Assembly: GCA_015200345.1 (NCBI GenBank)
Contig: CP054187.1
Span: 3,766,470 to 3,830,469 of the forward strand
Origin: Planctomycetia bacterium
GTDB taxonomy: Bacteria; Planctomycetota; Phycisphaerae; UBA1845; UTPLA1
Length of the DNA: 64,000 nt
Direction of reading: 5' to 3'
Both the position numbers and the translations under genes were made by a program. The first letter of the stretch is position 1; each line of letters begins with the position of its first letter. Below, piece after piece: positions 1 through 64,000 of the stretch. Under the pieces are notes generated by a model, which saw nothing but the letters and a program-made list of their open reading frames with translations, made no database searches and was not told where the DNA came from.

Positions 1-1
1 G

Positions 2-670
2 GTCATCGGGATCATCCCGGTCGATTCGGTTTTCAGCCCGGTGAATCGCGTTCGCTATCGGGTGGAAGACACGCGCGTCGGCCAGCGCACGAACTATGAT
101 CGACTCGTGCTGGAAATCTGGACCAACGGCACGATCACGCCGGAGATGGCGCTGGTCGAAGCCGCCAAGATTCTCCGCAAGCATCTCAATCCGTTCGTCC
201 AGTACTTTGAGTTGGGCAGCGGTCTGGCCATTGAGACGGCCGATGGACAGGGCGATGCGGCGTCGAGCGCGCCGGACGAGGGCATCCTGGCGATGCCGAT
301 ATCGCGGCTGGAGCTGTCGGTCCGGTCGAGCAATTGTCTCGCGTCGGCGCAAATCGCGACGATTGGCGAATTGGTGCAGATGGACGAGAGCAGCCTGCTG
401 AAGCTGCGAAGCTTCGGGAAGACCTCGCTGAACGAAGTGAAGCGCAAGCTGGCGGAGCACGGCCTATCACTCAAGGACGCTCAACCGATAGATGAGAGTG
501 GCGAGCTGGACGACCACCGGGGCGGCGAAGGCGTGCAGTCGTCGTCTGGGATGCTGGGCGGGTTGGATTCCGGTTCGATGCCGGCGTCGGGCGCTTTGGA
601 TTCCATGAGCGGGCATTATTCACCGCCGTCGGGAGATCCGGCCGCCAGTAACCCGGGGTTCAACGGTTGA
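2..670 (+). CDS. rpoA: RNA polymerase alpha subunit, 3' part (5' end outside window)
   Basis: The frame is open from base 2, so the gene starts upstream of the window. The visible N-terminal part carries the conserved alpha-NTD stretch FSPVNRVRYRVEDTRVGQR and the dimer-domain run TNGTITPEMALVEAAKIL. A linker and the alpha-CTD follow (LELSVRSSNCLASAQIATIG, then LLKLRSFGKTSLNEVKRKL), the domain that binds UP elements and activators. After the CTD there is an unusual tail of about 60 residues rich in Ser, Gly, Asp and Pro. An ORF caller would start at the internal GTG at 41, but homology clearly continues upstream of it. rplQ follows 63 bases downstream, the usual order at the end of the alpha operon. 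Confidence 0.96.
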   Translation, partial: VIGIIPVDSVFSPVNRVRYRVEDTRVGQRTNYDRLVLEIWTNGTITPEMALVEAAKILRKHLNPFVQYFELGSGLAIETADGQGDAASSAPDEGILAMPISRLELSVRSSNCLASAQIATIGELVQMDESSLLKLRSFGKTSLNEVKRKLAEHGLSLKDAQPIDESGELDDHRGGEGVQSSSGMLGGLDSGSMPASGALDSMSGHYSPPSGDPAASNPGFNG

Positions 671-733
671 CGGGGTTGTTTTCGATCGACCGGCGCGCGG
701 CGCAAACAGACGAAGCAGTGAAGGTAAGACACC

Positions 734-1405
734 ATGCGACACAAGAAATCCGGACGACACCTGGCCCGCACGACGGCGCATCATCTGGCCATGCGGCGTA
801 ATATGGCCCAGAGTTTGTTTCAGTACGGTCAAATTGAAACGACGCTGATCAAGGCGAAGGAAGTTCGGCCGTTCGTTGAGCGGCTGATTACCCTCGCGCG
901 GCGCAACACGCTGGCAAGCCGCCAGCGGATCCTGTCGATGCTGAACGATCGCGCCTGTATTCTTCCAGAACAGCAGGAGGCCTACGAGGCAATGAGCTAC
1001 GCCGATCGCGAGCGCGTTCTTCGCGCTCGTACCGGCCGGCGTCATCGAACCGGGGCCGTCCCGGCCAGCTACAACAAGAATAAGTTTACGTTTGTCGCCA
1101 CGTCGGTGGTGCACCGGCTGGTGACGGATATCGCCCCGAAGTTCGCCGATCGCCCGGGTGGCTATACGCGGATTGTCCGGTTGGCCAAGCGGCGCGTCGG
1201 CGACGGCACCGATCTCGCCCTGCTCCAGTTGGTCGGGTTTGACGATCAGAAGCCCAGCGACTTGAAGAAGGTGGTCGGCAGTCGCCGCCGGAAGACTGCG
1301 GAGCGGAAGCGCGCGCTGGAGGGCAAGCGCACCAAGCCGGTCAAGGCCAGCGTGAAGGCCGTCTCGGCGTCGCCGGCGAGTGACGCCGGCAAGTCGACTG
1401 AATGA
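734..1405 (+). CDS. rplQ: 50S ribosomal protein L17, enlarged
   Basis: Large-subunit ribosomal protein at the exit-tunnel side of the ribosome. The N-terminus MRHKKSGRHLARTTAHHLAM and the segment IETTLIKAKEVRPFVERLI are diagnostic of L17. The end of the L17 fold is also visible (GGYTRIVRLAKRRVGDG, then ALLQLVGFDD near residue 175). The protein has 223 residues, against roughly 120-130 for most bacterial L17. The extra length is an insertion between about residues 70 and 125 (Tyr/Arg-rich, containing RTGRRHRTGAVPASYNKN) and a Lys/Arg/Ala-rich C-terminal tail of about 45 residues. It follows rpoA, as in most bacteria. The start is the ATG at 734, downstream of GTGAAGGTAAGACACC, a modest ribosome-binding site. 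Confidence 0.95.
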   Translation: MRHKKSGRHLARTTAHHLAMRRNMAQSLFQYGQIETTLIKAKEVRPFVERLITLARRNTLASRQRILSMLNDRACILPEQQEAYEAMSYADRERVLRARTGRRHRTGAVPASYNKNKFTFVATSVVHRLVTDIAPKFADRPGGYTRIVRLAKRRVGDGTDLALLQLVGFDDQKPSDLKKVVGSRRRKTAERKRALEGKRTKPVKASVKAVSASPASDAGKSTE

Positions 1406-1433
1406 CGCGATTTTGACATGCTCGGGGCCGTCC

Positions 1434-1853
1434 ATGTCCGGTCCATGCATATTTTGCAAGATCACCGAGGGAGTGATTCCTTCCCGGCGGATCTATTCCG
1501 ATGAGCATTGCACCGCCTTTCTGGACATTGCTCCGCTGGCTCCGGGGCATACGCTGGTTGTTCCGCGCCAGCATGTCACCAACCTGCTGGATTGTTCCGC
1601 GGACGCGCTGGCCGCAGTGACGCGAGCGTTGCCGCGCCTCGCGACGGCTCTGGTTGCCGCGACGGGGGCGACGGGTTTGAATCTCCTTCAGAATAGCGGC
1701 GCCAGCAGCGGGCAGGTGGTCATGCATCTGCATTTTCACCTGATTCCGCGCCGCGACGGTGACGGTCTTGGCTATCGGTGGAACGCCGGCAGCTACGCGC
1801 CCGGCGAGGCGGAATCGTTGCAAGATCTCCTGATCAAGCAACTCCAATCGTAA
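1434..1853 (+). CDS. HIT-family nucleotide hydrolase
   Basis: A 139-residue protein of the histidine-triad superfamily, small cytoplasmic enzymes that hydrolyse AMP-lysine, AMP-NH2 or dinucleoside polyphosphates. The N-terminal CIFCKITEG with paired Cys and the active-site triad MHLHFHLIPR (His-x-His-x-His) near residue 100 are both present. The track frame opens at 1380, inside rplQ, but the family normally begins a few residues before CIFCKI, so the ATG at 1434 is chosen. It lies 28 bases after rplQ on the same strand and may share its transcript. The exact substrate cannot be told from sequence. Confidence 0.9.
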   Translation: MSGPCIFCKITEGVIPSRRIYSDEHCTAFLDIAPLAPGHTLVVPRQHVTNLLDCSADALAAVTRALPRLATALVAATGATGLNLLQNSGASSGQVVMHLHFHLIPRRDGDGLGYRWNAGSYAPGEAESLQDLLIKQLQS

Positions 1854-1958
1854 GTCAGCCGCAGTTCGCAGTTCGCGTGCTGTCGCGCGTGCGCGGGGTC
1901 GCGTATAATCGCCGCGCGAAGCCGTTGAGGGCCGCAACGCGCGGGAGGTAAAGGCGTG

Positions 1959-4904
1959 ATGAATGACGTGCGACGCGAGCAGGGAGGATCCGGCCGGAGG
2001 CGTTTCCGGTTGAGCGGGTGGTTGCTTGCCGCGTTGAGTCTGCAAGCATGTTTGGCGCGCGTGAGCGCGGGTGAGCCGTGGCAGGGCGGTTCGGGCTTTC
2101 ATGGCGCGGACGATTACCCGGCGCTGAAGCTGCTTTCCTATCGATTTGAACGGGCCGAAGCGAATTTCGCGGACACGGTTGAATTTCCCGGCGGCACGTC
2201 GCTGCTGGGCAAGGCGCTGGAATGGGGCGATCTCGTGTTGCTGTTTCGGGCCGACGGACGCGCGGAGGTATTTCGTGCTGACGAGGTGGAAGCGATTCGG
2301 CTGCGACGGTTTCGCCGTCATGTTCAGAAGCCGTCCGCGGCAGATTTGACAATTGGCTACATTGAGCGGCTGCCGCGTGACGCAAGCTTTCACGGTCACG
2401 TCGCCCTGTCCGATGGGTTGCCCCGACTGGAAGTCGATCCGACAAAGATCGCAGCGCATCCGGCCCCAGGCAGCGACGTCGTTTTTCGCATTCATGTTCG
2501 CAATGCGGGGTTCGCCGGGTCGTCGCCGTGCAAGTGGCGGATGTCGGTGGACGGCAGGGAAATCGCGGCTGGGGACTTGCCCGAGGTGTCCGCCGGCGCG
2601 GAGCGTGTGATTGAGACACGATGGAAGTGGGATGCGACGGCTGGAATGTTGTGCGTCGAGTTGGACCCCGACAACGCCACGCCGGACTGGTTGAAGTGGA
2701 ATAATGCCCGGGAGGAATCGCTGGCGGCGCAGGCCATCGCCGTGGTCGTGGATAAGTCGTATTACGAGCGGTTTCGGCAGTATCCGAACATGCTGGATTC
2801 GTACTGCTTCGAGGATTGGCTCACGGGGCAGCTCGGGTCGCTCAACGCGTTGTTCGCTGATTCGGTTCATCCATCGTCGCCGCAGGGGATCCTGGAGCGC
2901 GTGCGGTGTGATCGAATCCTCGTGGTGGATGAGCCGAACGTGCCGCGGCATCGTGATGCCTGGATGCCGTCACTTCGCCAGGGCGGCCAGCGTGAAGGTC
3001 TGGCAGAATACGGCGCGCTGGTCGTACTGGATGATGTGGGCGAGGACCGCTGGGATCTCTACCATCCCCTGAAGTTGAATTGGAGTTTGTTGGGCGACGT
3101 TGCCAGCCAGATGGGCCTGGTGGATTGGACCGTGACCGACACGCGGCTGGACCAGTGTCTGGCGGTGAATCGCTTTGAGCGTTATGTGCAGCGGCAACAC
3201 TTTTTTCCCTATCCGAATACGTTCATGTATCAGCATGGCCCGTATCGATTCAGCGAGGTTTGCGCGGGTTATCTGAACAAGGTGCGTGGCAAGCCGCGCG
3301 GCGTATCAGGGGAATTTTTGTATGACGTGCCCGAGACGATTACGCTGGATGTTCGCGCGTGCAACGGCGTGCCGCTGGAGGGGGTGCGTGTCGATGCATA
3401 TCAGTTGCAGGCGACCGGCGAGCTGGCGGGCTACATCGCGGGAACCAGTCCGCGCGACCCGCTGTATTCTTCCGTGACGGGGCCGGACGGTCGCGTCGAT
3501 TTGCTGAATCTGGATGCGCCGCAACATACGACTCCCGGCGGATACAGGCTTCGTGCGAATGCGTTCGGCAAGATCGCGGTCGACGGCCGCAACGGGTTGC
3601 TGCTACTGAAACTTCAGTCCGGGGATGCCGAGGAGTATCACTTCCTCCGGTTGTTTGATGCGAACGTGGCGTATCTGCGTGGTCATGAGAAGCAGTGGCT
3701 GGTAGAAGTTCGCACGAATTTCGGCGTGCCCGATGGTCCGAAGCCCGTGTTGACGATTCCCATTCTGATGGACGATCGCCGCGGCAAGGCGCCGCCGATG
3801 CAGGCGACGTGGACGATGCCGCCGATTCCCGATCCAACGGTGATCGAGGAGTTTCGTATTTATAAGCGTGTCGGTCTGGGCGGCGACAACGATTATCCTT
3901 ATTCGCTCGTCGGGACGCTGCGGCGTATCAGCCGGCGCTGGTCGCTGGTGTACGAGGGGACGTACTTCGATCCGGCGCACATTCTGAATGATCGTTATTC
4001 GCGCGATACGTTCTACACCGTCGCACCGGTCGATCGACAAGGGCGGCAGGGGTCGCTTGCGCCGCCCGGTTACCTTGCGCACGACAAGTACCCACGCAAG
4101 TTCGCGATCGACGTGGATAGCGCGTACATCACGCTGGGTGGTCCGGGGCCGATGCAAATGCTCCGTTGGGATGGTGACATCGGTACGCATCCGTTCGGTC
4201 CGCGGACGCTCCAGGCGCCTGGGTATCGTCCTGATTTCGCCGGTATCGCCGTGACGGCCGATCATCAGTTGGTCATCACCGACCCGACCAATCATGTGCT
4301 CGCGTTTTATGATGTTCGCGGGGATTTGCAGCAGATCGTTCCGCAGCGGGCGTATTGGCCGGGCTATTCCAGCGCCAAACCAGGGGAGTTCTTCGAACCG
4401 GTTGACGTGGCGGTGGATGGCGAGGGTCGCTTGTATGTGGCCGATCGCGGGAACAACCGGGTTCAGATCCTTGATGCGCAGGGTCATTATCTTGCGAATC
4501 TCGACGACGGGTTTCGCTTTGACGCACCGCACGCGGTGGCGTATTCGAACGGGCATCTCGCCGTGACGGACCAGGCTGGCCGGCGTGTGCGGTTGTACGA
4601 TCTCCGCGAGGGCGAGGCGAAATTGGTTCGCGAGTTGACCGACCTGGTTGAGGCGGATCGGGCGATCGTGAGTCGCAGCGGGCGCCTGTATGTGACGGGC
4701 TACAACGCGGTTTCCGAGGAGTATGGTCTGATGATCTGGGCGAAGGGCGACGACGTGCGGCCGGTTCAGACACTGACAAACGTCGAAATGGGCAAGGTCC
4801 ACGAGCCGCGCGGTCTGTACCTGTACACGAACACCATGGATCAGGACTACGCGTACTTTGTAAACATCTTCCCGTTCGACGTGCGGCGCGTGTTCATGGA
4901 GTAG
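1959..4904 (+). CDS. Large secreted protein with CARDB-like and NHL-repeat regions
   Basis: About 981 residues. The N-terminus has an Arg-rich stretch, a hydrophobic segment (LSGWLLAALSLQAC) and a possible lipobox LQAC, so it is exported and possibly lipid-anchored. Around residues 170-235 is a CARDB-like beta domain (DVVFRIHVRNAGF). The last 300 residues carry NHL-type propeller repeats, for example PVDVAVDGEGRLYVADRGNN and VQILDAQGHYL. The middle part, with FRIYKRVGLGGDNDYPYSLV, looks like fibronectin-type beta modules. Such proteins are usually extracellular scaffolds; no catalytic motif was recognised. GTG at 1956 and ATG at 1959 are both possible starts after GGGAGG at 1943-1948. Convergent with the propeller lipoprotein gene downstream. 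Confidence 0.75.
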   Translation: MNDVRREQGGSGRRRFRLSGWLLAALSLQACLARVSAGEPWQGGSGFHGADDYPALKLLSYRFERAEANFADTVEFPGGTSLLGKALEWGDLVLLFRADGRAEVFRADEVEAIRLRRFRRHVQKPSAADLTIGYIERLPRDASFHGHVALSDGLPRLEVDPTKIAAHPAPGSDVVFRIHVRNAGFAGSSPCKWRMSVDGREIAAGDLPEVSAGAERVIETRWKWDATAGMLCVELDPDNATPDWLKWNNAREESLAAQAIAVVVDKSYYERFRQYPNMLDSYCFEDWLTGQLGSLNALFADSVHPSSPQGILERVRCDRILVVDEPNVPRHRDAWMPSLRQGGQREGLAEYGALVVLDDVGEDRWDLYHPLKLNWSLLGDVASQMGLVDWTVTDTRLDQCLAVNRFERYVQRQHFFPYPNTFMYQHGPYRFSEVCAGYLNKVRGKPRGVSGEFLYDVPETITLDVRACNGVPLEGVRVDAYQLQATGELAGYIAGTSPRDPLYSSVTGPDGRVDLLNLDAPQHTTPGGYRLRANAFGKIAVDGRNGLLLLKLQSGDAEEYHFLRLFDANVAYLRGHEKQWLVEVRTNFGVPDGPKPVLTIPILMDDRRGKAPPMQATWTMPPIPDPTVIEEFRIYKRVGLGGDNDYPYSLVGTLRRISRRWSLVYEGTYFDPAHILNDRYSRDTFYTVAPVDRQGRQGSLAPPGYLAHDKYPRKFAIDVDSAYITLGGPGPMQMLRWDGDIGTHPFGPRTLQAPGYRPDFAGIAVTADHQLVITDPTNHVLAFYDVRGDLQQIVPQRAYWPGYSSAKPGEFFEPVDVAVDGEGRLYVADRGNNRVQILDAQGHYLANLDDGFRFDAPHAVAYSNGHLAVTDQAGRRVRLYDLREGEAKLVRELTDLVEADRAIVSRSGRLYVTGYNAVSEEYGLMIWAKGDDVRPVQTLTNVEMGKVHEPRGLYLYTNTMDQDYAYFVNIFPFDVRRVFME

Positions 4905-4962
4905 ACGCGGGTCGGGCAGATCGCCGGCCTCGGTTTACTCACGAGAAGGCCAGGGTGGCAAC

Positions 4963-6342
4963 TTATTGTGGTGCAAGCCAACCTTCGCGCGCCTCCTCTG
5001 GCCAATCGTTGTCCAGCGGTCGAGTCGCGCCGGCCTTCCATTGTGTCAATTGGCCGCCGTCCTTGCCGTCAGCGGATTTCACCGGGCGCACGAACGTGAA
5101 TTCGTCGTTGTTGCGCCACGCCGGGACGGTTTGCGTTCGCTCGTTGACGTCTTCGGTTTGAATGGCATGCGTCTGACCGGTTGCAAAGTCATAAAGATAC
5201 AAGCGACCTTTCGAGCCGGGGATCAGCACGCGCGTTTCATCGGGTGAAAGCTGAAACAGCGCCGAGGTCATTTCCATCGGCTCGCTGAAATCGCGAGGCA
5301 GGACGCGCAACACGGATGCCGGGGTGCGCGGGTCCAGGACAAAGAGTGTCCATCGCTGCGGCATGTCGCGGTTTGTCGCCGGCAGCGTGAATTCCACCGA
5401 GGAGAACATCAGCCGGCCGTCGCGGAGATACCGTACGTTGAACAACTGGCTGAAGAGCACGCCGACGTGGTCCTCCTGCTTGTTGAAAGTCTCCAGGAGT
5501 GAACCATTCTCCGCGGCGACCTCAATGGTGGACACGCTTCCGAGCGTCACGGCGCTGTCAGTTCGGCCATCGGTCGGCCCACAGAGGTAGACAAGGCTTC
5601 GCCCGTCGGCGCTCCAGTCGTATCCCATTGCGACGTTTGGGTGAATCAGCCGTGGCTCGCCGCCACGGACGGAGATGACGTACAGGCCCACTGCGTCGCC
5701 CTGGGCTTCGCCGCCCTTGGCGAGGTAAGCAATCGCCTCGCCTCGAGGCGATACCGCCGGCATCCACATTTCATCGAGCGATTGCCGCAGGAGCTTCCCC
5801 GGCGTGAGTTGGTCGGCGTCAACATCAAACAACTGAAGCGACCAGATCGTGGCGTTGGCCTCGCGGAAGTCGGCCCACTTGTCGCCGAGCTTCTCGGGCA
5901 GGCCGTCAGGAAGCCTGTCGCGCAAATAGAACAGAATGGCGGCGTTCATGCCCGGTGAATGTCCGCCGTCCGGATCGAGCTTGAACCGGCTCCAGTCACC
6001 GTCATAGGCCAGCACGCGTTCCTTCGCGGCCTGGGCGGCCTTCGCTATGTCCTGAATCTTCTGCGGGGAGTAAATCGGCGCGATCTGCTCCCAGCCTTTT
6101 ACTTCTCGAGCGTATGCAATGGCCAGTCGACGATTGTCGGGGAACCACGCGGCTCGTGCGGCCGTACAGTCGAGCCGGGCACCGAGAAGTTGTCCATCGG
6201 CGGCGGCCAAGCGCAATCCCTTGTGGGTCGAAATCGCGGCGGTCTTGCCGTCGTGTGACCAGATGACGCGCTTCTCGGGGATGCACCCGACGGAACTGAC
6301 AAATAAGAGACACGACAATCGTAGCAGGGCAATGCGATTCAT
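4963..6342 (-). CDS. Beta-propeller (PD40/TolB-like) lipoprotein
   Basis: A 459-residue protein with a hydrophobic signal ending in SSVGC, a weak lipobox. It contains repeated propeller blades of the Trp-Ser-x-Asp-Gly type: VIWSHDGKTAAIST, AAWFPDNRRLAIAY, PAVSPRGEAIAYLA and YDWSADGRSLVYLC, followed by less regular blades. These PD40/WD-like repeats occur in TolB and in planctomycete surface lipoproteins and usually mediate protein binding. Its ATG overlaps the end of the anti-sigma-like gene by 4 bases (ATGA), so it is translationally coupled to the sigma/anti-sigma cassette. It may act as the outer sensor or as a target of that sigma factor; this is inference from position only. Confidence 0.75.
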   Translation of the reverse strand: MNRIALLRLSCLLFVSSVGCIPEKRVIWSHDGKTAAISTHKGLRLAAADGQLLGARLDCTAARAAWFPDNRRLAIAYAREVKGWEQIAPIYSPQKIQDIAKAAQAAKERVLAYDGDWSRFKLDPDGGHSPGMNAAILFYLRDRLPDGLPEKLGDKWADFREANATIWSLQLFDVDADQLTPGKLLRQSLDEMWMPAVSPRGEAIAYLAKGGEAQGDAVGLYVISVRGGEPRLIHPNVAMGYDWSADGRSLVYLCGPTDGRTDSAVTLGSVSTIEVAAENGSLLETFNKQEDHVGVLFSQLFNVRYLRDGRLMFSSVEFTLPATNRDMPQRWTLFVLDPRTPASVLRVLPRDFSEPMEMTSALFQLSPDETRVLIPGSKGRLYLYDFATGQTHAIQTEDVNERTQTVPAWRNNDEFTFVRPVKSADGKDGGQLTQWKAGATRPLDNDWPEEAREGWLAPQ

Positions 6343-6824
6343 GATCCTTCTCCAGGTTGCGGCAGGGACCGTGGGGATGTCCAGTTCAAGGTACGCGGTT
6401 GAGCGGCGACGGAGGGCATCACGCGGCGCAACCGATCAAGCGACCAGAAGCCGACACCGGCCGGCTTGGAATTCGCCAGGGCGACGGATGGTCTCACATT
6501 CGAATTCGGCGATGGGATCGACGCGGTTCGCGTGCCGGCGAAGAACGCCAGCCCAATTGCGGCCGCCATCGCAAGCCGCCGGCTGCCGGTTGAGCGCCGG
6601 ATCGGGGGCGTGGCGATTCGGAGCGGCGGCAGGGTCGCCGGTTGCGTGGGGGGCGGCGCAGCCAGGGCCGCACGGAGATGCCGGAGCGTGGAGGGGATGT
6701 CCGTCTCCGCGGTGCCACTCGAGCCGCCCATTACAAGGAAGGCATCCAGCAAAGCCGAGGTGTCGGCATTCAACTCGCCGAGTTCGCGGTCGATCAGGAG
6801 TCGATCCAGCGTTGCCTGATCCAT
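6339..6824 (-). CDS. Probable anti-sigma factor, single-pass membrane protein
   Basis: A 161-residue protein encoded 27 bases downstream of an ECF sigma factor. The N-terminal 30 residues (MDQATLDRLLIDRELGELNA) resemble the short helical sigma-binding segment at the start of many anti-sigma factors. A Pro-rich linker (APPPTQPATLPP) leads to a transmembrane helix near residues 85-100 (RRLAMAAAIGLAFFAG), then a short extracytoplasmic tail. No HxxxCxxC zinc motif is present, so it would be a non-ZAS type. The assignment rests on gene order and topology rather than clear family similarity. It overlaps the next gene by 4 bases. Confidence 0.6.
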   Translation of the reverse strand: MDQATLDRLLIDRELGELNADTSALLDAFLVMGGSSGTAETDIPSTLRHLRAALAAPPPTQPATLPPLRIATPPIRRSTGSRRLAMAAAIGLAFFAGTRTASIPSPNSNVRPSVALANSKPAGVGFWSLDRLRRVMPSVAAQPRTLNWTSPRSLPQPGEGS

Positions 6825-6851
6825 TCTTTATCTCCCGTTCGCGCCGATTGG

Positions 6852-7373
6852 TCAATGATCCCGGCGCAGGATAGACGATAGCTCGCAATCGCGGAATTGA
6901 CGCCGCAGGGCTTCGACGGCATGGTGCAGTCTGGATCGCACCGTGCCGACAGGGATGCGCAGCGCTTCGGCGATTTCGGCGTAACTCATGTCGTCGCGCA
7001 GGCGCAGCTCCAGTGCTTCGCGCTGCGCGGCAGGAAGACCGGCGATTGCCATGCGAATCCCTTCCAAGCGGTCGTCAGCGACATGCGTTACAGCCGGAAT
7101 CTCCAGATCGCCGTTGATCGTCGCCGTGCGGTGTCGGCGACGAAGATGTTCGCGCAACAGGTTTCGCGCGATCCCGATGAGCCAGGCGCGGGGCGATGCG
7201 GCGGCTTCATAGCCGCGCGAATCCGTCGCAATCGTGAGGAAAGTTTGTTGCAAGAGTTCCTCGCAGTCGTGGGCATTCGCCAACCGGGCGCGCAGATACG
7301 CGAGGACCTTCGGGCCGTGTGTCTCGTACGCGTCCTTCAGCGCTGCCTGATTCATGGGGTTCGGCGCGGCCAT
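6852..7373 (-). CDS. ECF-type RNA polymerase sigma factor
   Basis: A 173-residue sigma-70 family factor with only regions 2 and 4, as expected for the ECF group. Region 2 is seen as HDCEELLQQTFLTIATD and SPRAWLIGIARNLLREHLRR. Region 4 is LPAAQREALELRLRDDMSYA followed by the helix-turn-helix EIAEALRIPVGTVRSRLHHA, which contacts the -35 element. It heads a three-gene minus-strand cassette with the anti-sigma-like protein and a propeller lipoprotein. Autoregulation is usual in this class; the upstream strand carries TGAACTT (complement of 7420-7426), which resembles an ECF -35 box, but no convincing -10 was found. Confidence 0.93.
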   Translation of the reverse strand: MAAPNPMNQAALKDAYETHGPKVLAYLRARLANAHDCEELLQQTFLTIATDSRGYEAAASPRAWLIGIARNLLREHLRRRHRTATINGDLEIPAVTHVADDRLEGIRMAIAGLPAAQREALELRLRDDMSYAEIAEALRIPVGTVRSRLHHAVEALRRQFRDCELSSILRRDH

Positions 7374-7499
7374 TGAGCGTCGTCGCCGCCCATCCTAAGA
7401 GTGAGCGAGGCACGGTCCCAAGTTCATTGATTTTCAGCGGTCTGGGAGTATTTGATAAGTGCTTGGACTGCTGATGGTTATGGTGCAATCGGAGGTGGA

Positions 7500-10121
7500 T
7501 CAGGGAATCTGGGCCTGGATGCGGCTGATTTTCTCTTCGACATCGGGGCCGTTCTTGATGCGCTGGGCTTCGCGGTATGCGAGCAGCGCGGCGGTCATGT
7601 CACCGCGCAGGAAAGCCTTGTCACCGCGGTCCATTGCCTGCCCGCGGCGAGCCTGAAGAATCTTGTCCTGAACGTCTTTGCGTGCGGACTCGGGCAATTG
7701 CGGCAAGGCACTGCGATACACCTGTTCCGCCTCGTCGAACTTGCCGGCGAGCATCGCCGCATCACCGCTCTTGACCAGCCGCGCAGCCTCGAAGGCCGGC
7801 GCATAGCGTTCCATCTGGCGACGGGCTTCTTCGGTGTCGGCGTTGTAAAGCGAATTACGGAGGAGGTCTTCGCTGGCAAGGACATCCCCGGCGGCAATGG
7901 CGTGCTTGGCCTGTTCCAGGAAGAGGTGGGCACGTGCGGATTTGAGCTTTGCTTCCACTTCAGCGCTGGGGGCCGATTCGCTGGCGCGTTCGTAGGAACT
8001 CACCGCGCGGCTGAAGTCCCGCGACATCAGGGCTTCGTCTCCGGTCAGGATCCACTCGAACCGATTCTTTGCGTCAATGATTTCTTTCCGCAGATCGCGC
8101 GTTTCACTGGTAATTCGAATGGCTTCGGCCTGCCCCAGGCTGCCGAGGGCCGCGGCAAAGTCGTCGCGCAGGAGCGATCTGCGAGCGTCTTTGAGGGATT
8201 GGCGATAGCGGTAATCCCGCTTGGCGGATTCCAAGGTCTCGCGCAGTGATTCGGAATCGGCGCCGCCTTTGCCGGCGCGCTCCTCGTAAGCGGCAAACGC
8301 GCGTTCGGCGGCGGCAAAATCTTCGCGAGCGAGGGCTTCCATTCCCTCGGTGACCATGCGCTCGTTGTCCTTCTTGTCCCACATGCGCGTCTGAACTTCC
8401 TGGATGCGGAAGGACTCGACTCCCTGCTCGCGCGCGGATGCCAGTCGGAGCTGAACGGCTTCGTAGTCGCTTCGGTCCAGTGCGCGATAGGCTTCGATCA
8501 GATCCAACCAGCCGCCCGCCGCGCGCTGAAGCGCGACATCGGAAGGCTGGGTGAGTTTCATGTTGGACAATTCGCGGAAGCGTGCGCGTGCTTCCTCCAA
8601 TTGTCCGGCTCGGTAGGCGTCTTCCGCCAGCGTGAAGACGATGCGTGCCGGGCTGCGAATCGAACCGTGGAAATAGGACTGCCAGGCCCACTTGCCGCCG
8701 TAGGTGGCCACGGCAATGATCAGTGCCGCCACAAAGGCACTCTTGAGCATGCGCGGGTAGCGTTTTTTGTAGCTCTCGTGGGCCTCGGGGGCAGAGGGAA
8801 CGTGTTCGATGCGCGGAATGACGCGCGCGGCAGGCGGCGTCGCACGGACGTGTCGGCGCGTGCGCGGTCGTGGCGCGGTCGATTGAGCGTCGGCCGGTCT
8901 GCCGACGTGGGAAGTCGACGCCGGGCGCGCCGCGGTCGCCGGTCCACCGGGTGAGACCTGTGCCGCCGGGCGCACGGTATGCGGCTGCGTGGCAGGTCGA
9001 AGCGGCGGAGCCGTTGGCGCGGGCGCGACAGGCTCGGGCGCGGTCGGCCTCGCCTCGACGGGGACCGATGCAGGAGGCTGCCAGAATGACGGCATGAAAC
9101 GAGTGGGCGGTCGAACGGGAGCAGGTCGCGGGACAACGGGCGGGGCCGGTCTGGCTGGCGGTGACGATTTCGCGGCGTTCGACGATGCCGCCAATGTGTC
9201 AATCGCCTCTTCGATGGAGGTGAATCGATCCTCCAGTCGCTTGGCGGTCATTCGCTCAACGACGCTTGCAAGCGACGGTGGCACAAGCGGGTTGACGGCG
9301 TCGGCACGGGGCAGCGTCTCGCGCGGGTTGGCCACCCAGTCGATCCATCGACCAAACCCGGCGGGGCCGGAACCCGCCACCTGTGCGATGAACTGTTCGA
9401 AGGCCCGGCGGCCGACGCATACTTCGTAGAGCGTCATGCCGAGGCTGTAGACATCGACGCGATCATCGTAGCCCTGCTCCATGAGCAGTTCTGGCGCGGC
9501 GTAACGAGGTGTGATCACCGGCGGGCGGCTGGCATCGCTTTCGTGGGCCGCGCAGGAGAGGTTTGCGATCTTTCCGACGCCGCTGGGTGTGACCAGAATG
9601 TTCGTCGGGTCGATGCATCGATGGACGATGCTCAAGCTGTGAAGCAGTTTCAGCCCCGCGCCGGCCGTCCGAAGCAGCCGGGGGGCATCCCTGGGTCCGA
9701 CGCGGCGTTTGGCGATCAGAGAATCGAGCCAGTGGCCATCGACGTATTCCTCGACGATAAACAGCCCGACTTCATCCTCGATGAGTTCGAAGACGTTGAC
9801 GACGAATCGCGGGTCGAAGGAGCAGCGGGCGAGGAAATGCGCTTCGCGCTTGAAATTTCCGCAGGCAATGGGGTCGTCGAGCAGATCGGTCGCCATCTGC
9901 TTGAGCGTCACGAGGCGATCCAGCATGCCGTCGCGTGCTTTGTAAACGACGGCGTGGTGATACGTTCGGATGCGCTCGAGGATGCGATACTTTCCCAGTC
10001 CGGTGCCGGTCGGCAGACCGGGGTGCAGGGGCTGCGCGCGCGATTCCGGCGCGCCGCCGGGCAAGGCGTCGCCTGCGGCGTCCGGTGGCTGACCGGGCTG
10101 ACGATGCTGCGAATCTGTCAT
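7500..10121 (-). CDS. Membrane-anchored pseudokinase with extracytoplasmic TPR-like region
   Basis: An 873-residue protein. Residues about 45-310 have a Ser/Thr kinase fold: VVYKARD, Lys74 in VTLKQM, the catalytic-loop position IVHRCIDPTNIL (165-176), and YAAPELLMEQGYDDRVDVYS, the APE and helix F region. Key residues are missing: the glycine loop is IRTYHHAVVY with no Gly, HRD is His-Arg-Cys169, and DFG is Asn187-Leu-Ser. It is therefore probably catalytically dead. A Pro/Ala-rich linker (about 315-440), one transmembrane helix (about 459-480) and a long helical TPR-like region follow (AERAFAAYEERAGKG, KFDEAEQVYRSALPQL), which would lie outside the cytoplasm. Divergent from the RND adaptor gene. 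Probably a signalling scaffold; partners unknown. Confidence 0.85.
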   Translation of the reverse strand: MTDSQHRQPGQPPDAAGDALPGGAPESRAQPLHPGLPTGTGLGKYRILERIRTYHHAVVYKARDGMLDRLVTLKQMATDLLDDPIACGNFKREAHFLARCSFDPRFVVNVFELIEDEVGLFIVEEYVDGHWLDSLIAKRRVGPRDAPRLLRTAGAGLKLLHSLSIVHRCIDPTNILVTPSGVGKIANLSCAAHESDASRPPVITPRYAAPELLMEQGYDDRVDVYSLGMTLYEVCVGRRAFEQFIAQVAGSGPAGFGRWIDWVANPRETLPRADAVNPLVPPSLASVVERMTAKRLEDRFTSIEEAIDTLAASSNAAKSSPPARPAPPVVPRPAPVRPPTRFMPSFWQPPASVPVEARPTAPEPVAPAPTAPPLRPATQPHTVRPAAQVSPGGPATAARPASTSHVGRPADAQSTAPRPRTRRHVRATPPAARVIPRIEHVPSAPEAHESYKKRYPRMLKSAFVAALIIAVATYGGKWAWQSYFHGSIRSPARIVFTLAEDAYRAGQLEEARARFRELSNMKLTQPSDVALQRAAGGWLDLIEAYRALDRSDYEAVQLRLASAREQGVESFRIQEVQTRMWDKKDNERMVTEGMEALAREDFAAAERAFAAYEERAGKGGADSESLRETLESAKRDYRYRQSLKDARRSLLRDDFAAALGSLGQAEAIRITSETRDLRKEIIDAKNRFEWILTGDEALMSRDFSRAVSSYERASESAPSAEVEAKLKSARAHLFLEQAKHAIAAGDVLASEDLLRNSLYNADTEEARRQMERYAPAFEAARLVKSGDAAMLAGKFDEAEQVYRSALPQLPESARKDVQDKILQARRGQAMDRGDKAFLRGDMTAALLAYREAQRIKNGPDVEEKISRIQAQIP

Positions 10122-10324
10122 TTATCAGCTCGACTGGGTCGGCGAAAGTTCGCCGGGCTGGCCACTCCCCTCGCGGCCGGCTCGCGTCGCTGTGATACTG
10201 CAAGTATACCCGTTCTAACCGCTGGAATCAGCCTTGGTGAATGCGGTAAAGGCCGACCTTGCCGGGGTCCTGTCTTGGGGCGGTCGATGAACGAGACGAT
10301 ATTGGACCTGCGATTTCGGCCGCG

Positions 10325-10352
10325 TTGCCAGATGCCTGATCGGACCTAGAAT
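10325..10352 (+). promoter_or_regulatory. Candidate sigma70-type promoter for the RND adaptor gene
   Basis: TTGCCA (10325-10330) and TAGAAT (10347-10352) are separated by 16 bases; each matches the consensus at 5 of 6 positions. The -10 ends only 6 bases before the ATG at 10359 and no Shine-Dalgarno sequence is visible, so the transcript would be leaderless or would use the in-frame ATG at 10365. Pattern match only. Confidence 0.35.
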
Positions 10353-10358
10353 CCGGAC

Positions 10359-11651
10359 ATGTCAATGAACGTGAAGCGCGGGCTGGGGTTTGGAAGAATC
10401 GGTAGCCTGATAGCCGTTATCGTAGCGCATTCGCTGACGGTTTCGATGGCGCGGGGTCAACCCGCCATGGCGCGCGCCGTGGAAGTTGCAGCGGTGGAGC
10501 GCGAACTTGTCGCGCCGACCATTCAACTGGTCGGCACGGTCCGGCCGCGCATTCGCACGATTGTGGCAACCGAAATCGCGGGTCTGGTGTCCGAGTTGCC
10601 GGTGGAAGAGGGGGACTCGGTGAAGAAGGGCGACGTGCTTTGCCGGCTGCGCGAGACCCAGCGGCAACTTGCCCTGGATGAATCCAAGGCGAGGCTGTCG
10701 GAGTTGGGGGATGTCATCGTGGAGCGCGAGGCGATGCTGCGCAAGACGGAGTTCGAGGCGCAGCGGATGGAAGGGCTGTACAAGCTGGAGCGCTGCACCG
10801 AGAAGGAGTTCCGCGATGCGCGCGAGGAGTACGAGGCGGCCAAGGGGCGCCACCAGCAGGCGGTCCACGCGCACGCGGCCTATCAGGCGACGGTCGATCG
10901 CATGGCAGACGATGTGTCACGGATGACGATCCGCGCGCCGTGTGATGGGTTTGTGGTCAGCAAGCAGACCGAGATCGGCAGTTGGGTGGAGTTAGGCGGG
11001 GCGGTGGTGGAGCTGATTGATCTGTCGACGGTCAAAGTGCGCGTGTCCGCGCCGGAGTCGGCCGCACCGTGGTGCGAGCCGGGCGAGCCGGTGGTGGTTC
11101 ACATCGACGCATTGGGACGGAGCTTCGATGGGAAGATCGCACGCCGCGTTCCGGATGCCGATCCACAGGCACGAACGGTGCCGATTGAAGTCGATGTGCC
11201 GAATGCCAAGGCGGAAATCCTGGCAGGAATGTTTGCTCGTGTAGCGGTGCCGAACGGGCCACGACGAATGGCGCCGATCGTGCCCAAGGATGCGGTGGTG
11301 GTGCGCGGCGCGCAGCAGATGGTGTTTTCCATCACAGAAACAGCTGAAGGGTTTCTGGCTGTTCCGGTTTCGGTGAAGATCGAGTCAGAGCTAGCCGATC
11401 GTGTGTCGATTTCCGGGGCGGGCGTGGAGGCATTGCGAGCGGTCGTGATCCGCGGCAACGAGTACCTGTTCGGGCCTACACCGGTCGGTTTGTCACCAGA
11501 GTCCGCCGCGATGCTGAAACCGGCCCGCGCACCGACGAGTCAGCCAACGGGGCCGACCACCCAGCCTGTGGCGCCGAAGCGCACGGCGATGATCCATGAT
11601 TTCCTGCCTGCTTACCTGATCGGCCACGGGGGCCGGCCGCGCACCTGTTGA
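10359..11651 (+). CDS. RND efflux periplasmic adaptor subunit (HlyD/AcrA family)
   Basis: A 430-residue membrane-fusion protein that would bridge the inner-membrane pump and an outer-membrane channel. After an N-terminal hydrophobic signal (GSLIAVIVAHSLTVSMARG) comes the split lipoyl (biotinyl-like) domain: IVATEIAGLVSELPVEEGDS and VKKGDVLCRLRE, then a helical hairpin (residues about 110-180), the second lipoyl half MTIRAPCDGFVVSKQTEIGS, and beta-barrel segments (GSWVELGGAVVELIDLSTVK). The C-terminus is Thr/Pro/Gln-rich. The pump gene starts 13 bases downstream. No TolC-type outer membrane channel is encoded nearby. The exported substrate cannot be inferred. Confidence 0.9.
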   Translation: MSMNVKRGLGFGRIGSLIAVIVAHSLTVSMARGQPAMARAVEVAAVERELVAPTIQLVGTVRPRIRTIVATEIAGLVSELPVEEGDSVKKGDVLCRLRETQRQLALDESKARLSELGDVIVEREAMLRKTEFEAQRMEGLYKLERCTEKEFRDAREEYEAAKGRHQQAVHAHAAYQATVDRMADDVSRMTIRAPCDGFVVSKQTEIGSWVELGGAVVELIDLSTVKVRVSAPESAAPWCEPGEPVVVHIDALGRSFDGKIARRVPDADPQARTVPIEVDVPNAKAEILAGMFARVAVPNGPRRMAPIVPKDAVVVRGAQQMVFSITETAEGFLAVPVSVKIESELADRVSISGAGVEALRAVVIRGNEYLFGPTPVGLSPESAAMLKPARAPTSQPTGPTTQPVAPKRTAMIHDFLPAYLIGHGGRPRTC

Positions 11652-11664
11652 AGGCGCCAGCTCC

Positions 11665-14600
11665 ATGAACGTGATTGACTTTTTCATTAAGAACCCGGTC
11701 AAGGTGGCCGTCGGCGTGCTGCTGCTGGTGTTGTTCGGTTTGTTGACCGTGGTGCCGCCGTCGATCCTTCCGTCGCCGATTCGCGTACCGGTTCAGTTGA
11801 CGCCGAACATGGATGAGCCGGTGGTGTCGGTGACGACGCTTTGGGAGGGGGCCAGCCCGGAGGAAGTCGAGCGCGAGATCATCGATCCGCAGGAAGAGGT
11901 GCTCAAGAGCGTCACGGGCCTGAAAAAGCTGACGTCGGCGGCGTCGCAGGGCAGCGGGGCGATCACGCTGGAGTTCGTCGTCGGCACGAATCAGGACGTG
12001 GCGAAGCAGGACGTGAGCGATGCGTTGCGTCGGGTGAAGTACCAGATTCCGCTGAATGAGTTTGAGAATCCGATCGTGATATCGGGTCGGCCGTTCGGGC
12101 AGGAGGCGATTGCGTGGATGATTCTGTCCAGCGAGGCGCCGGACGTGTCGGTTCCCTCGATGAAGACTTTTGTAGATGATAACGTCAAATCGGTGCTGGA
12201 GCGGGTGGAGGGGATCGCGTCGATCGGGGTGTATGGCGGGCGCGAGCGCGAGGTGCAGGTGGTCGCGGACCCGTGGCGGCTGGCGCAGGCGGGGATCACG
12301 TTCAACGAGTTGGCGCAGGCGTTGACGAGCCAGAATACGAACGTTTCGGCCGGTGCGAGTTCGCAGGGCAAGCGGGACATCGTGATTCGCACGATGGGTC
12401 AGTTCACGTCGCTGGAGGAGGTTCGTCAGACGGTGATCAAGACCGGTCCGGGCGGGCCGATCCGCGTGGGCGACGTGGCCGAGGTGCGGGACGATTTCAA
12501 GAAGCAATACGAGTTCGTTCGGAGCAAGGGGCGCGAGGTGATCGCGCTGGCGGCCTATCGCGAGACAAACGCGAACGTGATCGAGACGATGGAAGGGCTG
12601 CGTGAAGCGGTGGCCGGCGTGAACCGGGAGGTGCTGGCGCCGCGGGGCCTGGACTTGGAATTGACGAATGTCTATGATCAGACGGTGTACATTCACTCGG
12701 CGATCGGGCTGGTCAAGGACAACATTTATTTCGGCGGCGCGCTGGCGGTGGTCGTGTTGTGGCTGTTTCTGCGGAGCTGGTCGGCGACGGGCATCGTGGC
12801 GCTGGCGATCCCGATCTCGGTCATCGGCACGTTCCTGGTGATTCCGCTGGCGGATCGCACGGTGAACGTTGTGATGCTGGCGGGTCTGGCGTTCGCGGTC
12901 GGCATGGTTGTCGATAACGCGATCGTGGTGTTGGAGAACATCTACCGCCACATGGAGATGGGCAAGCCGCGGGAGCAGGCGGCGCTGGAAGGATCGGCCG
13001 AGGTCTGGGGCGCCGTGTTGGCGAATTCCCTGACGACGGCGATCGTGTTTCTTCCGATTATCTTTGTGAAGGAAGAGGCTGGTCAGTTGTTTCGCGATAT
13101 CGCGATTGCGATCTCGGCGGCGGTTCTGTTGTCGTTGGTGGTGTCGCTGACGGTGATTCCGCCTTTGGCGGCGCGGTATCTTGTGTCAAGCCGTGCGAAG
13201 GCGCGCGAAGAGGGCGGGCGCATCGCGCACGCGCTGGGGCGATTCGTCGGATGGATCAACGGACGAGTGGGAACGCGGCTGGCTGTGGTGCTGATTGCGA
13301 CGTTCGGCTCTGTGTGGTTGTCCATGCGCTTGGCGCCGGAGCCAAGTTACCTGCCGTCCGGGAATCAGAATTTGATTTTTGGGTTCCTGATTACGCCGCC
13401 GGGCTACAACGCGCAGGAGTTTCGCCAAATCGGCATCTCGCTGGAGGAGGGCGACCCCGCGAAGGGGCAGATCGGGATTCGGCCGTTCTGGGAGGCGGAA
13501 CCGGGTTCGGAGCAGTACGCGAAGCTGTTGAGCGATTGGAACACCATGGTGGAGAAGTTTGTCGTTCCTGGAAAGCAGGCGGAAATCGCATCGCAGGAGG
13601 CGATTCTGAAGGACGGCAAGAGTGATCGTCGGGAGCGAGCCGATGCCCGCGCCCGCATTCGCGAGCTGCGGCGCGATATTGCGCTGTGGCGCACCCCGCC
13701 ACCGCCGATTGACAATTTCTTCTACGTTTCGTTCGGCGGACAGGCGATCATGGGGTGCTCGAGCAAGGATCCCGGCAATGTGCGGCCGTTGCTCAACGTG
13801 CTGAACAGCACGGGTTTTTCCATACCGGATTCGTTCGCGATTTTTTTTCAGACTTCGATTTTTACCAATCTCGGCGAGAGCAACTCCGTCGAAGTGGAAG
13901 TGCGTGGCGACGATCTCGATCGCGTCACCGCCGCAGCGGGCAACATCGCGATGGCGTGCCGGGAGCGATTCGGGAATATGCCGGAGTCGACGCCTCGAAA
14001 CTTCCAACTTGGCCGGCGCGAGGATCGGCTCGTTCCCGATCGCGTGCGCGCGGGGGAGGTGGGACTGAACGTGGCGGACATCGGGTCCATCGTTCGTGCC
14101 TGTGGCGATGGGCGCGTGGTGGGGCAGTATCGCGAGGGGGGCGATAGCGTCGATTTGACGATCAAGTTCGCCGGGTTGGACGACCCGGACCAGGCGCGTG
14201 GCGCGACCAGCCGAATCACGGAGACGCCCGTATTCACCCCGTCCGGCCGGATCGTGCCGTTGTCGTCGGTGTGTCGGCTGGAGCGGACGACGGCTCCACA
14301 GGAGATCGACCACATCGAGACGCAGCGCTCTGTGAAGCTCACGATTCGCCCGCCGGAGGGCATGGCGTTGCCGGAGGTGATCAACACGATTCAGGACGAG
14401 ATCGTCGCGCCGATGCGCGCGAGCGGCTACGGCCCGCAGCAGCTCAAGATTGAGCCGGGCATCATTGTCAGCCTTGCGGGGAACGCGGACAAACTGCGCA
14501 CGACCTGGGACGCGCTCAAATGGCTGCTGCTTCTGTCATTTCTGATCTGCTACCTGCTCATGGCGGGCCTGTTCGAGTCCTTTGCCTATCCGTTTGTCAT

Positions 14601-15237
14601 CATCTTCACGGTGCCGTTCGCGGTGATCGGCGGGTTCATCGGCTTGGCGCTGGTCAATCAATGGACCTGGTCGAACCCATCGCTGGCCGTGCAGCAGCTT
14701 GACATGCTGACCATTCTCGGATTCGTGATCCTGCTGGGCATTGTCGTGAATAATGGCATTCTCATTGTGCATCAGTCGCTGAATTACATGAGTTACGGCC
14801 GCACGGCGCAAGCGGCCATTGTTGAGTCCGTTCAGTCCCGTCTGCGGCCGATTCTGATGACCGTGATGACGACCTTTTTTGGCCAATTGCCACTGGTGAT
14901 TCGACCAGGCTCCGGGGCGGAGTTGTATCGCGGACTGGGGGCGGTCGTGCTGGGCGGTTTGCTGGTTTCGACCCTCTTCACGCTGATCGTGGTACCGGCC
15001 GTGTTGTCGCTCTTCCTCGGGGCGCGCCTGCACTTGAGCCGGGCGCTGTTCGGACGGCGCGCGCGGCAGGCGGGCGGGGAGATCGCGTTGGCGGCCGCAG
15101 GTTCAGCGCCGTTTTCCATTCAGGAAGGCACTCCATCCTTTGTCGGCGCCACGGCCGGCGCTTCGGTGCAATCGGCGCCCGCAATGGAGTCAGATGACGA
15201 GCCGCAGCCGCTCGCCGCGTCCCCCCGTCAGGGCTAG
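11665..15237 (+). CDS. RND efflux pump permease (AcrB/HAE1 type) with large porter-domain insert
   Basis: Proton-driven inner-membrane export pump. It starts with a classic first helix (MNVIDFFIKNPVKVAVGVLL) and has the porter motif EGASPEEVEREIIDPQEEVL, the transmembrane motif GLAFAVGMVVDNAIVVLENI containing the proton-relay Asp, and a second helical bundle near residues 945-1130 (LLSFLICYLLMAGLFESFAY, GFVILLGIVVNNGILIVHQS). At 1190 residues it is longer than the usual 1000-1050. The extra sequence is mainly a hydrophilic segment of about 100 residues after NLIFGFLITPPGYNAQEF, containing a charged helix (KSDRRERADARARIRELRRD). Paired with the adaptor gene just upstream. Confidence 0.95.
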   Translation: MNVIDFFIKNPVKVAVGVLLLVLFGLLTVVPPSILPSPIRVPVQLTPNMDEPVVSVTTLWEGASPEEVEREIIDPQEEVLKSVTGLKKLTSAASQGSGAITLEFVVGTNQDVAKQDVSDALRRVKYQIPLNEFENPIVISGRPFGQEAIAWMILSSEAPDVSVPSMKTFVDDNVKSVLERVEGIASIGVYGGREREVQVVADPWRLAQAGITFNELAQALTSQNTNVSAGASSQGKRDIVIRTMGQFTSLEEVRQTVIKTGPGGPIRVGDVAEVRDDFKKQYEFVRSKGREVIALAAYRETNANVIETMEGLREAVAGVNREVLAPRGLDLELTNVYDQTVYIHSAIGLVKDNIYFGGALAVVVLWLFLRSWSATGIVALAIPISVIGTFLVIPLADRTVNVVMLAGLAFAVGMVVDNAIVVLENIYRHMEMGKPREQAALEGSAEVWGAVLANSLTTAIVFLPIIFVKEEAGQLFRDIAIAISAAVLLSLVVSLTVIPPLAARYLVSSRAKAREEGGRIAHALGRFVGWINGRVGTRLAVVLIATFGSVWLSMRLAPEPSYLPSGNQNLIFGFLITPPGYNAQEFRQIGISLEEGDPAKGQIGIRPFWEAEPGSEQYAKLLSDWNTMVEKFVVPGKQAEIASQEAILKDGKSDRRERADARARIRELRRDIALWRTPPPPIDNFFYVSFGGQAIMGCSSKDPGNVRPLLNVLNSTGFSIPDSFAIFFQTSIFTNLGESNSVEVEVRGDDLDRVTAAAGNIAMACRERFGNMPESTPRNFQLGRREDRLVPDRVRAGEVGLNVADIGSIVRACGDGRVVGQYREGGDSVDLTIKFAGLDDPDQARGATSRITETPVFTPSGRIVPLSSVCRLERTTAPQEIDHIETQRSVKLTIRPPEGMALPEVINTIQDEIVAPMRASGYGPQQLKIEPGIIVSLAGNADKLRTTWDALKWLLLLSFLICYLLMAGLFESFAYPFVIIFTVPFAVIGGFIGLALVNQWTWSNPSLAVQQLDMLTILGFVILLGIVVNNGILIVHQSLNYMSYGRTAQAAIVESVQSRLRPILMTVMTTFFGQLPLVIRPGSGAELYRGLGAVVLGGLLVSTLFTLIVVPAVLSLFLGARLHLSRALFGRRARQAGGEIALAAAGSAPFSIQEGTPSFVGATAGASVQSAPAMESDDEPQPLAASPRQG

Positions 15238-15299
15238 AATCGCCGCTGGTGTCTCCGTGGAAATGGGGCCGGGTTGTGTGCGCGGGGCTGGAGCTTGTC

Positions 15300-16115
15300 A
15301 TGCGTCTGATTCGATTCCTCGATTGCGACGGAAAGGTGCGTTACGGGCGGCCTGCGGATCCCGAGCGCGCATTTCCCGTGGTGGGTGACATTTATACGGA
15401 GTACGAAGTCGCAGATCGACCGATCCCGATCCTGGCGCGGCTTGCGCCGGTGGATCCGCCCAACATCTTCGCGATCGGGCGGAACTACGTTGAGCACGCC
15501 AAAGAGATGAGCGCCGAGGTGGAGAAGGAGCCGCTCATTTTTCTGAAGGCGACGACGTCGGTCATTGGTCCGGATGAGCCGATCATCCTGCCGGCGTCGG
15601 CCCCGGACGAAGTGGACTTCGAGGCGGAATTGGCCGTCGTCATCGGGCGTCCGGCACGGAATGTGCCGGAGTCGCGGGCGATGGAACATGTGCTGGGATT
15701 CACGGCGGCGAACGATGTCACGGCGCGTGATTGTCAGAAACGGCGCGACAAACAATGGGCACGTGGAAAGAGTTTCGACACGTTCTGCCCGCTCGGCCCG
15801 GACTTGGTGCCGGCCGGCAGCCTCGACCCCGGTCGGCTGACGGTTCGATCCATTCTGAACGGCCGGGAGATGCAATCCGGCAACACGGGCGACATGATTT
15901 TTTCCGTGTCGTTTCTTGTCAGCTATTTGTCACACCAGTTTCGTCTGCTGCCGGGCACGGTGATCCTCACTGGTACGCCGCCGGGCGTCGGTGCTGCGCG
16001 GACGCCGCCGGTCTTCCTTCGAGCGGGGGATGTCATCGAGGTGGAGATCGAAGCGATCGGGCGGCTGACGAATCGCGTAGAAGCGGCGTCCACGCCCGCG
16101 TCCCATATCGCTTGA
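15300..16115 (+). CDS. Fumarylacetoacetate hydrolase (FAH) family protein
   Basis: A 271-residue member of the FAH superfamily, metal-dependent enzymes that cleave or decarboxylate 2-oxo acids, such as fumarylpyruvate hydrolase and oxaloacetate decarboxylase. Family motifs: FAIGRNYVEHAKEM, PLIFLKATTSVIGPDEPI, the metal-binding stretch DEVDFEAELAVVIG, FTAANDVTARDCQ, GKSFDTFCPLGP, and the C-terminal LLPGTVILTGTPPGVGAART. The in-frame start at 15249 adds 17 residues without homology; the ATG at 15300 is preferred. It lies 62 bases after the pump gene. The substrate is not determinable from sequence. Confidence 0.9.
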   Translation: MRLIRFLDCDGKVRYGRPADPERAFPVVGDIYTEYEVADRPIPILARLAPVDPPNIFAIGRNYVEHAKEMSAEVEKEPLIFLKATTSVIGPDEPIILPASAPDEVDFEAELAVVIGRPARNVPESRAMEHVLGFTAANDVTARDCQKRRDKQWARGKSFDTFCPLGPDLVPAGSLDPGRLTVRSILNGREMQSGNTGDMIFSVSFLVSYLSHQFRLLPGTVILTGTPPGVGAARTPPVFLRAGDVIEVEIEAIGRLTNRVEAASTPASHIA

Positions 16116-16168
16116 CGGACTCGCCCAGAATTGAACTGTTCGGACGCATGAGCCGATAGGCCCATGCC

Positions 16169-16603
16169 ATGAGCCATGATCCGATCAATGCCGCTGCGCG
16201 CCAATTCCAGCGCCATGCGACGCAGTATCGCGCGCGAATCGAACCGCATCCCGATCAGGCCGAGCAGTTTCGATTGAGTTATTCCGGATTCTCGGACGAT
16301 CTGGCGGTTGTCGACGTGAGCGCCGGCGGCCTTGCGTTGCACGCTTGTTTCTTCGTGCCGCGCAATCTGCGCCTGGCTGTCACCATTCTCGAACTGAAGA
16401 CGGCGGATGGCAGGCAGTTGGGCGATATCACGGTGCGCGCGGTGGTGCGGCGCTGCGTGCTCGTGGATTACAAACCTACGTACCAGGTCGGCCTGCAATT
16501 CATCGATCCGACTGGCACAGACGAAAAGATGTTCGTCCAGGTGGCGACGGATGCGGGCGCGATCACGTCGGCCGGGCGTCTGGAGGCAGCCGGTGTTCGT
16601 TAA
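16169..16603 (+). CDS. PilZ-domain-like protein
   Basis: A 144-residue protein with the layout of a single PilZ domain: VVDVSAGGLALHA corresponds to the (D/N)xSxxG element and YQVGLQFIDPTGTDEK to the closing strand and helix. PilZ domains often bind cyclic di-GMP. The usual RxxxR motif could be RARIEP near residue 22, but it is not canonical, so nucleotide binding is uncertain. The end of the gene overlaps the GTG start of the GspE-type ATPase by 11 bases, so the two are translationally coupled. This position suggests it adjusts assembly ATPase activity. Confidence 0.7.
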   Translation: MSHDPINAAARQFQRHATQYRARIEPHPDQAEQFRLSYSGFSDDLAVVDVSAGGLALHACFFVPRNLRLAVTILELKTADGRQLGDITVRAVVRRCVLVDYKPTYQVGLQFIDPTGTDEKMFVQVATDAGAITSAGRLEAAGVR

Positions 16604-18263
16604 CGCCAACGATGAATTGCGCGATCAACTTCTGCGCGAGGGCGTGCTTCCTCCCGCGGATGTGGAGGCTGCCTACAAACAAGCGGAGGAGGTCGGTCTC
16701 GATCTGGAGATCGTGCTTCGCAAGTCGCACCGACTGTCGGATACGCATCTGACGGCCCTGCGAGCGTTGCGGCAGGGCGTGACCTATTGCAACATCGGGG
16801 ACTTTCTTCCTGCGCTGTCGAACGCGGCGCTGGTCAGCGAGGAGCTGGCGCGGCGCCATGTCATGTTTCCGTTGTTTCAATGCGACGGCGTCATCACGCT
16901 CGGGATCAAGGACCCCAACGACCTGACGGCGATCGACCAGGTGCGGCGGCTGACGCGGCAGGAGGTGGACGTTGTCCTCGCGGGTGAGACCGAGCTGCTC
17001 GGTCTCATTGAGCGGGCCTATGGTACAAGCCGCTACATCGAGGAAACATCTGTTGCCGATTCGTTGACTGAATTGTCGGATGCTGCGGCGCTGGAGGACA
17101 ACCAGCCAGTCATCCGTCTCGTCGAGAATCTCATCAACGAAGCGGTTCGGCAGGGTGCATCGGATATCCACATCGAGCCGACTGAACACGAATTGCGCAT
17201 TCGCGTGCGCGTTGACGGTGTGTTGCGGGAGATCGCGGCACCGCCGCTGGCACTTCACCGCGCTCTGGTCTCGCGGATCAAGGTCATCGCCAAGCTGGAT
17301 ATCTCCAAGACCCGCACGCCGCAGGATGGTGCGTTTCACCATCGAAACGTCGAACACGAAGTCGTGATCCGCGTATCGATCCTGCCGTCGGTGTTCGGCG
17401 AGGCGGTGGTGCTTCGTATTCTGCGCAACGAGTCGGACTCGGTGACGCTGAACGACCTGGGCATGCCGCAACGGGTGTTGAATCGATTCCGTGCGGTGAT
17501 CTCGAATGCGCACGGGATGATACTGGTGTCCGGTCCGACCGGTTCGGGCAAGTCCACCACGCTGTACGCCGGGATCAAGAGCATCGTCTGCCCGCAGAAG
17601 AACATCATCGCGATCGAAGACCCGGTGGAATACCGCAACAGTCGCATTCGCCAGGTGCAGGTGAACACCGAGGCGGACTTGACGTTTGCCAACGGCCTGC
17701 GATCGGTGCTTCGTCAGGATCCGGACGTGATCATGGTCGGTGAGATTCGTGATCGCGAGACCGCGCAGATCGCGGTGCAGGCGGCGCTGACCGGTCACTT
17801 GCTCTTGAGCACGGTTCATACGAACGACTCGATCAGCGCGATCGCGCGGCTTCGAGACCTGGGTGTTCCGGAATATCTGATTTCTTCGTCGTTGCTGGCC
17901 GTGTTGGCGCAGCGGCTGTGTCGGCGGGTGTGCCCGGAATGCAAAGCGCCGGAAAGCCCGCCGGAGTTCCTGTTGCGGGCGATCGGTCTGGAGTCGGCCG
18001 AGCAGTTGGATTTTGAGCCGATGCGTGGCAAGGGATGTCGCCGCTGCGTGGGAAGCGGTTACGTTGGCCGCGTCGGCCTGTATGAGCTGTTCGAGCTGAA
18101 TGAGACGTTCTCGGAAATGGTTGTGCGTGGCGAGAGCAGCGAGGCGATTCGCGCTGCCGCGCGGGCCGCGGGCATGCAGTTCATGGTGCAGGACGGGGTC
18201 GAGAAAGTCCGAGCAGGCCTCACGACGGTCGAGGAAGTCGCGCGCGTCGCCGGTCGTGCCTAG
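16593..18263 (+). CDS. gspE: Type II secretion/type IV pilus assembly ATPase (GspE/PilB)
   Basis: Hexameric cytoplasmic ATPase that powers pseudopilin assembly. 556 residues: an N-terminal GspE-N/MshEN-like region, then the core with DIHIEPTEHELRIRVRVDG, Walker A GPTGSGKST (Gly314 on), the Asp box EDPVEYRNSRIRQVQVN, Walker B LRQDPDVIMVGEIRDRETA, the His box TGHLLLSTVHTND and a tetracysteine zinc motif (VCPEC and GCRRC about 50 residues later). The start is the GTG at 16593, which has GGAGG at 16582-16586; an upstream frame start at 16407 would lie inside the PilZ gene. The TAG stop at 18261-18263 lies inside a palindromic repeat element. Confidence 0.93.
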   Translation: MFVNANDELRDQLLREGVLPPADVEAAYKQAEEVGLDLEIVLRKSHRLSDTHLTALRALRQGVTYCNIGDFLPALSNAALVSEELARRHVMFPLFQCDGVITLGIKDPNDLTAIDQVRRLTRQEVDVVLAGETELLGLIERAYGTSRYIEETSVADSLTELSDAAALEDNQPVIRLVENLINEAVRQGASDIHIEPTEHELRIRVRVDGVLREIAAPPLALHRALVSRIKVIAKLDISKTRTPQDGAFHHRNVEHEVVIRVSILPSVFGEAVVLRILRNESDSVTLNDLGMPQRVLNRFRAVISNAHGMILVSGPTGSGKSTTLYAGIKSIVCPQKNIIAIEDPVEYRNSRIRQVQVNTEADLTFANGLRSVLRQDPDVIMVGEIRDRETAQIAVQAALTGHLLLSTVHTNDSISAIARLRDLGVPEYLISSSLLAVLAQRLCRRVCPECKAPESPPEFLLRAIGLESAEQLDFEPMRGKGCRRCVGSGYVGRVGLYELFELNETFSEMVVRGESSEAIRAAARAAGMQFMVQDGVEKVRAGLTTVEEVARVAGRA

Positions 18264-18397
18264 AACCGATTTCAAAACTCCTCTCCCGCTTGGGGGAGAG
18301 GTCGGGTGAGGGGGAAATGTGGTTCAAACGAAATGATTCACCCTCGCCCCAACCCGCTCCCTGGAAGGGAGAGGGAGTATTGAAACAGCTTGTAGGG
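18260..18397. repeat. Palindromic repeat element, copy 1 (three-stem)
   Basis: A 138-base element nearly identical to 31894-32032, differing by about nine substitutions and one indel. The ends are inverted repeats: TTTCAAAACTCCTCTCCC against GGGAGAGGGAGTATTGAAA. Inside are two short hairpins (CTCTCCCGCTTGGGGGAGAG and CTCTCCCTGGAAGGGAGAG) and an outer GGTGAGGG/CCCTCGCCCC pairing, so either strand can fold into a cloverleaf. It sits between gspE and gspF and contributes the gspE stop codon. It resembles REP/MITE-like non-autonomous elements; no transposase is linked. Confidence 0.85.
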
Positions 18398-18467
18398 TGA
18401 TCCGTGCCCGCTGGGAGCGGGAACGGGGCGAGCGTGCCGCGATTGAGGGTTTGACGGAGCAGCCAGC

Positions 18468-19718
18468 ATGCCGGAATACGAAGTTCAATTCGCCGACGCC
18501 AATGGGCGAATCGGTATCCAGCGCCTGGAAGCGGTGTCGGAGCGTGCGGCGGTGGCGCAACTGGAGAGCGCCGGCAAGACGCCGATCAGCGTCGCGCCGG
18601 CGGCAGGCAGCAAGCATCGCGCCTCGAGCGGCGCGGCCGAGCAAGGCACGATGCGACTAGGTCGCATGGGTGGCGGCCGGGGAACGCGTCGCGCGGTGCT
18701 GGACTTCACGCATCAATTGGCGGCGGTGGTGGAGAGCGGTATCCCCATTATCAGCGGTTTGAAAGCGGTCGGCGAACAGACCGGGCATCCGCAGCTTCGA
18801 TCGGCGATTGCGCGGATCGCCGGACGGATCGAAGGCGGACGCACACTGGCGGATGCGCTGGATGCCGAGCCGACGTTTTTCCCGCCGATTTATGTCAAGA
18901 CTGTGGCAGCAGGCGAGGTGGCGGGAAAGGTCCCGGAGGTGCTGCTGGCGCTCGCGCGTTATCAGGAGCAGGAGCAGGAGACACGCGGACAGATCAAGAG
19001 CGCGCTGTTGTATCCTGCCTTGGTTGTGGCGGCATTGGTTCTGGCGACGGCCATGATGCTGGTGTTCGTGGTGCCGCAATTCGCCACGATGTTTGAGAAG
19101 TTTAACGGAAAGCTCCCGTTGCCCACGCGGATTCTGCTGGCCGCGAGCGGCGCGGTGACGCATCACTACTTCTGGGTGATGGCCGGCTTTGTCGGTTTGT
19201 ATGTTCTGATTCGTCGCATGATGAAACTTTCGTTCGTGCGGGCGTTTCTTGACGAGCGCCTGCTTCGACTTCCGGTGTTCGGCAACCTCCTGCTGGGTGT
19301 CTACATGGTGCGGTTCATTGAACTGCTCGATCTGCTTATGCGTGCGGCGCTGCCGATTACCCAATCGCTTCGTGTGACGGCCGACAGCATGACGAATGCG
19401 TCCCTGAAGCGCGATGTACGTGCGATGATGCGCGACGTGGAAGGCGGTCGCTCACTGACCGAGGCCTTCTCGCAGGCCCGGTGGCTGACGCCGCTGGTAA
19501 AGCGGATGCTGGCCATCGGCGAGCAGGCCGGCCGAACCGACCAGATCTTCTCGTACCTTAAAAAGTATTATGCGACCCAGACCGCGCGAAGCGTGAAGCT
19601 ATTATCGACCCTTGTCGAGCCGATCCTGGTCACCGGGCTGGCTAGCGTGGTTCTTTTCTTTGCGCTGGCCATCTTTTTGCCGATGTGGAAGTTGCTCAAG
19701 ATCGTCGGAACGGCCTAG
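18468..19718 (+). CDS. gspF: Type II secretion inner-membrane platform protein (GspF/PilC)
   Basis: A 416-residue polytopic protein that anchors the assembly ATPase. The N-terminal cytoplasmic region (YEVQFADANGRIGIQRLEAV) is followed by two GspF domains: DFTHQLAAVVESGIPIISGL and VKTVAAGEVAGKVPEVLLAL in the first, and FIELLDLLMRAALPITQSLR with MLAIGEQAGRTDQIFSYLKK in the second. Three transmembrane helices are visible: YPALVVAALVLATAMMLVFV, the segment around HYFWVMAGFVGLYVLI, and the C-terminal LVTGLASVVLFFALAIFLP. The 204 bases separating it from gspE hold the palindromic repeat. The start ATG follows GGAGCAGCC. Confidence 0.93.
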   Translation: MPEYEVQFADANGRIGIQRLEAVSERAAVAQLESAGKTPISVAPAAGSKHRASSGAAEQGTMRLGRMGGGRGTRRAVLDFTHQLAAVVESGIPIISGLKAVGEQTGHPQLRSAIARIAGRIEGGRTLADALDAEPTFFPPIYVKTVAAGEVAGKVPEVLLALARYQEQEQETRGQIKSALLYPALVVAALVLATAMMLVFVVPQFATMFEKFNGKLPLPTRILLAASGAVTHHYFWVMAGFVGLYVLIRRMMKLSFVRAFLDERLLRLPVFGNLLLGVYMVRFIELLDLLMRAALPITQSLRVTADSMTNASLKRDVRAMMRDVEGGRSLTEAFSQARWLTPLVKRMLAIGEQAGRTDQIFSYLKKYYATQTARSVKLLSTLVEPILVTGLASVVLFFALAIFLPMWKLLKIVGTA

Positions 19719-19792
19719 GGCCTCCGGCGGGCGTGGTGCACGTAAGCGGCCGGGCAAGGCCGCCTGAAAAAAGCCTGAAAGGAGTTCGTTCG

Positions 19793-20236
19793 ATGTTCCA
19801 GAAGTCTCATGTTCGTGGTCGACGCGGTTTCACGCTGATCGAGCTGGTCACGGTCATTGTCATCCTCGGCATTCTCTCCGCCGTCGCGCTGCCCGTGTAC
19901 CTCGACTATCGCAACGATGCCAAGACCGCAGCCTGCAAAGGCTCGCTCGGCGCGATGCGCGCGGCCGTTGCGAACTTCTACGCCAAGTCCGCGGTTGGCG
20001 GCGGTACACCGGCGTATCCGACGATCACGCAGTTGAATACGGTCGGGACCGTGCTGATCGACACGGTGCCGGATAATCCGTTTGACGGCGACAGCACGAA
20101 GAACAACATTGTGGACGGCACCGGTGTGACCAAGGGCACTGTAACCGGCACGTCGGGCGGATGGTGCTACAACCCGACCAACGGCCAGGTCTGGGCCAAC
20201 ACGAATACGTCGGGTGTCGGAGAAAACTCGTTCTAA
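19793..20236 (+). CDS. gspG: Major pseudopilin (GspG-like)
   Basis: A 147-residue type IV pilin-like protein. The class III signal GRRGFTLIELVTVIVILGIL shows the prepilin peptidase site Gly/Phe and the Glu at +5, followed by a hydrophobic helix and a small globular domain with the GspG-type end GWCYNPTNGQVWAN. It is the best match to the major pseudopilin and the first pseudopilin gene of the operon. The start is fixed by AAAGGAG at 19778-19784; the frame is open from 19685, inside gspF, but that would put about 36 residues ahead of the signal. A strong terminator directly after it suggests it is made in excess of the genes that follow. Confidence 0.92.
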   Translation: MFQKSHVRGRRGFTLIELVTVIVILGILSAVALPVYLDYRNDAKTAACKGSLGAMRAAVANFYAKSAVGGGTPAYPTITQLNTVGTVLIDTVPDNPFDGDSTKNNIVDGTGVTKGTVTGTSGGWCYNPTNGQVWANTNTSGVGENSF

Positions 20237-20288
20237 GCAGACAGTCACGACGGACGCTTTCCGGGGGGAAAGGTCTCTTGTGAGAAAC

Positions 20289-20323
20289 AAGGCCTCGGCC
20301 GACTCCCGGCCGGGGCCTTTTTT
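20289..20323 (+). terminator. Intrinsic terminator/attenuator after the major pseudopilin
   Basis: A 13-bp stem (AAGGCCTCGGCCG against CGGCCGGGGCCTT, with one G-T pair), a 5-base loop ACTCC, and a T run to 20323. It lies between gspG and the gspH-like gene, where the remaining genes continue in the same direction. It is therefore probably a partial terminator that sets a high ratio of major to minor pseudopilins. Confidence 0.85.
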
Positions 20324-20372
20324 ATGCTCGATGAATCACGAGTCGGAAAAGTCCGCGTTCGAAGGAGACACG

Positions 20373-20891
20373 ATGACGCGTCCACGAAAAGCCGGGGCAT
20401 TTACCGTCGTGGAACTCGTCACGGTCGTTGTGATTCTTGGAGTTCTTTCGCTCGCGTCGGCCGGGCCGGTGCTGACGTACCTGACGACGGTGCGCGGCGG
20501 GGCGGTGGCATCGCGCCTGGCGTCCGACGTGCGATTCATGCAGCGGCTGGCGCTTAGCTCCGGGCTTCGCACCTGGATCGTGTTCAACACGTCGGCGCAA
20601 ACCTATCAACTCTATTGCGAAGATCGCAACAACCCGGGCAAGGCGAGCCGCGTCGCCGTCAGCCATCCCGTGGATCAAACCACGTCCGCGGTGATGCTCA
20701 ACACCGGCCCCTTTGCCGGCGTGACGATGACCTCGGTGAACATCAACGGCGCGGCCGAGCTGGAATTTGACAGCTTCGGCCAGCCGTACGACTCGATGAG
20801 CGCGGCCCTGACAACCGCGGGTCAGGTTGTCTTGTCGAGCGGTGGAACCGTTGTCGTGCATCCGGTGACGGGATTGGTGGAAATCCAATGA
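20373..20891 (+). CDS. Minor pseudopilin (GspH-like)
   Basis: A 172-residue protein with a prepilin-type N-terminus: basic MTRPRKAGAFTVVEL, Glu at +5 of the mature protein, then the hydrophobic helix VTVVVILGVLSLASAGPVL. The residue at -1 would be Ala rather than the almost invariant Gly (KAGA/FTVVE), unless cleavage follows the Gly one residue earlier. The C-terminal beta-rich domain resembles GspH/FimT. The start is the ATG at 20373 with GAAGGAG at 20361-20367; the longer frame from 20214 overlaps gspG and runs through the terminator. Overlaps the next gene by 4 bases. Confidence 0.85.
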   Translation: MTRPRKAGAFTVVELVTVVVILGVLSLASAGPVLTYLTTVRGGAVASRLASDVRFMQRLALSSGLRTWIVFNTSAQTYQLYCEDRNNPGKASRVAVSHPVDQTTSAVMLNTGPFAGVTMTSVNINGAAELEFDSFGQPYDSMSAALTTAGQVVLSSGGTVVVHPVTGLVEIQ

Positions 20892-21313
20892 TCACGATGC
20901 CTCTTCGACAGCGCGGCGCGACGGTCATCGAGCTGGCCATTTGCATGGTCATTCTGGGCATCGCGCTGCCGCCGCTTGTGGGGGCGTTTGCCGATGCTTC
21001 GCGCCAATCGATGGAGCCTGCGGCGAACACGGTCGCGGGTTTTCTGGCGATTGAGCGGATGGAACAGATGGTTGCACGTCGCTATCGCGGCACCGACGGA
21101 TACGCACAGATTACGGAGGCGAATTTTCCGGCCGAATCTCCTGTTTCGGGCTTTGCGGGCTTTTCACGCAGTGTGACCGTTTCGCTCGTGGATTCAAACC
21201 TCGCATTGGTGGGAACGGATCAGGGTTACAAGAAGGTGCGCGTGACGGTGACGTGGCAGGGTGGCGAGCGATCGCTGGTGATCGAGCGCGTCTTTGCGGA
21301 GTTCGTGCCATGA
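20888..21313 (+). CDS. Minor pseudopilin (GspI-like)
   Basis: A 141-residue prepilin-like protein. The signal RQRGATVIELAICMVILGI has Gly at -1 and Glu at +5. The small C-terminal domain (RKVRVTVTWQGG-type strand: KKVRVTVTWQGGERSLVIER) is typical of GspI/PilV-like minor pseudopilins, which help form the pseudopilus tip. It is joined to its neighbours by 4-base overlaps on both sides (ATGA at 20888-20891 and 21310-21313), which implies coupled translation of the minor pseudopilins. The exact minor class is assigned mainly by order. Confidence 0.82.
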   Translation: MITMPLRQRGATVIELAICMVILGIALPPLVGAFADASRQSMEPAANTVAGFLAIERMEQMVARRYRGTDGYAQITEANFPAESPVSGFAGFSRSVTVSLVDSNLALVGTDQGYKKVRVTVTWQGGERSLVIERVFAEFVP

Positions 21314-21924
21314 ATCGGCGAATCCCTTCACGGATGAACTCACGAAGAAGCCGGGGCGCGGGCGGTCCAACGGTGCGCCGCGGTTACACGCTAATTGAGC
21401 TGATTGTATGCATCGCCGTCGGCGTGATCATCAGCGGATCGGCCGGCATGATTCTTTGGAATGCGTCGTCCCAGCGCGTGGAACTGTCGGCGCGGGCCGA
21501 ATTGCACGAAATCGCCGCGGCGGCCATGGAGAAGATCGTGCGGCATGTGCGGGAAGTGGAACAGGACGAGTGCCCCGGCAATCCGACGCCCTGCCTGCTC
21601 GGCAACGCGCAGGTCTCGACGGCCGCGTTGACGGAGTTGCGATTCGGGAGCAATGGTATTCGCCAGACCGGTTCCACCATCGAGATGACGATCGACAACG
21701 GCACCAGCTGGCACGTGCTGGTGCGCGATGTTTCGAGTTTTGCGCTGGCCTACACAAATCGCCTTGGTTCGGTGATGACTTCGCTTCCGCTGTCACAGTC
21801 CGATCGCGAGGACATCCGACAGGTTCAGATCACGGTGGGCCTGACGCGTGGAGGGCAGACCGCCAACGTCCGCACGACCGTGTATCTCCGCAACTTCATG
21901 AACGAGGTGATGAGTGACCCATAA
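21310..21924 (+). CDS. Minor pseudopilin (GspJ-like)
   Basis: A 204-residue prepilin-like protein with a long basic leader and the cleavage signal VRRGYTLIELIVCIAVGVII (Gly -1, Glu +5). The mature part is long and beta-rich, with VRHVREVEQDECPGN and the GspJ/PilW-style strand REDIRQVQITVGLTRGGQ near the end. The start is taken at the ATG overlapping the previous stop (21310); the frame is open from 21253 but that would lie inside the GspI-like gene. Probably part of the tip complex with the GspI- and GspK-like proteins. Confidence 0.83.
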   Translation: MNRRIPSRMNSRRSRGAGGPTVRRGYTLIELIVCIAVGVIISGSAGMILWNASSQRVELSARAELHEIAAAAMEKIVRHVREVEQDECPGNPTPCLLGNAQVSTAALTELRFGSNGIRQTGSTIEMTIDNGTSWHVLVRDVSSFALAYTNRLGSVMTSLPLSQSDREDIRQVQITVGLTRGGQTANVRTTVYLRNFMNEVMSDP

Positions 21925-21943
21925 CCGATGCAAAAGGAATGGA

Positions 21944-22339
21944 ATGCCGCGGCGCGGAGTCGCCATTCTGGGCTTCGTGACGGCGATGCTTGTCCTGGGC
22001 AGCCTCACGCTGTGGGTGTTCCAGTTGACCGGCACGTCGAATCACGCTTCCACGGGCTATTTTTATAGCACCGCCGCGTTTTATGCGGCGGAGGGAGGCA
22101 TCGAGATGGCATTAGCGGAACTGAACGCATCGCCTCCCACGGATATCGACAGCGACGGCACGATTGGGACGATATCAGACAACGGAAACGATTCGGACGA
22201 TCCGACGCTGGCGACCGGAAGGGTCGTTGTAACGCGGATCGGATTGAGTCCGGCGATGTATCGCGCGACCGGCCGGCCTGTCACAGGCCAGGCGCCGTGG
22301 AGCGGTTTTCGCCGGGTGTTGGAAGTGCAGACGCAGTGA
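21944..22339 (+). CDS. PilX/GspK-like minor pseudopilin
   Basis: A 131-residue protein with a prepilin-like N-terminus: PRRGVAILGFVTAMLVLGSL, which has Gly at -1 but lacks Glu at +5, a feature shared with GspK and PilX. The stretch YFYSTAAFYAAEGGIEMALA is the PilX/GspK signature just after the membrane helix. It is much shorter than a typical GspK (around 300 residues), so it is closer to PilX. The start is the ATG at 21944 with AAAAGGAA at 21932-21939; a GTG at 21914 overlapping the preceding gene is the alternative. It ends 69 bases before the PilM-PilN gene. Confidence 0.75.
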   Translation: MPRRGVAILGFVTAMLVLGSLTLWVFQLTGTSNHASTGYFYSTAAFYAAEGGIEMALAELNASPPTDIDSDGTIGTISDNGNDSDDPTLATGRVVVTRIGLSPAMYRATGRPVTGQAPWSGFRRVLEVQTQ

Positions 22340-22408
22340 AGCCCAGAGCTTGCCGCGTGTGTGGCAGTCAGGGATTGGAGCCGACGGTTGCAGGGAGCGA
22401 CGACAAGG

Positions 22409-24118
22409 ATGTCATCCGGTAAACAACTGCTGATTTTCCAGGTTCTACCTGATGAACTTCGCCTGGTCGCGGCGCAGGTCGAGGCGGGGCGCGTACGTCT
22501 GAAGAGCCCCGCTTGCTTTTTGACCGGCGTACGAAGCGGCGATATCACCGCATTGACCGATCAGACGGTACTGGACAACGTCAGGGCGCATGTTTCGGCG
22601 CAAGGCTGGATCGGGCGGGATGCGCTCGTGCTGGTCGGCGGCGCGAACGTGGCATGTCAGTATTTTGACATGCCTCCGCTGGAAGAGTCGGCGTTGCGTC
22701 AGGCCGCGCAGCTAAAGCTCGCGCAGCAGGTTCACTTCGACTTGAATCAGGCCGTCGTCTCGGTGCAGCCGCTGTCGCGCGTGTTCGGCGCGGATGCGGT
22801 TGCGCGTCGAAAGGCGAAAGAAACTGCCGGCTCTGATTCGAAAGCGGTCCCGATTGAAGTGGTCGCGGCGCACGGCGACGTCTGCAACGCGGCGTTGACA
22901 GCGATCGATCGGACGGGATTGGTCGTTCGGAGCATTTCGGCGTTGCCGGCGGTCTTCGCCGCGCTGGCCCGGCGTTGCATCAATGCGGACGCCGGAATCC
23001 ATGCCGCGCTGTACGTCGATGAACGCGTCAGTCTGCTGTGTGTTCAAGTCGAAGGCGTCGCGTGCGTCTCCACGGAACTGCCTTTTGGAGCGGCGGATCT
23101 CACGGCTGCCCTCATGCGGCCGATCATCACGGGTACGGAAGTACTACAGCTGGACGAAGCCAAGGCAGCGGCGCTCCGCGACAGCGTGGGAATCCCGAAG
23201 GCGGAAGAGACGATTGGTTCGCTCGGCGTGACGGGGGAGAAGCTGGTTCCGCTGTTGGAGCCGGTGTTGCAGAAGCTCGGCAAGCAGTTGACGCAGTGGT
23301 TGACGTTCGCCGCGACGCAGGCGGGCGGCCGGCGCGTCGAGACGCTGTGCCTGGTCGGGCCGGGCGCGGGGATCGCCGGACTGGCCGATGCGATCGCGGC
23401 GCGCCTGAAGGTGCCCGTTCGCGTAGTGCCATGGGGGCGGCAGCAGTCAGAGGTGGATCCGGTTGATGCGGAGCATGCAGTCGAAGCATACGGTCTCGCA
23501 GTCGCGGCAGCACTGTCCGGTGACGCGCTTCCGGACCTGCTTCCGAGAGCGGTGCGGCGCGAGCGTCGCATGGCGAAGACGCGGCGCTGGATCACGCTCT
23601 GTGCGTCGAGCGCGGCGGCGATGCTGGCGCTCGCGGCCGTCATGCTGCACCGCCTGGACGAGTCCGTCGCGTTGAGACTGGAGCGGCATCGCAGCGAGCT
23701 GGCAGAGGCGGCGGGCCTTCTCGACGTGAATCGAAGGTGTTCGGCTCAATCAAGTCGAAACGAACAGATCCAATCGCAGATGAATGATTTCGCGCGGGCG
23801 AATCCGACGTGGACAGGCCTGTTCAAGGAGTTGTCCAATCTTCTGCCACCCGAGCTGATGGCCACGCAGTATGAATCGCGCACCACAAACGGGTTGCTTA
23901 CGCTGTCGATCATCGCCAACGTCCACACCCCGCCAGGCGGGCGCAGTTTTGATGAGATTGTCTCCGCGACGCTGCAAGTCCTGCAAGGAAGCGCATTCTT
24001 CTCGCGGGTCAATCTCGAGTCCGCCAATCGCGGGCCGCAGGCGAACGATCCCGATGCCGTGGGAACGCTCACCATTGTTCTGGATCTCAACTATCCCCGA
24101 CTGCAAGCGAGGGCCTGA
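22409..24118 (+). CDS. PilM-PilN fusion protein (GspL-like)
   Basis: About 569 residues. Residues 1-380 form an actin-like PilM domain (PLEESALRQAAQLKLAQQVH, ALYVDERVSLLCVQVEG, and LCLVGPGAGIAGLADAIAAR near the end). A single transmembrane helix (WITLCASSAAAMLALAAVML, around residues 400-420), a coiled coil and a PilN-like periplasmic domain follow (FKELSNLLPPELMATQYESR). In type IV pilus systems PilM and PilN are separate; here they are one chain, as in GspL of type II secretion. It would link the cytoplasmic ATPase to the periplasmic PilO/PilP part. The start ATG at 22409 follows GGGAG; the frame from 22361 is less likely. Confidence 0.85.
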   Translation: MSSGKQLLIFQVLPDELRLVAAQVEAGRVRLKSPACFLTGVRSGDITALTDQTVLDNVRAHVSAQGWIGRDALVLVGGANVACQYFDMPPLEESALRQAAQLKLAQQVHFDLNQAVVSVQPLSRVFGADAVARRKAKETAGSDSKAVPIEVVAAHGDVCNAALTAIDRTGLVVRSISALPAVFAALARRCINADAGIHAALYVDERVSLLCVQVEGVACVSTELPFGAADLTAALMRPIITGTEVLQLDEAKAAALRDSVGIPKAEETIGSLGVTGEKLVPLLEPVLQKLGKQLTQWLTFAATQAGGRRVETLCLVGPGAGIAGLADAIAARLKVPVRVVPWGRQQSEVDPVDAEHAVEAYGLAVAAALSGDALPDLLPRAVRRERRMAKTRRWITLCASSAAAMLALAAVMLHRLDESVALRLERHRSELAEAAGLLDVNRRCSAQSSRNEQIQSQMNDFARANPTWTGLFKELSNLLPPELMATQYESRTTNGLLTLSIIANVHTPPGGRSFDEIVSATLQVLQGSAFFSRVNLESANRGPQANDPDAVGTLTIVLDLNYPRLQARA

Positions 24119-24121
24119 CCC

Positions 24122-24721
24122 ATGAAGACGAGTCTGCAGGTGATTCGCGAATGGATGGTGCCGGGCACGGCGGTTGCGGCGATGTGCGTTTCGGCGGTGT
24201 GCGCGGTGATCGCTTACTCCGACGCCGGGTCAACGCTCAAGCAGTTTCACCGCGTGGGCGTTTTTCTGACGGATGTCGCCGCACGCGCGGTCGCAGGCAC
24301 GATGACGCCGCAGCAGGTCAAGGCGATGGAGACGGAGTCGCTTGATCTGGAGCAGCGCTTGCAGGATTTGCGCAAGCCGGGCTTGTTTCAAGCGCAACTC
24401 GTTGACGCCGCCGGCGCGGCGAAGTTACGCGTTCGGGAGATTCGTCCCCAGCCTTCACAGAATGAGCCTGGAAGGCCGGTGACCGCGCCCGATGCAGTCG
24501 TTGCGCCGGTGTATCGCATTTTGGTTGAGGGCAGTTACCGGGAGATCGCCGCGTTCATGGATGACGTCAAGCGGCAGCGATTGCCCGCGCGGGTTCTTGG
24601 CTTTCGGATCCTGGCCGTCGTGCGCGAGGACCATTCGGATGCGATCGGCTTGCCGGCCGAGATTGATATTGAGGCCTATCAGCCGCCTGCCCCCGCGCCG
24701 TCACCGGAGGTGAAGCCGTGA
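24122..24721 (+). CDS. PilO/GspM-like alignment-subcomplex protein
   Basis: A 199-residue protein with one N-terminal transmembrane helix (VPGTAVAAMCVSAVCAVIAY), a coiled coil (AMETESLDLEQRLQDLRK) and a ferredoxin-like periplasmic domain with the PilO-type segment PVYRILVEGSYREIAAFMDD. It starts 3 bases after the PilM-PilN gene and its stop overlaps the next start by one base. It is expected to pair with the PilN part to connect inner-membrane components to the secretin. Sequence similarity in this family is low; topology and order carry the call. Confidence 0.78.
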   Translation: MKTSLQVIREWMVPGTAVAAMCVSAVCAVIAYSDAGSTLKQFHRVGVFLTDVAARAVAGTMTPQQVKAMETESLDLEQRLQDLRKPGLFQAQLVDAAGAAKLRVREIRPQPSQNEPGRPVTAPDAVVAPVYRILVEGSYREIAAFMDDVKRQRLPARVLGFRILAVVREDHSDAIGLPAEIDIEAYQPPAPAPSPEVKP

Positions 24722-25266
24722 TGGACGCGCGCAAGAAAAAAGTTCTGACGGTGCTGGTGATAGGCTCGGTGATCCTGATCTGGCGCGTCTACGCACTCAT
24801 TACGACCTACGGCCCGGCGGCTGTTCAGGCACAAGGGAGCGCTGCTGATGCGGGACTTACGAGCAACGGTGCCGTGGCGCTCGCGTCGAGTTGGCTGGAG
24901 CTGCCTCCCGAGCAGGCACAGGCGCAACGAGCAGTGGAGAACCAGCCTTGGGGACGCGATCCGTTTCTTGTCCTGGTCCGACGTGCTGAACCCAATGAGC
25001 AGAAGAAAGACACGGCTCCATCCGCCGCGGCGCAGCAACCCGATCCCCCGCAAGTCAACAAGTTTCGCGGCGTCTCACGCAGCGGAGATCGCTGGCTGGC
25101 GGCAATTGATGGCCGGATTTACCGCGTGGGCGACGCATTCGACGGTCGCCTCACCATCACCGAGATCACGTCCAATTCCGTCACGATGACCCAGGCGGGA
25201 TGGGCGTTCACGTTTACCTTGGGGAGCCAAAGCCCCACGATTCGCCAACCGACGGAGCAGCCATGA
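24721..25266 (+). CDS. PilP/GspC-like periplasmic linker protein
   Basis: About 181 residues. An N-terminal membrane helix (VLTVLVIGSVILIWRVYALI) is followed by a flexible region and a small C-terminal beta domain with the homology-region pattern: NQPWGRDPFLVLV, FRGVSRSGDRWLAAIDGRIY, RVGDAFDGRLTITEITSNSV. This matches PilP and the HR domain of GspC, which contact the secretin. GTG at 24718 and ATG at 24721 are both possible after GGAGG at 24706-24710. The ATGA overlap with the secretin gene points to coupled synthesis of the two partners. Confidence 0.78.
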   Translation: MDARKKKVLTVLVIGSVILIWRVYALITTYGPAAVQAQGSAADAGLTSNGAVALASSWLELPPEQAQAQRAVENQPWGRDPFLVLVRRAEPNEQKKDTAPSAAAQQPDPPQVNKFRGVSRSGDRWLAAIDGRIYRVGDAFDGRLTITEITSNSVTMTQAGWAFTFTLGSQSPTIRQPTEQP

Positions 25267-27095
25267 AGCAGACCATTGCATGGAATCTGATGCTCGTTTT
25301 AGCGATCGCAAGCCGAGGCGTCGTGCCCAGCGTTGCGGACGAACCGGTTCCCGCGACCCAGGCTGCGGCACGCGGAGCCTCCGGGACGATCACCTTGAAT
25401 ATTGACAAAGGCGAAATCGGCGACGCGCTGCGGCTCGTCGCGGAGCAGGGCGGGTTGAATCTGGTGGTCGGCCCCGAAGTCAAGGGGGAGGTGTCGGTCT
25501 ATCTGGCGAACGCGAAGCTGGAGACCGCATTGCGTGCGATCGCGGTCAACAACGGGTTTGCCTACAGCGTGGAAGAGGGCGTCATTACGGTATCGAAGCC
25601 GCCGGAGCGCCTGCCTGAATCGGCGTTGCCGCCGCCGCCGCTGGTCACGCGGGTGTTTACGCTTCGCTCAATGGACGCCGAGCGCGTGCGCGATGCGCTG
25701 GAGTACGCATTGACCAAGTACGGCAAGATGAAGGTGTTGAATGAGAACAGCAATCCGGGCTACGGATCGCAGCGGCTGACGAATCTGGCGGGAGATTTCC
25801 AGCAGCAACAGAATCAGGGCGGCGCCGGCGGGACCGCGCAGGGTGGGGCGTTCGGCGGCGCGGGCAACGGCGGCGTGCAAACGTCGTTAAGCGGCGCGCC
25901 GGGTCAGGGCATGATGGGCGCGGGTTATCCGCGGAACGCCGCCAAGCTCGTGGTGACGGACGTCGCGGAGAACGTGGATCGGATCGCCGAACTCGTTGCG
26001 GACCTGGATCGCCTGCCGCCGCAGGTGTTGATCGAGGCGCGCATCGTCGAGATGAGCGTGGTCCTCCAGCGGCAGCTCGGCATCGATTGGGACGTCAACG
26101 TACTGGCCAACGGGCCGATTCTGAATCATGAGTTGCCGCTCGATTGGCGCGCCGGGTTCGCCTCCGGTTCGCAGGTTCGTCGCAATGCCAGTGGTACGGC
26201 ACAGTCCACGGCAGGGCTGGCCCTGGGCAGCGTGGATTTCTCCCGCCTGACCGCGCTGCTTCGGATTCACCAGAGCGACAACGCCGTTCGTTTGCTCGCC
26301 AATCCGCGTCTGCTGGTTTACAACAACCACAGCGCCAGCATCCTCGTCGGCGAGCGCTACCCGATCCTCCAAGCCAACATCACCGACTTCGGGACGGTCA
26401 CCGAGGCTTTTGACACCTACATCCCCGTGGGGGTCCAGCTCGAAGTCACGCCGACCATCATGATGGACGGCAGCATCAGCATTCTCGTGCACCCCGCGAC
26501 CAGCTCGCTGGGCGACGACGTGGTCGGGACGACCGGCCTGCGCGTGGCTCGAATCCTGACGCGTGAAATTGATACGCGTGTCATCATGCAGGACGGCGAC
26601 ACGATCGTGCTGGGCGGCCTGATCAGCGATCGCAAGACGCGCAACGTTCAGAAGATTCCGGGGCTGGGTGATCTGCCGGTGCTGGATGTGTTCTTTCGGC
26701 AGGAGAACCCCGGCACCGACCGCGTGGACCTGCTTGTGTTCCTGACAGCCCGGGTGCAGGGTGCGACGGAGATCAACGAGCGCGACCAGCGCGTGTTTGA
26801 CCTGTATAAACCGCAATTCAAGCAGATTGACCGCATACAGGACGTGCCGGTGCACTTTGAGGTGCCGACGGAGTTCGAGATGCCGCGGCCGATGTTCGGT
26901 GATCCGACGAACGTGGCCGATGACGATGCGTTGAATCAGCCTGCACCGGAGACGGAAACGGAAGAATCGAGGGATCGGCCCGCGCCCACGAAGGACCACG
27001 GCGGGGAATCGAACGATATGGAGGCCGAAGCGGCCCAGTCTCTGCCCGAAACACCTCGCGTCGTGGCCAATCGGCCGATGAAGCTGGACGAATAG
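25263..27095 (+). CDS. Secretin (GspD/PilQ family)
   Basis: A 610-residue outer-membrane channel. After a signal peptide (NLMLVLAIASRGVVPSVA) there is a secretin-TonB/AMIN-like N domain (LRLVAEQGGLNLVVGPEVKG), an N1-like region with a Gly/Gln-rich loop of about 70 residues (QQQQNQGGAGGTAQGG), and the secretin core: DLDRLPPQVLIEARIVEMSV, VGVQLEVTPTIMMDGSISIL, and RVIMQDGDTIVLGGLISDRK. The core ends with VDLLVFLTARV. An acidic, Pro/Glu-rich tail of about 100 residues follows. It is probably aided in assembly by the TPR lipoprotein encoded next. The start ATG overlaps the PilP-like stop; an in-frame start at 25200 is rejected. Confidence 0.93.
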   Translation: MKQTIAWNLMLVLAIASRGVVPSVADEPVPATQAAARGASGTITLNIDKGEIGDALRLVAEQGGLNLVVGPEVKGEVSVYLANAKLETALRAIAVNNGFAYSVEEGVITVSKPPERLPESALPPPPLVTRVFTLRSMDAERVRDALEYALTKYGKMKVLNENSNPGYGSQRLTNLAGDFQQQQNQGGAGGTAQGGAFGGAGNGGVQTSLSGAPGQGMMGAGYPRNAAKLVVTDVAENVDRIAELVADLDRLPPQVLIEARIVEMSVVLQRQLGIDWDVNVLANGPILNHELPLDWRAGFASGSQVRRNASGTAQSTAGLALGSVDFSRLTALLRIHQSDNAVRLLANPRLLVYNNHSASILVGERYPILQANITDFGTVTEAFDTYIPVGVQLEVTPTIMMDGSISILVHPATSSLGDDVVGTTGLRVARILTREIDTRVIMQDGDTIVLGGLISDRKTRNVQKIPGLGDLPVLDVFFRQENPGTDRVDLLVFLTARVQGATEINERDQRVFDLYKPQFKQIDRIQDVPVHFEVPTEFEMPRPMFGDPTNVADDDALNQPAPETETEESRDRPAPTKDHGGESNDMEAEAAQSLPETPRVVANRPMKLDE

Positions 27096-27121
27096 CTCGC
27101 TCAAAACGAGGAGGCCAGGTG

Positions 27122-27655
27122 ATGCAGGCATTGAAGCGCGGGTTGTTGGCAATGTGCACCTTTGCGGTGCTCTGGAGCAGCGGCTGTGCCCGGCATGCGC
27201 AAAGTGAACCGAAAGCGGCGCGGATGGCGGAAGTCGTTCATGAGGATGAAACCCTGCTGACGCCGGCGCAGCGCGACCAGCGCTATCGGGAGGCATTTGA
27301 TCAGGGAGTCGCGCTGGTGCGTCGCGCGCAATACGGCCCGGCGCTGGCGGCGTTTGAAGAGGCGCTTCGGCTCAAGCCCGATTCCGTCGATGCGCAATTC
27401 AATCTCGCGGCGTGTTACGAAGCCGCGGGGGATCCGCTTCGTGCGATTCATTTGTACAAGGCGTTGATCGCGCAGACACCGAACGACCCGGATTGTTACA
27501 CGAATCTCGGCACGAGCTACATCAAGATGTTCCATCGCGAAAAGACGCCGTCGTGGCGCGACATGGCGATCGAATCCTGGCGTCGCTCCCTGGCGATCAA
27601 TCCTCATCAGCCGCACGTCAAGCGGTTCATCGCGACAGCGTCGAAAGGAAGTTGA
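27122..27655 (+). CDS. TPR lipoprotein, probable secretin pilotin (PilF-like)
   Basis: A 177-residue protein with a signal ending in LWSSGC, a lipobox, followed by tetratricopeptide repeats: YGPALAAFEEALRLKPDSVD, AQFNLAACYEAAGDPLRAIH, and CYTNLGTSYIKMF, ending with ESWRRSLAINPHQPHVKRFI. PilF/PilW pilotins of type IV pili are TPR lipoproteins that bring the secretin to the outer membrane. Its place 26 bases after the secretin gene supports this. The GTG at 27119 and ATG at 27122 are adjacent starts; the ATG is preferred. Confidence 0.75.
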   Translation: MQALKRGLLAMCTFAVLWSSGCARHAQSEPKAARMAEVVHEDETLLTPAQRDQRYREAFDQGVALVRRAQYGPALAAFEEALRLKPDSVDAQFNLAACYEAAGDPLRAIHLYKALIAQTPNDPDCYTNLGTSYIKMFHREKTPSWRDMAIESWRRSLAINPHQPHVKRFIATASKGS

Positions 27656-27658
27656 CGC

Positions 27659-28615
27659 ATGCCCTCGCCGGCGCAAATCCTCGCCGCGATCCGCGCGCAG
27701 CCGAAGATTCCCGCGCCGTCGCAGGCCGTGTCGAAGGTTCTGGCGCTGACGAGCGACCCCGAATGCGCGATTCCCAAGCTGGCTGACGTGATCGGGAAGG
27801 ATCCCGGGCTGACGGTGCAGCTTCTTCGTCAAGCCAACAGCGCGCTGTACGGTTGCGCCAACCCGACCAGTTCGGTGAATCAGGCGTGCGTGCGATTGGG
27901 TATCAAGCGCGTGCGATCGGCCGTCGTCAACCAGCACATCGTCAACGGGTTGAGCAAGGTTTTCCCAAAGGCGTTTGATCCATCGCGTTTCTGGCAATCG
28001 GCGCTGGCGATCAGCGTCGCTGCCCAAGAGTTGGCCAAGCGCGTCGATCCGCCGGCCGCCGAGGACGCCGGCACGGCGGGACTGCTGTGCGATCTGGGAA
28101 TCGGCCTGCTGGCATCGGCGATTCCCGAAGAATACAAGCCGGTTCTGGCGGAATTGCCACGCGTGGGTCTGGGCGGTTTGCATCGACTCGAGACGCCGTT
28201 GATCGGCCTGACGCACGCGGAAACGGCTGCGGCGGTGTTAACGGATTGGAAACTGGATGCGCCGATCATCGAGGCGGTAAGGAAGCACCACTTTGATTTG
28301 GCCACGCAGGCCGCCGCAGAGTCCTGCAAAGAAGCGCCGTCGGTGTTGGCACGCATCGTGCGGTCGGCGGTGATTCTCTCCGAGATCGCGCTGGACGGCT
28401 CCGAGATGGAGCGAATCGACAATTTGTTTCGCCACGTCGAAACGCTCGCGCCGCAGGCCGATGCGCTCGTGGGCGAGTTGCTTGATTCGCTCGTCGCGAC
28501 GATTCAGGCGACCGCGCAGTCCCTTAGCGTCGAACTGGGCGATCTCAACGACATGGAAGCCAATTTGGCGCGGCTTGTCAGCGATGCGCTGGCGTCGGAA
28601 GAAGCGCAGGCGTAA
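27659..28615 (+). CDS. HDOD-domain signalling protein
   Basis: A 318-residue protein with an HDOD domain, an HD-like fold without hydrolase residues that serves in signalling. Typical elements are LADVIGKDPGLTVQLLRQAN, SALYGCANPTSSVNQACVRL, GIKRVRSAVVNQ, FWQSALAISVAAQELAKRV, GLLCDLGIGLLASAIPEEY and THAETAAAVLTDWKLDAPII. There is no GGDEF, EAL or receiver domain in the same chain. It starts 3 bases after the pilotin gene and closes the secretion operon, which begins with a PilZ-like protein. Regulation of the machine is likely, the mechanism unknown. Confidence 0.85.
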   Translation: MPSPAQILAAIRAQPKIPAPSQAVSKVLALTSDPECAIPKLADVIGKDPGLTVQLLRQANSALYGCANPTSSVNQACVRLGIKRVRSAVVNQHIVNGLSKVFPKAFDPSRFWQSALAISVAAQELAKRVDPPAAEDAGTAGLLCDLGIGLLASAIPEEYKPVLAELPRVGLGGLHRLETPLIGLTHAETAAAVLTDWKLDAPIIEAVRKHHFDLATQAAAESCKEAPSVLARIVRSAVILSEIALDGSEMERIDNLFRHVETLAPQADALVGELLDSLVATIQATAQSLSVELGDLNDMEANLARLVSDALASEEAQA

Positions 28616-28630
28616 GGCGGGCGTGCGGTA

Positions 28631-29092
28631 TCAGCCCGGGACGCGCACTTCGGCCGGTCGCGGCGTCGGAGCTGGGGCCGGTCGCGGCGTCGGGCGCTGC
28701 ATGTCGGGCGCGGGAGCCGACTCCTGCGCCATGGGGCGCCGCATGGGGGAATCGGCTGCGGCCTGACCCACGACAACGTTGCCGATGAAAATGGCGCCGT
28801 CGGCGATTTCAAGGCGATTCGCACGAAGGTCGCCTTCGACCTTGGCGGTCGCGAGGAGGTGCAGCTTTTCCGAGACGACGAAGTTGCCCTTGCACTCGCC
28901 CTCGAGGCGAACGTTCGCCGCTTCAATGTTCGCGGTGACGCGCGAACCCTCGGCGACGTGCAGCGTGCCCTTGGACTTGATGTGCCCGTCGAAGCCGCCT
29001 TCGATTCGGACGCCTTTCTCAAAACTTAACTCGCCCTTGAAGCGGGCGTCCGGACCGATCACCGTGGGAAAATCACCGCTCATATCCGCCAT
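28631..29092 (-). CDS. Bactofilin (polymer-forming cytoskeletal protein)
   Basis: A 153-residue protein with the bactofilin (DUF583) beta-helix core: FKGELSFEKGVRIEGGFDGH, KGTLHVAEGSRVTANIEAAN, VRLEGECKGNFVVSEKLHLL and AKVEGDLRANRLEIADGAIF. The C-terminus is Pro/Ala/Arg-rich (TPRPAPAPTPRPAE). Bactofilins polymerise without nucleotides and shape cells or place polysaccharide and pilus machines. The start ATG follows GGAGG with 8-base spacing on the minus strand. Convergent with the HDOD gene, 15 bases apart. Confidence 0.92.
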   Translation of the reverse strand: MADMSGDFPTVIGPDARFKGELSFEKGVRIEGGFDGHIKSKGTLHVAEGSRVTANIEAANVRLEGECKGNFVVSEKLHLLATAKVEGDLRANRLEIADGAIFIGNVVVGQAAADSPMRRPMAQESAPAPDMQRPTPRPAPAPTPRPAEVRVPG

Positions 29093-29278
29093 CGTCTTAT
29101 CCTCCAGCGCCGCGCGGTGGCCGCGCGAGCAATGCGCAATACGTGCGCAGACCTAAGCTTACGCATCCGATGCAGCTTGTTCCATCCGTGGAAGGCCCGC
29201 CAGTATATCGTCTGCATCGGGGAATACAATGGCGGGTCGGGCCGCGTGCAGTGGGTCACCTAGTTCCTTCCGAAACCG

Positions 29279-29743
29279 TTAGTCCTTCTGGTAACGGCCT
29301 TCCATGAATGGTCGCCAGTTCTGGCCATCGGGTGAAATGCCCAGACGGAAACCGTAGTGACCCGGTTCGCGCAGGTCAAACACGGCGCGCGACAGCCCGG
29401 CGGTTGTCATGCAGGTCAGCGTCAGAACATCGCCCTCGAAGCCTCCCTGATACACATGCGGCCCTGCCACGCCCATGTTGTCCCACCAGTGCATCGTATA
29501 GAGGTTGCTGGCGGGGTTGTAGGCAAAGACGCCGTGTCCGGTGAAGCTCGCAGCGCCGTTGCGTTCCTGGCGATAGTCCTGAATCACGACGAAATCGCTT
29601 AACGCGAGGCGATTCTCGACGAATCCTGTCGCGGGCCCGCCAGTCGGGTCCCACGGGGAGGGATGGACACGTTCCTCGCCTTTCCATCGGCCCGCAAGCC
29701 TTGCCAGTTTTCGATGACCTTCGGCGGGCTGGGGCATGTTCAT
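29279..29743 (-). CDS. DUF1579 family protein
   Basis: A 154-residue protein matching the DUF1579 pattern: HRKLARLAGRWKGEERVHPS near the N-terminus, FVENRLALSDFVVIQDYRQE, GHGVFAYNPASNLYTMHWWD and a closing strand GYRFRLGIS-like region (HYGFRLGISPDGQNWRPFME). The fold is a lipocalin-like beta barrel in related proteins; no biochemical role is established. No signal peptide is seen, so it is probably cytoplasmic. It lies 45 bases downstream of the NYN-cold-shock gene on the same strand and may share its transcript. Confidence 0.8.
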   Translation of the reverse strand: MNMPQPAEGHRKLARLAGRWKGEERVHPSPWDPTGGPATGFVENRLALSDFVVIQDYRQERNGAASFTGHGVFAYNPASNLYTMHWWDNMGVAGPHVYQGGFEGDVLTLTCMTTAGLSRAVFDLREPGHYGFRLGISPDGQNWRPFMEGRYQKD

Positions 29744-29788
29744 GAGGGACCTCCCGGGAACAACGCAGCGCGTGAACGGTGCCGGCGA

Positions 29789-30688
29789 TCAGACCAGCGA
29801 AACACGCTTGGCGCACGGTCCTTTGTGGTTCTGACCGAGGACGTAATTGACTTCGTCGCCGATCCGCAACTCGTTGAAATCGCAGTTTTCGACATCAGTA
29901 TAAAAGAAGAACAGGTTGGCGGCCGCGCCGCCTGCCGGCGTGATGAAGCCGTAACCGTCGAGCAGATTCTGGATCGTGCCGCTTTGCGGCTCGGCGGAAA
30001 TCGGCATGGACGCGCCGTTCGTCAGGTCGGCGGGAGGTCTCGGCTCGCGACGCGAAACGAACAGTCCGCTGACGATGGGGTCGTCCGTGCGCCCTTGATC
30101 GTTGATGATTTCATGCATCATGACCGGATAAGTGGATTCCTCGAGCAGAGCCTGGGCGGTGCGGGTCTCGCGCTCCATCCCGTTGTGATCGACGTAAGCG
30201 AAGTCCCATGCCAGCACCATGACGCGAGCGCCCAGGGTATTGATCTTCCGGACCAGCGGGAGGTAATCGCCGTCGCAGGCGATGAGAACAATCACGTCAA
30301 AATGCTTGTGGATGGACTGCTCAAAGGCCTCCAGCGCGAACCAAACCTGCATGTCTTTCGCGCCGTCGCGCGTGCTGGGCAGGTAGTGCGTCGTGACGCC
30401 CTCGCGCATCAGCACCTCGTCGAAGGTGCGTTCCTTGCGGAGCAGATCGCGCTCCTCGGCATCCGACGCACGGAGCCGCGTGCGGAAATAGTGGGCGTCC
30501 ACGATCTGACAATAGCGGATGTCTACGTCCTCCCCTCGAGATACCTCGTCGCGAATGAAAGCATGCAAACCCGAAATGCTGATTCGGGCCTTACGCTCGT
30601 GGTGGTAGTTGTAGTAGTTGCTGACGTGGAAGAAAAAATCCCCGTCATAGAAAACGCCAATGCGAATCAAACCGCTGCTCGTGGTCAT
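29789..30688 (-). CDS. NYN-domain (LabA/DUF88) nuclease-like protein fused to a cold-shock domain
   Basis: A 299-residue two-domain protein. Residues about 8-190 are a NYN/PIN-like domain: GVFYDGDFFFHVSNYYN carries the first acidic pair, and VIVLIACDGDYLPLVRKINT the second acidic cluster; these Asp residues bind metal in related RNases. Residues about 235-299 form a cold-shock-type RNA-binding domain (SGTIQNLLDGYGFITPAGG, then IGDEVNYVLGQNHKGPCAKR). The join suggests an RNA-processing or decay factor with its own RNA-binding module. It is divergent from the dockerin-protein gene, and the shared region contains two TTCATGAA palindromes. Confidence 0.87.
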   Translation of the reverse strand: MTTSSGLIRIGVFYDGDFFFHVSNYYNYHHERKARISISGLHAFIRDEVSRGEDVDIRYCQIVDAHYFRTRLRASDAEERDLLRKERTFDEVLMREGVTTHYLPSTRDGAKDMQVWFALEAFEQSIHKHFDVIVLIACDGDYLPLVRKINTLGARVMVLAWDFAYVDHNGMERETRTAQALLEESTYPVMMHEIINDQGRTDDPIVSGLFVSRREPRPPADLTNGASMPISAEPQSGTIQNLLDGYGFITPAGGAAANLFFFYTDVENCDFNELRIGDEVNYVLGQNHKGPCAKRVSLV

Positions 30689-30705
30689 GATGTGTGACTC
30701 CGTTA

Positions 30706-30738
30706 TTCATGAAATCGCCAATTCGATTCGTTCATGAA
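30706..30738. promoter_or_regulatory. Paired TTCATGAA palindromes upstream of the NYN gene
   Basis: Two identical 8-base palindromes, TTCATGAA at 30706-30713 and 30731-30738, are 25 bases apart centre to centre. They lie 18-50 bases upstream of the NYN gene start, which is a plausible operator position. The regulator is unknown; chance occurrence is possible. Confidence 0.35.
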
Positions 30739-30855
30739 ACCTATGCAAGGCCATGTGCCGCAAGCCATTGCGGCGTGCGGTGCCTATATCTTGGGTCGCG
30801 GGGACGCCGCTTGTCAAACCGCTCAAAATAGGCCGTTGAGCCGTGTACGAGCCGT

Positions 30856-30861
30856 TATAAT
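30856..30861 (+). promoter_or_regulatory. Candidate -10 box for the dockerin-protein gene
   Basis: A perfect TATAAT, 54 bases before the ATG at 30916. The -35 is poor: TTGAGC at 30836-30841 leaves only a 14-base spacer. The predicted transcript would carry the strong GGAGGAAAG ribosome-binding site near 30899-30907. Confidence 0.4.
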
Positions 30862-30915
30862 GGTCGCAGATGGCCCGATTGGGGATGGGTCAGCAAGGCG
30901 GAGGAAAGAGTACCA

Positions 30916-31764
30916 ATGAATCCGAATCGACTGATGGTTGTGGCGATCGGTCTGGGGCTGCCGCTGGCGGCGTTCGCGACGCCGGTGCAGTTCACTGTGA
31001 ATCCCGGATTGAGCAACGTCAACGTGCAGTTGTGCATACAGGGAAGCTGCGATTCCGATCCGTCGAGCGTGTCGGGCTTCATGTCGGCGAAGACGCTGCC
31101 GGTGCCCGCACCCGCGGCCGTGACCTTGTATGACTTCCATTTTATTTTGAACGACCAGATCGACCTGTTCATCAGCTTCGGCATCTTTGGGAGCTTCACG
31201 GGAACCGGGCAGAATATCAATCTCCTGTATGCCACCCCGGGCGTGCCGCAGCCGCCGGCACCGGTGCTCGGCAATGCGTTCACGATTCCCGGTGTGCCAA
31301 CGAATCAGACTGGTACGTTCACGTACAACGCGACGGGTATCATCTGCACGCTGCTTCAGGGACAGGTGCCGCCGATCCCCTGCAACGACGTGGTAAACCT
31401 CGCTGATCAGGGGACGCAGAACGGCGACTTGAGCGGCACGCTCGCGGTCGTCGGCCGCACGGTCACGCTGACGAGCAATCCGAATGTGTCGGTCCCGCTG
31501 GACCCGGCGAATCCGAGCCTGGGCAGCCTGACCGTGACCGGGACAATCGTGGCATCGGCGACGATTCCGCTGCGCGGGGATGTCAACTTGAGCGGCGGCG
31601 TGAACGGGCTGGACGTGCAGGAGTTCACGCGCGTGATGCTCAACCCCGGCGGCTTCGACTGGCAGAAGCGCTTCGCGACGGACATGAACGACGACGACGC
31701 GTTTGATGCGACGGATGTCGCGATGTTCGTGGATTGCCTGGTGAATGCAAACTGCCCGGATTAA
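30916..31764 (+). CDS. Secreted protein with C-terminal dockerin-like repeats
   Basis: A 282-residue protein with a Sec signal (LMVVAIGLGLPLAAFATPV), a beta-rich body of about 200 residues without recognised family, and a C-terminal pair of EF-hand-like dockerin repeats: GDVNLSGGVNGLDVQEF (Asp/Asn at 1, 3, 9 and 12) and TDMNDDDAFDATDVAMF. Planctomycetes encode many such extracellular proteins without an obvious cohesin scaffold. Strong GGAGGAAAG ribosome-binding site and a perfect TATAAT upstream suggest good expression. There are four Cys residues in the body. Monocistronic; the palindromic repeat follows 129 bases later. Confidence 0.78.
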   Translation: MNPNRLMVVAIGLGLPLAAFATPVQFTVNPGLSNVNVQLCIQGSCDSDPSSVSGFMSAKTLPVPAPAAVTLYDFHFILNDQIDLFISFGIFGSFTGTGQNINLLYATPGVPQPPAPVLGNAFTIPGVPTNQTGTFTYNATGIICTLLQGQVPPIPCNDVVNLADQGTQNGDLSGTLAVVGRTVTLTSNPNVSVPLDPANPSLGSLTVTGTIVASATIPLRGDVNLSGGVNGLDVQEFTRVMLNPGGFDWQKRFATDMNDDDAFDATDVAMFVDCLVNANCPD

Positions 31765-32098
31765 TGCGGCTTCCGAAACAGTCGCCGACTCGAGATGGGC
31801 CGCGACCGTGAGGTTGAAAACTCGCCGTGGCGAGGAGCGGGTTCTTCTTCGCTGAAGGGCGAGACTCGGATGCGCTGTTTCCTTTGCCAAGGTCTAGAAC
31901 CGGTTTCAAAACTCCTCTCCCCCTTGGGGGGAGAGGTTGGGTGAGGGGGAAAAGTGGTTCAAACGAATTGATTCACCCTCACCCCAACCCTCTCCCTGGA
32001 AGGGAGAGGGAGTTTTGAAACAGCTTGTAGGGAAAGAGCTGCGCCCCTTTGAGTTGCCCGCCCCCTTTGATTTGATCCTATGATCCGTTCCAAATGAC
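31765..32098. other. Intergenic stretch holding the second palindromic repeat
   Basis: A 334-base stretch without a credible gene, between the dockerin-protein gene and the DUF2325 gene (which is read towards it). It contains the repeat at 31894-32032. No clear intrinsic terminator with a T run was found, although the repeat hairpins could stop or stabilise transcripts from both sides. Confidence 0.7.
31894..32032. repeat. Palindromic repeat element, copy 2 (three-stem)
   Basis: A 139-base element nearly identical to 18260-18397. Ends TTTCAAAACTCCTCTCC and GGGAGAGGGAGTTTTGAAA are inverted repeats. Internal hairpins are CTCTCCCCCTTGGGGGGAG with its closing AG, and CTCTCCCTGGAAGGGAGAG; GGTTGGGTGAGGG pairs with CCCTCACCCCAACC across the middle. 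This copy is more symmetrical than copy 1, with an exact TTTTGAAA end. Confidence 0.87.
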
Positions 32099-33703
32099 TC
32101 ATGCTTCTCGTAGCCGGTCGCTGCACTGGGCAAGTATCTGTTCGGCGACTTGGTTCGGATGGTAACCGGCAGGCAGGCGGACAAGCGGCTTCCCGAATTT
32201 GTCGCACGAGGTCTTCACTTCCGCGTAGCTGTGCCGCGACCAGCGGATTGCCAGCAACACGACGGCCACATCAGAACGCGAAACTTCAGGGTCGAAATCG
32301 ATGCGCGGGTTGTGCTCACGCGTCTTCATCCACACAAGCTCGCGAAGTCTGAACGCCGATTCAAGCGACCTCTTTGCGTGGGGGCGCACTTCACCACCGA
32401 TCATCAGGATGGACTTTCCGGTAAGAAGCTCGGCGACCACTTCGACACTCGGGGTTGGCTGCTCTTTCGTTCCCGGCTCTATCGAGGTCGGGCGAGACGC
32501 AAGGTATCGGTCAATTTCGACCAGCACCCGCTGCATCCCAGGTCTTTCGACTACCCCATCCGGCATCGAGTCGACGAAAGGCAGAAGGAGGTCACGCAAC
32601 TCCACGCTGCTCGGCGGAACCGCTTCCTCGATAAGCGATTCGACCGTGCGTGATATCGTCTGCCAGTCACGATCGTGATCCGCTGCGGGTTTCTGGGTAA
32701 TCTGCTTGAGGTGATAACGGATCTTGTTGAAGTGACTTCGCCGCGCTTTGTCCCGCTCGCGCCGCTGGTTGACCTCGGTATCGAGAGCTTGTATCCGTTC
32801 TCGAAGCTCGTCGATTTTTGATGGTTCTGCCGGGTCATCGAGCCGCATGTGCCGCTGTATCAGGATCTGCGCTTCCCGGCACTTCTGTCGCAGCCATTGA
32901 AAAAGGTAATTCTGGTCTCCGTCCGTGACATCACCAAAGCTCATAAGCATCACTCGAAGCATGGACTGAGCCTCGGCGGCAAGGTCCAGGGCGCGTTCGA
33001 GGTACCCGGTACTGTCCGTAGCGCCTTCCGACACGGTCCGAAGCAGAACTGCCGCGTCACTGCAGACGTCGAAGCAGTCCGCGACGTCGTCGTAGCGCGA
33101 GAGCTGTTCGGGTATCGGGGCGTTGGGATTGCACATCCACAGGTAGCAATCTTGCACGTTTCGCGCACGGTCGATGATCTCGGCATCGAGCGGCTGTATC
33201 TCGGTCCTGAAGTCCGCCCCATCTTCCAGAAGCCGCTGCCTCTTGAGCTGCCAGCGACATGCTTCAGCTTTGATTCGACAGCGCGCTTCGATCAGTGCAA
33301 GATTTTCCGGGCTTGCAACGAAAGCGAGCCGAGTTCCATACTGCTCGTTAGCTGGTGCTGCGGATGGTGGTTGTGCAAAGGTCAGGCTCGCGAGGTCTAC
33401 TGGGCTTGGCTTCGGTTCAAGTACATCCCCGCGATTCGCCCGGCGCTGTGTGGCGGTGTCCGCAATCGGTGCGCTGGTAATGAGTTCCGCTGTTGCGCAA
33501 GCAACATCCTCTGGGCGAAGTTCCATCTCGTCGGGCGGCGAAGACCTGGCAGTTGCGGCCATCCGAAGGAACGCCTTCCCCAGTTGTTCGATCAGGTCAG
33601 TCAGTCGCTGATCCGTTTGCGCCAGGATGCTTAGGTGGCGCACGATCGCTCCGATGGCCTCCGATAGACGGCTATCCTTCGAGCTGTTTTCTGAATGGTC
33701 CAT
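32099..33703 (-). CDS. DUF2325 domain protein with long helical N-terminal region
   Basis: About 534 residues. The last 95 residues match DUF2325, a Rossmann-like domain: KSILMIGGEVRPHAKRS, SRSDVAVVLLAIRWSRHSYA and VKTSCDKFGKPLVRLPAGYH. The rest is mostly charged helix, with a possible coiled coil at about 310-345 (KIDELRERIQALDTEVNQRR). The function of DUF2325 is not established. The start is the ATG at 33703 (MDHSENSS); the frame is open back to 33901 but the extra 66 residues are Arg/Pro-rich and have no ribosome-binding site. It contains more AT-rich codons than the neighbouring secretion genes, a hint of acquisition. The HEPN-like gene lies upstream on the same strand. Confidence 0.72.
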   Translation of the reverse strand: MDHSENSSKDSRLSEAIGAIVRHLSILAQTDQRLTDLIEQLGKAFLRMAATARSSPPDEMELRPEDVACATAELITSAPIADTATQRRANRGDVLEPKPSPVDLASLTFAQPPSAAPANEQYGTRLAFVASPENLALIEARCRIKAEACRWQLKRQRLLEDGADFRTEIQPLDAEIIDRARNVQDCYLWMCNPNAPIPEQLSRYDDVADCFDVCSDAAVLLRTVSEGATDSTGYLERALDLAAEAQSMLRVMLMSFGDVTDGDQNYLFQWLRQKCREAQILIQRHMRLDDPAEPSKIDELRERIQALDTEVNQRRERDKARRSHFNKIRYHLKQITQKPAADHDRDWQTISRTVESLIEEAVPPSSVELRDLLLPFVDSMPDGVVERPGMQRVLVEIDRYLASRPTSIEPGTKEQPTPSVEVVAELLTGKSILMIGGEVRPHAKRSLESAFRLRELVWMKTREHNPRIDFDPEVSRSDVAVVLLAIRWSRHSYAEVKTSCDKFGKPLVRLPAGYHPNQVAEQILAQCSDRLREA

Positions 33704-33783
33704 GTGTGATTCCCGCTGTCGCATTGGCTTTAAATCAGTCGGGTAGGGTGTGTCTGGCCACCTCGACCCACCGATGCTTCTCA

Positions 33784-33880
33784 AAACCGCCCCGGGTCGT
33801 CGTCGAGGGCGAGCAGGAAGGCGATCAGGTCGACCTGCTGGGCGTGCGCGAACCAGGTTTCCTGCCGTGGTTGTCTGCGT
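33784..33880 (-). pseudogene. Possible remnant of a cytochrome-c-like C-terminus
   Basis: In the region between the DUF2325 and HEPN-like genes the minus strand encodes FAHAQQVDLIAFLLALDDDP followed soon by a stop. This resembles the last helix of planctomycete c-type cytochromes and peroxidases (DLVAFLLSLDD-type). No haem motif CxxCH is present in the short frame, so at best it is a decayed end of a gene. Chance similarity in a high-GC frame is possible. Confidence 0.3.
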
Positions 33881-33991
33881 AACCATCGACGCGCAGGGCA
33901 TTTATCAGCCAGTAACCAACAGTACCGAACCCGCAGGTCGGGCGCTCGCAAGTCGTACTTCGTTCGCCGCAGAAGTTTGAGCAAGGATCGG

Positions 33992-34876
33992 TCAATCCTC
34001 CCGCGGAGGAAAAGTTACGTTTCCCCAGTCCTCCGTCACGCCGGCGTCAATCGTAATCTGAAGGAATGTTTGAAGCAGGTCCATCAGAATGGCCGCCGAG
34101 ATCTGCAGCGTTCGACGATTGAGGCGGCTGCCCTTCGTGCTTGCCCCATGAAATACCTGATTGCGGAGCACGTACAACCGTTCAAACAGCAATCGCAAAA
34201 TGGGTAGCCAATTGGTTTTCTGATATCCCAGAATCGCGGATTTTACCTCTTGCTTGACCTGCCTGATCGCCGGGGCGGTCTCACCGTCCCAGAAACGGCT
34301 GTTGAGGTACTTGTTATCTATCAAGTTTAGGACCGAGCCCTGACGTTTGCCAAGAAGCTTGTGGAGCAAGCCGTGACTATCGAGGCGCCATACTTGCGAT
34401 AGGAAGGTACCTAGCGATTCGCGATCACCCCACGGGCGGTGAGCGGAACTCTGTCGTCCGTACAGGGCGTTCATCCCGATCCAGCAGAAGATAAACTGAC
34501 CATCGACGTCGCCTGAATCAAGACTTTCAGCACGCTCCAACCACGACAGCGCCCGCCAGACGCGGATAGAGAAGTCCTGATTGCCATCACGGAGGTCGCG
34601 GGGCAGCTGGCGAAAGCGGTTGCGAAGCTCAACAGACGAGTACATAGCGAATAGTAAAAAGTCTCGGTCAAAGCGAGACAAACGCCTTCGGGAATAAAGG
34701 ATGGCTTTCCCTGCCCACCGGGTCGAGTCTTCGGCCGGGGAGGGCAGCGGGTGTTGGCAGAGCGTGATGTTCTCCTGCTTTCGCAGTTGTCTGGCCGTGG
34801 TCAGTTTCCGGCGGCGCTCGGCCAGCAGCGCCTCCGGGTTTCCTCGATAATAATCCACCGGCCGCAGGAGGTTCAA
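33992..34876 (-). CDS. HEPN-like protein whose frame is fused to a transposase tail
   Basis: A 294-residue open frame starting at TTG. Residues 1-40 (RPVDYYRGNPEALLAERRRK and following) are the C-terminus of a DDE integrase-core transposase; the same frame continues upstream as HHRLHSSLNLL to a stop near 34930. From about residue 60 on the sequence is a helical domain with FIFCWIGMNALYGR and RNQVFHGAS (Arg238-x4-His243), the RX4-6H signature of HEPN RNases. The true start of the HEPN gene may be internal, for example the ATG at 34645, but that removes part of the first helix. No nucleotidyltransferase partner is adjacent; the DUF2325 gene lies 288 bases downstream on the same strand. Confidence 0.6.
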   Translation of the reverse strand: MNLLRPVDYYRGNPEALLAERRRKLTTARQLRKQENITLCQHPLPSPAEDSTRWAGKAILYSRRRLSRFDRDFLLFAMYSSVELRNRFRQLPRDLRDGNQDFSIRVWRALSWLERAESLDSGDVDGQFIFCWIGMNALYGRQSSAHRPWGDRESLGTFLSQVWRLDSHGLLHKLLGKRQGSVLNLIDNKYLNSRFWDGETAPAIRQVKQEVKSAILGYQKTNWLPILRLLFERLYVLRNQVFHGASTKGSRLNRRTLQISAAILMDLLQTFLQITIDAGVTEDWGNVTFPPRED

Positions 34877-34930
34877 ACTGCTGTGCAGCCGGTGGTGATT
34901 GGAGTGGTCGAAAGTAATGTTTCAGGTCTT
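34757..34930 (-). mobile_element. Transposase C-terminal remnant (DDE integrase core type)
   Basis: The minus strand encodes, from a stop near 34930, FDHSNHHRLHSSLNLLRPVD and then YYRGNPEALLAERRRKL up to about residue 36 of the HEPN-like frame. NxHRxHSSL and the YYRG segment are typical of the end of IS3/IS481-like transposases. No catalytic DDE part, inverted repeat or target duplication is visible. It marks the junction between the island and the polysaccharide locus. Confidence 0.65.
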
Positions 34931-35022
34931 TCACGGGGTGACTCCTTAGCGCGGGGATGAAGATTGCGAACGCCCTTGCCGCGGTCATAGACTGTAGCAA
35001 CTTGGCAGGCGAGCGGGTACTG

Positions 35023-35964
35023 ATGAACCTGAACCAGCAACGGATTGTCGTGACCGGCGGGGCCGGTTTTCTTGGCCGAACTGTTTGTGCCGAGTTGGTT
35101 CGGTGCGGCGTTCCGCGCGAGAATGTCCTGGTCCCGAGAAAGCAGCAGTTTGACCTTACTTCGCTGGAGGCCGTTCGGCGATTGCATGACGTCATGCAGC
35201 CTACGGTGGTGATTCACCTCGCGGCGGAAGTGGGGGGAATTGGCGCGAATCGCACGCAGCCGGGTCGGTTCTTTTATTCCAACCTTGCGATGGGGATGAA
35301 TTTGATCGAAGAGGCGCGGCTGCGCAACCTTGCGAAGTTTGTGCAGGTGGGGACGGTCTGCTCGTATCCCAAGTTCACGCCTGTGCCGTTTCGAGAAAAA
35401 GATTTCTGGGACGGATATCCGGAAGAAACGAACGCGCCGTACGGCATTGCCAAGAAGGCGCTGCTGGTCATGCTTCAGGCATATCGGCAACAATATGGCT
35501 TGAACGGAATTTATCTTATTCCGGTCAATCTTTACGGCCCCGGTGATAACTTCGATCTTGAGACGAGCCACGTCATCCCTGCGATGATCCGAAAGTTCGT
35601 GGAGGCCACGCGCCGAAATACACCGCGTGTTGATCTGTGGGGAACCGGCGCGGCAAGCCGAGAATTCCTGTACGTCGACGACGCCGCGCGTGGAATCGTC
35701 CTGGCGCTGGAGCGGTACGACGGCGCCGAGCCGGTCAATCTTGGGAGCGGCTCGGAGATCACAATTCGAGACCTGGCGGAAAAGGTCAAACGGATCGTGG
35801 GGTACACAGGAGAGGTTGCGTGGGATTCATCAAGACCGGATGGCCAGCCGCGACGGCGCCTGGATATCTCCCGTGCAAGGGCGTTGTTCGGGTTTGACGC
35901 AGCGGTTTCGCTTGACGAAGGGCTTCAGCGCACGCTTGATTCGTATTTGCGATTAAATCAGTAG
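35023..35964 (+). CDS. NAD-dependent epimerase/dehydratase, GDP-L-fucose-synthase-like
   Basis: A 313-residue extended short-chain dehydrogenase. The NAD(P)-binding motif is [10 protein letters not shown], the catalytic Tyr-x3-Lys is YGIAKKALL, and the run [20 protein letters not shown] is characteristic of GDP-L-fucose synthase (GDP-4-keto-6-deoxymannose epimerase/reductase), as is [16 protein letters not shown]. It would make GDP-fucose or a related sugar nucleotide for the polysaccharide. The start at 35023 puts the Rossmann motif at the usual distance; ATG at 34957 gives 22 extra residues. A GDP-mannose dehydratase partner is not in the window. It opens the polysaccharide locus. Confidence 0.85.
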
Positions 35965-35973
35965 GATGTTTTG

Positions 35974-37248
35974 ATGGAAGCTGGTGACACTCAACAACCG
36001 AGCACCGCAAAGGGCGGCCCCTCCGGCGCGACGGGAGCCGCCGGTGCCAAGCGAATGCCATCGCGTTCGAGGAAATCAATCGGGTTCAAGCTCCTCGCAA
36101 TGGTCGCGGCGCTCTGCATCGTTCTGGTGTGCTCGGAAATGGCCGTGCGCTTGCTGCTGAAAGTGACAGATGTCGCGTTCATGATCTGGGATCCGCTGAT
36201 TGGGCCGAGGCGAGCGCCCAACCAGAGCGGACAATTCTACGTGGGGCTGGAAGCCCAGGGTCGATACTCGTTCAACGCACACGGATGGAACAACCTTCAC
36301 AGCACGTACTCGGCAGTCAAGCGAGCGGGCGCTCGACGTGTTTGCCTGGTAGGCGATTCCATGGTTGAGGCCATGCACGTGAACGTGGAGGATTCGATGG
36401 CCAGCGTCGCCGAACGCGCCATGAGCCGTCCCGATCGTCCTGTTGAATGGTACACATTTGCCAATTCCGGTTACGGCACGACCCATGAGTACCTGTTGAT
36501 TCATCATTATGCGTTGGATTACCGTCCGGATGTTGTGGTGATGCTGTTCATCGCAAATGATCCCGTCGATTGTTCGATCTATCTGGCTCCCCAGGAGCCG
36601 TGGATGGCGCGGCTCCTGCTGGATGAGAACGGAGAGCTGGTCTACGTCGCACCCGAACAATACGTTCCATCGACGCTGAAGCGTGTGTTCGCAAAATCGG
36701 CGTTGGTGCGGTACTTGTTTATTCAAAAGCGGCTCTTCGAGCGCGGCGCCTCGCGCCTGGCCCCCGGCCAGATGCCGGTGCGCGAGCAGACGCTGGCCAA
36801 CCTGGCGGCGACCAGCACGAAGACCGACACTTTGGAGGATCGCGTCGCGCGAACCTGGGAACTGATTGAAGCAGTACTCAAGCAGACCAGGCAGGAATGC
36901 GAGGCACGCGGCGCCGAGTTCCTGCTGGTATACCAGGGACACCGGTTCGAGATGGAAGCAGCCGCCGAGGGTCGAACGTATTCGCCTCCCCCGCGCGAAG
37001 TGGACCCGCTCTGTGTGTGGGAGCGTCTGAACGAGATGGGCCGCGACTACCTGGAACCGCTTGCCCGGCGGCAGGGGATTCATTATCTGGATCTGACGGA
37101 TGCCGTTTCCGCAGCGTGCCGCGCAGCGCGAACGAGATTCAATTTCGTGGATGACGGGCATTTTAACACCTTCGGGCATCGCGTGGCGGGCGAAGCCATG
37201 GCGGCGAAAGTGGAAGTGATTCTGGCCGGTAAGCGAGGAAAACCGTGA
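35974..37248 (+). CDS. SGNH-hydrolase-like membrane-anchored protein
   Basis: A 424-residue protein with a basic N-terminus and one membrane helix (FKLLAMVAALCIVLVCSEMA), then a periplasmic SGNH/GDSL-like domain. The nucleophile block is VCLVGDSMVEAMHV and the C-terminal catalytic pair is DDGHFNTFGHRVAGEAM (Asp-x2-His type). SGNH proteins in polysaccharide loci commonly add or remove acetyl groups. It starts 9 bases after the epimerase gene (ATG at 35974; a TTG lies at 35971) and overlaps the antiterminator gene by 4 bases. The direction of the reaction is not known. Confidence 0.8.
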   Translation: MEAGDTQQPSTAKGGPSGATGAAGAKRMPSRSRKSIGFKLLAMVAALCIVLVCSEMAVRLLLKVTDVAFMIWDPLIGPRRAPNQSGQFYVGLEAQGRYSFNAHGWNNLHSTYSAVKRAGARRVCLVGDSMVEAMHVNVEDSMASVAERAMSRPDRPVEWYTFANSGYGTTHEYLLIHHYALDYRPDVVVMLFIANDPVDCSIYLAPQEPWMARLLLDENGELVYVAPEQYVPSTLKRVFAKSALVRYLFIQKRLFERGASRLAPGQMPVREQTLANLAATSTKTDTLEDRVARTWELIEAVLKQTRQECEARGAEFLLVYQGHRFEMEAAAEGRTYSPPPREVDPLCVWERLNEMGRDYLEPLARRQGIHYLDLTDAVSAACRAARTRFNFVDDGHFNTFGHRVAGEAMAAKVEVILAGKRGKP

Positions 37249-37817
37249 ATGCAGGGGGTGTTCAGTCGTTGGCTAAGATCGAGATCCCTCCGGTGCGGGA
37301 GGGGACCGCGTGGTGGGTGGCCCATACCAAACCCCGCCAGGAAAAGGCGCTCGCGGAGGATCTTCGATCGCTGGGGCTTCCGTCTTATCTGCCGCTCTAT
37401 GAACGCGTGACCCGAAGCCGGCGAAGCGGCCGAATGTCGCGATCGTGGATTCCGGTTTTTTCGAGCTATGTCTTTCTGGTGGCGTCCCCGGAGGATCGTC
37501 AGCGCGTCTTGCGCACCCAGCGCGTGGCGCAACTGCTGGTTGTTCGCGATCAGTCGCGGCTCGTGACCGAGTTGACGCAGATTCAGCGGGTGCTCTCCAA
37601 TCCGGTCGAGTTCCGCATTCATCGTGGGTTGAAAATCGGCGCGTGGGCGCGCGTCATCAGAGGGCCGTTGCTTGGAACCGAGGGCGTCGTGCAAAAACGG
37701 CTATCGCGTATGCGGCTGGTTCTGAACGTCGAGATGCTCGGGCAGTGCATCAGCGTGGAGGTCCTGGAGGACATGCTCGAAGCGATACCTGATTCCACAT
37801 TCGATCGCCATGGCTGA
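37245..37817 (+). CDS. NusG-family transcription antiterminator (RfaH/UpxY/LoaP-like)
   Basis: A 190-residue NusG paralogue. The NGN domain is recognised by WWVAHTKPRQEKALAEDLRS, LPSYLPLYERVTRSRR and WIPVFSSYVFLVASPED; the KOW domain by GAWARVIRGPLLGTEGVVQK. Specialised NusG paralogues encoded in polysaccharide clusters allow RNA polymerase to read through long operons. Here an uninterrupted run of about 20 kb starts 1.3 kb downstream. It starts at GTG overlapping the SGNH stop (GTGA), so its level is tied to that gene. General nusG should exist elsewhere in the genome. Confidence 0.9.
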   Translation: MNAGGVQSLAKIEIPPVREGTAWWVAHTKPRQEKALAEDLRSLGLPSYLPLYERVTRSRRSGRMSRSWIPVFSSYVFLVASPEDRQRVLRTQRVAQLLVVRDQSRLVTELTQIQRVLSNPVEFRIHRGLKIGAWARVIRGPLLGTEGVVQKRLSRMRLVLNVEMLGQCISVEVLEDMLEAIPDSTFDRHG

Positions 37818-37842
37818 AGCCGCGTATCAAGGCGGAGGCCGA

Positions 37843-38670
37843 TCACGGACGCTTATACATGATGACAAAATCCCCGACCTGCGTCAGGGCCAGCGCGCGC
37901 ACCCACGGGCTTTTCTGAATGAGCTTGTAGGCCATGCGGCGGACCAGCGAGCGCTGGACACTTGGATCGCTGGGGCGGACCAAATCAATCAGCGAATAAA
38001 ATTGGGCAAATCCTGCATAGCGCCCCAGCCTGCAAAGCTCGCTGTAGGTAAACCAATGGACCGCCGGACGCAGGGAATAATTCGCGAGGTGCGGCCGGAC
38101 ATGCAGGTGATGGAAGACATAGGATTCCTTCACGAGCGCCGGAAACCAGTTGTAGAAGGGGACGCGGTATTCGCCGTTTTCGCCGGTGAGGCGAAATCGG
38201 TGGCGGTTGGTGGTCGAGACCACCGCGATGCCGCCGGGCGACGTCACGCGAAAGATCTCCTTCAACGAGTCCTCGGGACTCTCCACGTGTTCCAGGACGG
38301 CTTCGAACAGGACGAGGTCTTGTGACGCGTCCGGAAGGCTGATGCGTTCGGCCGCTCCCTCTGTGACGAGCGGAGCGCCTAGGAAGGCGTTCGCTGATTC
38401 TACAAATGACTTGATAGGTTCGATGCCTCGGGTCTCGTAGCCCGCGTTGCGAAGGCAGGCGATGGGCTGCGGCCGGGGCCCGCAACCCAGAACGAGCACG
38501 TTCTTGATGCGATCGCGACCGACGAGGCGATGGAGATAGCCCATCACGCGCAGGATTCGCTCATCTTCTTCCGTTCGGCTGGAAACCGAACGCTCGAAGG
38601 TTTCGTGGTATCGGCGGGCAAGATCGGGATGACCGTTGACTAACGGCCGATCATTCGGGTCTTCGCTCAT
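37843..38670 (-). CDS. Class I SAM-dependent methyltransferase
   Basis: A 275-residue protein with a Rossmann-like methyltransferase core: motif I NVLVLGCGPRPQPIACL, acidic end of strand 2 in ETRGIEPIKSF, motif VLFEAVLEHVESPEDSLKEI, and SPGGIAVVSTTNRHRF. It resembles Methyltransf_11/23-type enzymes found in glycan loci, and could methylate a sugar or lipid carrier. It is on the opposite strand, convergent with the antiterminator gene (25 bases apart), and is the only minus-strand gene of the locus. The substrate is unknown. Confidence 0.85.
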   Translation of the reverse strand: MSEDPNDRPLVNGHPDLARRYHETFERSVSSRTEEDERILRVMGYLHRLVGRDRIKNVLVLGCGPRPQPIACLRNAGYETRGIEPIKSFVESANAFLGAPLVTEGAAERISLPDASQDLVLFEAVLEHVESPEDSLKEIFRVTSPGGIAVVSTTNRHRFRLTGENGEYRVPFYNWFPALVKESYVFHHLHVRPHLANYSLRPAVHWFTYSELCRLGRYAGFAQFYSLIDLVRPSDPSVQRSLVRRMAYKLIQKSPWVRALALTQVGDFVIMYKRP

Positions 38671-39136
38671 GCACGAAACCTGGCGTTGGTGGGTGTATTG
38701 GCCGAGAACGAAAGCATCTGGACATCGACCGCATCGGGAGCGTGATCTAGTTTAGATGGCGGCTGATTCCCAGGCAACCAATCCCACACGGAGGGCGGTT
38801 GCCAAGGAGATCCCTATGGCTGCGGCGTGAAGATTATTGACCCGGGCGAGGTTTTTCGGGATACGAGTTACCGGCGCCGAAGCCTGCAAACACCCACTGA
38901 CGAACTCCTTTCAACAACTTCCGTATGGAAGTGCATGCCAATTGCGGAGGGTCAATTCGGCAAGCGCGGGATGGGGCATGGGGGAGTGGCTGCCGATAGA
39001 ATAGAAGTGATCAAGTTACCGGCTGGATGTCTGTAACTATGGATCCTGTCGCGAGTTGTATGCAGCGAGGCCGTGCGGCTGACGGGGACGGAGTCTGCCC
39101 GCAGAGCTCGCCGGCCATCTGAAGCCGACCAGTCAT
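38671..39136. other. Divergent intergenic region before the long polysaccharide operon
   Basis: A 466-base region between the methyltransferase and flippase genes, so it must hold the promoter of the long operon. It is less GC-rich than its surroundings. Visible items are a stem-loop at 38773-38803, a good ribosome-binding site AAGGAG (38804-38809) before a four-codon frame ATG GCT GCG GCG TGA at 38816, and an open frame of 69 codons from a GTG at 38827 that overlaps that stop. None of the short frames has recognisable homology. No convincing sigma70 promoter was found. Confidence 0.55.
38773..38803 (+). promoter_or_regulatory. Stem-loop in the leader region, possible antiterminator target
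   Basis: GGCAACC (38773-38779) pairs with GGTTGCC (38797-38803) around a 17-base loop. LoaP-type NusG paralogues need an RNA hairpin in the leader of the operon they control, and this hairpin lies upstream of the run of genes starting at 39137. The link is inference from position only. Confidence 0.3.
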
Positions 39137-40756
39137 ATGGAAGACGCGGTACAAAACAATGCGGATTCAATATGTCCAGACAAATCAACGACTTCTTCGA
39201 GACGAGCCGGTTCTGCTGATCTGGTGAGCGCTGGGGATCGCTCGGGCCCAACCGGTCGCGGCGCCGCACGCGAGGCGACCGGCAAGACCATGATGGTCGT
39301 GACGTCCCGCCTGCTGGCGATGGGAGTGTCGCTCGTCGGGCTGTATTTTTATACTCGCGTATTAGATAAATCCGACTGGGCGGCGGGGTTGGTCATGGCC
39401 TTGATCGGCGAGACGGCCTTTGCGATGCTGGACATGGGCTTGGGGCTGTGTCTGGAGCGCCGGCTTCCCGGGATCCTCGCCCGGGAGCATCGCGAAGGGT
39501 TGATTTTGATCGGCGTCTTTGTCGTCGTTGTGATTGCGAGCGCGGCGGTCGTCGCGTTCGGGCTGTATGGCTGGTGCGACGCACTGGCAGTCGCATTGAT
39601 GAAAGACCCTTTGAAGAGCGGGGTCATCCTGTGGGGCATACCGTTTGCCATGGCCGTCATGTGGCGCAGCGCGCTGTTTTGTGTGATGCGCGGCACCAAT
39701 TGTTTCGGACGCCTTAGCATTCTCTCGCTGTCGAGCCAGATTTTCTTTGTCGCCGGGACCGTCGGCGGATACCTGCTCATGGGTCTGAAAGGGTTTCTGA
39801 TCGGAGCGGCAATCGCGTATGCGTTGCCGTGTGCCTACGAAAGCTGGAAGCTTCGAAGGTATTTCAACGTTGTGCCTGCGTTCCGCGACATCTGGCGATA
39901 TCTCAAGTATTCGCGTTCCATGCTGGGAGAGCGGGTGGTGAACGCCGGTTACTCCTTCGCGGATCAATGGGTCATCGGGCTCGTGCTGCCGGCGGCGTCG
40001 CTGGCGACGTACAACGTACCGCGCAGCTTTTTCGATCGTTTCCAAACGCTACTGGATGGCATGTGGATGGTGCCGACGACGCTGTTGTCGCGTGAATCGG
40101 CTCGCGGGCCGGATGCGGTGCGCGCCGCCATGCGTCGATTGAGACGGGTCTTTACCTACCTCTTTGTCCCGATCGGCGTCGGGCTTCTGGCATCGAGCTA
40201 CTTTCTCGTGGACATCCTCGGCGGGAGCAAGTATCACGACGCCGTAGAACCGTTTGCCATTCTTGCGCTTCATTACCTTGTGTTGGGCCTTGCTGCCGCC
40301 AACGCCATCATCGGAATCAGTACGATTGCGCCGCCGGGGGACCGGCTTCGATCGATCCTTTCCAAGAATGTGGCGTACCTGATATGTCTGCCATTGCTGG
40401 CGAAGTGGTTCGAGCTGAACGGCGTCGTCGGGGCGAAGCTGATGGCGACCGTTGTGGAAGCGATTGTCGCCGCGATGCTGATGCGTCGCGTTTTGCAGGT
40501 GAACTGGGAGTGGGATTCGCTGCGAGCGGTCGCGCTGCCGGCAGCCTTGTTGTTTGTGGTGGTCGCCGGCGGCCAATATTACTTTTACAGCCGACTCGTT
40601 GCGCCGCTCTTCATGGCAGCGGGCACGGCGATCTATCTTTACTTGTTCTTTCGGCGTGTTGCGGAGGAGGACCTCCTGTTTTTGGAGCACATACTTCCCG
40701 ACCGCGCGCGCCCGCTGGTCAAACTCGGGCGCTGGTGTCGTCCTGGCGCGAAATAG
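39137..40756 (+). CDS. Polysaccharide flippase (Wzx/MATE-like)
   Basis: A 539-residue polytopic membrane protein with about 12-14 helices, for example VVVVIASAAVVAFGLYGWCD, FLIGAAIAYALPCAYESWKL, WVIGLVLPAASLATYNVPRS and FVVVAGGQYYFYSRL. The pattern YFYTRVLDKSDWAAGLVM near the start is typical of Wzx/RfbX-type exporters of lipid-linked glycan repeat units. The first 45 residues are polar and Ser/Gly/Arg-rich and may not be translated; ATG codons at 39290 and 39293 (KTMMVVTSRLL) are possible internal starts. First gene of the long plus-strand run. Confidence 0.85.
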   Translation: MEDAVQNNADSICPDKSTTSSRRAGSADLVSAGDRSGPTGRGAAREATGKTMMVVTSRLLAMGVSLVGLYFYTRVLDKSDWAAGLVMALIGETAFAMLDMGLGLCLERRLPGILAREHREGLILIGVFVVVVIASAAVVAFGLYGWCDALAVALMKDPLKSGVILWGIPFAMAVMWRSALFCVMRGTNCFGRLSILSLSSQIFFVAGTVGGYLLMGLKGFLIGAAIAYALPCAYESWKLRRYFNVVPAFRDIWRYLKYSRSMLGERVVNAGYSFADQWVIGLVLPAASLATYNVPRSFFDRFQTLLDGMWMVPTTLLSRESARGPDAVRAAMRRLRRVFTYLFVPIGVGLLASSYFLVDILGGSKYHDAVEPFAILALHYLVLGLAAANAIIGISTIAPPGDRLRSILSKNVAYLICLPLLAKWFELNGVVGAKLMATVVEAIVAAMLMRRVLQVNWEWDSLRAVALPAALLFVVVAGGQYYFYSRLVAPLFMAAGTAIYLYLFFRRVAEEDLLFLEHILPDRARPLVKLGRWCRPGAK

Positions 40757-40771
40757 GGGGTTGAGCGAACA

Positions 40772-42682
40772 ATGTGCGGCATTCTGGGCATTGTGACGTT
40801 TCGCGGTGAGCATCCGAGCGAGCGATCGTTTGATCGCGCGCTGGGGCAACTGGACCACCGCGGCCCCGATGATCGCGGGGCGCTGCACGAGACGCTCCCG
40901 TCGGGCGGGCGCATCTCGCTGGGCCAGACGCGCTTGAGCATCCTCGATCTGTCCCCGGCGGGGCATCAACCGATGGTCAGCGATCGCACCGGCACGGCGA
41001 TCGTTTTCAACGGCGAGGCCTACAACTTTCGGGAGGTCCGCGCCGACTTGCAGAGTGCCGGACTGTCGTTTCACAGCGAATGCGATACCGAGGTTCTTCT
41101 GGCGGCGTACGACGAACGTGCGGATCGATTCATTGAGCCGTTTCGCGGGATGTTCGCGATCGGGCTATGGGACCGCGGGCGAGACCGTCTGCTGCTGGTG
41201 CGCGATCGGCTGGGCATCAAGCCGCTCTATTACTACTGGGATGGTCGCGCGTTTGCATTTGCATCGGAGCTGACGGCCATCGCGGCGCTGCCGGGATTAA
41301 AACTTGACATATGTCAGGATGCGATGCGTCAATTCCTCTGGCGCGGGTTCATTCCGTACCCGTTGTCCATCTTCAAGCAAATCCACAAGCTTCCGGCCGG
41401 TTGCATGGTGCGGCTCGATTTGGCGAATCCGCGGCCTGACGTCGTCACATACTGGAATGCGCTGGATTATTACGCCGCACCGGGCCGCTACTCGAACCCG
41501 ACGGAAGCGGTGGACGCCATTGAAGCGGTGCTGCGAGAGTCCGTGAAGTTGCGTTTGATCAGCGACGTTCCGCTTGGGGCCTTTCTAAGCGGAGGGATCG
41601 ACTCTTCACTGGTCGTGTCGTTGATGCGGCAAGTGCATGGGGGGACGGTTCGGACCTTCTCGATCGGCTTTGATGAAGACCGATGGAATGAGGCGCCGGC
41701 GGCCAAACGCATCGCCGAGTATCTGGGAACCCAGCACGAAGAGATGTACATCTCGCGTGCGAACCTGCTTGAACAGGTTCGCACGGTGAGCCGGCATTAC
41801 GATGAACCGTTCGCGGATTCGTCGGCCATCCCGACGCTGGCGCTGGCGAAGTTGACGCGGCGGCATGTAACGGTTGCCCTGTCAGGCGACGGCGGGGATG
41901 AGCTGTTCTGGGGGTATGATCAGTACACCGCCAAATCGAACCGAGTGTTTCCGTGGGTTCGCAAGGTGCCGACGGCGCTGCGGAAGGTGGTTGGTGCGGG
42001 CTTGCGGGCCTTTCGAGGCAGTCCGCTGGAGCGCTGGGGGCATTTGATTGCGTTTGAAGATTTCGCCCAGTTCTATGCCCGAACGGATCTCTGGCATCCG
42101 TGGACATTTGCCGGCCTGCACCGGGCGCACGTCACCTTGAATCGGCAGCTGGAGATTGGTCGAGAGGTCGCTGCCCGATTGGGAGATCGAGATCGGGACC
42201 GTCACATGAGTGCGACCGACTTGAAGTGTTATCTCGTGGACGACATTCTCACGAAGGTGGATCGTGCCACGATGGCGGTCGCGCTGGAGGCGCGCGTGCC
42301 GATCCTGGATCACAAATTGGTCGAACTGGCGGCCGGGATTCCGTACTCGATCAAGAAACACGGGAACGAAAAGAAACACCTGCTCAAGGCGCTGCTTGAG
42401 CGGTACGTGCCGAGGTCGCTGTGGGATCGCCCCAAGATGGGTTTCGGCGTACCGTTGGTTCACTACTTCCGTGGGCCGCTGCGGGATTGGGCTCATGACG
42501 AGTTGTTCAGCGGCGGGCATTCCCTTCCGGAATGGCTGGACATGCGAATCGCGCGCGCCGTGTTGGAAGAACACGTGAGTGGGCGGCGTGACTGTGCGAG
42601 CTTGCTGTGGGCGTGTTTGCAGTTGGCAGGGTGGGATCGGCGGATGCGTGAGATTCGGCGCGGCGCAGAGGCGCCCTGCTGA
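40772..42682 (+). CDS. asnB: Asparagine synthetase-type amidotransferase (first of three)
   Basis: A 636-residue glutamine-hydrolysing synthetase. The N-terminal Ntn glutaminase begins MCGILGIVTF, so Cys2 is the nucleophile; LDHRGPDDRGAL and IVFNGEAYNFREVRADLQ follow. The synthetase half has the PP-loop PLGAFLSGGIDSSLVVSLMR, VALSGDGGDELFWGYDQY and VDRATMAVALEARVPILDHK. These enzymes activate a carboxylate with ATP and transfer ammonia. In polysaccharide loci, homologues such as WbpS amidate sugar uronic acids. Ends 68 bases before the uronate-epimerase-like gene, which fits such a role. Confidence 0.93.
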   Translation: MCGILGIVTFRGEHPSERSFDRALGQLDHRGPDDRGALHETLPSGGRISLGQTRLSILDLSPAGHQPMVSDRTGTAIVFNGEAYNFREVRADLQSAGLSFHSECDTEVLLAAYDERADRFIEPFRGMFAIGLWDRGRDRLLLVRDRLGIKPLYYYWDGRAFAFASELTAIAALPGLKLDICQDAMRQFLWRGFIPYPLSIFKQIHKLPAGCMVRLDLANPRPDVVTYWNALDYYAAPGRYSNPTEAVDAIEAVLRESVKLRLISDVPLGAFLSGGIDSSLVVSLMRQVHGGTVRTFSIGFDEDRWNEAPAAKRIAEYLGTQHEEMYISRANLLEQVRTVSRHYDEPFADSSAIPTLALAKLTRRHVTVALSGDGGDELFWGYDQYTAKSNRVFPWVRKVPTALRKVVGAGLRAFRGSPLERWGHLIAFEDFAQFYARTDLWHPWTFAGLHRAHVTLNRQLEIGREVAARLGDRDRDRHMSATDLKCYLVDDILTKVDRATMAVALEARVPILDHKLVELAAGIPYSIKKHGNEKKHLLKALLERYVPRSLWDRPKMGFGVPLVHYFRGPLRDWAHDELFSGGHSLPEWLDMRIARAVLEEHVSGRRDCASLLWACLQLAGWDRRMREIRRGAEAPC

Positions 42683-42750
42683 TGGGTTAAGGCACCCCCG
42701 AATCCGTGGACCGCGGAACGAGGGATACCGGCGCGGTGAAAGGGAATGGG

Positions 42751-43701
42751 ATGAAAAAGGCATTCGTTACTGGTGCAGCGGGCTTCATCGGCTCGCATCT
42801 GTGCGAGTCCTTGTTGCGGGACCAATGGCACGTCCTGGGCGTCGATTGCTTTGATGACTTTTATGATCCTTCTGTGAAGCGGCGAAACATCTCTGGATTC
42901 AGCTCCCATCCGCATTTTGAACTGGTCGAGGCCGACATTCGCGACGAGCCGGCAATGGAGGCTGCCCTGGGTCGCGGAACGGATGTGATTGTTCACTTGG
43001 CCGCGCGGGCCGGCGTGCGCCCGTCGATCGAACGGCCGTTGCTTTATCAGGATGTCAATGTTCGCGGGACGAACGTTCTGCTGGAGGCGGCGCGAAAGCA
43101 CAGGATCGGGAGGTTTGTGTTCGCGAGCAGTTCGAGCGTTTACGGCAACAGTCCGAAAGTGCCTTTCAGCGAGTCGGATCGCGTGGATCATCCGATCTCA
43201 CCTTATGCGGCCACCAAGAAGGCCGGCGAGCTGCTTTGTCACACGTATCATCATCTGTTTGGAATGAACATCACCTGCCTGCGGTTCTTCACGGTGTATG
43301 GCGCGCGGCAGCGGCCGGATCTGGCGATTCACAAGTTCACGCGGCTCATCGAGAGCGGCAGGCCGATACCCGTGTTCGGCGATGGCAGCATGATGCGCGA
43401 TCATACCTACATTGACGACATCATCGCCGGCGTGCGCGCGGCGATGGAACGATGCGCGGGTTTTCATGTTTACAATCTGGGCGAATCGCGGCCGGTGTCC
43501 TTGGCCGACTTGATCGCGGCCATCGAGCAAGCACTGGGGAAAAAGGCGATCATCGAGCGGTTGCCGGTGCAGCCGGGTGACGTGGATCGGACCTACGCGG
43601 ACGTGTCGCTTGCGGTGCGAGAGCTGGGGTATGAACCGCGCACCGAGTTGTCCGTCGGCCTGGCGAAGTTCGTCGAGTGGTTTCGAGCCGCAGGGAGCTG
43701 A
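42751..43701 (+). CDS. NAD-dependent epimerase, UDP-glucuronate 4-epimerase-like
   Basis: A 316-residue extended SDR enzyme. Motifs: FVTGAAGFIGSHLCESLLRD, VIVHLAARAGVRPSIERPLL, FASSSSVYGNSPKVPFSE, catalytic YAATKKAGELLCHTY and RFFTVYGARQRPDLAIHKFT. The AGVRPSIERP block and VYGPWGRPDMA-like segment (here VYGARQRPDLA) are typical of UDP-glucuronate 4-epimerases, which make UDP-galacturonate. The start at ATG 42751 with GAAAGGGA upstream puts the glycine motif near the N-terminus; the open frame extends back to 42706. Supplying a uronic acid here would match the three adjacent amidotransferases. Confidence 0.87.
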   Translation: MKKAFVTGAAGFIGSHLCESLLRDQWHVLGVDCFDDFYDPSVKRRNISGFSSHPHFELVEADIRDEPAMEAALGRGTDVIVHLAARAGVRPSIERPLLYQDVNVRGTNVLLEAARKHRIGRFVFASSSSVYGNSPKVPFSESDRVDHPISPYAATKKAGELLCHTYHHLFGMNITCLRFFTVYGARQRPDLAIHKFTRLIESGRPIPVFGDGSMMRDHTYIDDIIAGVRAAMERCAGFHVYNLGESRPVSLADLIAAIEQALGKKAIIERLPVQPGDVDRTYADVSLAVRELGYEPRTELSVGLAKFVEWFRAAGS

Positions 43702-43746
43702 ATCGATCGGTGCGGCGTTGAGGCGCCGAACGGAACCCGTAGCACG

Positions 43747-44934
43747 ATGCGAATCGCCCAAGTCAGTGCCACCTTTCTGCCGATCGTCGGCGGCGTCGAA
43801 TGGAAAGTGCACTACCTGTCACAGGAGTACGCGCAGCGCGGCCATGTGGTCACCGTTTTCACACTGCGTCAGCCGGGAGGAATCCCCGACGCGCCGTTGC
43901 CGGCTGCGCCGCGCTACCGCGTCGTGCGGTGCGGCTATTCGTTTCGCGGTGCAGGCCGATTGGGTGTGAACAACTGGCTGCTGGCGCGCGCGATCCTGGC
44001 CGAACATCGCCGCGATCCGTTCGACGTGATTCACGGCCACCAACTGGGGCCGATGGCGGCCTGCTGCGCGAGCGTACGCCGAAGGACGGGGCTACCCGTG
44101 GTGGTGACCACGAGCGGAGATGACGTGAACACGATTCCATCCGCGGGCTACGGCATTCGGTGTCAGCCGCGCCTGGATCGCATGGTCCGTGAGAACGTGC
44201 GGGCGGTCGACGTCATCGGCAGCGTCAGCCGCGGCATCCGCGCCGAGCTGGAGGCCATCGGGACGACCGCGAAGATTGTCGATATACCGAACGGCGTGCC
44301 GTGGGAGGACTTTCAAACCGGCCCCAGCCGGCTGCTTCGGGACAGGCTCAACTTGAGCGATGACACGGTCATCATCCTGTCGGTGGGGCGGAATTTCAGG
44401 TTGAAGCGTTACGACGTGGGAATTGAGGCGTTCGCGCGAGTTGTGCAACCGAGGCATTCAGTCACATCGGGCGATGTCCGTACGCACGCAAAAGCGCACT
44501 ATGTCATAATCGGGCGCGAACTGGATTCGTTGCGACCTCTGATTGACCGGTTTAACCTGGCTGACCATGTTTCATTGGTGGATCAGATGCCGATGTCGCA
44601 ATTGCCTGCGGCCTATCACTCGGCCGATGTGTTCTTTAACCCTTCCGAGACCGAGGGGTTTGCGCAGGTGAACGCACAAGCCCTGGCTTGCGGCCTGCCC
44701 CTTGTGGTGACCGACGCCTCGGGCAACGTGGATGCAGCCGATCATGGCGGGGCACTCGTCGCGCGCTGCAACGACCCGGAATCCATGGCGCGGTGCCTCG
44801 CAAAACTGATCAATGACGCGTCGGCGCGCCGCACACTGGGCGCCGAGGCACACCGGGCCAGTCGGCATTATGCCTGGTCGCGCATCGCGGAGCAGTACCT
44901 TGAGATTTTTTCGTCGCTTTGTCGAGACCGGTAG
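43747..44934 (+). CDS. GT4-family glycosyltransferase
   Basis: A 395-residue GT-B fold enzyme. The N-terminal acceptor half begins MRIAQVSATFLPIVGGVEW with the GG loop, and includes DVIHGHQLGPMAACC. The donor half has VIILSVGRNFRLKRYDVGIE and FNPSETEGFAQVNAQALACG. The family EX7E motif ends in Gln here (E-G-F-A-Q-V-N-A-Q) instead of the second Glu, a conservative change that may alter donor handling. Retaining transferases of this group use nucleotide sugars; which one cannot be told. 45 bases after the epimerase. Confidence 0.88.
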   Translation: MRIAQVSATFLPIVGGVEWKVHYLSQEYAQRGHVVTVFTLRQPGGIPDAPLPAAPRYRVVRCGYSFRGAGRLGVNNWLLARAILAEHRRDPFDVIHGHQLGPMAACCASVRRRTGLPVVVTTSGDDVNTIPSAGYGIRCQPRLDRMVRENVRAVDVIGSVSRGIRAELEAIGTTAKIVDIPNGVPWEDFQTGPSRLLRDRLNLSDDTVIILSVGRNFRLKRYDVGIEAFARVVQPRHSVTSGDVRTHAKAHYVIIGRELDSLRPLIDRFNLADHVSLVDQMPMSQLPAAYHSADVFFNPSETEGFAQVNAQALACGLPLVVTDASGNVDAADHGGALVARCNDPESMARCLAKLINDASARRTLGAEAHRASRHYAWSRIAEQYLEIFSSLCRDR

Positions 44935-45144
44935 TTCGATTCAGGCAGCCTGCGGCAAATGGGTCCGATGCGCTCGTGGCGGCATGCCAGAGCCTTCAGG
45001 CCCCTTCGGAGCGGCCATGCGCCTACAATGTGAGGCTGCGTGGAAGGGGCGATCCGATCGCCCCGCCCGGGTACCGGTTCGGCACATCGATTGGTTCAAC
45101 TCGGCGCGGCGGAGAGTTCGATGAATAGGGTGAGATCAGCCTGA

Positions 45145-46497
45145 ATGAGCATCGGTAGCTTCACATATTCAGCGCCAACCGCCCAGACGTGGTCCGCAGA
45201 CGCTGTCCAGGGCACGATCCCGGTCGAACTGGATGAGCCGCCGGCGGTTCTCCGCCGGGTGGTTGAAGTTTTGGTTTACATTCCGGTCATCGTCAGCGCC
45301 TTCCTGGGTGTTTTGGGGCTTCAACAGATTCGGTTCTTTGGTGGTGGGGTGGCTTTTGCGTCGACCCTCCTGACGATCTTTACCGTGCTGCTTTCCGGGC
45401 ATCGTCCACCGCTCTCGGTCTGGTTTGGTATCATCATCTGGCTTTGCGCAAACCTTTCGCAGTCCATCGGAAACGGCCAGACGCCCGTGACGGGTCCCGG
45501 CTTGCCGATGCTGCTCTTTCACATTGGAACACTCCTTGGGACGTGGTACATCATCTTGAACCCGGCCGCTGAGCGGCGAATGTTTTTCTTCTATTCAGCG
45601 CTGATGGTGACGCTGGCGGTGATGGGTGGTCAATACATGCGCAGCCACGCATCGGTCGAGCGATTGGAACTGGAGGGCGTCGGCGGACTGATGGCCAATC
45701 CCAATTCCATCGGCTATATGACGGGTTTGTTCGGCGTGGCGATGCTGTTTCGGTCGTTGCGTGAGCGGGCGGTGCTGAGGCCGGTCTTGTGGATATTGAC
45801 TCTTGTAATGTTTGTCCTGCTGATGCGGACGGTTTCGCGCACGGCCCTGGTCTTGTTCGCGGTTGGCGTCATGGCCTTTCTTGTCACCGTCATGGCGGGG
45901 CGCGGGATGCGCGTCAGCGGGTTGATTTTCCTTTGCGTGGTGGTGCTGTTCGCTTCGCAGTTTGCTTATCTCGTCGCCGATCAGCTGATTTACTACCAGA
46001 AGCGCGTCCGGGTGGATACGGAAGGCCGTCTGGGGGTTTTTTCGTTGGCGACCCTGACCGATTTCATGAATACTTTTGTCTTCGGGCGAGGCCCGGACCG
46101 GGCGATCGCCAGCGCCACCGGCATCACCCCGCATAATACATTTATCTATATGCACCTCGCGTTCGGCGGCATCACGGCGTACCCCTACCTGCTCTGGTTG
46201 ACCATCCTGGCGGTGCGAATTCTCCGCATGCTGAAATCGCCGGATCTCCCTCTCGATATCAAGTCATTTGTCGTAGCGATTTATCTCATGGCGATCGGCG
46301 GCGAAGGCACCAACAACATCAATTTCACGCTCTACTCCAGCGTGTACGCATGGGCCATCATCGAGAAATACACGGCGATGTACAGCCGCCGCGCCATGGA
46401 GCAACGTGCCGCCGCGCAGGGGTGGTTCCCTCAATCGAGCGATCCCGGCGCCATGGACTTCCATCCAGTGCGTGGTCGTCGCGCTCGTGCCCTGTGA
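45145..46497 (+). CDS. O-antigen polymerase/ligase-like membrane protein (Wzy-like)
   Basis: A 450-residue protein with about 11-12 membrane helices (VLVYIPVIVSAFLGVLGLQQ, PLSVWFGIIIWLCANLSQSI, VLWILTLVMFVLLMRTVSRT, LVLFAVGVMAFLVTVMAGRG). It has a larger loop late in the chain, around LTDFMNTFVFGRGPDRAIAS and ITPHNTFIYMHLAFGGITAY, where the H-N-x-x-x motif HNTFIY corresponds to that of the Wzy_C/O-antigen ligase family. It likely joins repeat units in the periplasm after flipping. The 210 bases before it contain no gene. Confidence 0.82.
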   Translation: MSIGSFTYSAPTAQTWSADAVQGTIPVELDEPPAVLRRVVEVLVYIPVIVSAFLGVLGLQQIRFFGGGVAFASTLLTIFTVLLSGHRPPLSVWFGIIIWLCANLSQSIGNGQTPVTGPGLPMLLFHIGTLLGTWYIILNPAAERRMFFFYSALMVTLAVMGGQYMRSHASVERLELEGVGGLMANPNSIGYMTGLFGVAMLFRSLRERAVLRPVLWILTLVMFVLLMRTVSRTALVLFAVGVMAFLVTVMAGRGMRVSGLIFLCVVVLFASQFAYLVADQLIYYQKRVRVDTEGRLGVFSLATLTDFMNTFVFGRGPDRAIASATGITPHNTFIYMHLAFGGITAYPYLLWLTILAVRILRMLKSPDLPLDIKSFVVAIYLMAIGGEGTNNINFTLYSSVYAWAIIEKYTAMYSRRAMEQRAAAQGWFPQSSDPGAMDFHPVRGRRARAL

Positions 46498-46517
46498 TCG
46501 GTTTTGCGCGCTCCTTC

Positions 46518-47690
46518 ATGAAAGTCGTCATCTTAATCGACTCCTTGATTCGCGGCGGTGCGGAACGCCAGGCGCTTCTGACGCTGAAGGAGTTGGCGCA
46601 TCGCGGGATCGATGCCCGGCTGATTCGGTATTACGAATCACCCGGCGGATACGACTGGCCCGCGGACCTGGACGCGCGCGTGGTCCTCATGGAGAAGGCG
46701 GGACGCACGCTTCGTTTCATGTGGCGGCTTTGCCGTTACCTCCGGCGCGAACAGATCGACGTGGTTCACGGCTTCAAGGAGGTGCCCGGCATTTATGCCT
46801 GCGTCTGCGGATGGCTGACCGGCGTGCCAGTTCGAATTGTTGGTCACCGCACGCAATCGCTCCCGGGAGGAATGATCCGGAGAGTCTACCGATGGATCCG
46901 GTATTTTGCGACAGCTTGGATTGGCAATACGAAGGCGGTTGTCGATGTTTTGCGACACGAGTTAGGCGTGCCGGCCGAGCGCTTGTTCGTGGTGCCCAAC
47001 GGGCTTGAAACGGATCGATTTCAGCCTTCCGATCAATTGCGTGCATCCGTCCGCGGACGATTGGGCATTGCGCCCGATGCCGGTGTTGTCACGATGGTTG
47101 CGGTCCTGCGCAAGGGGAAGAACCACCGTATGTTTGTGCGAATGGCTGCGCGCGTTCGGGATCGTAAACCGAACGCGGTCTTTCTCATTGTGGGCGATTC
47201 GGATCCCGCCGAGCCGGCCTGTTTGAGTGAGGTCGAAGCCGAAGTTCGAAGCGCGGGGCTGGAGGGGTCGATTCGATTCCTGGGGATGCGAGCGGATGTC
47301 CCGGATATCCTCTGTGCGACCGATGTCTCCGTTCTGACAACCAATTTCGAAGGAATGTCCAACGCCCTTCTGGAATCGATGGCGGCAGGCGTCAGCATCG
47401 TCTCGACGGATTACGTCGGAGCGCGCGAACTGGTGGTGGACGGGGATCAGGGATTTCTCGTGCCGCTGAACGACGACCAGGCAATGGCAGATCGCGTTAT
47501 TCGATTGCTGGATGATCCGGGCCTTCGATCCCGGATGGGGCGGGCCGGTGCGGACCGCGTGAAGCGGGAGTTCAGCGCACAAGTCATGGGGGAACGGCTG
47601 GAAGCCATTTACACGCGGTTGGCATCGGGACGTGGAGCCTGGTCGGCTCGGGCGTCGGATGGCGGGTCGGCGACCGTCGCGAAGCATTGA
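46518..47690 (+). CDS. GT4-family glycosyltransferase
   Basis: A 390-residue GT-B enzyme: MKVVILIDSLIRGGAERQAL (the GGAE loop), VVHGFKEVPGIYACVCGW, IGNTKAVVDVLRHELGVPAE, VPNGLETDRFQPSDQLRA in the linker, and a complete EX7E motif in NFEGMSNALLESMAAGVSIV. The ATG at 46518 is chosen because the GT4 fold begins there; the frame is open from 46350 but overlaps the polymerase gene by 148 bases. The closing region has Ala/Ser-rich residues. Donor and acceptor sugars are unknown. Confidence 0.9.
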   Translation: MKVVILIDSLIRGGAERQALLTLKELAHRGIDARLIRYYESPGGYDWPADLDARVVLMEKAGRTLRFMWRLCRYLRREQIDVVHGFKEVPGIYACVCGWLTGVPVRIVGHRTQSLPGGMIRRVYRWIRYFATAWIGNTKAVVDVLRHELGVPAERLFVVPNGLETDRFQPSDQLRASVRGRLGIAPDAGVVTMVAVLRKGKNHRMFVRMAARVRDRKPNAVFLIVGDSDPAEPACLSEVEAEVRSAGLEGSIRFLGMRADVPDILCATDVSVLTTNFEGMSNALLESMAAGVSIVSTDYVGARELVVDGDQGFLVPLNDDQAMADRVIRLLDDPGLRSRMGRAGADRVKREFSAQVMGERLEAIYTRLASGRGAWSARASDGGSATVAKH

Positions 47691-47702
47691 TATGGTTGTT
47701 TC

Positions 47703-47717
47703 GGGAGCAGTCTGATT
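47703..47717 (+). promoter_or_regulatory. Ribosome-binding site and ATT initiation codon of the second asnB
   Basis: GGGAG at 47703-47707 is 7 bases before ATT (47715-47717). ATT is the only codon in this frame that places Cys at position 2, as the enzyme needs. CTG at 47712 would put one extra residue before the Cys. Confidence 0.6.
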
Positions 47718-49631
47718 TGCGGCATCTGCGGCATTGTTGACCTGGCGTCGCCTGTTGCGTCGGCAGACGTCGAGCGGATGGTGGCGTCGATCCGTCACCG
47801 CGGGCCGGACGACTGCGGTGTCGTTGCGCGCGGTCCGGTCGGGCTGGGGCACGCGCGATTAAGCATCATCGACCTGTCCCCCACCGGGCGGCAGCCGATG
47901 TCGACGCCCGATGATCGCTATACGATTGTATTTAACGGAGAAGTGTACAATTTTCCGTCGATGCGCCGGCGACTGGAGGAGCGAGGCGTCGCCTTTCGCG
48001 GCACGTCGGACACCGAAGTGGTGTTGCACGCGTTCGCCGAATGGGGTGCCGATGCATTCGCGCAGTTCAATGGAATGTTCGCACTGGCGATCTGGGACGC
48101 GACCGCAGAGCGGCTCACCCTCGCCCGAGACCGATTCGGCATCAAACCGCTGTATCTGCATCAGGACGTTCGAACGCTGGCATTCGGCTCGGAGATGAAG
48201 GCCCTGCTGTGCAGCGACCGGATCGCACGGCGGATGAACTGGGCAGCGCTTCACGAATACCTCTATTACGGATACCCCATCGGCTCGAACACGTTTTATC
48301 AGGGTATCCGCGAACTGTCGCCCGGTTCCTATGCGACGTTTGATGCCGCCGGATTAAGGGAGACACGTTACTGGCATCTCGAGCGAACACCGGCGGTGCG
48401 GGATGCGTTCCAACCAGCCGCGCGCCGCGTGGCGGACTTGCTGGACAAGGCGGTTCAGTCTCATCTGATCAGCGATGTGCCGGTGGGCGTGTTTCTTAGC
48501 GGCGGAGTGGATTCGTCCGCCATTACGGCGCTGGCCAGTCGACACTATTCAGGGCGGCTCCAGACGTATTCCGCGAGTTTTGATTTTGACAAGGGAGTGG
48601 ACGAGCGACCCAAGGCGCGCTTGATCGCGCAGCGTTTCGACACGGACCATCACGAGGTTCGCGTGGAGGGGCGGAGGATGCCCGACGTGATCGAGACGCT
48701 GGTGCGCTGCCACGATGAACCGTTCGGCGATGCTGCGGACATCCCGTTGTTCCTGTTGTGCGAGCAGCTTCGCGGCAGTGTGAAAGTCATCTTGCAGGGC
48801 GATGGCGGTGATGAAATTTTTGCCGGGTACCGCCGATACAACGTCTTATCGTTCAACCCGCTCTGGCAGGCCATGGCTGCGTTTCGCGGAATGCTGAAGC
48901 TGCTGCCGCGCGGGCCGCTGCATCAACGGGCGACGCGGTTCTTCCGGGCGATCGGCCATTCAGATCCTGCGTTGCAGATGGCGCTGTACCTGACGCAGGA
49001 AGATTTCCTCGATCCGCCGACGCGACTCTTCAGTCCAGACGCGCAGCAACAGCTTGCCTTGCACGATCCGTTTGCTGCATATCACGAGGCCTACAGCCGG
49101 CTGAAGGACTTCGATACCGTTCAGCGAGCACTTTATACCGATTGCCTCATCCTGCTGCCGGACATGTTTCTTGAGAAAGTAGACAAATCCACGATGGCGC
49201 ACGGCATCGAGGTGCGCGTGCCGTTTCTGGACGCGAACTTAACGGACTACGCGCTGGGGCTGCCGTCCGGGATCAAAGTGAAATACGGCCAGAAGAAACG
49301 AATCCTCCGAGCGGCTTTGCGCGGCATCGTTCCGGACGAAATTCTCGACGCACCCAAGGAAGGCTTCGGCGTTCCTTATCAATACTGGCTCCGCGATTCG
49401 CTGGCGGGCTATCTGCGATCGGTGTTGCTGGATGATTCGATTCATCAATGGGGCATTTTTGATCGCGCCGCGCTGGAACGCACGATTCAGGAGCATACCT
49501 CCGGTCAGCGCAACCACGGCTTTTTGCTCTGGAAGCTGCTGAATCTCGGGCTGTGGTATTGCATGTATCTTCAAGGCCGCACCGAACCTGATTCGGTGCG
49601 CTCAACGGCGGTCACCGCCACCCGCATATGA
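47715..49631 (+). CDS. asnB: Asparagine synthetase-type amidotransferase (second), ATT start
   Basis: A 638-residue class II amidotransferase. The frame reads Ile/Met-CGICGIVDLASPV from the ATT at 47715, then SIRHRGPDDCGVVARGPV and IVFNGEVYNFPSMRRRLEE. Using the first ATG (47778) would delete the catalytic Cys and the first strand, so a rare ATT start is inferred. The PP-loop is VGVFLSGGVDSSAITALAS, with LQGDGGDEIFAGYRRYN and VDKSTMAHGIEVRVPFLDAN later. It overlaps the next glycosyltransferase by 4 bases. The product is probably an amidated sugar acid or an amidated peptide-like group; free asparagine is less likely with three copies. Confidence 0.85.
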   Translation: MCGICGIVDLASPVASADVERMVASIRHRGPDDCGVVARGPVGLGHARLSIIDLSPTGRQPMSTPDDRYTIVFNGEVYNFPSMRRRLEERGVAFRGTSDTEVVLHAFAEWGADAFAQFNGMFALAIWDATAERLTLARDRFGIKPLYLHQDVRTLAFGSEMKALLCSDRIARRMNWAALHEYLYYGYPIGSNTFYQGIRELSPGSYATFDAAGLRETRYWHLERTPAVRDAFQPAARRVADLLDKAVQSHLISDVPVGVFLSGGVDSSAITALASRHYSGRLQTYSASFDFDKGVDERPKARLIAQRFDTDHHEVRVEGRRMPDVIETLVRCHDEPFGDAADIPLFLLCEQLRGSVKVILQGDGGDEIFAGYRRYNVLSFNPLWQAMAAFRGMLKLLPRGPLHQRATRFFRAIGHSDPALQMALYLTQEDFLDPPTRLFSPDAQQQLALHDPFAAYHEAYSRLKDFDTVQRALYTDCLILLPDMFLEKVDKSTMAHGIEVRVPFLDANLTDYALGLPSGIKVKYGQKKRILRAALRGIVPDEILDAPKEGFGVPYQYWLRDSLAGYLRSVLLDDSIHQWGIFDRAALERTIQEHTSGQRNHGFLLWKLLNLGLWYCMYLQGRTEPDSVRSTAVTATRI

Positions 49632-50773
49632 ACGAGAAATCGTCTGCGCTCGCACGGCCCATCCGCGTGATGATCATCGGCACGTTGCCGCCGCCGATCG
49701 GCGGCGCCGGCGTGTCGTTGCAGCACCTGGTGAATCTGCTCGGCGAGCGAAGCGATGTTCGCGTGACCATGGTGAACACCTCCGGCGTACGCGGCCGGCC
49801 CCTGACGGCGCCGTTTCGCTTTGCGAGGATCGTCTGTCGCATGCTCGTGGGCGCGGCCCGCGCAGAGGTCGTCAGCTTGCAATCGATGCCGAGCGGCATC
49901 CCGTTCATCGGCCCGTTTGCCTGGCTGGCGGCGCGGATATGGAAGCGGCCCCTGATGATTCGCATGTTCGGCGGTGAGAGTTTCCTGGAGGGTCAGGGCC
50001 TCGGCGCAGCGCTCATGCGGTGGATCGTTCGACGCTGCGACCTGTACCTGGCACAAACCAAACAACTCGTCGCCGAAGCCCAGGCCGCCGGGTTGCGACG
50101 CGTCGAGTGGTACGCGACCAGCCGGCCGATGTCCGACGCCGCGCCGACGGTGGAGGCCTCGCGCCCTTGTCGCAAGTTTGTCTTTCTCGGTCACGTCAAG
50201 CCGCTCAAGGGCATCGAAGAGTTGATTGCGGCCGGCGAGCGGATGGAGAACGATGTTACGATAGATGTATACGGTCCTCTGATGGACGGATTGACGGAAT
50301 CGCGCTTTGCGAAGCTGACCCGCGTGCGCTATCGCGGGACCATCCCGGCCGGGACAGGCGTTCGCGTGTTGCAGGATTATGACGCGATGGTGTTTCCGAC
50401 GTACTGGCCCGGAGAGGGGTATCCGGGCGTCGTCATCGAGGCGTTTGCGGCGGGGCTGCCGGTGATCGCGACGCGCTGGCGGAATATCCCGGAGATCGTG
50501 GATGATTCGTGCGGCCTGTTGATTGAGCCGCGGAATGTGGACGCGCTCCATGATGCGATGCAGAAGCTGGTGCGGGACGCTGCGTTGTTCCGTCGTTTGC
50601 GACAAGGCGCCTTGCGCCAGCGCGATTTCTTTGATTCGCGGCGGTGGGTGGAGAAGTTCGTCATCTGGTGCCGGGAGCTGGCGAACCCAGCGCGGGATCA
50701 GGGTGCAGCCGTCGAGGAATCACAATCGCGTCAGACTGTGACGCGCGATCGGATATCGGAGCCTCGATCCTAA
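49628..50773 (+). CDS. GT4-family glycosyltransferase
   Basis: A 381-residue GT-B enzyme with IIGTLPPPIGGAGVSLQHLV at the N-terminus (glycine-rich loop), KFVFLGHVKPLKGIEELIAA at the start of the donor domain, and the EX7E motif in WPGEGYPGVVIEAFAAGLPV. It starts within the stop of the preceding asnB (ATGA) and ends one base before the third asnB, so the three genes are tightly coupled. Donor sugar unknown. Confidence 0.9.
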   Translation: MNEKSSALARPIRVMIIGTLPPPIGGAGVSLQHLVNLLGERSDVRVTMVNTSGVRGRPLTAPFRFARIVCRMLVGAARAEVVSLQSMPSGIPFIGPFAWLAARIWKRPLMIRMFGGESFLEGQGLGAALMRWIVRRCDLYLAQTKQLVAEAQAAGLRRVEWYATSRPMSDAAPTVEASRPCRKFVFLGHVKPLKGIEELIAAGERMENDVTIDVYGPLMDGLTESRFAKLTRVRYRGTIPAGTGVRVLQDYDAMVFPTYWPGEGYPGVVIEAFAAGLPVIATRWRNIPEIVDDSCGLLIEPRNVDALHDAMQKLVRDAALFRRLRQGALRQRDFFDSRRWVEKFVIWCRELANPARDQGAAVEESQSRQTVTRDRISEPRS

Positions 50774-50774
50774 T

Positions 50775-52718
50775 ATGTGCGGCATCTGCGGATATGTTGG
50801 CGATCATCGTCCCGAGCTGCTGGAGCCGATGTGCAACGCCATGCGCCATCGGGGACCGGATGATTCCGGCATGTGGCATGATGCCGCGGCGCGCGTGGGT
50901 CTGGGCCATCGCCGGCTATCGATCATTGATCTTAGTCCGGCGGGGCACCAGCCGATGGCGACGCCGGACGGGCGCATTCAGATCGTCTTCAACGGCGAGA
51001 TCTACAATTTCGAGGAACATCGCGAGCGAATGATGGCGGCGGGTCGAACGTTTCGCGGGCACAGCGATACGGAAGTGTTGCTCTATCTGTACGAGGAAAT
51101 GGGTGCGGATTTCGTGCACGCGCTCAACGGCATCTTCGCGCTGGCGATCTGGGATGCGCGCGATCGGTCGCTGCTCCTGGCGCGCGACCACGCCGGCATC
51201 AAGCCGCTCTATTACTGGCTGGACGGCGAGCGGTTGTTCTTCGCGTCGGAGATCAAGGCACTGCTTCGCGCGCCGGGTGTGCCACGCGAACTTAACCTTG
51301 ATCGCCTGCCGGATTACCTGACGTTCCTGTGGGTGCCGGGCGAGGAGACCATGCTCAAGGCGGTCCGCAAGCTTGAGCCGGGCCATGCGATGCGATGGCG
51401 TGACGGGCGGGTGCAATCGTGGAGGTGGTTCTCGCTAAGGTATGAGCCGGACGACGGACCGTGCGAGTCGGACTGGATCGACCAGGTGCATGACACATTT
51501 ATGGCAGCTACGCGCCGGCAGATGATGTCGGACGTGCCGCTGGGCGCGCTGCTCTCGGGAGGCACGGATTCGACCGCCATCGCGGCGTGCATGAGGCATT
51601 CCTATCCCGACCGCGAGATCCGCTGCTACACGTTTGAGACGCCCTCGGAGGACATGGCACGCGATCAGTTCGAGGCCGATCATCCCTTCGCCGTGCGCGT
51701 CGCGAAGCACCTGAATATCACGCTGCGAAGCTGCGTGCTTCGCCCAAACGTGATTGAATTGCTACCGAAAATGGTTTATCACAACGATGAGCCGGACGCC
51801 GACCCGACGGTGTTCCCGTCGTACCTGCTCTCGAAAATGGCACGAGATGACGGCACGACGGTGCTGCTGTCGGGCATGGGTGGCGACGAGATGTTCTTTG
51901 GCTATCGGAGCCATCAGGCGCTGCGACGGCTGGAGCAATTCGGTTGGATTCCGCGGTGGCTGCTGGCGCCGGCGCTGGCGTCGGCGTGCGGCGCGGCATC
52001 AGCCATGATGGGGGCGCAGAGCGCGCTGCCCCGACGGCTGCGAAAGTTTCGCAAGGCGTTGCTCGGCGACGGCGTGGAGCGGTTCGAGGCGCTTTCGGAC
52101 TGGTCCAGCGCGGCGACGCGTGAACGATTGTTTGGCCCGGCGTTGACAACCGCGGCGGCGAATGGCGGCGCATCGCGGGGACGCTCGGCGATTCTCAAGT
52201 ATTACAACGAATTCGCCGGTCGCGGCGAACTGAACCGGCGCTCACACATTTTGATCCAGACGTTCCTCGCGGCACACAATTTCATGTACACGGACAAGTC
52301 GAGCATGGCGACCTCGGTGGAGGTTCGCGTGCCGTTTCTCGACGTGGAGTTGATGCGGTTGTGCGCCCGCATCCCCGAGCGACACAAGCTCAAGGGCATG
52401 ACGACAAAGTACTTGCTCAAAGAAGCCATGGCGCGCTACATCCCGCGCGATATTCTCTATCGCAGCAAGACCGGTTTCGGCCCGCCGCTGCGAAAATGGA
52501 TGGCCGTCGATTTCAGCGGCATCACGAACGATCTGCTGGGCGAGCGCGTGCTGCGCCGGCGCGGACTTTTTGATCCCGCCGCCGTTGCGGCCGTCATCCG
52601 AGAGAACGCGGCCAACACGGCCGACCACGCATACCTGTTGTTTGCGCTGCTTACGCTGGAAGTATGGATGCAGACATTCATCGACCGCCCCGGCGAGGAA
52701 GTGACGCTCTCCGCGTGA
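50775..52718 (+). CDS. asnB: Asparagine synthetase-type amidotransferase (third)
   Basis: A 647-residue enzyme beginning MCGICGYVGDH with Cys2, then MRHRGPDDSGMWHDA and IVFNGEIYNFEEHRERMMA. The synthetase domain has LGALLSGGTDSTAIAACMR, VLLSGMGGDEMFFGYRSHQ (Met for the usual Asp in SGDGGDE) and KSSMATSVEVRVPFLDVELM. The change in the second motif may affect ATP handling. The stop of the glycosyltransferase is one base before the ATG (TAATATG). Sequence differs clearly from the two other copies, so these are not recent duplicates. Confidence 0.92.
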   Translation: MCGICGYVGDHRPELLEPMCNAMRHRGPDDSGMWHDAAARVGLGHRRLSIIDLSPAGHQPMATPDGRIQIVFNGEIYNFEEHRERMMAAGRTFRGHSDTEVLLYLYEEMGADFVHALNGIFALAIWDARDRSLLLARDHAGIKPLYYWLDGERLFFASEIKALLRAPGVPRELNLDRLPDYLTFLWVPGEETMLKAVRKLEPGHAMRWRDGRVQSWRWFSLRYEPDDGPCESDWIDQVHDTFMAATRRQMMSDVPLGALLSGGTDSTAIAACMRHSYPDREIRCYTFETPSEDMARDQFEADHPFAVRVAKHLNITLRSCVLRPNVIELLPKMVYHNDEPDADPTVFPSYLLSKMARDDGTTVLLSGMGGDEMFFGYRSHQALRRLEQFGWIPRWLLAPALASACGAASAMMGAQSALPRRLRKFRKALLGDGVERFEALSDWSSAATRERLFGPALTTAAANGGASRGRSAILKYYNEFAGRGELNRRSHILIQTFLAAHNFMYTDKSSMATSVEVRVPFLDVELMRLCARIPERHKLKGMTTKYLLKEAMARYIPRDILYRSKTGFGPPLRKWMAVDFSGITNDLLGERVLRRRGLFDPAAVAAVIRENAANTADHAYLLFALLTLEVWMQTFIDRPGEEVTLSA

Positions 52719-52732
52719 GATCCAATTCTCCC

Positions 52733-53815
52733 ATGGTTGAGCCGGCCGCGAACATGCCTGCCGTGACCATGCGGACCCGCCGGTATACGGCCGGCCGTGC
52801 GCTGCGCGCGATGCGTGATGGGACGCTGTACCTCGGCCGCAATTATGAGATCCATCGCTCCGATGATGACGGCGCGACGTGGGTCTTCGTGACACGGATG
52901 CCCTCGGCAGGGATTCGTCGATGGGCGGGTTGGTCGCGCCTGGCATCGCGGCTGCTGCGGCATGAAGTGCGCGCGATGAATGTGACGCCGGGTGGTACGG
53001 TGGTGGCCTCGAATCGCGAGTGGGTGTATTACGCCGCGCCGGGCGAGCCGCTGATGCGCCGCGCCAAGGTGGACGCCGGGTCGCAGCCGCTGGCGCCGCC
53101 GATGACGATGACGGTTGGGCCGGATGGCCGCGTTTTGTGGGGCGAGTACGATTCGACGACGAGGCACGGCAAGCCGGTGCGCCTGTTTGCGTCAGAGGAC
53201 GGCGGGAGTAGCTACGAAATCGCTCGCGTGTTCGAGGGCGGCAGCATTCTTCACCTGCACAACATCGTGTGGGACACGGGTCGCGGGCACTATTGGGTGT
53301 TGGCCGGCGATCACGACGATGAACCTGGCATCGGCGTGCTCTCCGCGGATTTGAAATCGTTCGACTGGTTGGTGAAGGGCAGGCAGTTGTACCGTGCGGT
53401 CGAAGTGTTCGACGGCGGCGACCGGCTAATTTATATCATGGATTCCGAGAAAGAGCGCAATTACCTCGTTCATCTCGACAAATCCTCGGGAAAGGCCGAG
53501 ACGAGCGCGGAGTTCGAGGGCAGTTGCATTTACGCATGTCGATTCGGCAAATGGCTGACCTTCACCACGACGGTGGAACCGTCAAAAGTTAATTCAGCGC
53601 GGCAGGCTTCGCTGTACGTCTCGCGCGATGGCGCGACCTGGTCGCAGGTCCTCCGTGCGGAGAAGGACGGCTGGCACCCCGTCTATTTCCAGTATGGCTC
53701 GATCATCCTGCCGCGCGGCGAAAGCGATCGTGACACGATCTTTTTCAGTGGGCAGGCCGTGCGAGAGTGGGACGGCCGCGCCGCAACGGCGACGCTGGAG
53801 GCCCGCGGCGCATGA
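52733..53815 (+). CDS. Asp-box (BNR/sialidase-like) repeat protein
   Basis: A 360-residue beta-propeller protein with Asp-box motifs (Ser-x-Asp-x-Gly-x-x-Trp): IHRSDDDGATWVFV, LFASEDGGSSYEIA and LYVSRDGATWSQVL. No signal peptide is visible and no sialidase Arg triad was identified, so it is probably a binding or structural propeller, acting on glycan in the cytoplasm or exported another way. ATG at 52733 is preferred; the frame begins at 52664 within the third asnB. It overlaps the heparinase gene by 4 bases, so the two are probably made together. Confidence 0.75.
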   Translation: MVEPAANMPAVTMRTRRYTAGRALRAMRDGTLYLGRNYEIHRSDDDGATWVFVTRMPSAGIRRWAGWSRLASRLLRHEVRAMNVTPGGTVVASNREWVYYAAPGEPLMRRAKVDAGSQPLAPPMTMTVGPDGRVLWGEYDSTTRHGKPVRLFASEDGGSSYEIARVFEGGSILHLHNIVWDTGRGHYWVLAGDHDDEPGIGVLSADLKSFDWLVKGRQLYRAVEVFDGGDRLIYIMDSEKERNYLVHLDKSSGKAETSAEFEGSCIYACRFGKWLTFTTTVEPSKVNSARQASLYVSRDGATWSQVLRAEKDGWHPVYFQYGSIILPRGESDRDTIFFSGQAVREWDGRAATATLEARGA

Positions 53816-55854
53816 GCGGATGGTTGCGCAAGGTCGAGGCGGTCCGCCGGATGGGCTGGGGCTGGGGGTTGTGGCGCGCGGGGTACGAGCTGCGGCGGCG
53901 CACCGGCTGGTTAAAGCGACAGTTTCCGACGCCGGTGTGGAGCGAGGTGTCGCTTCATTCACTGCTGCGCGACGGGGTTCCGCCGGAGCCGGAGGCCTAC
54001 CGCGCGTACCGCGAGCAATCATCTGGGACGTTTCTGTTCGGCCTCGGGAAACTTCCATCGCGGGAAGTTCTCGAGAGAATCGCCGGCGCGAGCGGCGTCC
54101 GGCGCGCGGTGCAAGTGGCGGATGATTTCTGTACCGGCAAGTTTCTCTATTTCAGTCGACATGTATTTGATCTGGGCACTCCCGTCGATTGGCGGCGGAA
54201 TCCGTTCCTGAACAGACGCTTGGCCAGCGACGCACACTGGTGTGACTGGACGGCCTTCTCGCCGGAGCAGGGCGACATCAAGGATGTCTGGGAACCATCG
54301 CGTTTTAGCTGCGCGTTTTGGCTGGTTCGTGCCTACGCGATGACGGGTGACGAAAAATACCCCCAGGCATTCTGGCGGCTCTTTGAATCGTGGTGCGAGC
54401 AGAATTCGCCGAATCGCGGGCCGAATTGGCGATGCGGGCAGGAGACCGCCTTTCGCATCATGGCGTGGTGTTTTGCGTTGTGGGGGTTCTGGAAAAGCCC
54501 GGTGACGACGCCGCAGCGCGTGGCGGCGATGGTCGCGGCATTGGCGGTCAGCGCTGCGCGAATCGAGCCGAACATCGACTACGCGGTCTCGCAGAAGAAT
54601 AATCACGCGATCAGCGAAGCGCTTGGGTTGTTCACGGTCGGCGCGCTCTTCCCCGAGTTGCGCGATGCGACCCGGTGGCAGCGGTCGGGGCGCCGAATCC
54701 TCGAGCGCGAAGTGCTGCGGCAGACTTACGCCGACGGCAGCTACGTGCAACAGTCGATGAACTACCACCGCGTCATGTTGCACGATTGTCTTTGGGCGTG
54801 GCGACTGGCGGAGTTGAACGGGATGCCGCTCTCGTCCGATGTGCGCGCGCGGGTGGCGGCGGCGGCGGAATTCCTGTTTGAGATGCTGGACGAATCGAGC
54901 GGAAGCGTGCCGAACTACGGCGCGAACGACGGCGCGCTGGTGCTGCCGCTGTCGAGCGGGGGCTATCGGGATTATCGTGACACGATCGGCGCGGCGATGT
55001 TTATCGCTACGGGAAAGCGCGTGCTTCCCGCCGGCCCGTGGGATGAGGCGATTCTGTGGTTGTGCGGTGCGGGAGCAGTTGAGAATACGCCCGCGGTTCG
55101 GCATCCGGCCGCTCGGCGATTTGACGTTGGCGGGTATTACACCCTGCGAACCGGCCGAACGTGGGCGATGATCCGTTGTCATCGGTACCTGGATCGCCCG
55201 GGCCATGTGGATATGTTGCACCTGGACCTCTGGCACGATGGCGTAAACGTATTGCGCGACTGTGGGACGTATCGATACTACGCACCGCGCGAGCCGGGGA
55301 TGGAGAAGTATTTCAAGGACATCGCCGCGCACAACACCGTGCAGGTCGGCGAGGGTGGGCCGCTTGAATTGGTTTCGCGCTTTATCTGGCTTCCGTGGCC
55401 CGGCGCGCGATGCACGCGTCATAGCGCGGACAGTTTCGTAGGCGAACACGATGCCTACGCTCGGCCGCCGTGGAACGTGATGCACCGGCGCAGCGTGGAC
55501 GCATCCGACCCGCGCAAATGGATTGTCACGGACGATCTCATCGGCGGCGGTGAGCAATCGCTAATACTGCGTTGGCATCTGGTGGACGGACCGCATGAAT
55601 TGGAATCGACCGGTCACCGGGTGATTCTGCGGGCGGCCTGCGGTCGTGTTCGGATCGCCATCGAAGGGCCGAGCGGAACCGCCCTGCGGGTGAAGCGCGG
55701 GGTTGAACGCGACGGTGAAATTGCCGGCTGGGCGTCGGAGTATTACGGCGAGCGGGCTCCCGCACCGGTGCTGGAGGCGACCTGCCGTGCGGTGCTGCCG
55801 ACACGATTCGTGACGACGATCGAACTACCGGACGCCGGGGAGGCACCCGCGTGA
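53812..55854 (+). CDS. Heparinase II/III-type polysaccharide lyase
   Basis: A 680-residue protein with an N-terminal alpha/alpha toroid and a C-terminal beta domain. Family blocks: FSCAFWLVRAYAMTGDEKYP, SQKNNHAISEALGLFTVGAL (the Asn-Asn-His block near residue 264), YADGSYVQQSMNYHRVMLHD and VPNYGANDGALVLPLSSGG, then RPGHVDMLHLDLWHDGVNVL in the second domain. Related lyases cut uronic-acid-containing chains by beta-elimination. Lyases in synthesis loci trim or release polymer. No Sec signal is evident. It overlaps both neighbours by 4 bases. Confidence 0.85.
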   Translation: MSGWLRKVEAVRRMGWGWGLWRAGYELRRRTGWLKRQFPTPVWSEVSLHSLLRDGVPPEPEAYRAYREQSSGTFLFGLGKLPSREVLERIAGASGVRRAVQVADDFCTGKFLYFSRHVFDLGTPVDWRRNPFLNRRLASDAHWCDWTAFSPEQGDIKDVWEPSRFSCAFWLVRAYAMTGDEKYPQAFWRLFESWCEQNSPNRGPNWRCGQETAFRIMAWCFALWGFWKSPVTTPQRVAAMVAALAVSAARIEPNIDYAVSQKNNHAISEALGLFTVGALFPELRDATRWQRSGRRILEREVLRQTYADGSYVQQSMNYHRVMLHDCLWAWRLAELNGMPLSSDVRARVAAAAEFLFEMLDESSGSVPNYGANDGALVLPLSSGGYRDYRDTIGAAMFIATGKRVLPAGPWDEAILWLCGAGAVENTPAVRHPAARRFDVGGYYTLRTGRTWAMIRCHRYLDRPGHVDMLHLDLWHDGVNVLRDCGTYRYYAPREPGMEKYFKDIAAHNTVQVGEGGPLELVSRFIWLPWPGARCTRHSADSFVGEHDAYARPPWNVMHRRSVDASDPRKWIVTDDLIGGGEQSLILRWHLVDGPHELESTGHRVILRAACGRVRIAIEGPSGTALRVKRGVERDGEIAGWASEYYGERAPAPVLEATCRAVLPTRFVTTIELPDAGEAPA

Positions 55855-57119
55855 AGTTGATTTATATTCACGAGTATTTCGTGACCAACGAAGGCACGAG
55901 CGGAACGCGCAGCTACGACGTGAGCCGACACTTGGTCGAGATGGGCCATCAGGTGACGGTCATCACCGGCTTGCACGATCAGAGCGGCCTGCCGCCGATG
56001 CCGCGCTGGCGGCTGTTTCGTACGCACGCGATCGACGGCATCAAAGTCGTCGTCTGCAACGCCTATTACAGCAACAAGCTGCGCGTCGTGGCGCGGCTTT
56101 GGTGCTGGGCCAAATTCGCCTTGTTGGCGCTGTGGGCTTGTCTTCGAGAGAAGCAGCCCGATCTCATCTTTGCCACGAGCACGCCGTTGACGGTGGGCAT
56201 TCCCGGTCGGATTGGAGCTGCGCTGAAGCGCGTGCCATACGTGTTTGAAGTTCGCGATTTGTGGCCGGAGGATTTGCTCGATGCCGGGCGCATCAAACCG
56301 GGCCTGCAATACTGGCTCTGGGAGCGGCTGGAGAAGTTTTGTTACGCCAGGGCGAAGAAAATCCTGCTCGTCTCGCAGGGTTTTCACAATCGCCTGCTGG
56401 AGCGAGGCTTCGACCCGGCGCGGTTGCAGACGATACTGCTGGGCGCGGATGGCAGCCTCTTCGCGGAGGCGCAACCGGATCATGCATTCATGCAGCAGCA
56501 GGGCCTGGGCGGCAAGACGATAGCAATTTACACGGGGGCGCATGGCGATGCGAACGGATTGTTTCAATTGCTCGACGCGGCGGAGCGACTGAAGGATCGG
56601 CCCGACATCGCCATCGTGCTGATGGGCGAGGGAAAGATGAAGGAGGCGCTTCGCACGGCAGCGCGCGAGCGGGGTCTGACGAATGTGTACCTGATGGACC
56701 CCGTGCCCAAGCATCGCCTGCCTGGCGTGCTGCGGGCGGCGCACGTCGGCTTGATGATCCTCAAACAGATCACGCGTCCGCGATGGGTGACGCCGAATAA
56801 GATATTCGACTACATGTTCGCGGGCCTTCCGAGCATCGTGAACTTCGCCGGTACGACGGCGGACATGATCGTGGCCGACGGCGCCGGCGTGGCAAGCAGG
56901 CCCGGCGATGCGGACGATCTGGCCGCAAAGATTCGCCATTGGGCCGATCACCCGGCCGAGCGCGAGGCCGTCGGCCGGCGCGCGCGGGAGATCGCCTTTG
57001 CCCGATACGACCGGCGCATGATCGCTCGACAGCTAGCAGAAGTTTTTGAGGACGCGGCGCGCAATGAAGAGCGTGCTTCCGCGGTTTTTTCAACTGGGGC
57101 GACGCCCAAACGACGCTGA
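55851..57119 (+). CDS. GT4-family glycosyltransferase (WcaI/WbuB-like)
   Basis: A 422-residue GT-B enzyme: LIYIHEYFVTNEGTSGTRSY at the N-terminus, YVFEVRDLWPEDLLDAGRIK, CYARAKKILLVSQGFHNRLL, and VTPNKIFDYMFAGLPSIVNF in place of the standard EX7E, a pattern of the WcaI/WbuB (fucosaminyl or fucosyl transferase) group. The GTG at 55851 overlaps the heparinase stop. A fucose-type donor would fit the GDP-fucose-synthase-like gene at the start of the locus. This is a suggestion only. Confidence 0.88.
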   Translation: MKLIYIHEYFVTNEGTSGTRSYDVSRHLVEMGHQVTVITGLHDQSGLPPMPRWRLFRTHAIDGIKVVVCNAYYSNKLRVVARLWCWAKFALLALWACLREKQPDLIFATSTPLTVGIPGRIGAALKRVPYVFEVRDLWPEDLLDAGRIKPGLQYWLWERLEKFCYARAKKILLVSQGFHNRLLERGFDPARLQTILLGADGSLFAEAQPDHAFMQQQGLGGKTIAIYTGAHGDANGLFQLLDAAERLKDRPDIAIVLMGEGKMKEALRTAARERGLTNVYLMDPVPKHRLPGVLRAAHVGLMILKQITRPRWVTPNKIFDYMFAGLPSIVNFAGTTADMIVADGAGVASRPGDADDLAAKIRHWADHPAEREAVGRRAREIAFARYDRRMIARQLAEVFEDAARNEERASAVFSTGATPKRR

Positions 57120-57131
57120 ATCGATCCGACC

Positions 57132-58199
57132 TTGGCAAATCGGTACTGGACAATTCGGCTTGCGGAGGCTGCGGAACTGGAATCCCTGCTCGCGCTCGTG
57201 CGCTCGCTGCCGGGCGAGCGTTACCAAGGTGCGTCGAGTGAATACTGGCAATGGCGATACCTGAACGACGCCGGCTTCGCCGCGACCATCGTGGCGGCCG
57301 TACACGATGGGCAGTTGATCGGCGTGCAACCGGTGTCGTTCTTTGATTGGCAGTGGGGCGACGTGCGATTGACCGGCGCGATGTATACTGGGGTAGTAAC
57401 GCATCCGGACCACCGGCGCAAGGGAGTCTTTCGCTCCCTGATCGACGCGTCGAACGACCTCGCGGCGCAGCGCGGGGCGCAGTTCTGCATGACGCTGCCG
57501 AACGATGCGTCGCTGCCGGGCTTCCTCAAGTTCGGCGACTGGAAGTATCCCGGCTGCATTCCCATGTGGATGAAGGTGCTCGATGGCGGCAAGCTGCTCG
57601 CCTCGAAGATCGGGCCTTTGGGGCGGCTCGTCGGCTGGATTCCCGATCTGTTGTTCTCCCGGCGCAGTCGGTCGAACGGCAGCGCAGCAATTGAGTTGGC
57701 GGCGACGGCGAGCGTTTCGACAGAGCTTGAGGCGGTGAGCGAGCGATTCGCCCGGCTCGCCGGCGGTTGCATGATTCGTCGGACCGCGGCCTACTGGAAC
57801 TGGCGTCACTCGGGTCCGCTTTCGATGTATCGAACGCTGATCGCAGGAAAGAACGGTCGCCTCGTTGGCGCGATCTGCACGACCAGTCAGCCGCGAATGG
57901 GTGTGGAAATCGGATTGATCGTCGATGTCGTCGCGGAGGATTCGCAGGTGTTGCGGGCGTTGATTGCCGCCGCGGATACCGAATTCAGGCGACTGGGCTG
58001 CGCCATTGCGACGTGTCAATCAACGAGCCTGATTTTGAACGATGCGCTGCGTGAAGAAGGGTATCGCCTTCCTCCTCGCGCGGTGATGCCCAAGCAGTTT
58101 CATTTTGTGTATCGGCCCACCGGGGTGCCGGGCCTCCCGCGCGAGCCCGCATCGATGAATGACTGGCACCTGACCTTTGGTGACTCGGACAATGTCTGA
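57132..58199 (+). CDS. GNAT-fold acetyltransferase-like protein
   Basis: A 355-residue protein with a GNAT acetyl-CoA motif in GVVTHPDHRRKGVFRSLIDA (Arg-Arg-Lys-Gly-Val-Phe as the pyrophosphate loop) and GERYQGASSEYWQWRYLND ahead of it. The second half has RRTAAYWNWRHSG, typical of the two-GNAT-domain proteins that attach acyl or amino-acid groups to glycans or peptides. It starts at TTG 57132, 12 bases after the glycosyltransferase; no ATG is available upstream of the core and no clear ribosome-binding site is visible. It overlaps the ATP-grasp gene by 8 bases. Confidence 0.75.
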   Translation: MANRYWTIRLAEAAELESLLALVRSLPGERYQGASSEYWQWRYLNDAGFAATIVAAVHDGQLIGVQPVSFFDWQWGDVRLTGAMYTGVVTHPDHRRKGVFRSLIDASNDLAAQRGAQFCMTLPNDASLPGFLKFGDWKYPGCIPMWMKVLDGGKLLASKIGPLGRLVGWIPDLLFSRRSRSNGSAAIELAATASVSTELEAVSERFARLAGGCMIRRTAAYWNWRHSGPLSMYRTLIAGKNGRLVGAICTTSQPRMGVEIGLIVDVVAEDSQVLRALIAAADTEFRRLGCAIATCQSTSLILNDALREEGYRLPPRAVMPKQFHFVYRPTGVPGLPREPASMNDWHLTFGDSDNV

Positions 58200-59457
58200 C
58201 GCTTCACAGCGCGATCCGCGATTGGTTCCACGGCACGTTGCGCCGGTAAGGCCCACCGTGTTCGTGATGGAATCGCAGACCAAGGCGTCTTTGCCGGTGA
58301 TCGAGTCGATGGCGCGGGCCGGTGTGCGCGTGGCGTGCGGCAGCGAAAAGCGCTTCAACAGCGGATTCATGAGCCGGCGTTGCCGGGAGCGACACGTCTA
58401 TCCATCGCCGCGCGATCGCAAGCGTGAGTTTCAGGAATGGCTGCTCGCGCTGTGTGAGCGGCGGCGGTTTGAAATGCTCTTCGCTGTGGGGCATTACGGC
58501 GCGCTGGCGGTTTGCGAGATTCAAGAGGAACTGCGGCGGTTCACGAAGTTATTGATCCCGCCGTTGTCGAACTTCCGCGAGGCGTACGAAAAAATCCCGA
58601 CGATGAAGGCGGCGCAGCGCGCGGGTGTGCCCATCCCCGATTCGTGGTTTCCGGAGGACGAAGGCGGGATCGGGGCCGTGATCCCGCGCATTGAACGTTG
58701 GCCTGTTTTGGTGAAGCCGAGCGTCGGCGTTGGCGCGCGGGGGATCACCTGGTGTTACAACGCGGACGAACTGCGCGAGAACTACACGCGCATCAGCGCC
58801 GAGCAGGGCGTCTGCTACGTGCAGGATTTCGTTCCGCCCGGCGGCATGCAGTACAAGGTGGACATGCTCGTGGGCGACGAGCAACGTGTGCTCGCCGGCG
58901 TCGTCTATGGCAAGACGCGCATGTATCCGCCTGATGGCGGCAGCAGCGTGTTGAATTTCTCGGCGGATCGCCCGGACATCATCGAACTATCACGCCGCAT
59001 GCTGATCGAGTTGAAGTGGACGGGATTCTGTGATTTCGATTTTGTCGACGACCCGCGCGATCGCGTCGCGAAGCTCATGGAGATCAACCCGCGCTTTCCC
59101 GAGAGCTTCAACATGGGCTGTTCAATCGGGATTGACTTCCCCGGAATGATGCTGCGACTGGCGCGCGGTGAAGCGGTCCAGCCCGTCACCGACTACCCGA
59201 AGAATCGATTCCTCCGATTTCTTCCAGGCGACTTGCTCTGGTTCCTGCGCGTCTCGAACAAGCAGCGCTTCTCCACGTGGCCGAGCTGGTTTCGATTCTT
59301 CGACCGTGATACGGCCTATCAACTCATCCGCGCGAAGGATCCCGGCCCGATTCTGGGTTACGCGCTGGAGAATCTTGCCGCGCTGTTTGATCGTCGAACG
59401 CGTCGCGAGCGACTGCGCCTGCAAAGCGGCGCGCGTCGTCCTCTTGGCAATCCCTGA
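58192..59457 (+). CDS. ATP-grasp carboxylate-amine ligase
   Basis: A 421-residue ATP-grasp enzyme. The pre-ATP-grasp domain (VFVMESQTKASLPVIESMAR) is followed by ATP-binding Lys in WPVLVKPSVGVGARGITWCY, VCYVQDFVPPGGMQYKVDML, and the metal-binding ending AKLMEINPRFPESFNMGCSI. Such ligases activate a carboxylate as acyl phosphate and couple it to an amine. With the GNAT-like gene before it, this could add an amino acid to a sugar acid. The ATG at 58192 is used; the frame opens at 58177. Last gene of the polysaccharide run. Confidence 0.87.
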   Translation: MSDASQRDPRLVPRHVAPVRPTVFVMESQTKASLPVIESMARAGVRVACGSEKRFNSGFMSRRCRERHVYPSPRDRKREFQEWLLALCERRRFEMLFAVGHYGALAVCEIQEELRRFTKLLIPPLSNFREAYEKIPTMKAAQRAGVPIPDSWFPEDEGGIGAVIPRIERWPVLVKPSVGVGARGITWCYNADELRENYTRISAEQGVCYVQDFVPPGGMQYKVDMLVGDEQRVLAGVVYGKTRMYPPDGGSSVLNFSADRPDIIELSRRMLIELKWTGFCDFDFVDDPRDRVAKLMEINPRFPESFNMGCSIGIDFPGMMLRLARGEAVQPVTDYPKNRFLRFLPGDLLWFLRVSNKQRFSTWPSWFRFFDRDTAYQLIRAKDPGPILGYALENLAALFDRRTRRERLRLQSGARRPLGNP

Positions 59458-59984
59458 TTTGCTCCCTCCCTGGGCGATTCTGCCCGGCCGGCGCCTTCTC
59501 TCCGCGCCGAGGTTTCTTTCAATCTGATCGTCAAGCTCGCAAGTCCTTGTGAGCGGCACTGCGCTGCGCCGTCGCCGGTGTTGCGCCTTGGCTTGCGCCG
59601 ACTACCGCCGGCGGAGACCCATCCGCCAGCCGGTCCTGCGGAAGGTGCCGAAAACATGACTCTGGCGGCCTCTCGCTCCAACCACCGCAGACGTCAACAC
59701 CCTCGGAATCGGTGCATATCAATGGGTGATCGACTGGTTGCGCGAGTGACGCGCCGTCTTCCTCCCGGCAGGTTTGCGCTGCCATCTGGCGAATTCCGGA
59801 GCCTTGATCGACGCGCCTTCTCAATTCCCCCCAAAACCGTCAGAATCCACCCTGACGAAGTGACGGATGGCCGAAGCCCGCGAAGGGCGCTTCGAGTCAT
59901 TGCCATCCGGTGGCAAGACGGTCGAACGATTCGGCGATCCGCTGATCGCCGCCACAGGCGACCGATCGCGTCAGGAGTTCCTGC
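59458..59984. other. Gene-free region before moxR
   Basis: A 527-base stretch at the boundary between the polysaccharide locus and the moxR region. A plus frame from 59578 runs 177 codons but has no homology, shows no codon periodicity typical of its neighbours, and overlaps the moxR start. No repeat, tRNA or clear terminator was found. It may hold the moxR promoter. Confidence 0.5.
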
Positions 59985-61004
<1,020 letters not shown>

Positions 61005-61268
61005 GCTGTTTACCGAACGACCTGTTCTCCGGTCTGCTGAACGCCTCCATCTGGCTTGATAATTCCGCGGCGAGACGTCCACGTTTACTCGGAGCAGCTC
61101 ACTCCTCCCACCGGGGTCGGCTGGTTGATCAGAAGTGCTTTAAATCAGTATCTTTTCAGGGGTTGTTGAAAGCTTGAGCCATTCGGTTAAACTTGTGCGA
61201 ACAGGAAACGGGGGCGTGCGTAAGACTTTCGCCGTCGCATGTTCGGCCCCGGAAGAAGGCAGGAAGCC

Positions 61269-62369
61269 GTGGCATACAAGAGACGAGGACCAACCCTCTT
61301 TGAGGTGTTGAACAAGCGCAACGTGGGCGGCTTGCGATCGCCGGCGGTGCCCGTGCGCGGAGCCGGTCATCATAACGACGCGGCCGGTCATCGCAGGCAG
61401 GCGTCGGTCGGCCCATTGGGCGGGCTAACGGCCCCTGTGACCGGGGTGGCCCAGCCCATGACGGAGGAAGAAGCGGCAGCGGAATTGGCCGCAGCGCGAC
61501 AGGCTGCGGAACAAGCCCGTCGTGAGGCGGAAGCGGCAGAACAAGCAAAGAAGGCACGGCACGAAGCGCGTCGCGCCGAGAAAGAAGAATTGCGTCGGGC
61601 CCGTCAGGCGGCGAAGGTCGCCCGTCTCGAAGCCAAGCGCATCGAAGCGGAACGTCGGGCGGCGAACCCGGCAGCGTATCCGTCTCGGCGGATTCCACTC
61701 ACGACTTCGACCGCGTTGTTGTTCGCAGGTGTGGCGGTGGCGGTCGGCATGGTGGGATACTCGTTGGGGCGCGGGCGGGGCGATGGCAAGGCCGAACTGG
61801 CGACGGTCGCGGCGGTGACGGACTCGGCGCCGAGCGCATCGCATCGTTCGCCGCTGGGCAAGAGCAAAGTGGCGTCACCGGAAGTTAAGACGGCTGTCGC
61901 ACGAGAAGTGGCCGGCGGGCAGAACGCGGACCTGGAGCACATGCTCCAATCGGCGGCTCCCAAGGGCGAGGCGGCCCAGGTAGCGTTGAACAAAGCGGTC
62001 GGCGTTGAACCGGCAAACGGGGCTTCGGCTGCTGCGGCGCTGCCGGAGAATTTGAATTACTTGCAGATTGAATCGTTTCGCGTGACGCGCGAGCGAGACA
62101 GCGAACAACTGGCCAGGGACGTGGCCGATGCAAGGGAGTTTCTGTTGCAGCGCGGGATTCGGACGTTCGCGCGGCGCAAGAGCAACGGGTTTGTGCTGTT
62201 TGCCGAACAGGGGTACCCGCCGAGCAAGGAGCACGCGGCGTCGCGCGAGGCGTTCCGCCGGAAAATCGAATCGTTGGGCCAGGAATATCGCAAACAGGGC
62301 GGGCCGTACCAGTTCAAGGGCTGCTTGTTCGTGAGCTACGGCGTGACGCAGTCCGGCGAGCCGATGTAA
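61269..62369 (+). CDS. Single-pass membrane protein with coiled coil and SPOR-like tail
   Basis: A 366-residue protein starting at GTG 61269 with AGGAAG upstream (an ATG at 61239 is possible). The N-terminus reads AYKRRGPTLFEVLNKR, followed by an Ala/Glu/Arg coiled coil (residues about 60-130), a transmembrane helix (STALLFAGVAVAVGMVGYSL), a variable linker, and a C-terminal domain LNYLQIESFRVTRERDSEQL, FLLQRGIRTFARRKSNGFVL and YQFKGCLFVSYG. The last part resembles SPOR-type peptidoglycan-binding folds. It sits next to the small basic protein gene. Function unknown; possibly a cell-envelope factor. Confidence 0.65.
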   Translation: MAYKRRGPTLFEVLNKRNVGGLRSPAVPVRGAGHHNDAAGHRRQASVGPLGGLTAPVTGVAQPMTEEEAAAELAAARQAAEQARREAEAAEQAKKARHEARRAEKEELRRARQAAKVARLEAKRIEAERRAANPAAYPSRRIPLTTSTALLFAGVAVAVGMVGYSLGRGRGDGKAELATVAAVTDSAPSASHRSPLGKSKVASPEVKTAVAREVAGGQNADLEHMLQSAAPKGEAAQVALNKAVGVEPANGASAAAALPENLNYLQIESFRVTRERDSEQLARDVADAREFLLQRGIRTFARRKSNGFVLFAEQGYPPSKEHAASREAFRRKIESLGQEYRKQGGPYQFKGCLFVSYGVTQSGEPM

Positions 62370-62396
62370 GACAAGTATCGAGGAGTGTGTGACACC

Positions 62397-62675
62397 ATGA
62401 GCATGGATCGATCCCTCAAGAGCAAGGCGTCGCTGTCGCGTCATCGCAATGTGCTGACGCGGACCGAGCGCATCAAGGCGCTACAGGACTTGGACGAGTT
62501 CAAACCGGGCGAAAGTCGTCCGATCGGCCTGCGCAAGGTCGCGCATCGCAAGGCAGCGGTTGCCGCCAAGGTCAAGAAGGCCAAGGACGAGACCGCGGGG
62601 GCTGCGGCCGGGGCTGCTGCGCCGGCTGCGGCAGCGCCGGCAAAGGATGCCAAGAAGGACGCAGGCAAGAAGTAA
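62397..62675 (+). CDS. Small basic protein, Planctomycetes/Verrucomicrobia/Chlamydia family (TIGR04137-like)
   Basis: A 92-residue, highly basic protein. The N-terminus MSMDRSLKSKASLSRHRNVL, then TRTERIKALQDLDEF and SRPIGLRKVAHRKA, matches a family restricted to the PVC superphylum that is thought to associate with ribosomes or RNA. Members are usually about 60 residues; this one adds an Ala/Lys-rich tail of about 35 residues (GAAAGAAAPAAAAPAKDAKK). The start is the ATG at 62397 after CGAGGAG. It is the best lineage marker of the window. Confidence 0.85.
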   Translation: MSMDRSLKSKASLSRHRNVLTRTERIKALQDLDEFKPGESRPIGLRKVAHRKAAVAAKVKKAKDETAGAAAGAAAPAAAAPAKDAKKDAGKK

Positions 62676-62681
62676 CGCGCG

Positions 62682-63800
62682 ATGGACTACAGCCGGCGAC
62701 TGGCTGATCGAACGCGTCGAGTGGAATACTCCGGCATTCGCAAGTTCTTTGAGCTGGCGGGCCGGCTGAAGGATCCGTGCGACCTGTCGATCGGCATGCC
62801 GGACTACGACGCGCCCGAAGTGGTGAAAGAGGCTGCCATCGCGGCGATCCGCGCGGGAAAGAATCGTTACACGCCCAGCAGCGGCTTGCCGGAGCTGCGC
62901 GAGCGACTGATCGCCGAGATAAAGAAAACGTCCGGCGTCGAGGCCTCGGTGCTGATCACGTCCGGCGTATCGGGCGGGTTGACGCTGGCGCTGTTGGCCG
63001 TCACCGATCCGGGCGATGAGATCATCTTTCTCGATCCGTACTTCGTTTCGTACGTCCACTTGGTAAACATGCTTGGCGGCCGGCCCATGCCGGTGTCGTC
63101 CTATCCGGACTTCGCCTTTCCCGTCGAGCGCGTTCGGGCGGCGATCTCGCCTCGCACCAAGGCCATTCTCATTAATTCGCCGGGCAATCCGACCGGTCGT
63201 GTCATGAGCCGTGCCGAGGTGCAGGCGGCTGCCGATCTGGCCCGGGCGCACGATCTTCTTCTCATTTCCGATGAGATCTACGACAAGCTGTGTTACGACG
63301 GCGAAAACGTCAGCCCGCTGGCCTTGGCGCCCGAACACACCGTGGTCCTGCGCGGCTTCGGCAAGACCTACGGCATGACCGGCTGGCGCATGGGCTACGC
63401 AGCCGGGCCGAAGGCAGTCATCGACGAGATGACCAAGATGCATCAATATACGTATGTCTGCGCTCCGTCCATGGCCCAGGTGGCCACGCTGGCGGCGCTG
63501 GATACCGACGTGTCGCACCACCAGCGCGACTATGCGAAGAAACGTGATCTCGTCTGCTCGCTGCTGGAGCCGTGTTTTGAGATCGTCCGGCCGAGCGGGG
63601 GGTTTTATGTCTTCCCGCGCGTGCCGCGGCGATTCGCAAGCGGGACGGCCTTCGCGGAAGCGGCCGCCGCCGAGAACGTGCTGGTCATTCCCGGCGGCAT
63701 TTTCTCGGCACAGGACACGCACTTTCGCATCAGCTATGCCACAACGGATGCGATGATCCAGCGCGGGTGCGACGTAATGTGTCGACTGGCGCGAGGATGA
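62682..63800 (+). CDS. Pyridoxal-phosphate aminotransferase, class I/II
   Basis: A 372-residue fold type I aminotransferase of the AspC/PatA kind. The PLP Lys is Lys228 in LRGFGKTYGMTGWRMGYAAG. Other blocks are GMPDYDAPEVVKEAA, YTPSSGLPELRERLIAEI, LINSPGNPTGRVMSRAEVQ (the Asn-Pro-Thr-Gly substrate loop), ISDEIYDKLCY and FRISYATTDAMI with the carboxylate-binding Arg. It would transfer an amino group between an amino acid and a 2-oxo acid; the specific substrate is not evident. It starts 6 bases after the small basic protein gene. Confidence 0.92.
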   Translation: MDYSRRLADRTRRVEYSGIRKFFELAGRLKDPCDLSIGMPDYDAPEVVKEAAIAAIRAGKNRYTPSSGLPELRERLIAEIKKTSGVEASVLITSGVSGGLTLALLAVTDPGDEIIFLDPYFVSYVHLVNMLGGRPMPVSSYPDFAFPVERVRAAISPRTKAILINSPGNPTGRVMSRAEVQAAADLARAHDLLLISDEIYDKLCYDGENVSPLALAPEHTVVLRGFGKTYGMTGWRMGYAAGPKAVIDEMTKMHQYTYVCAPSMAQVATLAALDTDVSHHQRDYAKKRDLVCSLLEPCFEIVRPSGGFYVFPRVPRRFASGTAFAEAAAAENVLVIPGGIFSAQDTHFRISYATTDAMIQRGCDVMCRLARG

Positions 63801-63811
63801 TTCGGCCCGAA

Positions 63812-63840
63812 TTGACCGTCGCGGAAGCGCGTCATACAGT
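63812..63840 (+). promoter_or_regulatory. Candidate promoter for the lipoprotein at the right edge
   Basis: TTGACC (63812-63817) and TACAGT (63835-63840) with a 17-base spacer. The ATG of the next gene is 9 bases further, so transcription would start almost at the initiation codon. Pattern match only. Confidence 0.35.
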
Positions 63841-63849
63841 CTGGTTAGC

Positions 63850-64000
63850 ATGATCTCGCATACACCGCCCGCCGCCGCACGAGATTGGCCCGCCCGAATC
63901 GTGTGTCTGATTCTGACTGCGTTCTGGGGGATCGCCTCCGGTTGCAGGGGCGTTGAAAAGCCATCGCCTGGTGATGACGGGTCGATGAGAGCCGAGGCGC
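63850..64000 (+). CDS. Lipoprotein, N-terminal part only (runs off window)
   Basis: An open frame from ATG 63850 to the window end, about 50 codons. It encodes a signal peptide with basic and hydrophobic parts (RIVCLILTAFWGIASGC) ending in the lipobox ASGC, followed by RGVEKPSPGDDGSM. The mature protein is not visible, so no function can be given. It follows the aminotransferase by 49 bases on the same strand. Confidence 0.65.
   Translation, partial: MISHTPPAAARDWPARIVCLILTAFWGIASGCRGVEKPSPGDDGSMRAEA

Follow-up and report, generated by a model that had tools for sequence, protein, structure and literature searches.

A putative AUU start codon in an asparagine synthase-type amidotransferase gene of a planctomycete polysaccharide cluster

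Which codon starts asnB2, the second of three asnB-like genes found in a polysaccharide cluster of a Planctomycetia bacterium (contig CP054187.1), when the codon directly before that of its catalytic cysteine is ATT? The cluster lies within the window, by which we mean the whole stretch of 64,000 nucleotides that was analysed, and the features that bear on the question are collected in Table 1. To our knowledge, AUU starts have been described for few bacterial genes. The comparisons set out below make it very likely that asnB2 belongs with them, with genuine initiation at AUU that would be guided by a Shine-Dalgarno (SD) sequence and would use formylmethionine, the methionine then being removed to expose the cysteine.

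Table 1. Features of asnB2 and its neighbours, in window coordinates (L001, asnB2 of the window; L008, its orthologue in the sister species; L009, its orthologue from another genus)
Feature	Position	Strand	Remarks
asnB1 paralogue	40772..42682	+	ATG start
Upstream family-4 glycosyltransferase gene	46518..47690	+	likely start ATG 46518; stop 24 nt before the ATT, in frame with asnB2
SD-like GGGAG, 7 nt before the ATT	47703..47707	+	CGGGAG at the same spacing in L008; 16S 3' end GGATCACCTCCTTTCT
asnB2 putative ATT start codon	47715..47717	+	from sequence; same codon in L008 and L009
Catalytic Cys codon TGC (N-terminal after Met removal)	47718..47720	+	aligns with Cys2 of 7ylz
asnB2, class II (Cys-dependent) asparagine-synthase-type amidotransferase	47718..49631	+	637 codons after the start, plus stop; Pfam PF00733, PF13537, PF13522; TIGR01536
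First in-frame ATG of asnB2	47778..47780	+	20 codons past the Cys; its use would lose the catalytic Cys
asnB3 paralogue	50775..52718	+	ATG start

By family score and domain content, the predicted product of asnB2 is an asparagine-synthase-type class II amidotransferase. It reaches 473.6 bits against TIGR01536, above the curated cut-off of 267.1; its glutaminase (PF13537/PF13522) and synthetase (PF00733) domains are complete, with matches of near full length, and the SGGVDSS loop is found. Against TIGR03108, which describes the XrtA/PEP-CTERM amidotransferase, it scores 499.5 bits, below the cut-off of 816.9, and it is therefore not a member of that equivalog. Like the enzymes of TIGR01536 and the related TIGR03108, asnB2 combines GATase and Asn_synthase domains, lies in a polysaccharide cluster and carries its cysteine right after the start, while differing from them in that the start codon would be ATT. 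The nucleophilic cysteine of the TIGR01536 type directly follows the start residue only if the ATT is indeed the start.

The start region of the window gene reads TGA TAT GGT TGT TTC GGG AGC AGT CTG ATT TGC GGC ATC TGC GGC ATT GTT GAC, where the TGA (47688-47690), the upstream in-frame stop, is also the stop of the glycosyltransferase gene, and translation from the TGC codon gives CGICGIVD. Between this TGA and the ATG at 47778, ATG, GTG and TTG are absent from the asnB2 frame; the sole other near-cognate codon there is CTG at 47712, directly before the ATT, which would place the cysteine at position 3. The preliminary description had taken the ATT for the only codon that puts the cysteine at position 2, had seen GGGAG 7 bases ahead of it, and had noted that use of the first ATG would drop the catalytic residue; all of this was borne out, and what it had passed over was the CTG. 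The region gave no RNA family match of note and no special local RNA fold, its folding being unremarkable. A seven-codon mini-ORF (ATG GTT GTT TCG GGA GCA GTC TGA, 47693-47716) overlaps the ATT in the form TGATT; it has no counterpart in the sister species.

Orthologues of asnB2 were found in 7 of the 17 genomes of the family. The sister species (87% identity) reads ATT|TGC at the same place, the orthologue from another genus (62% identity) also has ATT before the cysteine, and a family-wide search for ATT followed by CGICGI matched exactly these two and the window gene. A search of close relatives had been proposed in the preliminary description, together with the thought that the T at 47717 might be a mistake in the assembly where a true ATG should stand. 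A single wrong base, from sequencing or assembly, would suffice for that, but the two further genomes, one of them of a different genus, have the same codon, and the assembly that contains the window consists of one contig. Since independent related genomes carry the ATT, a base-call error is excluded, and this explanation retains practically no probability.

The sister species is informative in a second way. Its codons from the in-frame TGA to the cysteine are GCC ATC CCC ATC GCA TTA AAT TCC GGG AGA CCT GCC ATT, with no ATG, GTG, TTG or CTG among them. The SD sequences of the two species (TTTCGGGAG/TTCCGGGAG) keep identical spacing, in L008 as CGGGAG 7 nt before the ATT, within stop-to-ATT spacers that have otherwise diverged and are 24 and 36 nt long. 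These data bear on initiation at CTG 47712, which would yield Met-Ile-Cys with both residues later removed. That codon is near-cognate, in frame, directly before the ATT and 4 nt from GGGAG, but its place is taken by GCC in L008 and ACT in L009; moreover, methionine aminopeptidase takes off one residue, not two. Because the sister species lacks the CTG while the SD is kept at the same spacing in a diverged spacer, we regard a CTG start as very unlikely. The SD of L009 is weak (GGAA), and 30 codons ahead of its ATT, still inside the last part of the upstream gene, there is an in-frame TTG.

Initiation further downstream, at the ATG at 47778, would produce a protein that lacks the cysteine and depends on ammonia. 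It is the first usual start codon in frame, but the 20 codons that precede it encode the N-terminal strand of the family and are conserved as protein, with changes that are mostly synonymous, and the cysteine is retained in all seven orthologues. Between L001 and L008, codons 1-20 gave pN 0.068 and pS 0.379, a small sample of 20 codons, and the remainder of the gene gave pN 0.076 and pS 0.534. This purifying selection argues that the codons before the ATG are translated, and there is little probability left for a start at that ATG. A fusion made by read-through or frameshifting from the glycosyltransferase gene, then processed to the cysteine, could draw on the fact that the upstream stop is in the asnB2 frame in L001, L008 and L012; L009, L010, L011 and L013 lack this frame relation, and the unremarkable local RNA folding also speaks against it, so that such processing seems extremely improbable. 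Initiation at the ATT is strongly supported by its occurrence in three species, by the want of a usable alternative in L008 and by the selection seen before the first ATG. As far as can be read from sequence, asnB2 thus appears to combine what marks an AUU-initiated gene, namely a sole credible start in frame, an SD and conservation in relatives.

The other four orthologues start with ATG (L010, L012 and L013) or GTG (L011), from which it follows that the enzyme can do without the ATT. In a maximum-likelihood tree L001 and L008 were joined, and L009 grouped with the ATG/GTG orthologues (support 90/87). One origin of the ATT with a later change takes two steps, as do two separate origins.

How rare such a start is was seen from a survey of the order. 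Among 91 Cys-anchored homologues, comprising 31 loci with the cysteine at the match start and 60 more, the codon before the cysteine was ATG in 78, GTG in 10 and ATT in three, all three ATT starts being those of L001, L008 and L009. The subset of 31 loci had 23 ATG, 5 GTG and 3 ATT; the 60 had 54 ATG, 5 GTG and one apparent TCA (L241), which proved to be an alignment shift with an ATG two codons later. ATT was thus found in 0 of the 84 non-orthologous homologues sampled, and the chance that three ATT starts in 91 genes would all fall among the seven orthologues is about 3e-4 (35/121,485, calculated by hand and ignoring relatedness). Pattern searches of the order (114 genomes) and the phylum (392 genomes), with matches translated, gave no further ATT-started asnB; the other ATT matches were chance occurrences, none similar to asnB, and candidates with an ATC start had translations that were not asnB. 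The one true asnB among the contig pattern-scan matches listed (L132) has ATG TGT GGC just upstream and so a normal start. A published AUU-started asnB was not found in a literature search. Class II amidotransferases offer a natural probe for unannotated rare starts, since their cysteine has to come immediately after the start codon; applied to this order, the probe turned up three rare starts among 91 genes, each of them in the same orthologue group.

The initiation machinery of these genomes looks ordinary. The anti-SD is normal (CACCTCCTTTCT), with the usual CCTCC at the 16S 3' end, and each of the three genomes with the ATT has a single tRNA-Met(cat) bearing the initiator GGG/CCC stem; the search pattern used found no variant initiator tRNA in them. 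All seven orthologue genomes (L165, L166, L167 and four others) have an ATT just before the conserved N-terminus of infC, at most 14 codons from an in-frame stop, and it lies behind GGAAGG in the three inspected closely. An ATG stands two codons before this ATT in L168 and a TTG three codons after it in G000 and G001, which makes the ATT the likely but not the sole conceivable start there. From sequence, ATT thus appears to be the start of infC in these genomes.

In the mechanism proposed for asnB2, the 30S subunit would bind the mRNA at GGGAG, formylmethionine would be set at the AUU by the ordinary CAU initiator tRNA, and loss of the formyl group and the methionine would expose the catalytic cysteine, as in other class II amidotransferases. 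Part of the initiation may come from ribosomes that finish translating the glycosyltransferase gene, whose stop lies 24 nt upstream. Such coupling of asnB2 to the upstream gene is possible at that distance, but in E. coli re-initiation declines with distance and is at background level at 40 nt (PMC2268962).

The AUU probably gives low expression of asnB2, which would keep its synthesis below that of the ATG-started paralogues of the cluster, and a rise in its level when IF3 is scarce is plausible; both expectations follow from the behaviour of published AUU and AUA starts. IF3 discriminates against the AUU start of its own gene (PMC9410913) and, more broadly, against non-canonical starts (PMC2268962). 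Reporters with the tested non-canonical starts (AUU, AUA) gave about 10% of AUG output in S. aureus in poor medium, and an AUU start with a Ribo-Ret peak was reported for cvfC1 (PMC13009471). Together with the apparent ATT start of infC in the same genomes, this published behaviour speaks for a possible tuning of asnB2 by IF3 level, as the preliminary description had suggested. A bolder view, that selection keeps the ATT and that asnB2, limited by start-codon discrimination, tracks IF3 activity along with infC in a small IF3 regulon that extends beyond infC, strikes us as doubtful.

Precedents for an AUU start include infC and pcnB of E. coli (PMC9410913). As in these genes, S. aureus cvfC1 and the AUA-started ccpN, the AUU of asnB2 is in frame at the start of the gene, behind an SD and conserved in relatives. 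Lower expression has been reported for the known AUU/AUA-start genes (PMC13009471, PMC9410913) and would be expected for asnB2. It differs from them in being an amidotransferase gene of a polysaccharide cluster whose start is pinned by a catalytic cysteine, and in that its orthologues outside the three species have ATG or GTG. We consider asnB2, a metabolic gene with this start in three species, a sound if modest addition to the few AUU-started bacterial genes on record. Gene finders limited to ATG, GTG and TTG would start it past its catalytic cysteine.

Within the cluster, asnB2 is flanked by two glycosyltransferase genes, and the order glycosyltransferase-asnB2 is conserved throughout the seven orthologue genomes. 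The open reading frame of the upstream glycosyltransferase is over-long at its 5' end (46350-46518); the ATG at 46518 is its likely start because alignments with homologues mostly begin only at about residue 57 of the longer frame. Flippase-like, polymerase-like, epimerase and heparinase-like genes are also present, the first three labels being our own reading of the cluster; the polymerase-like gene had no Pfam match. The asnB paralogues of the genome, in the cluster and elsewhere, have ATG starts. No orthologue of asnB3 was found in the regions retrieved from G015 and G013. This gene is 95% identical to the copy in the sister species, compared with 70-87% for most neighbouring genes, and in both species its end is overlapped in another frame, by 55 nt in the window, by an open reading frame (52664-53815) with no Pfam match.
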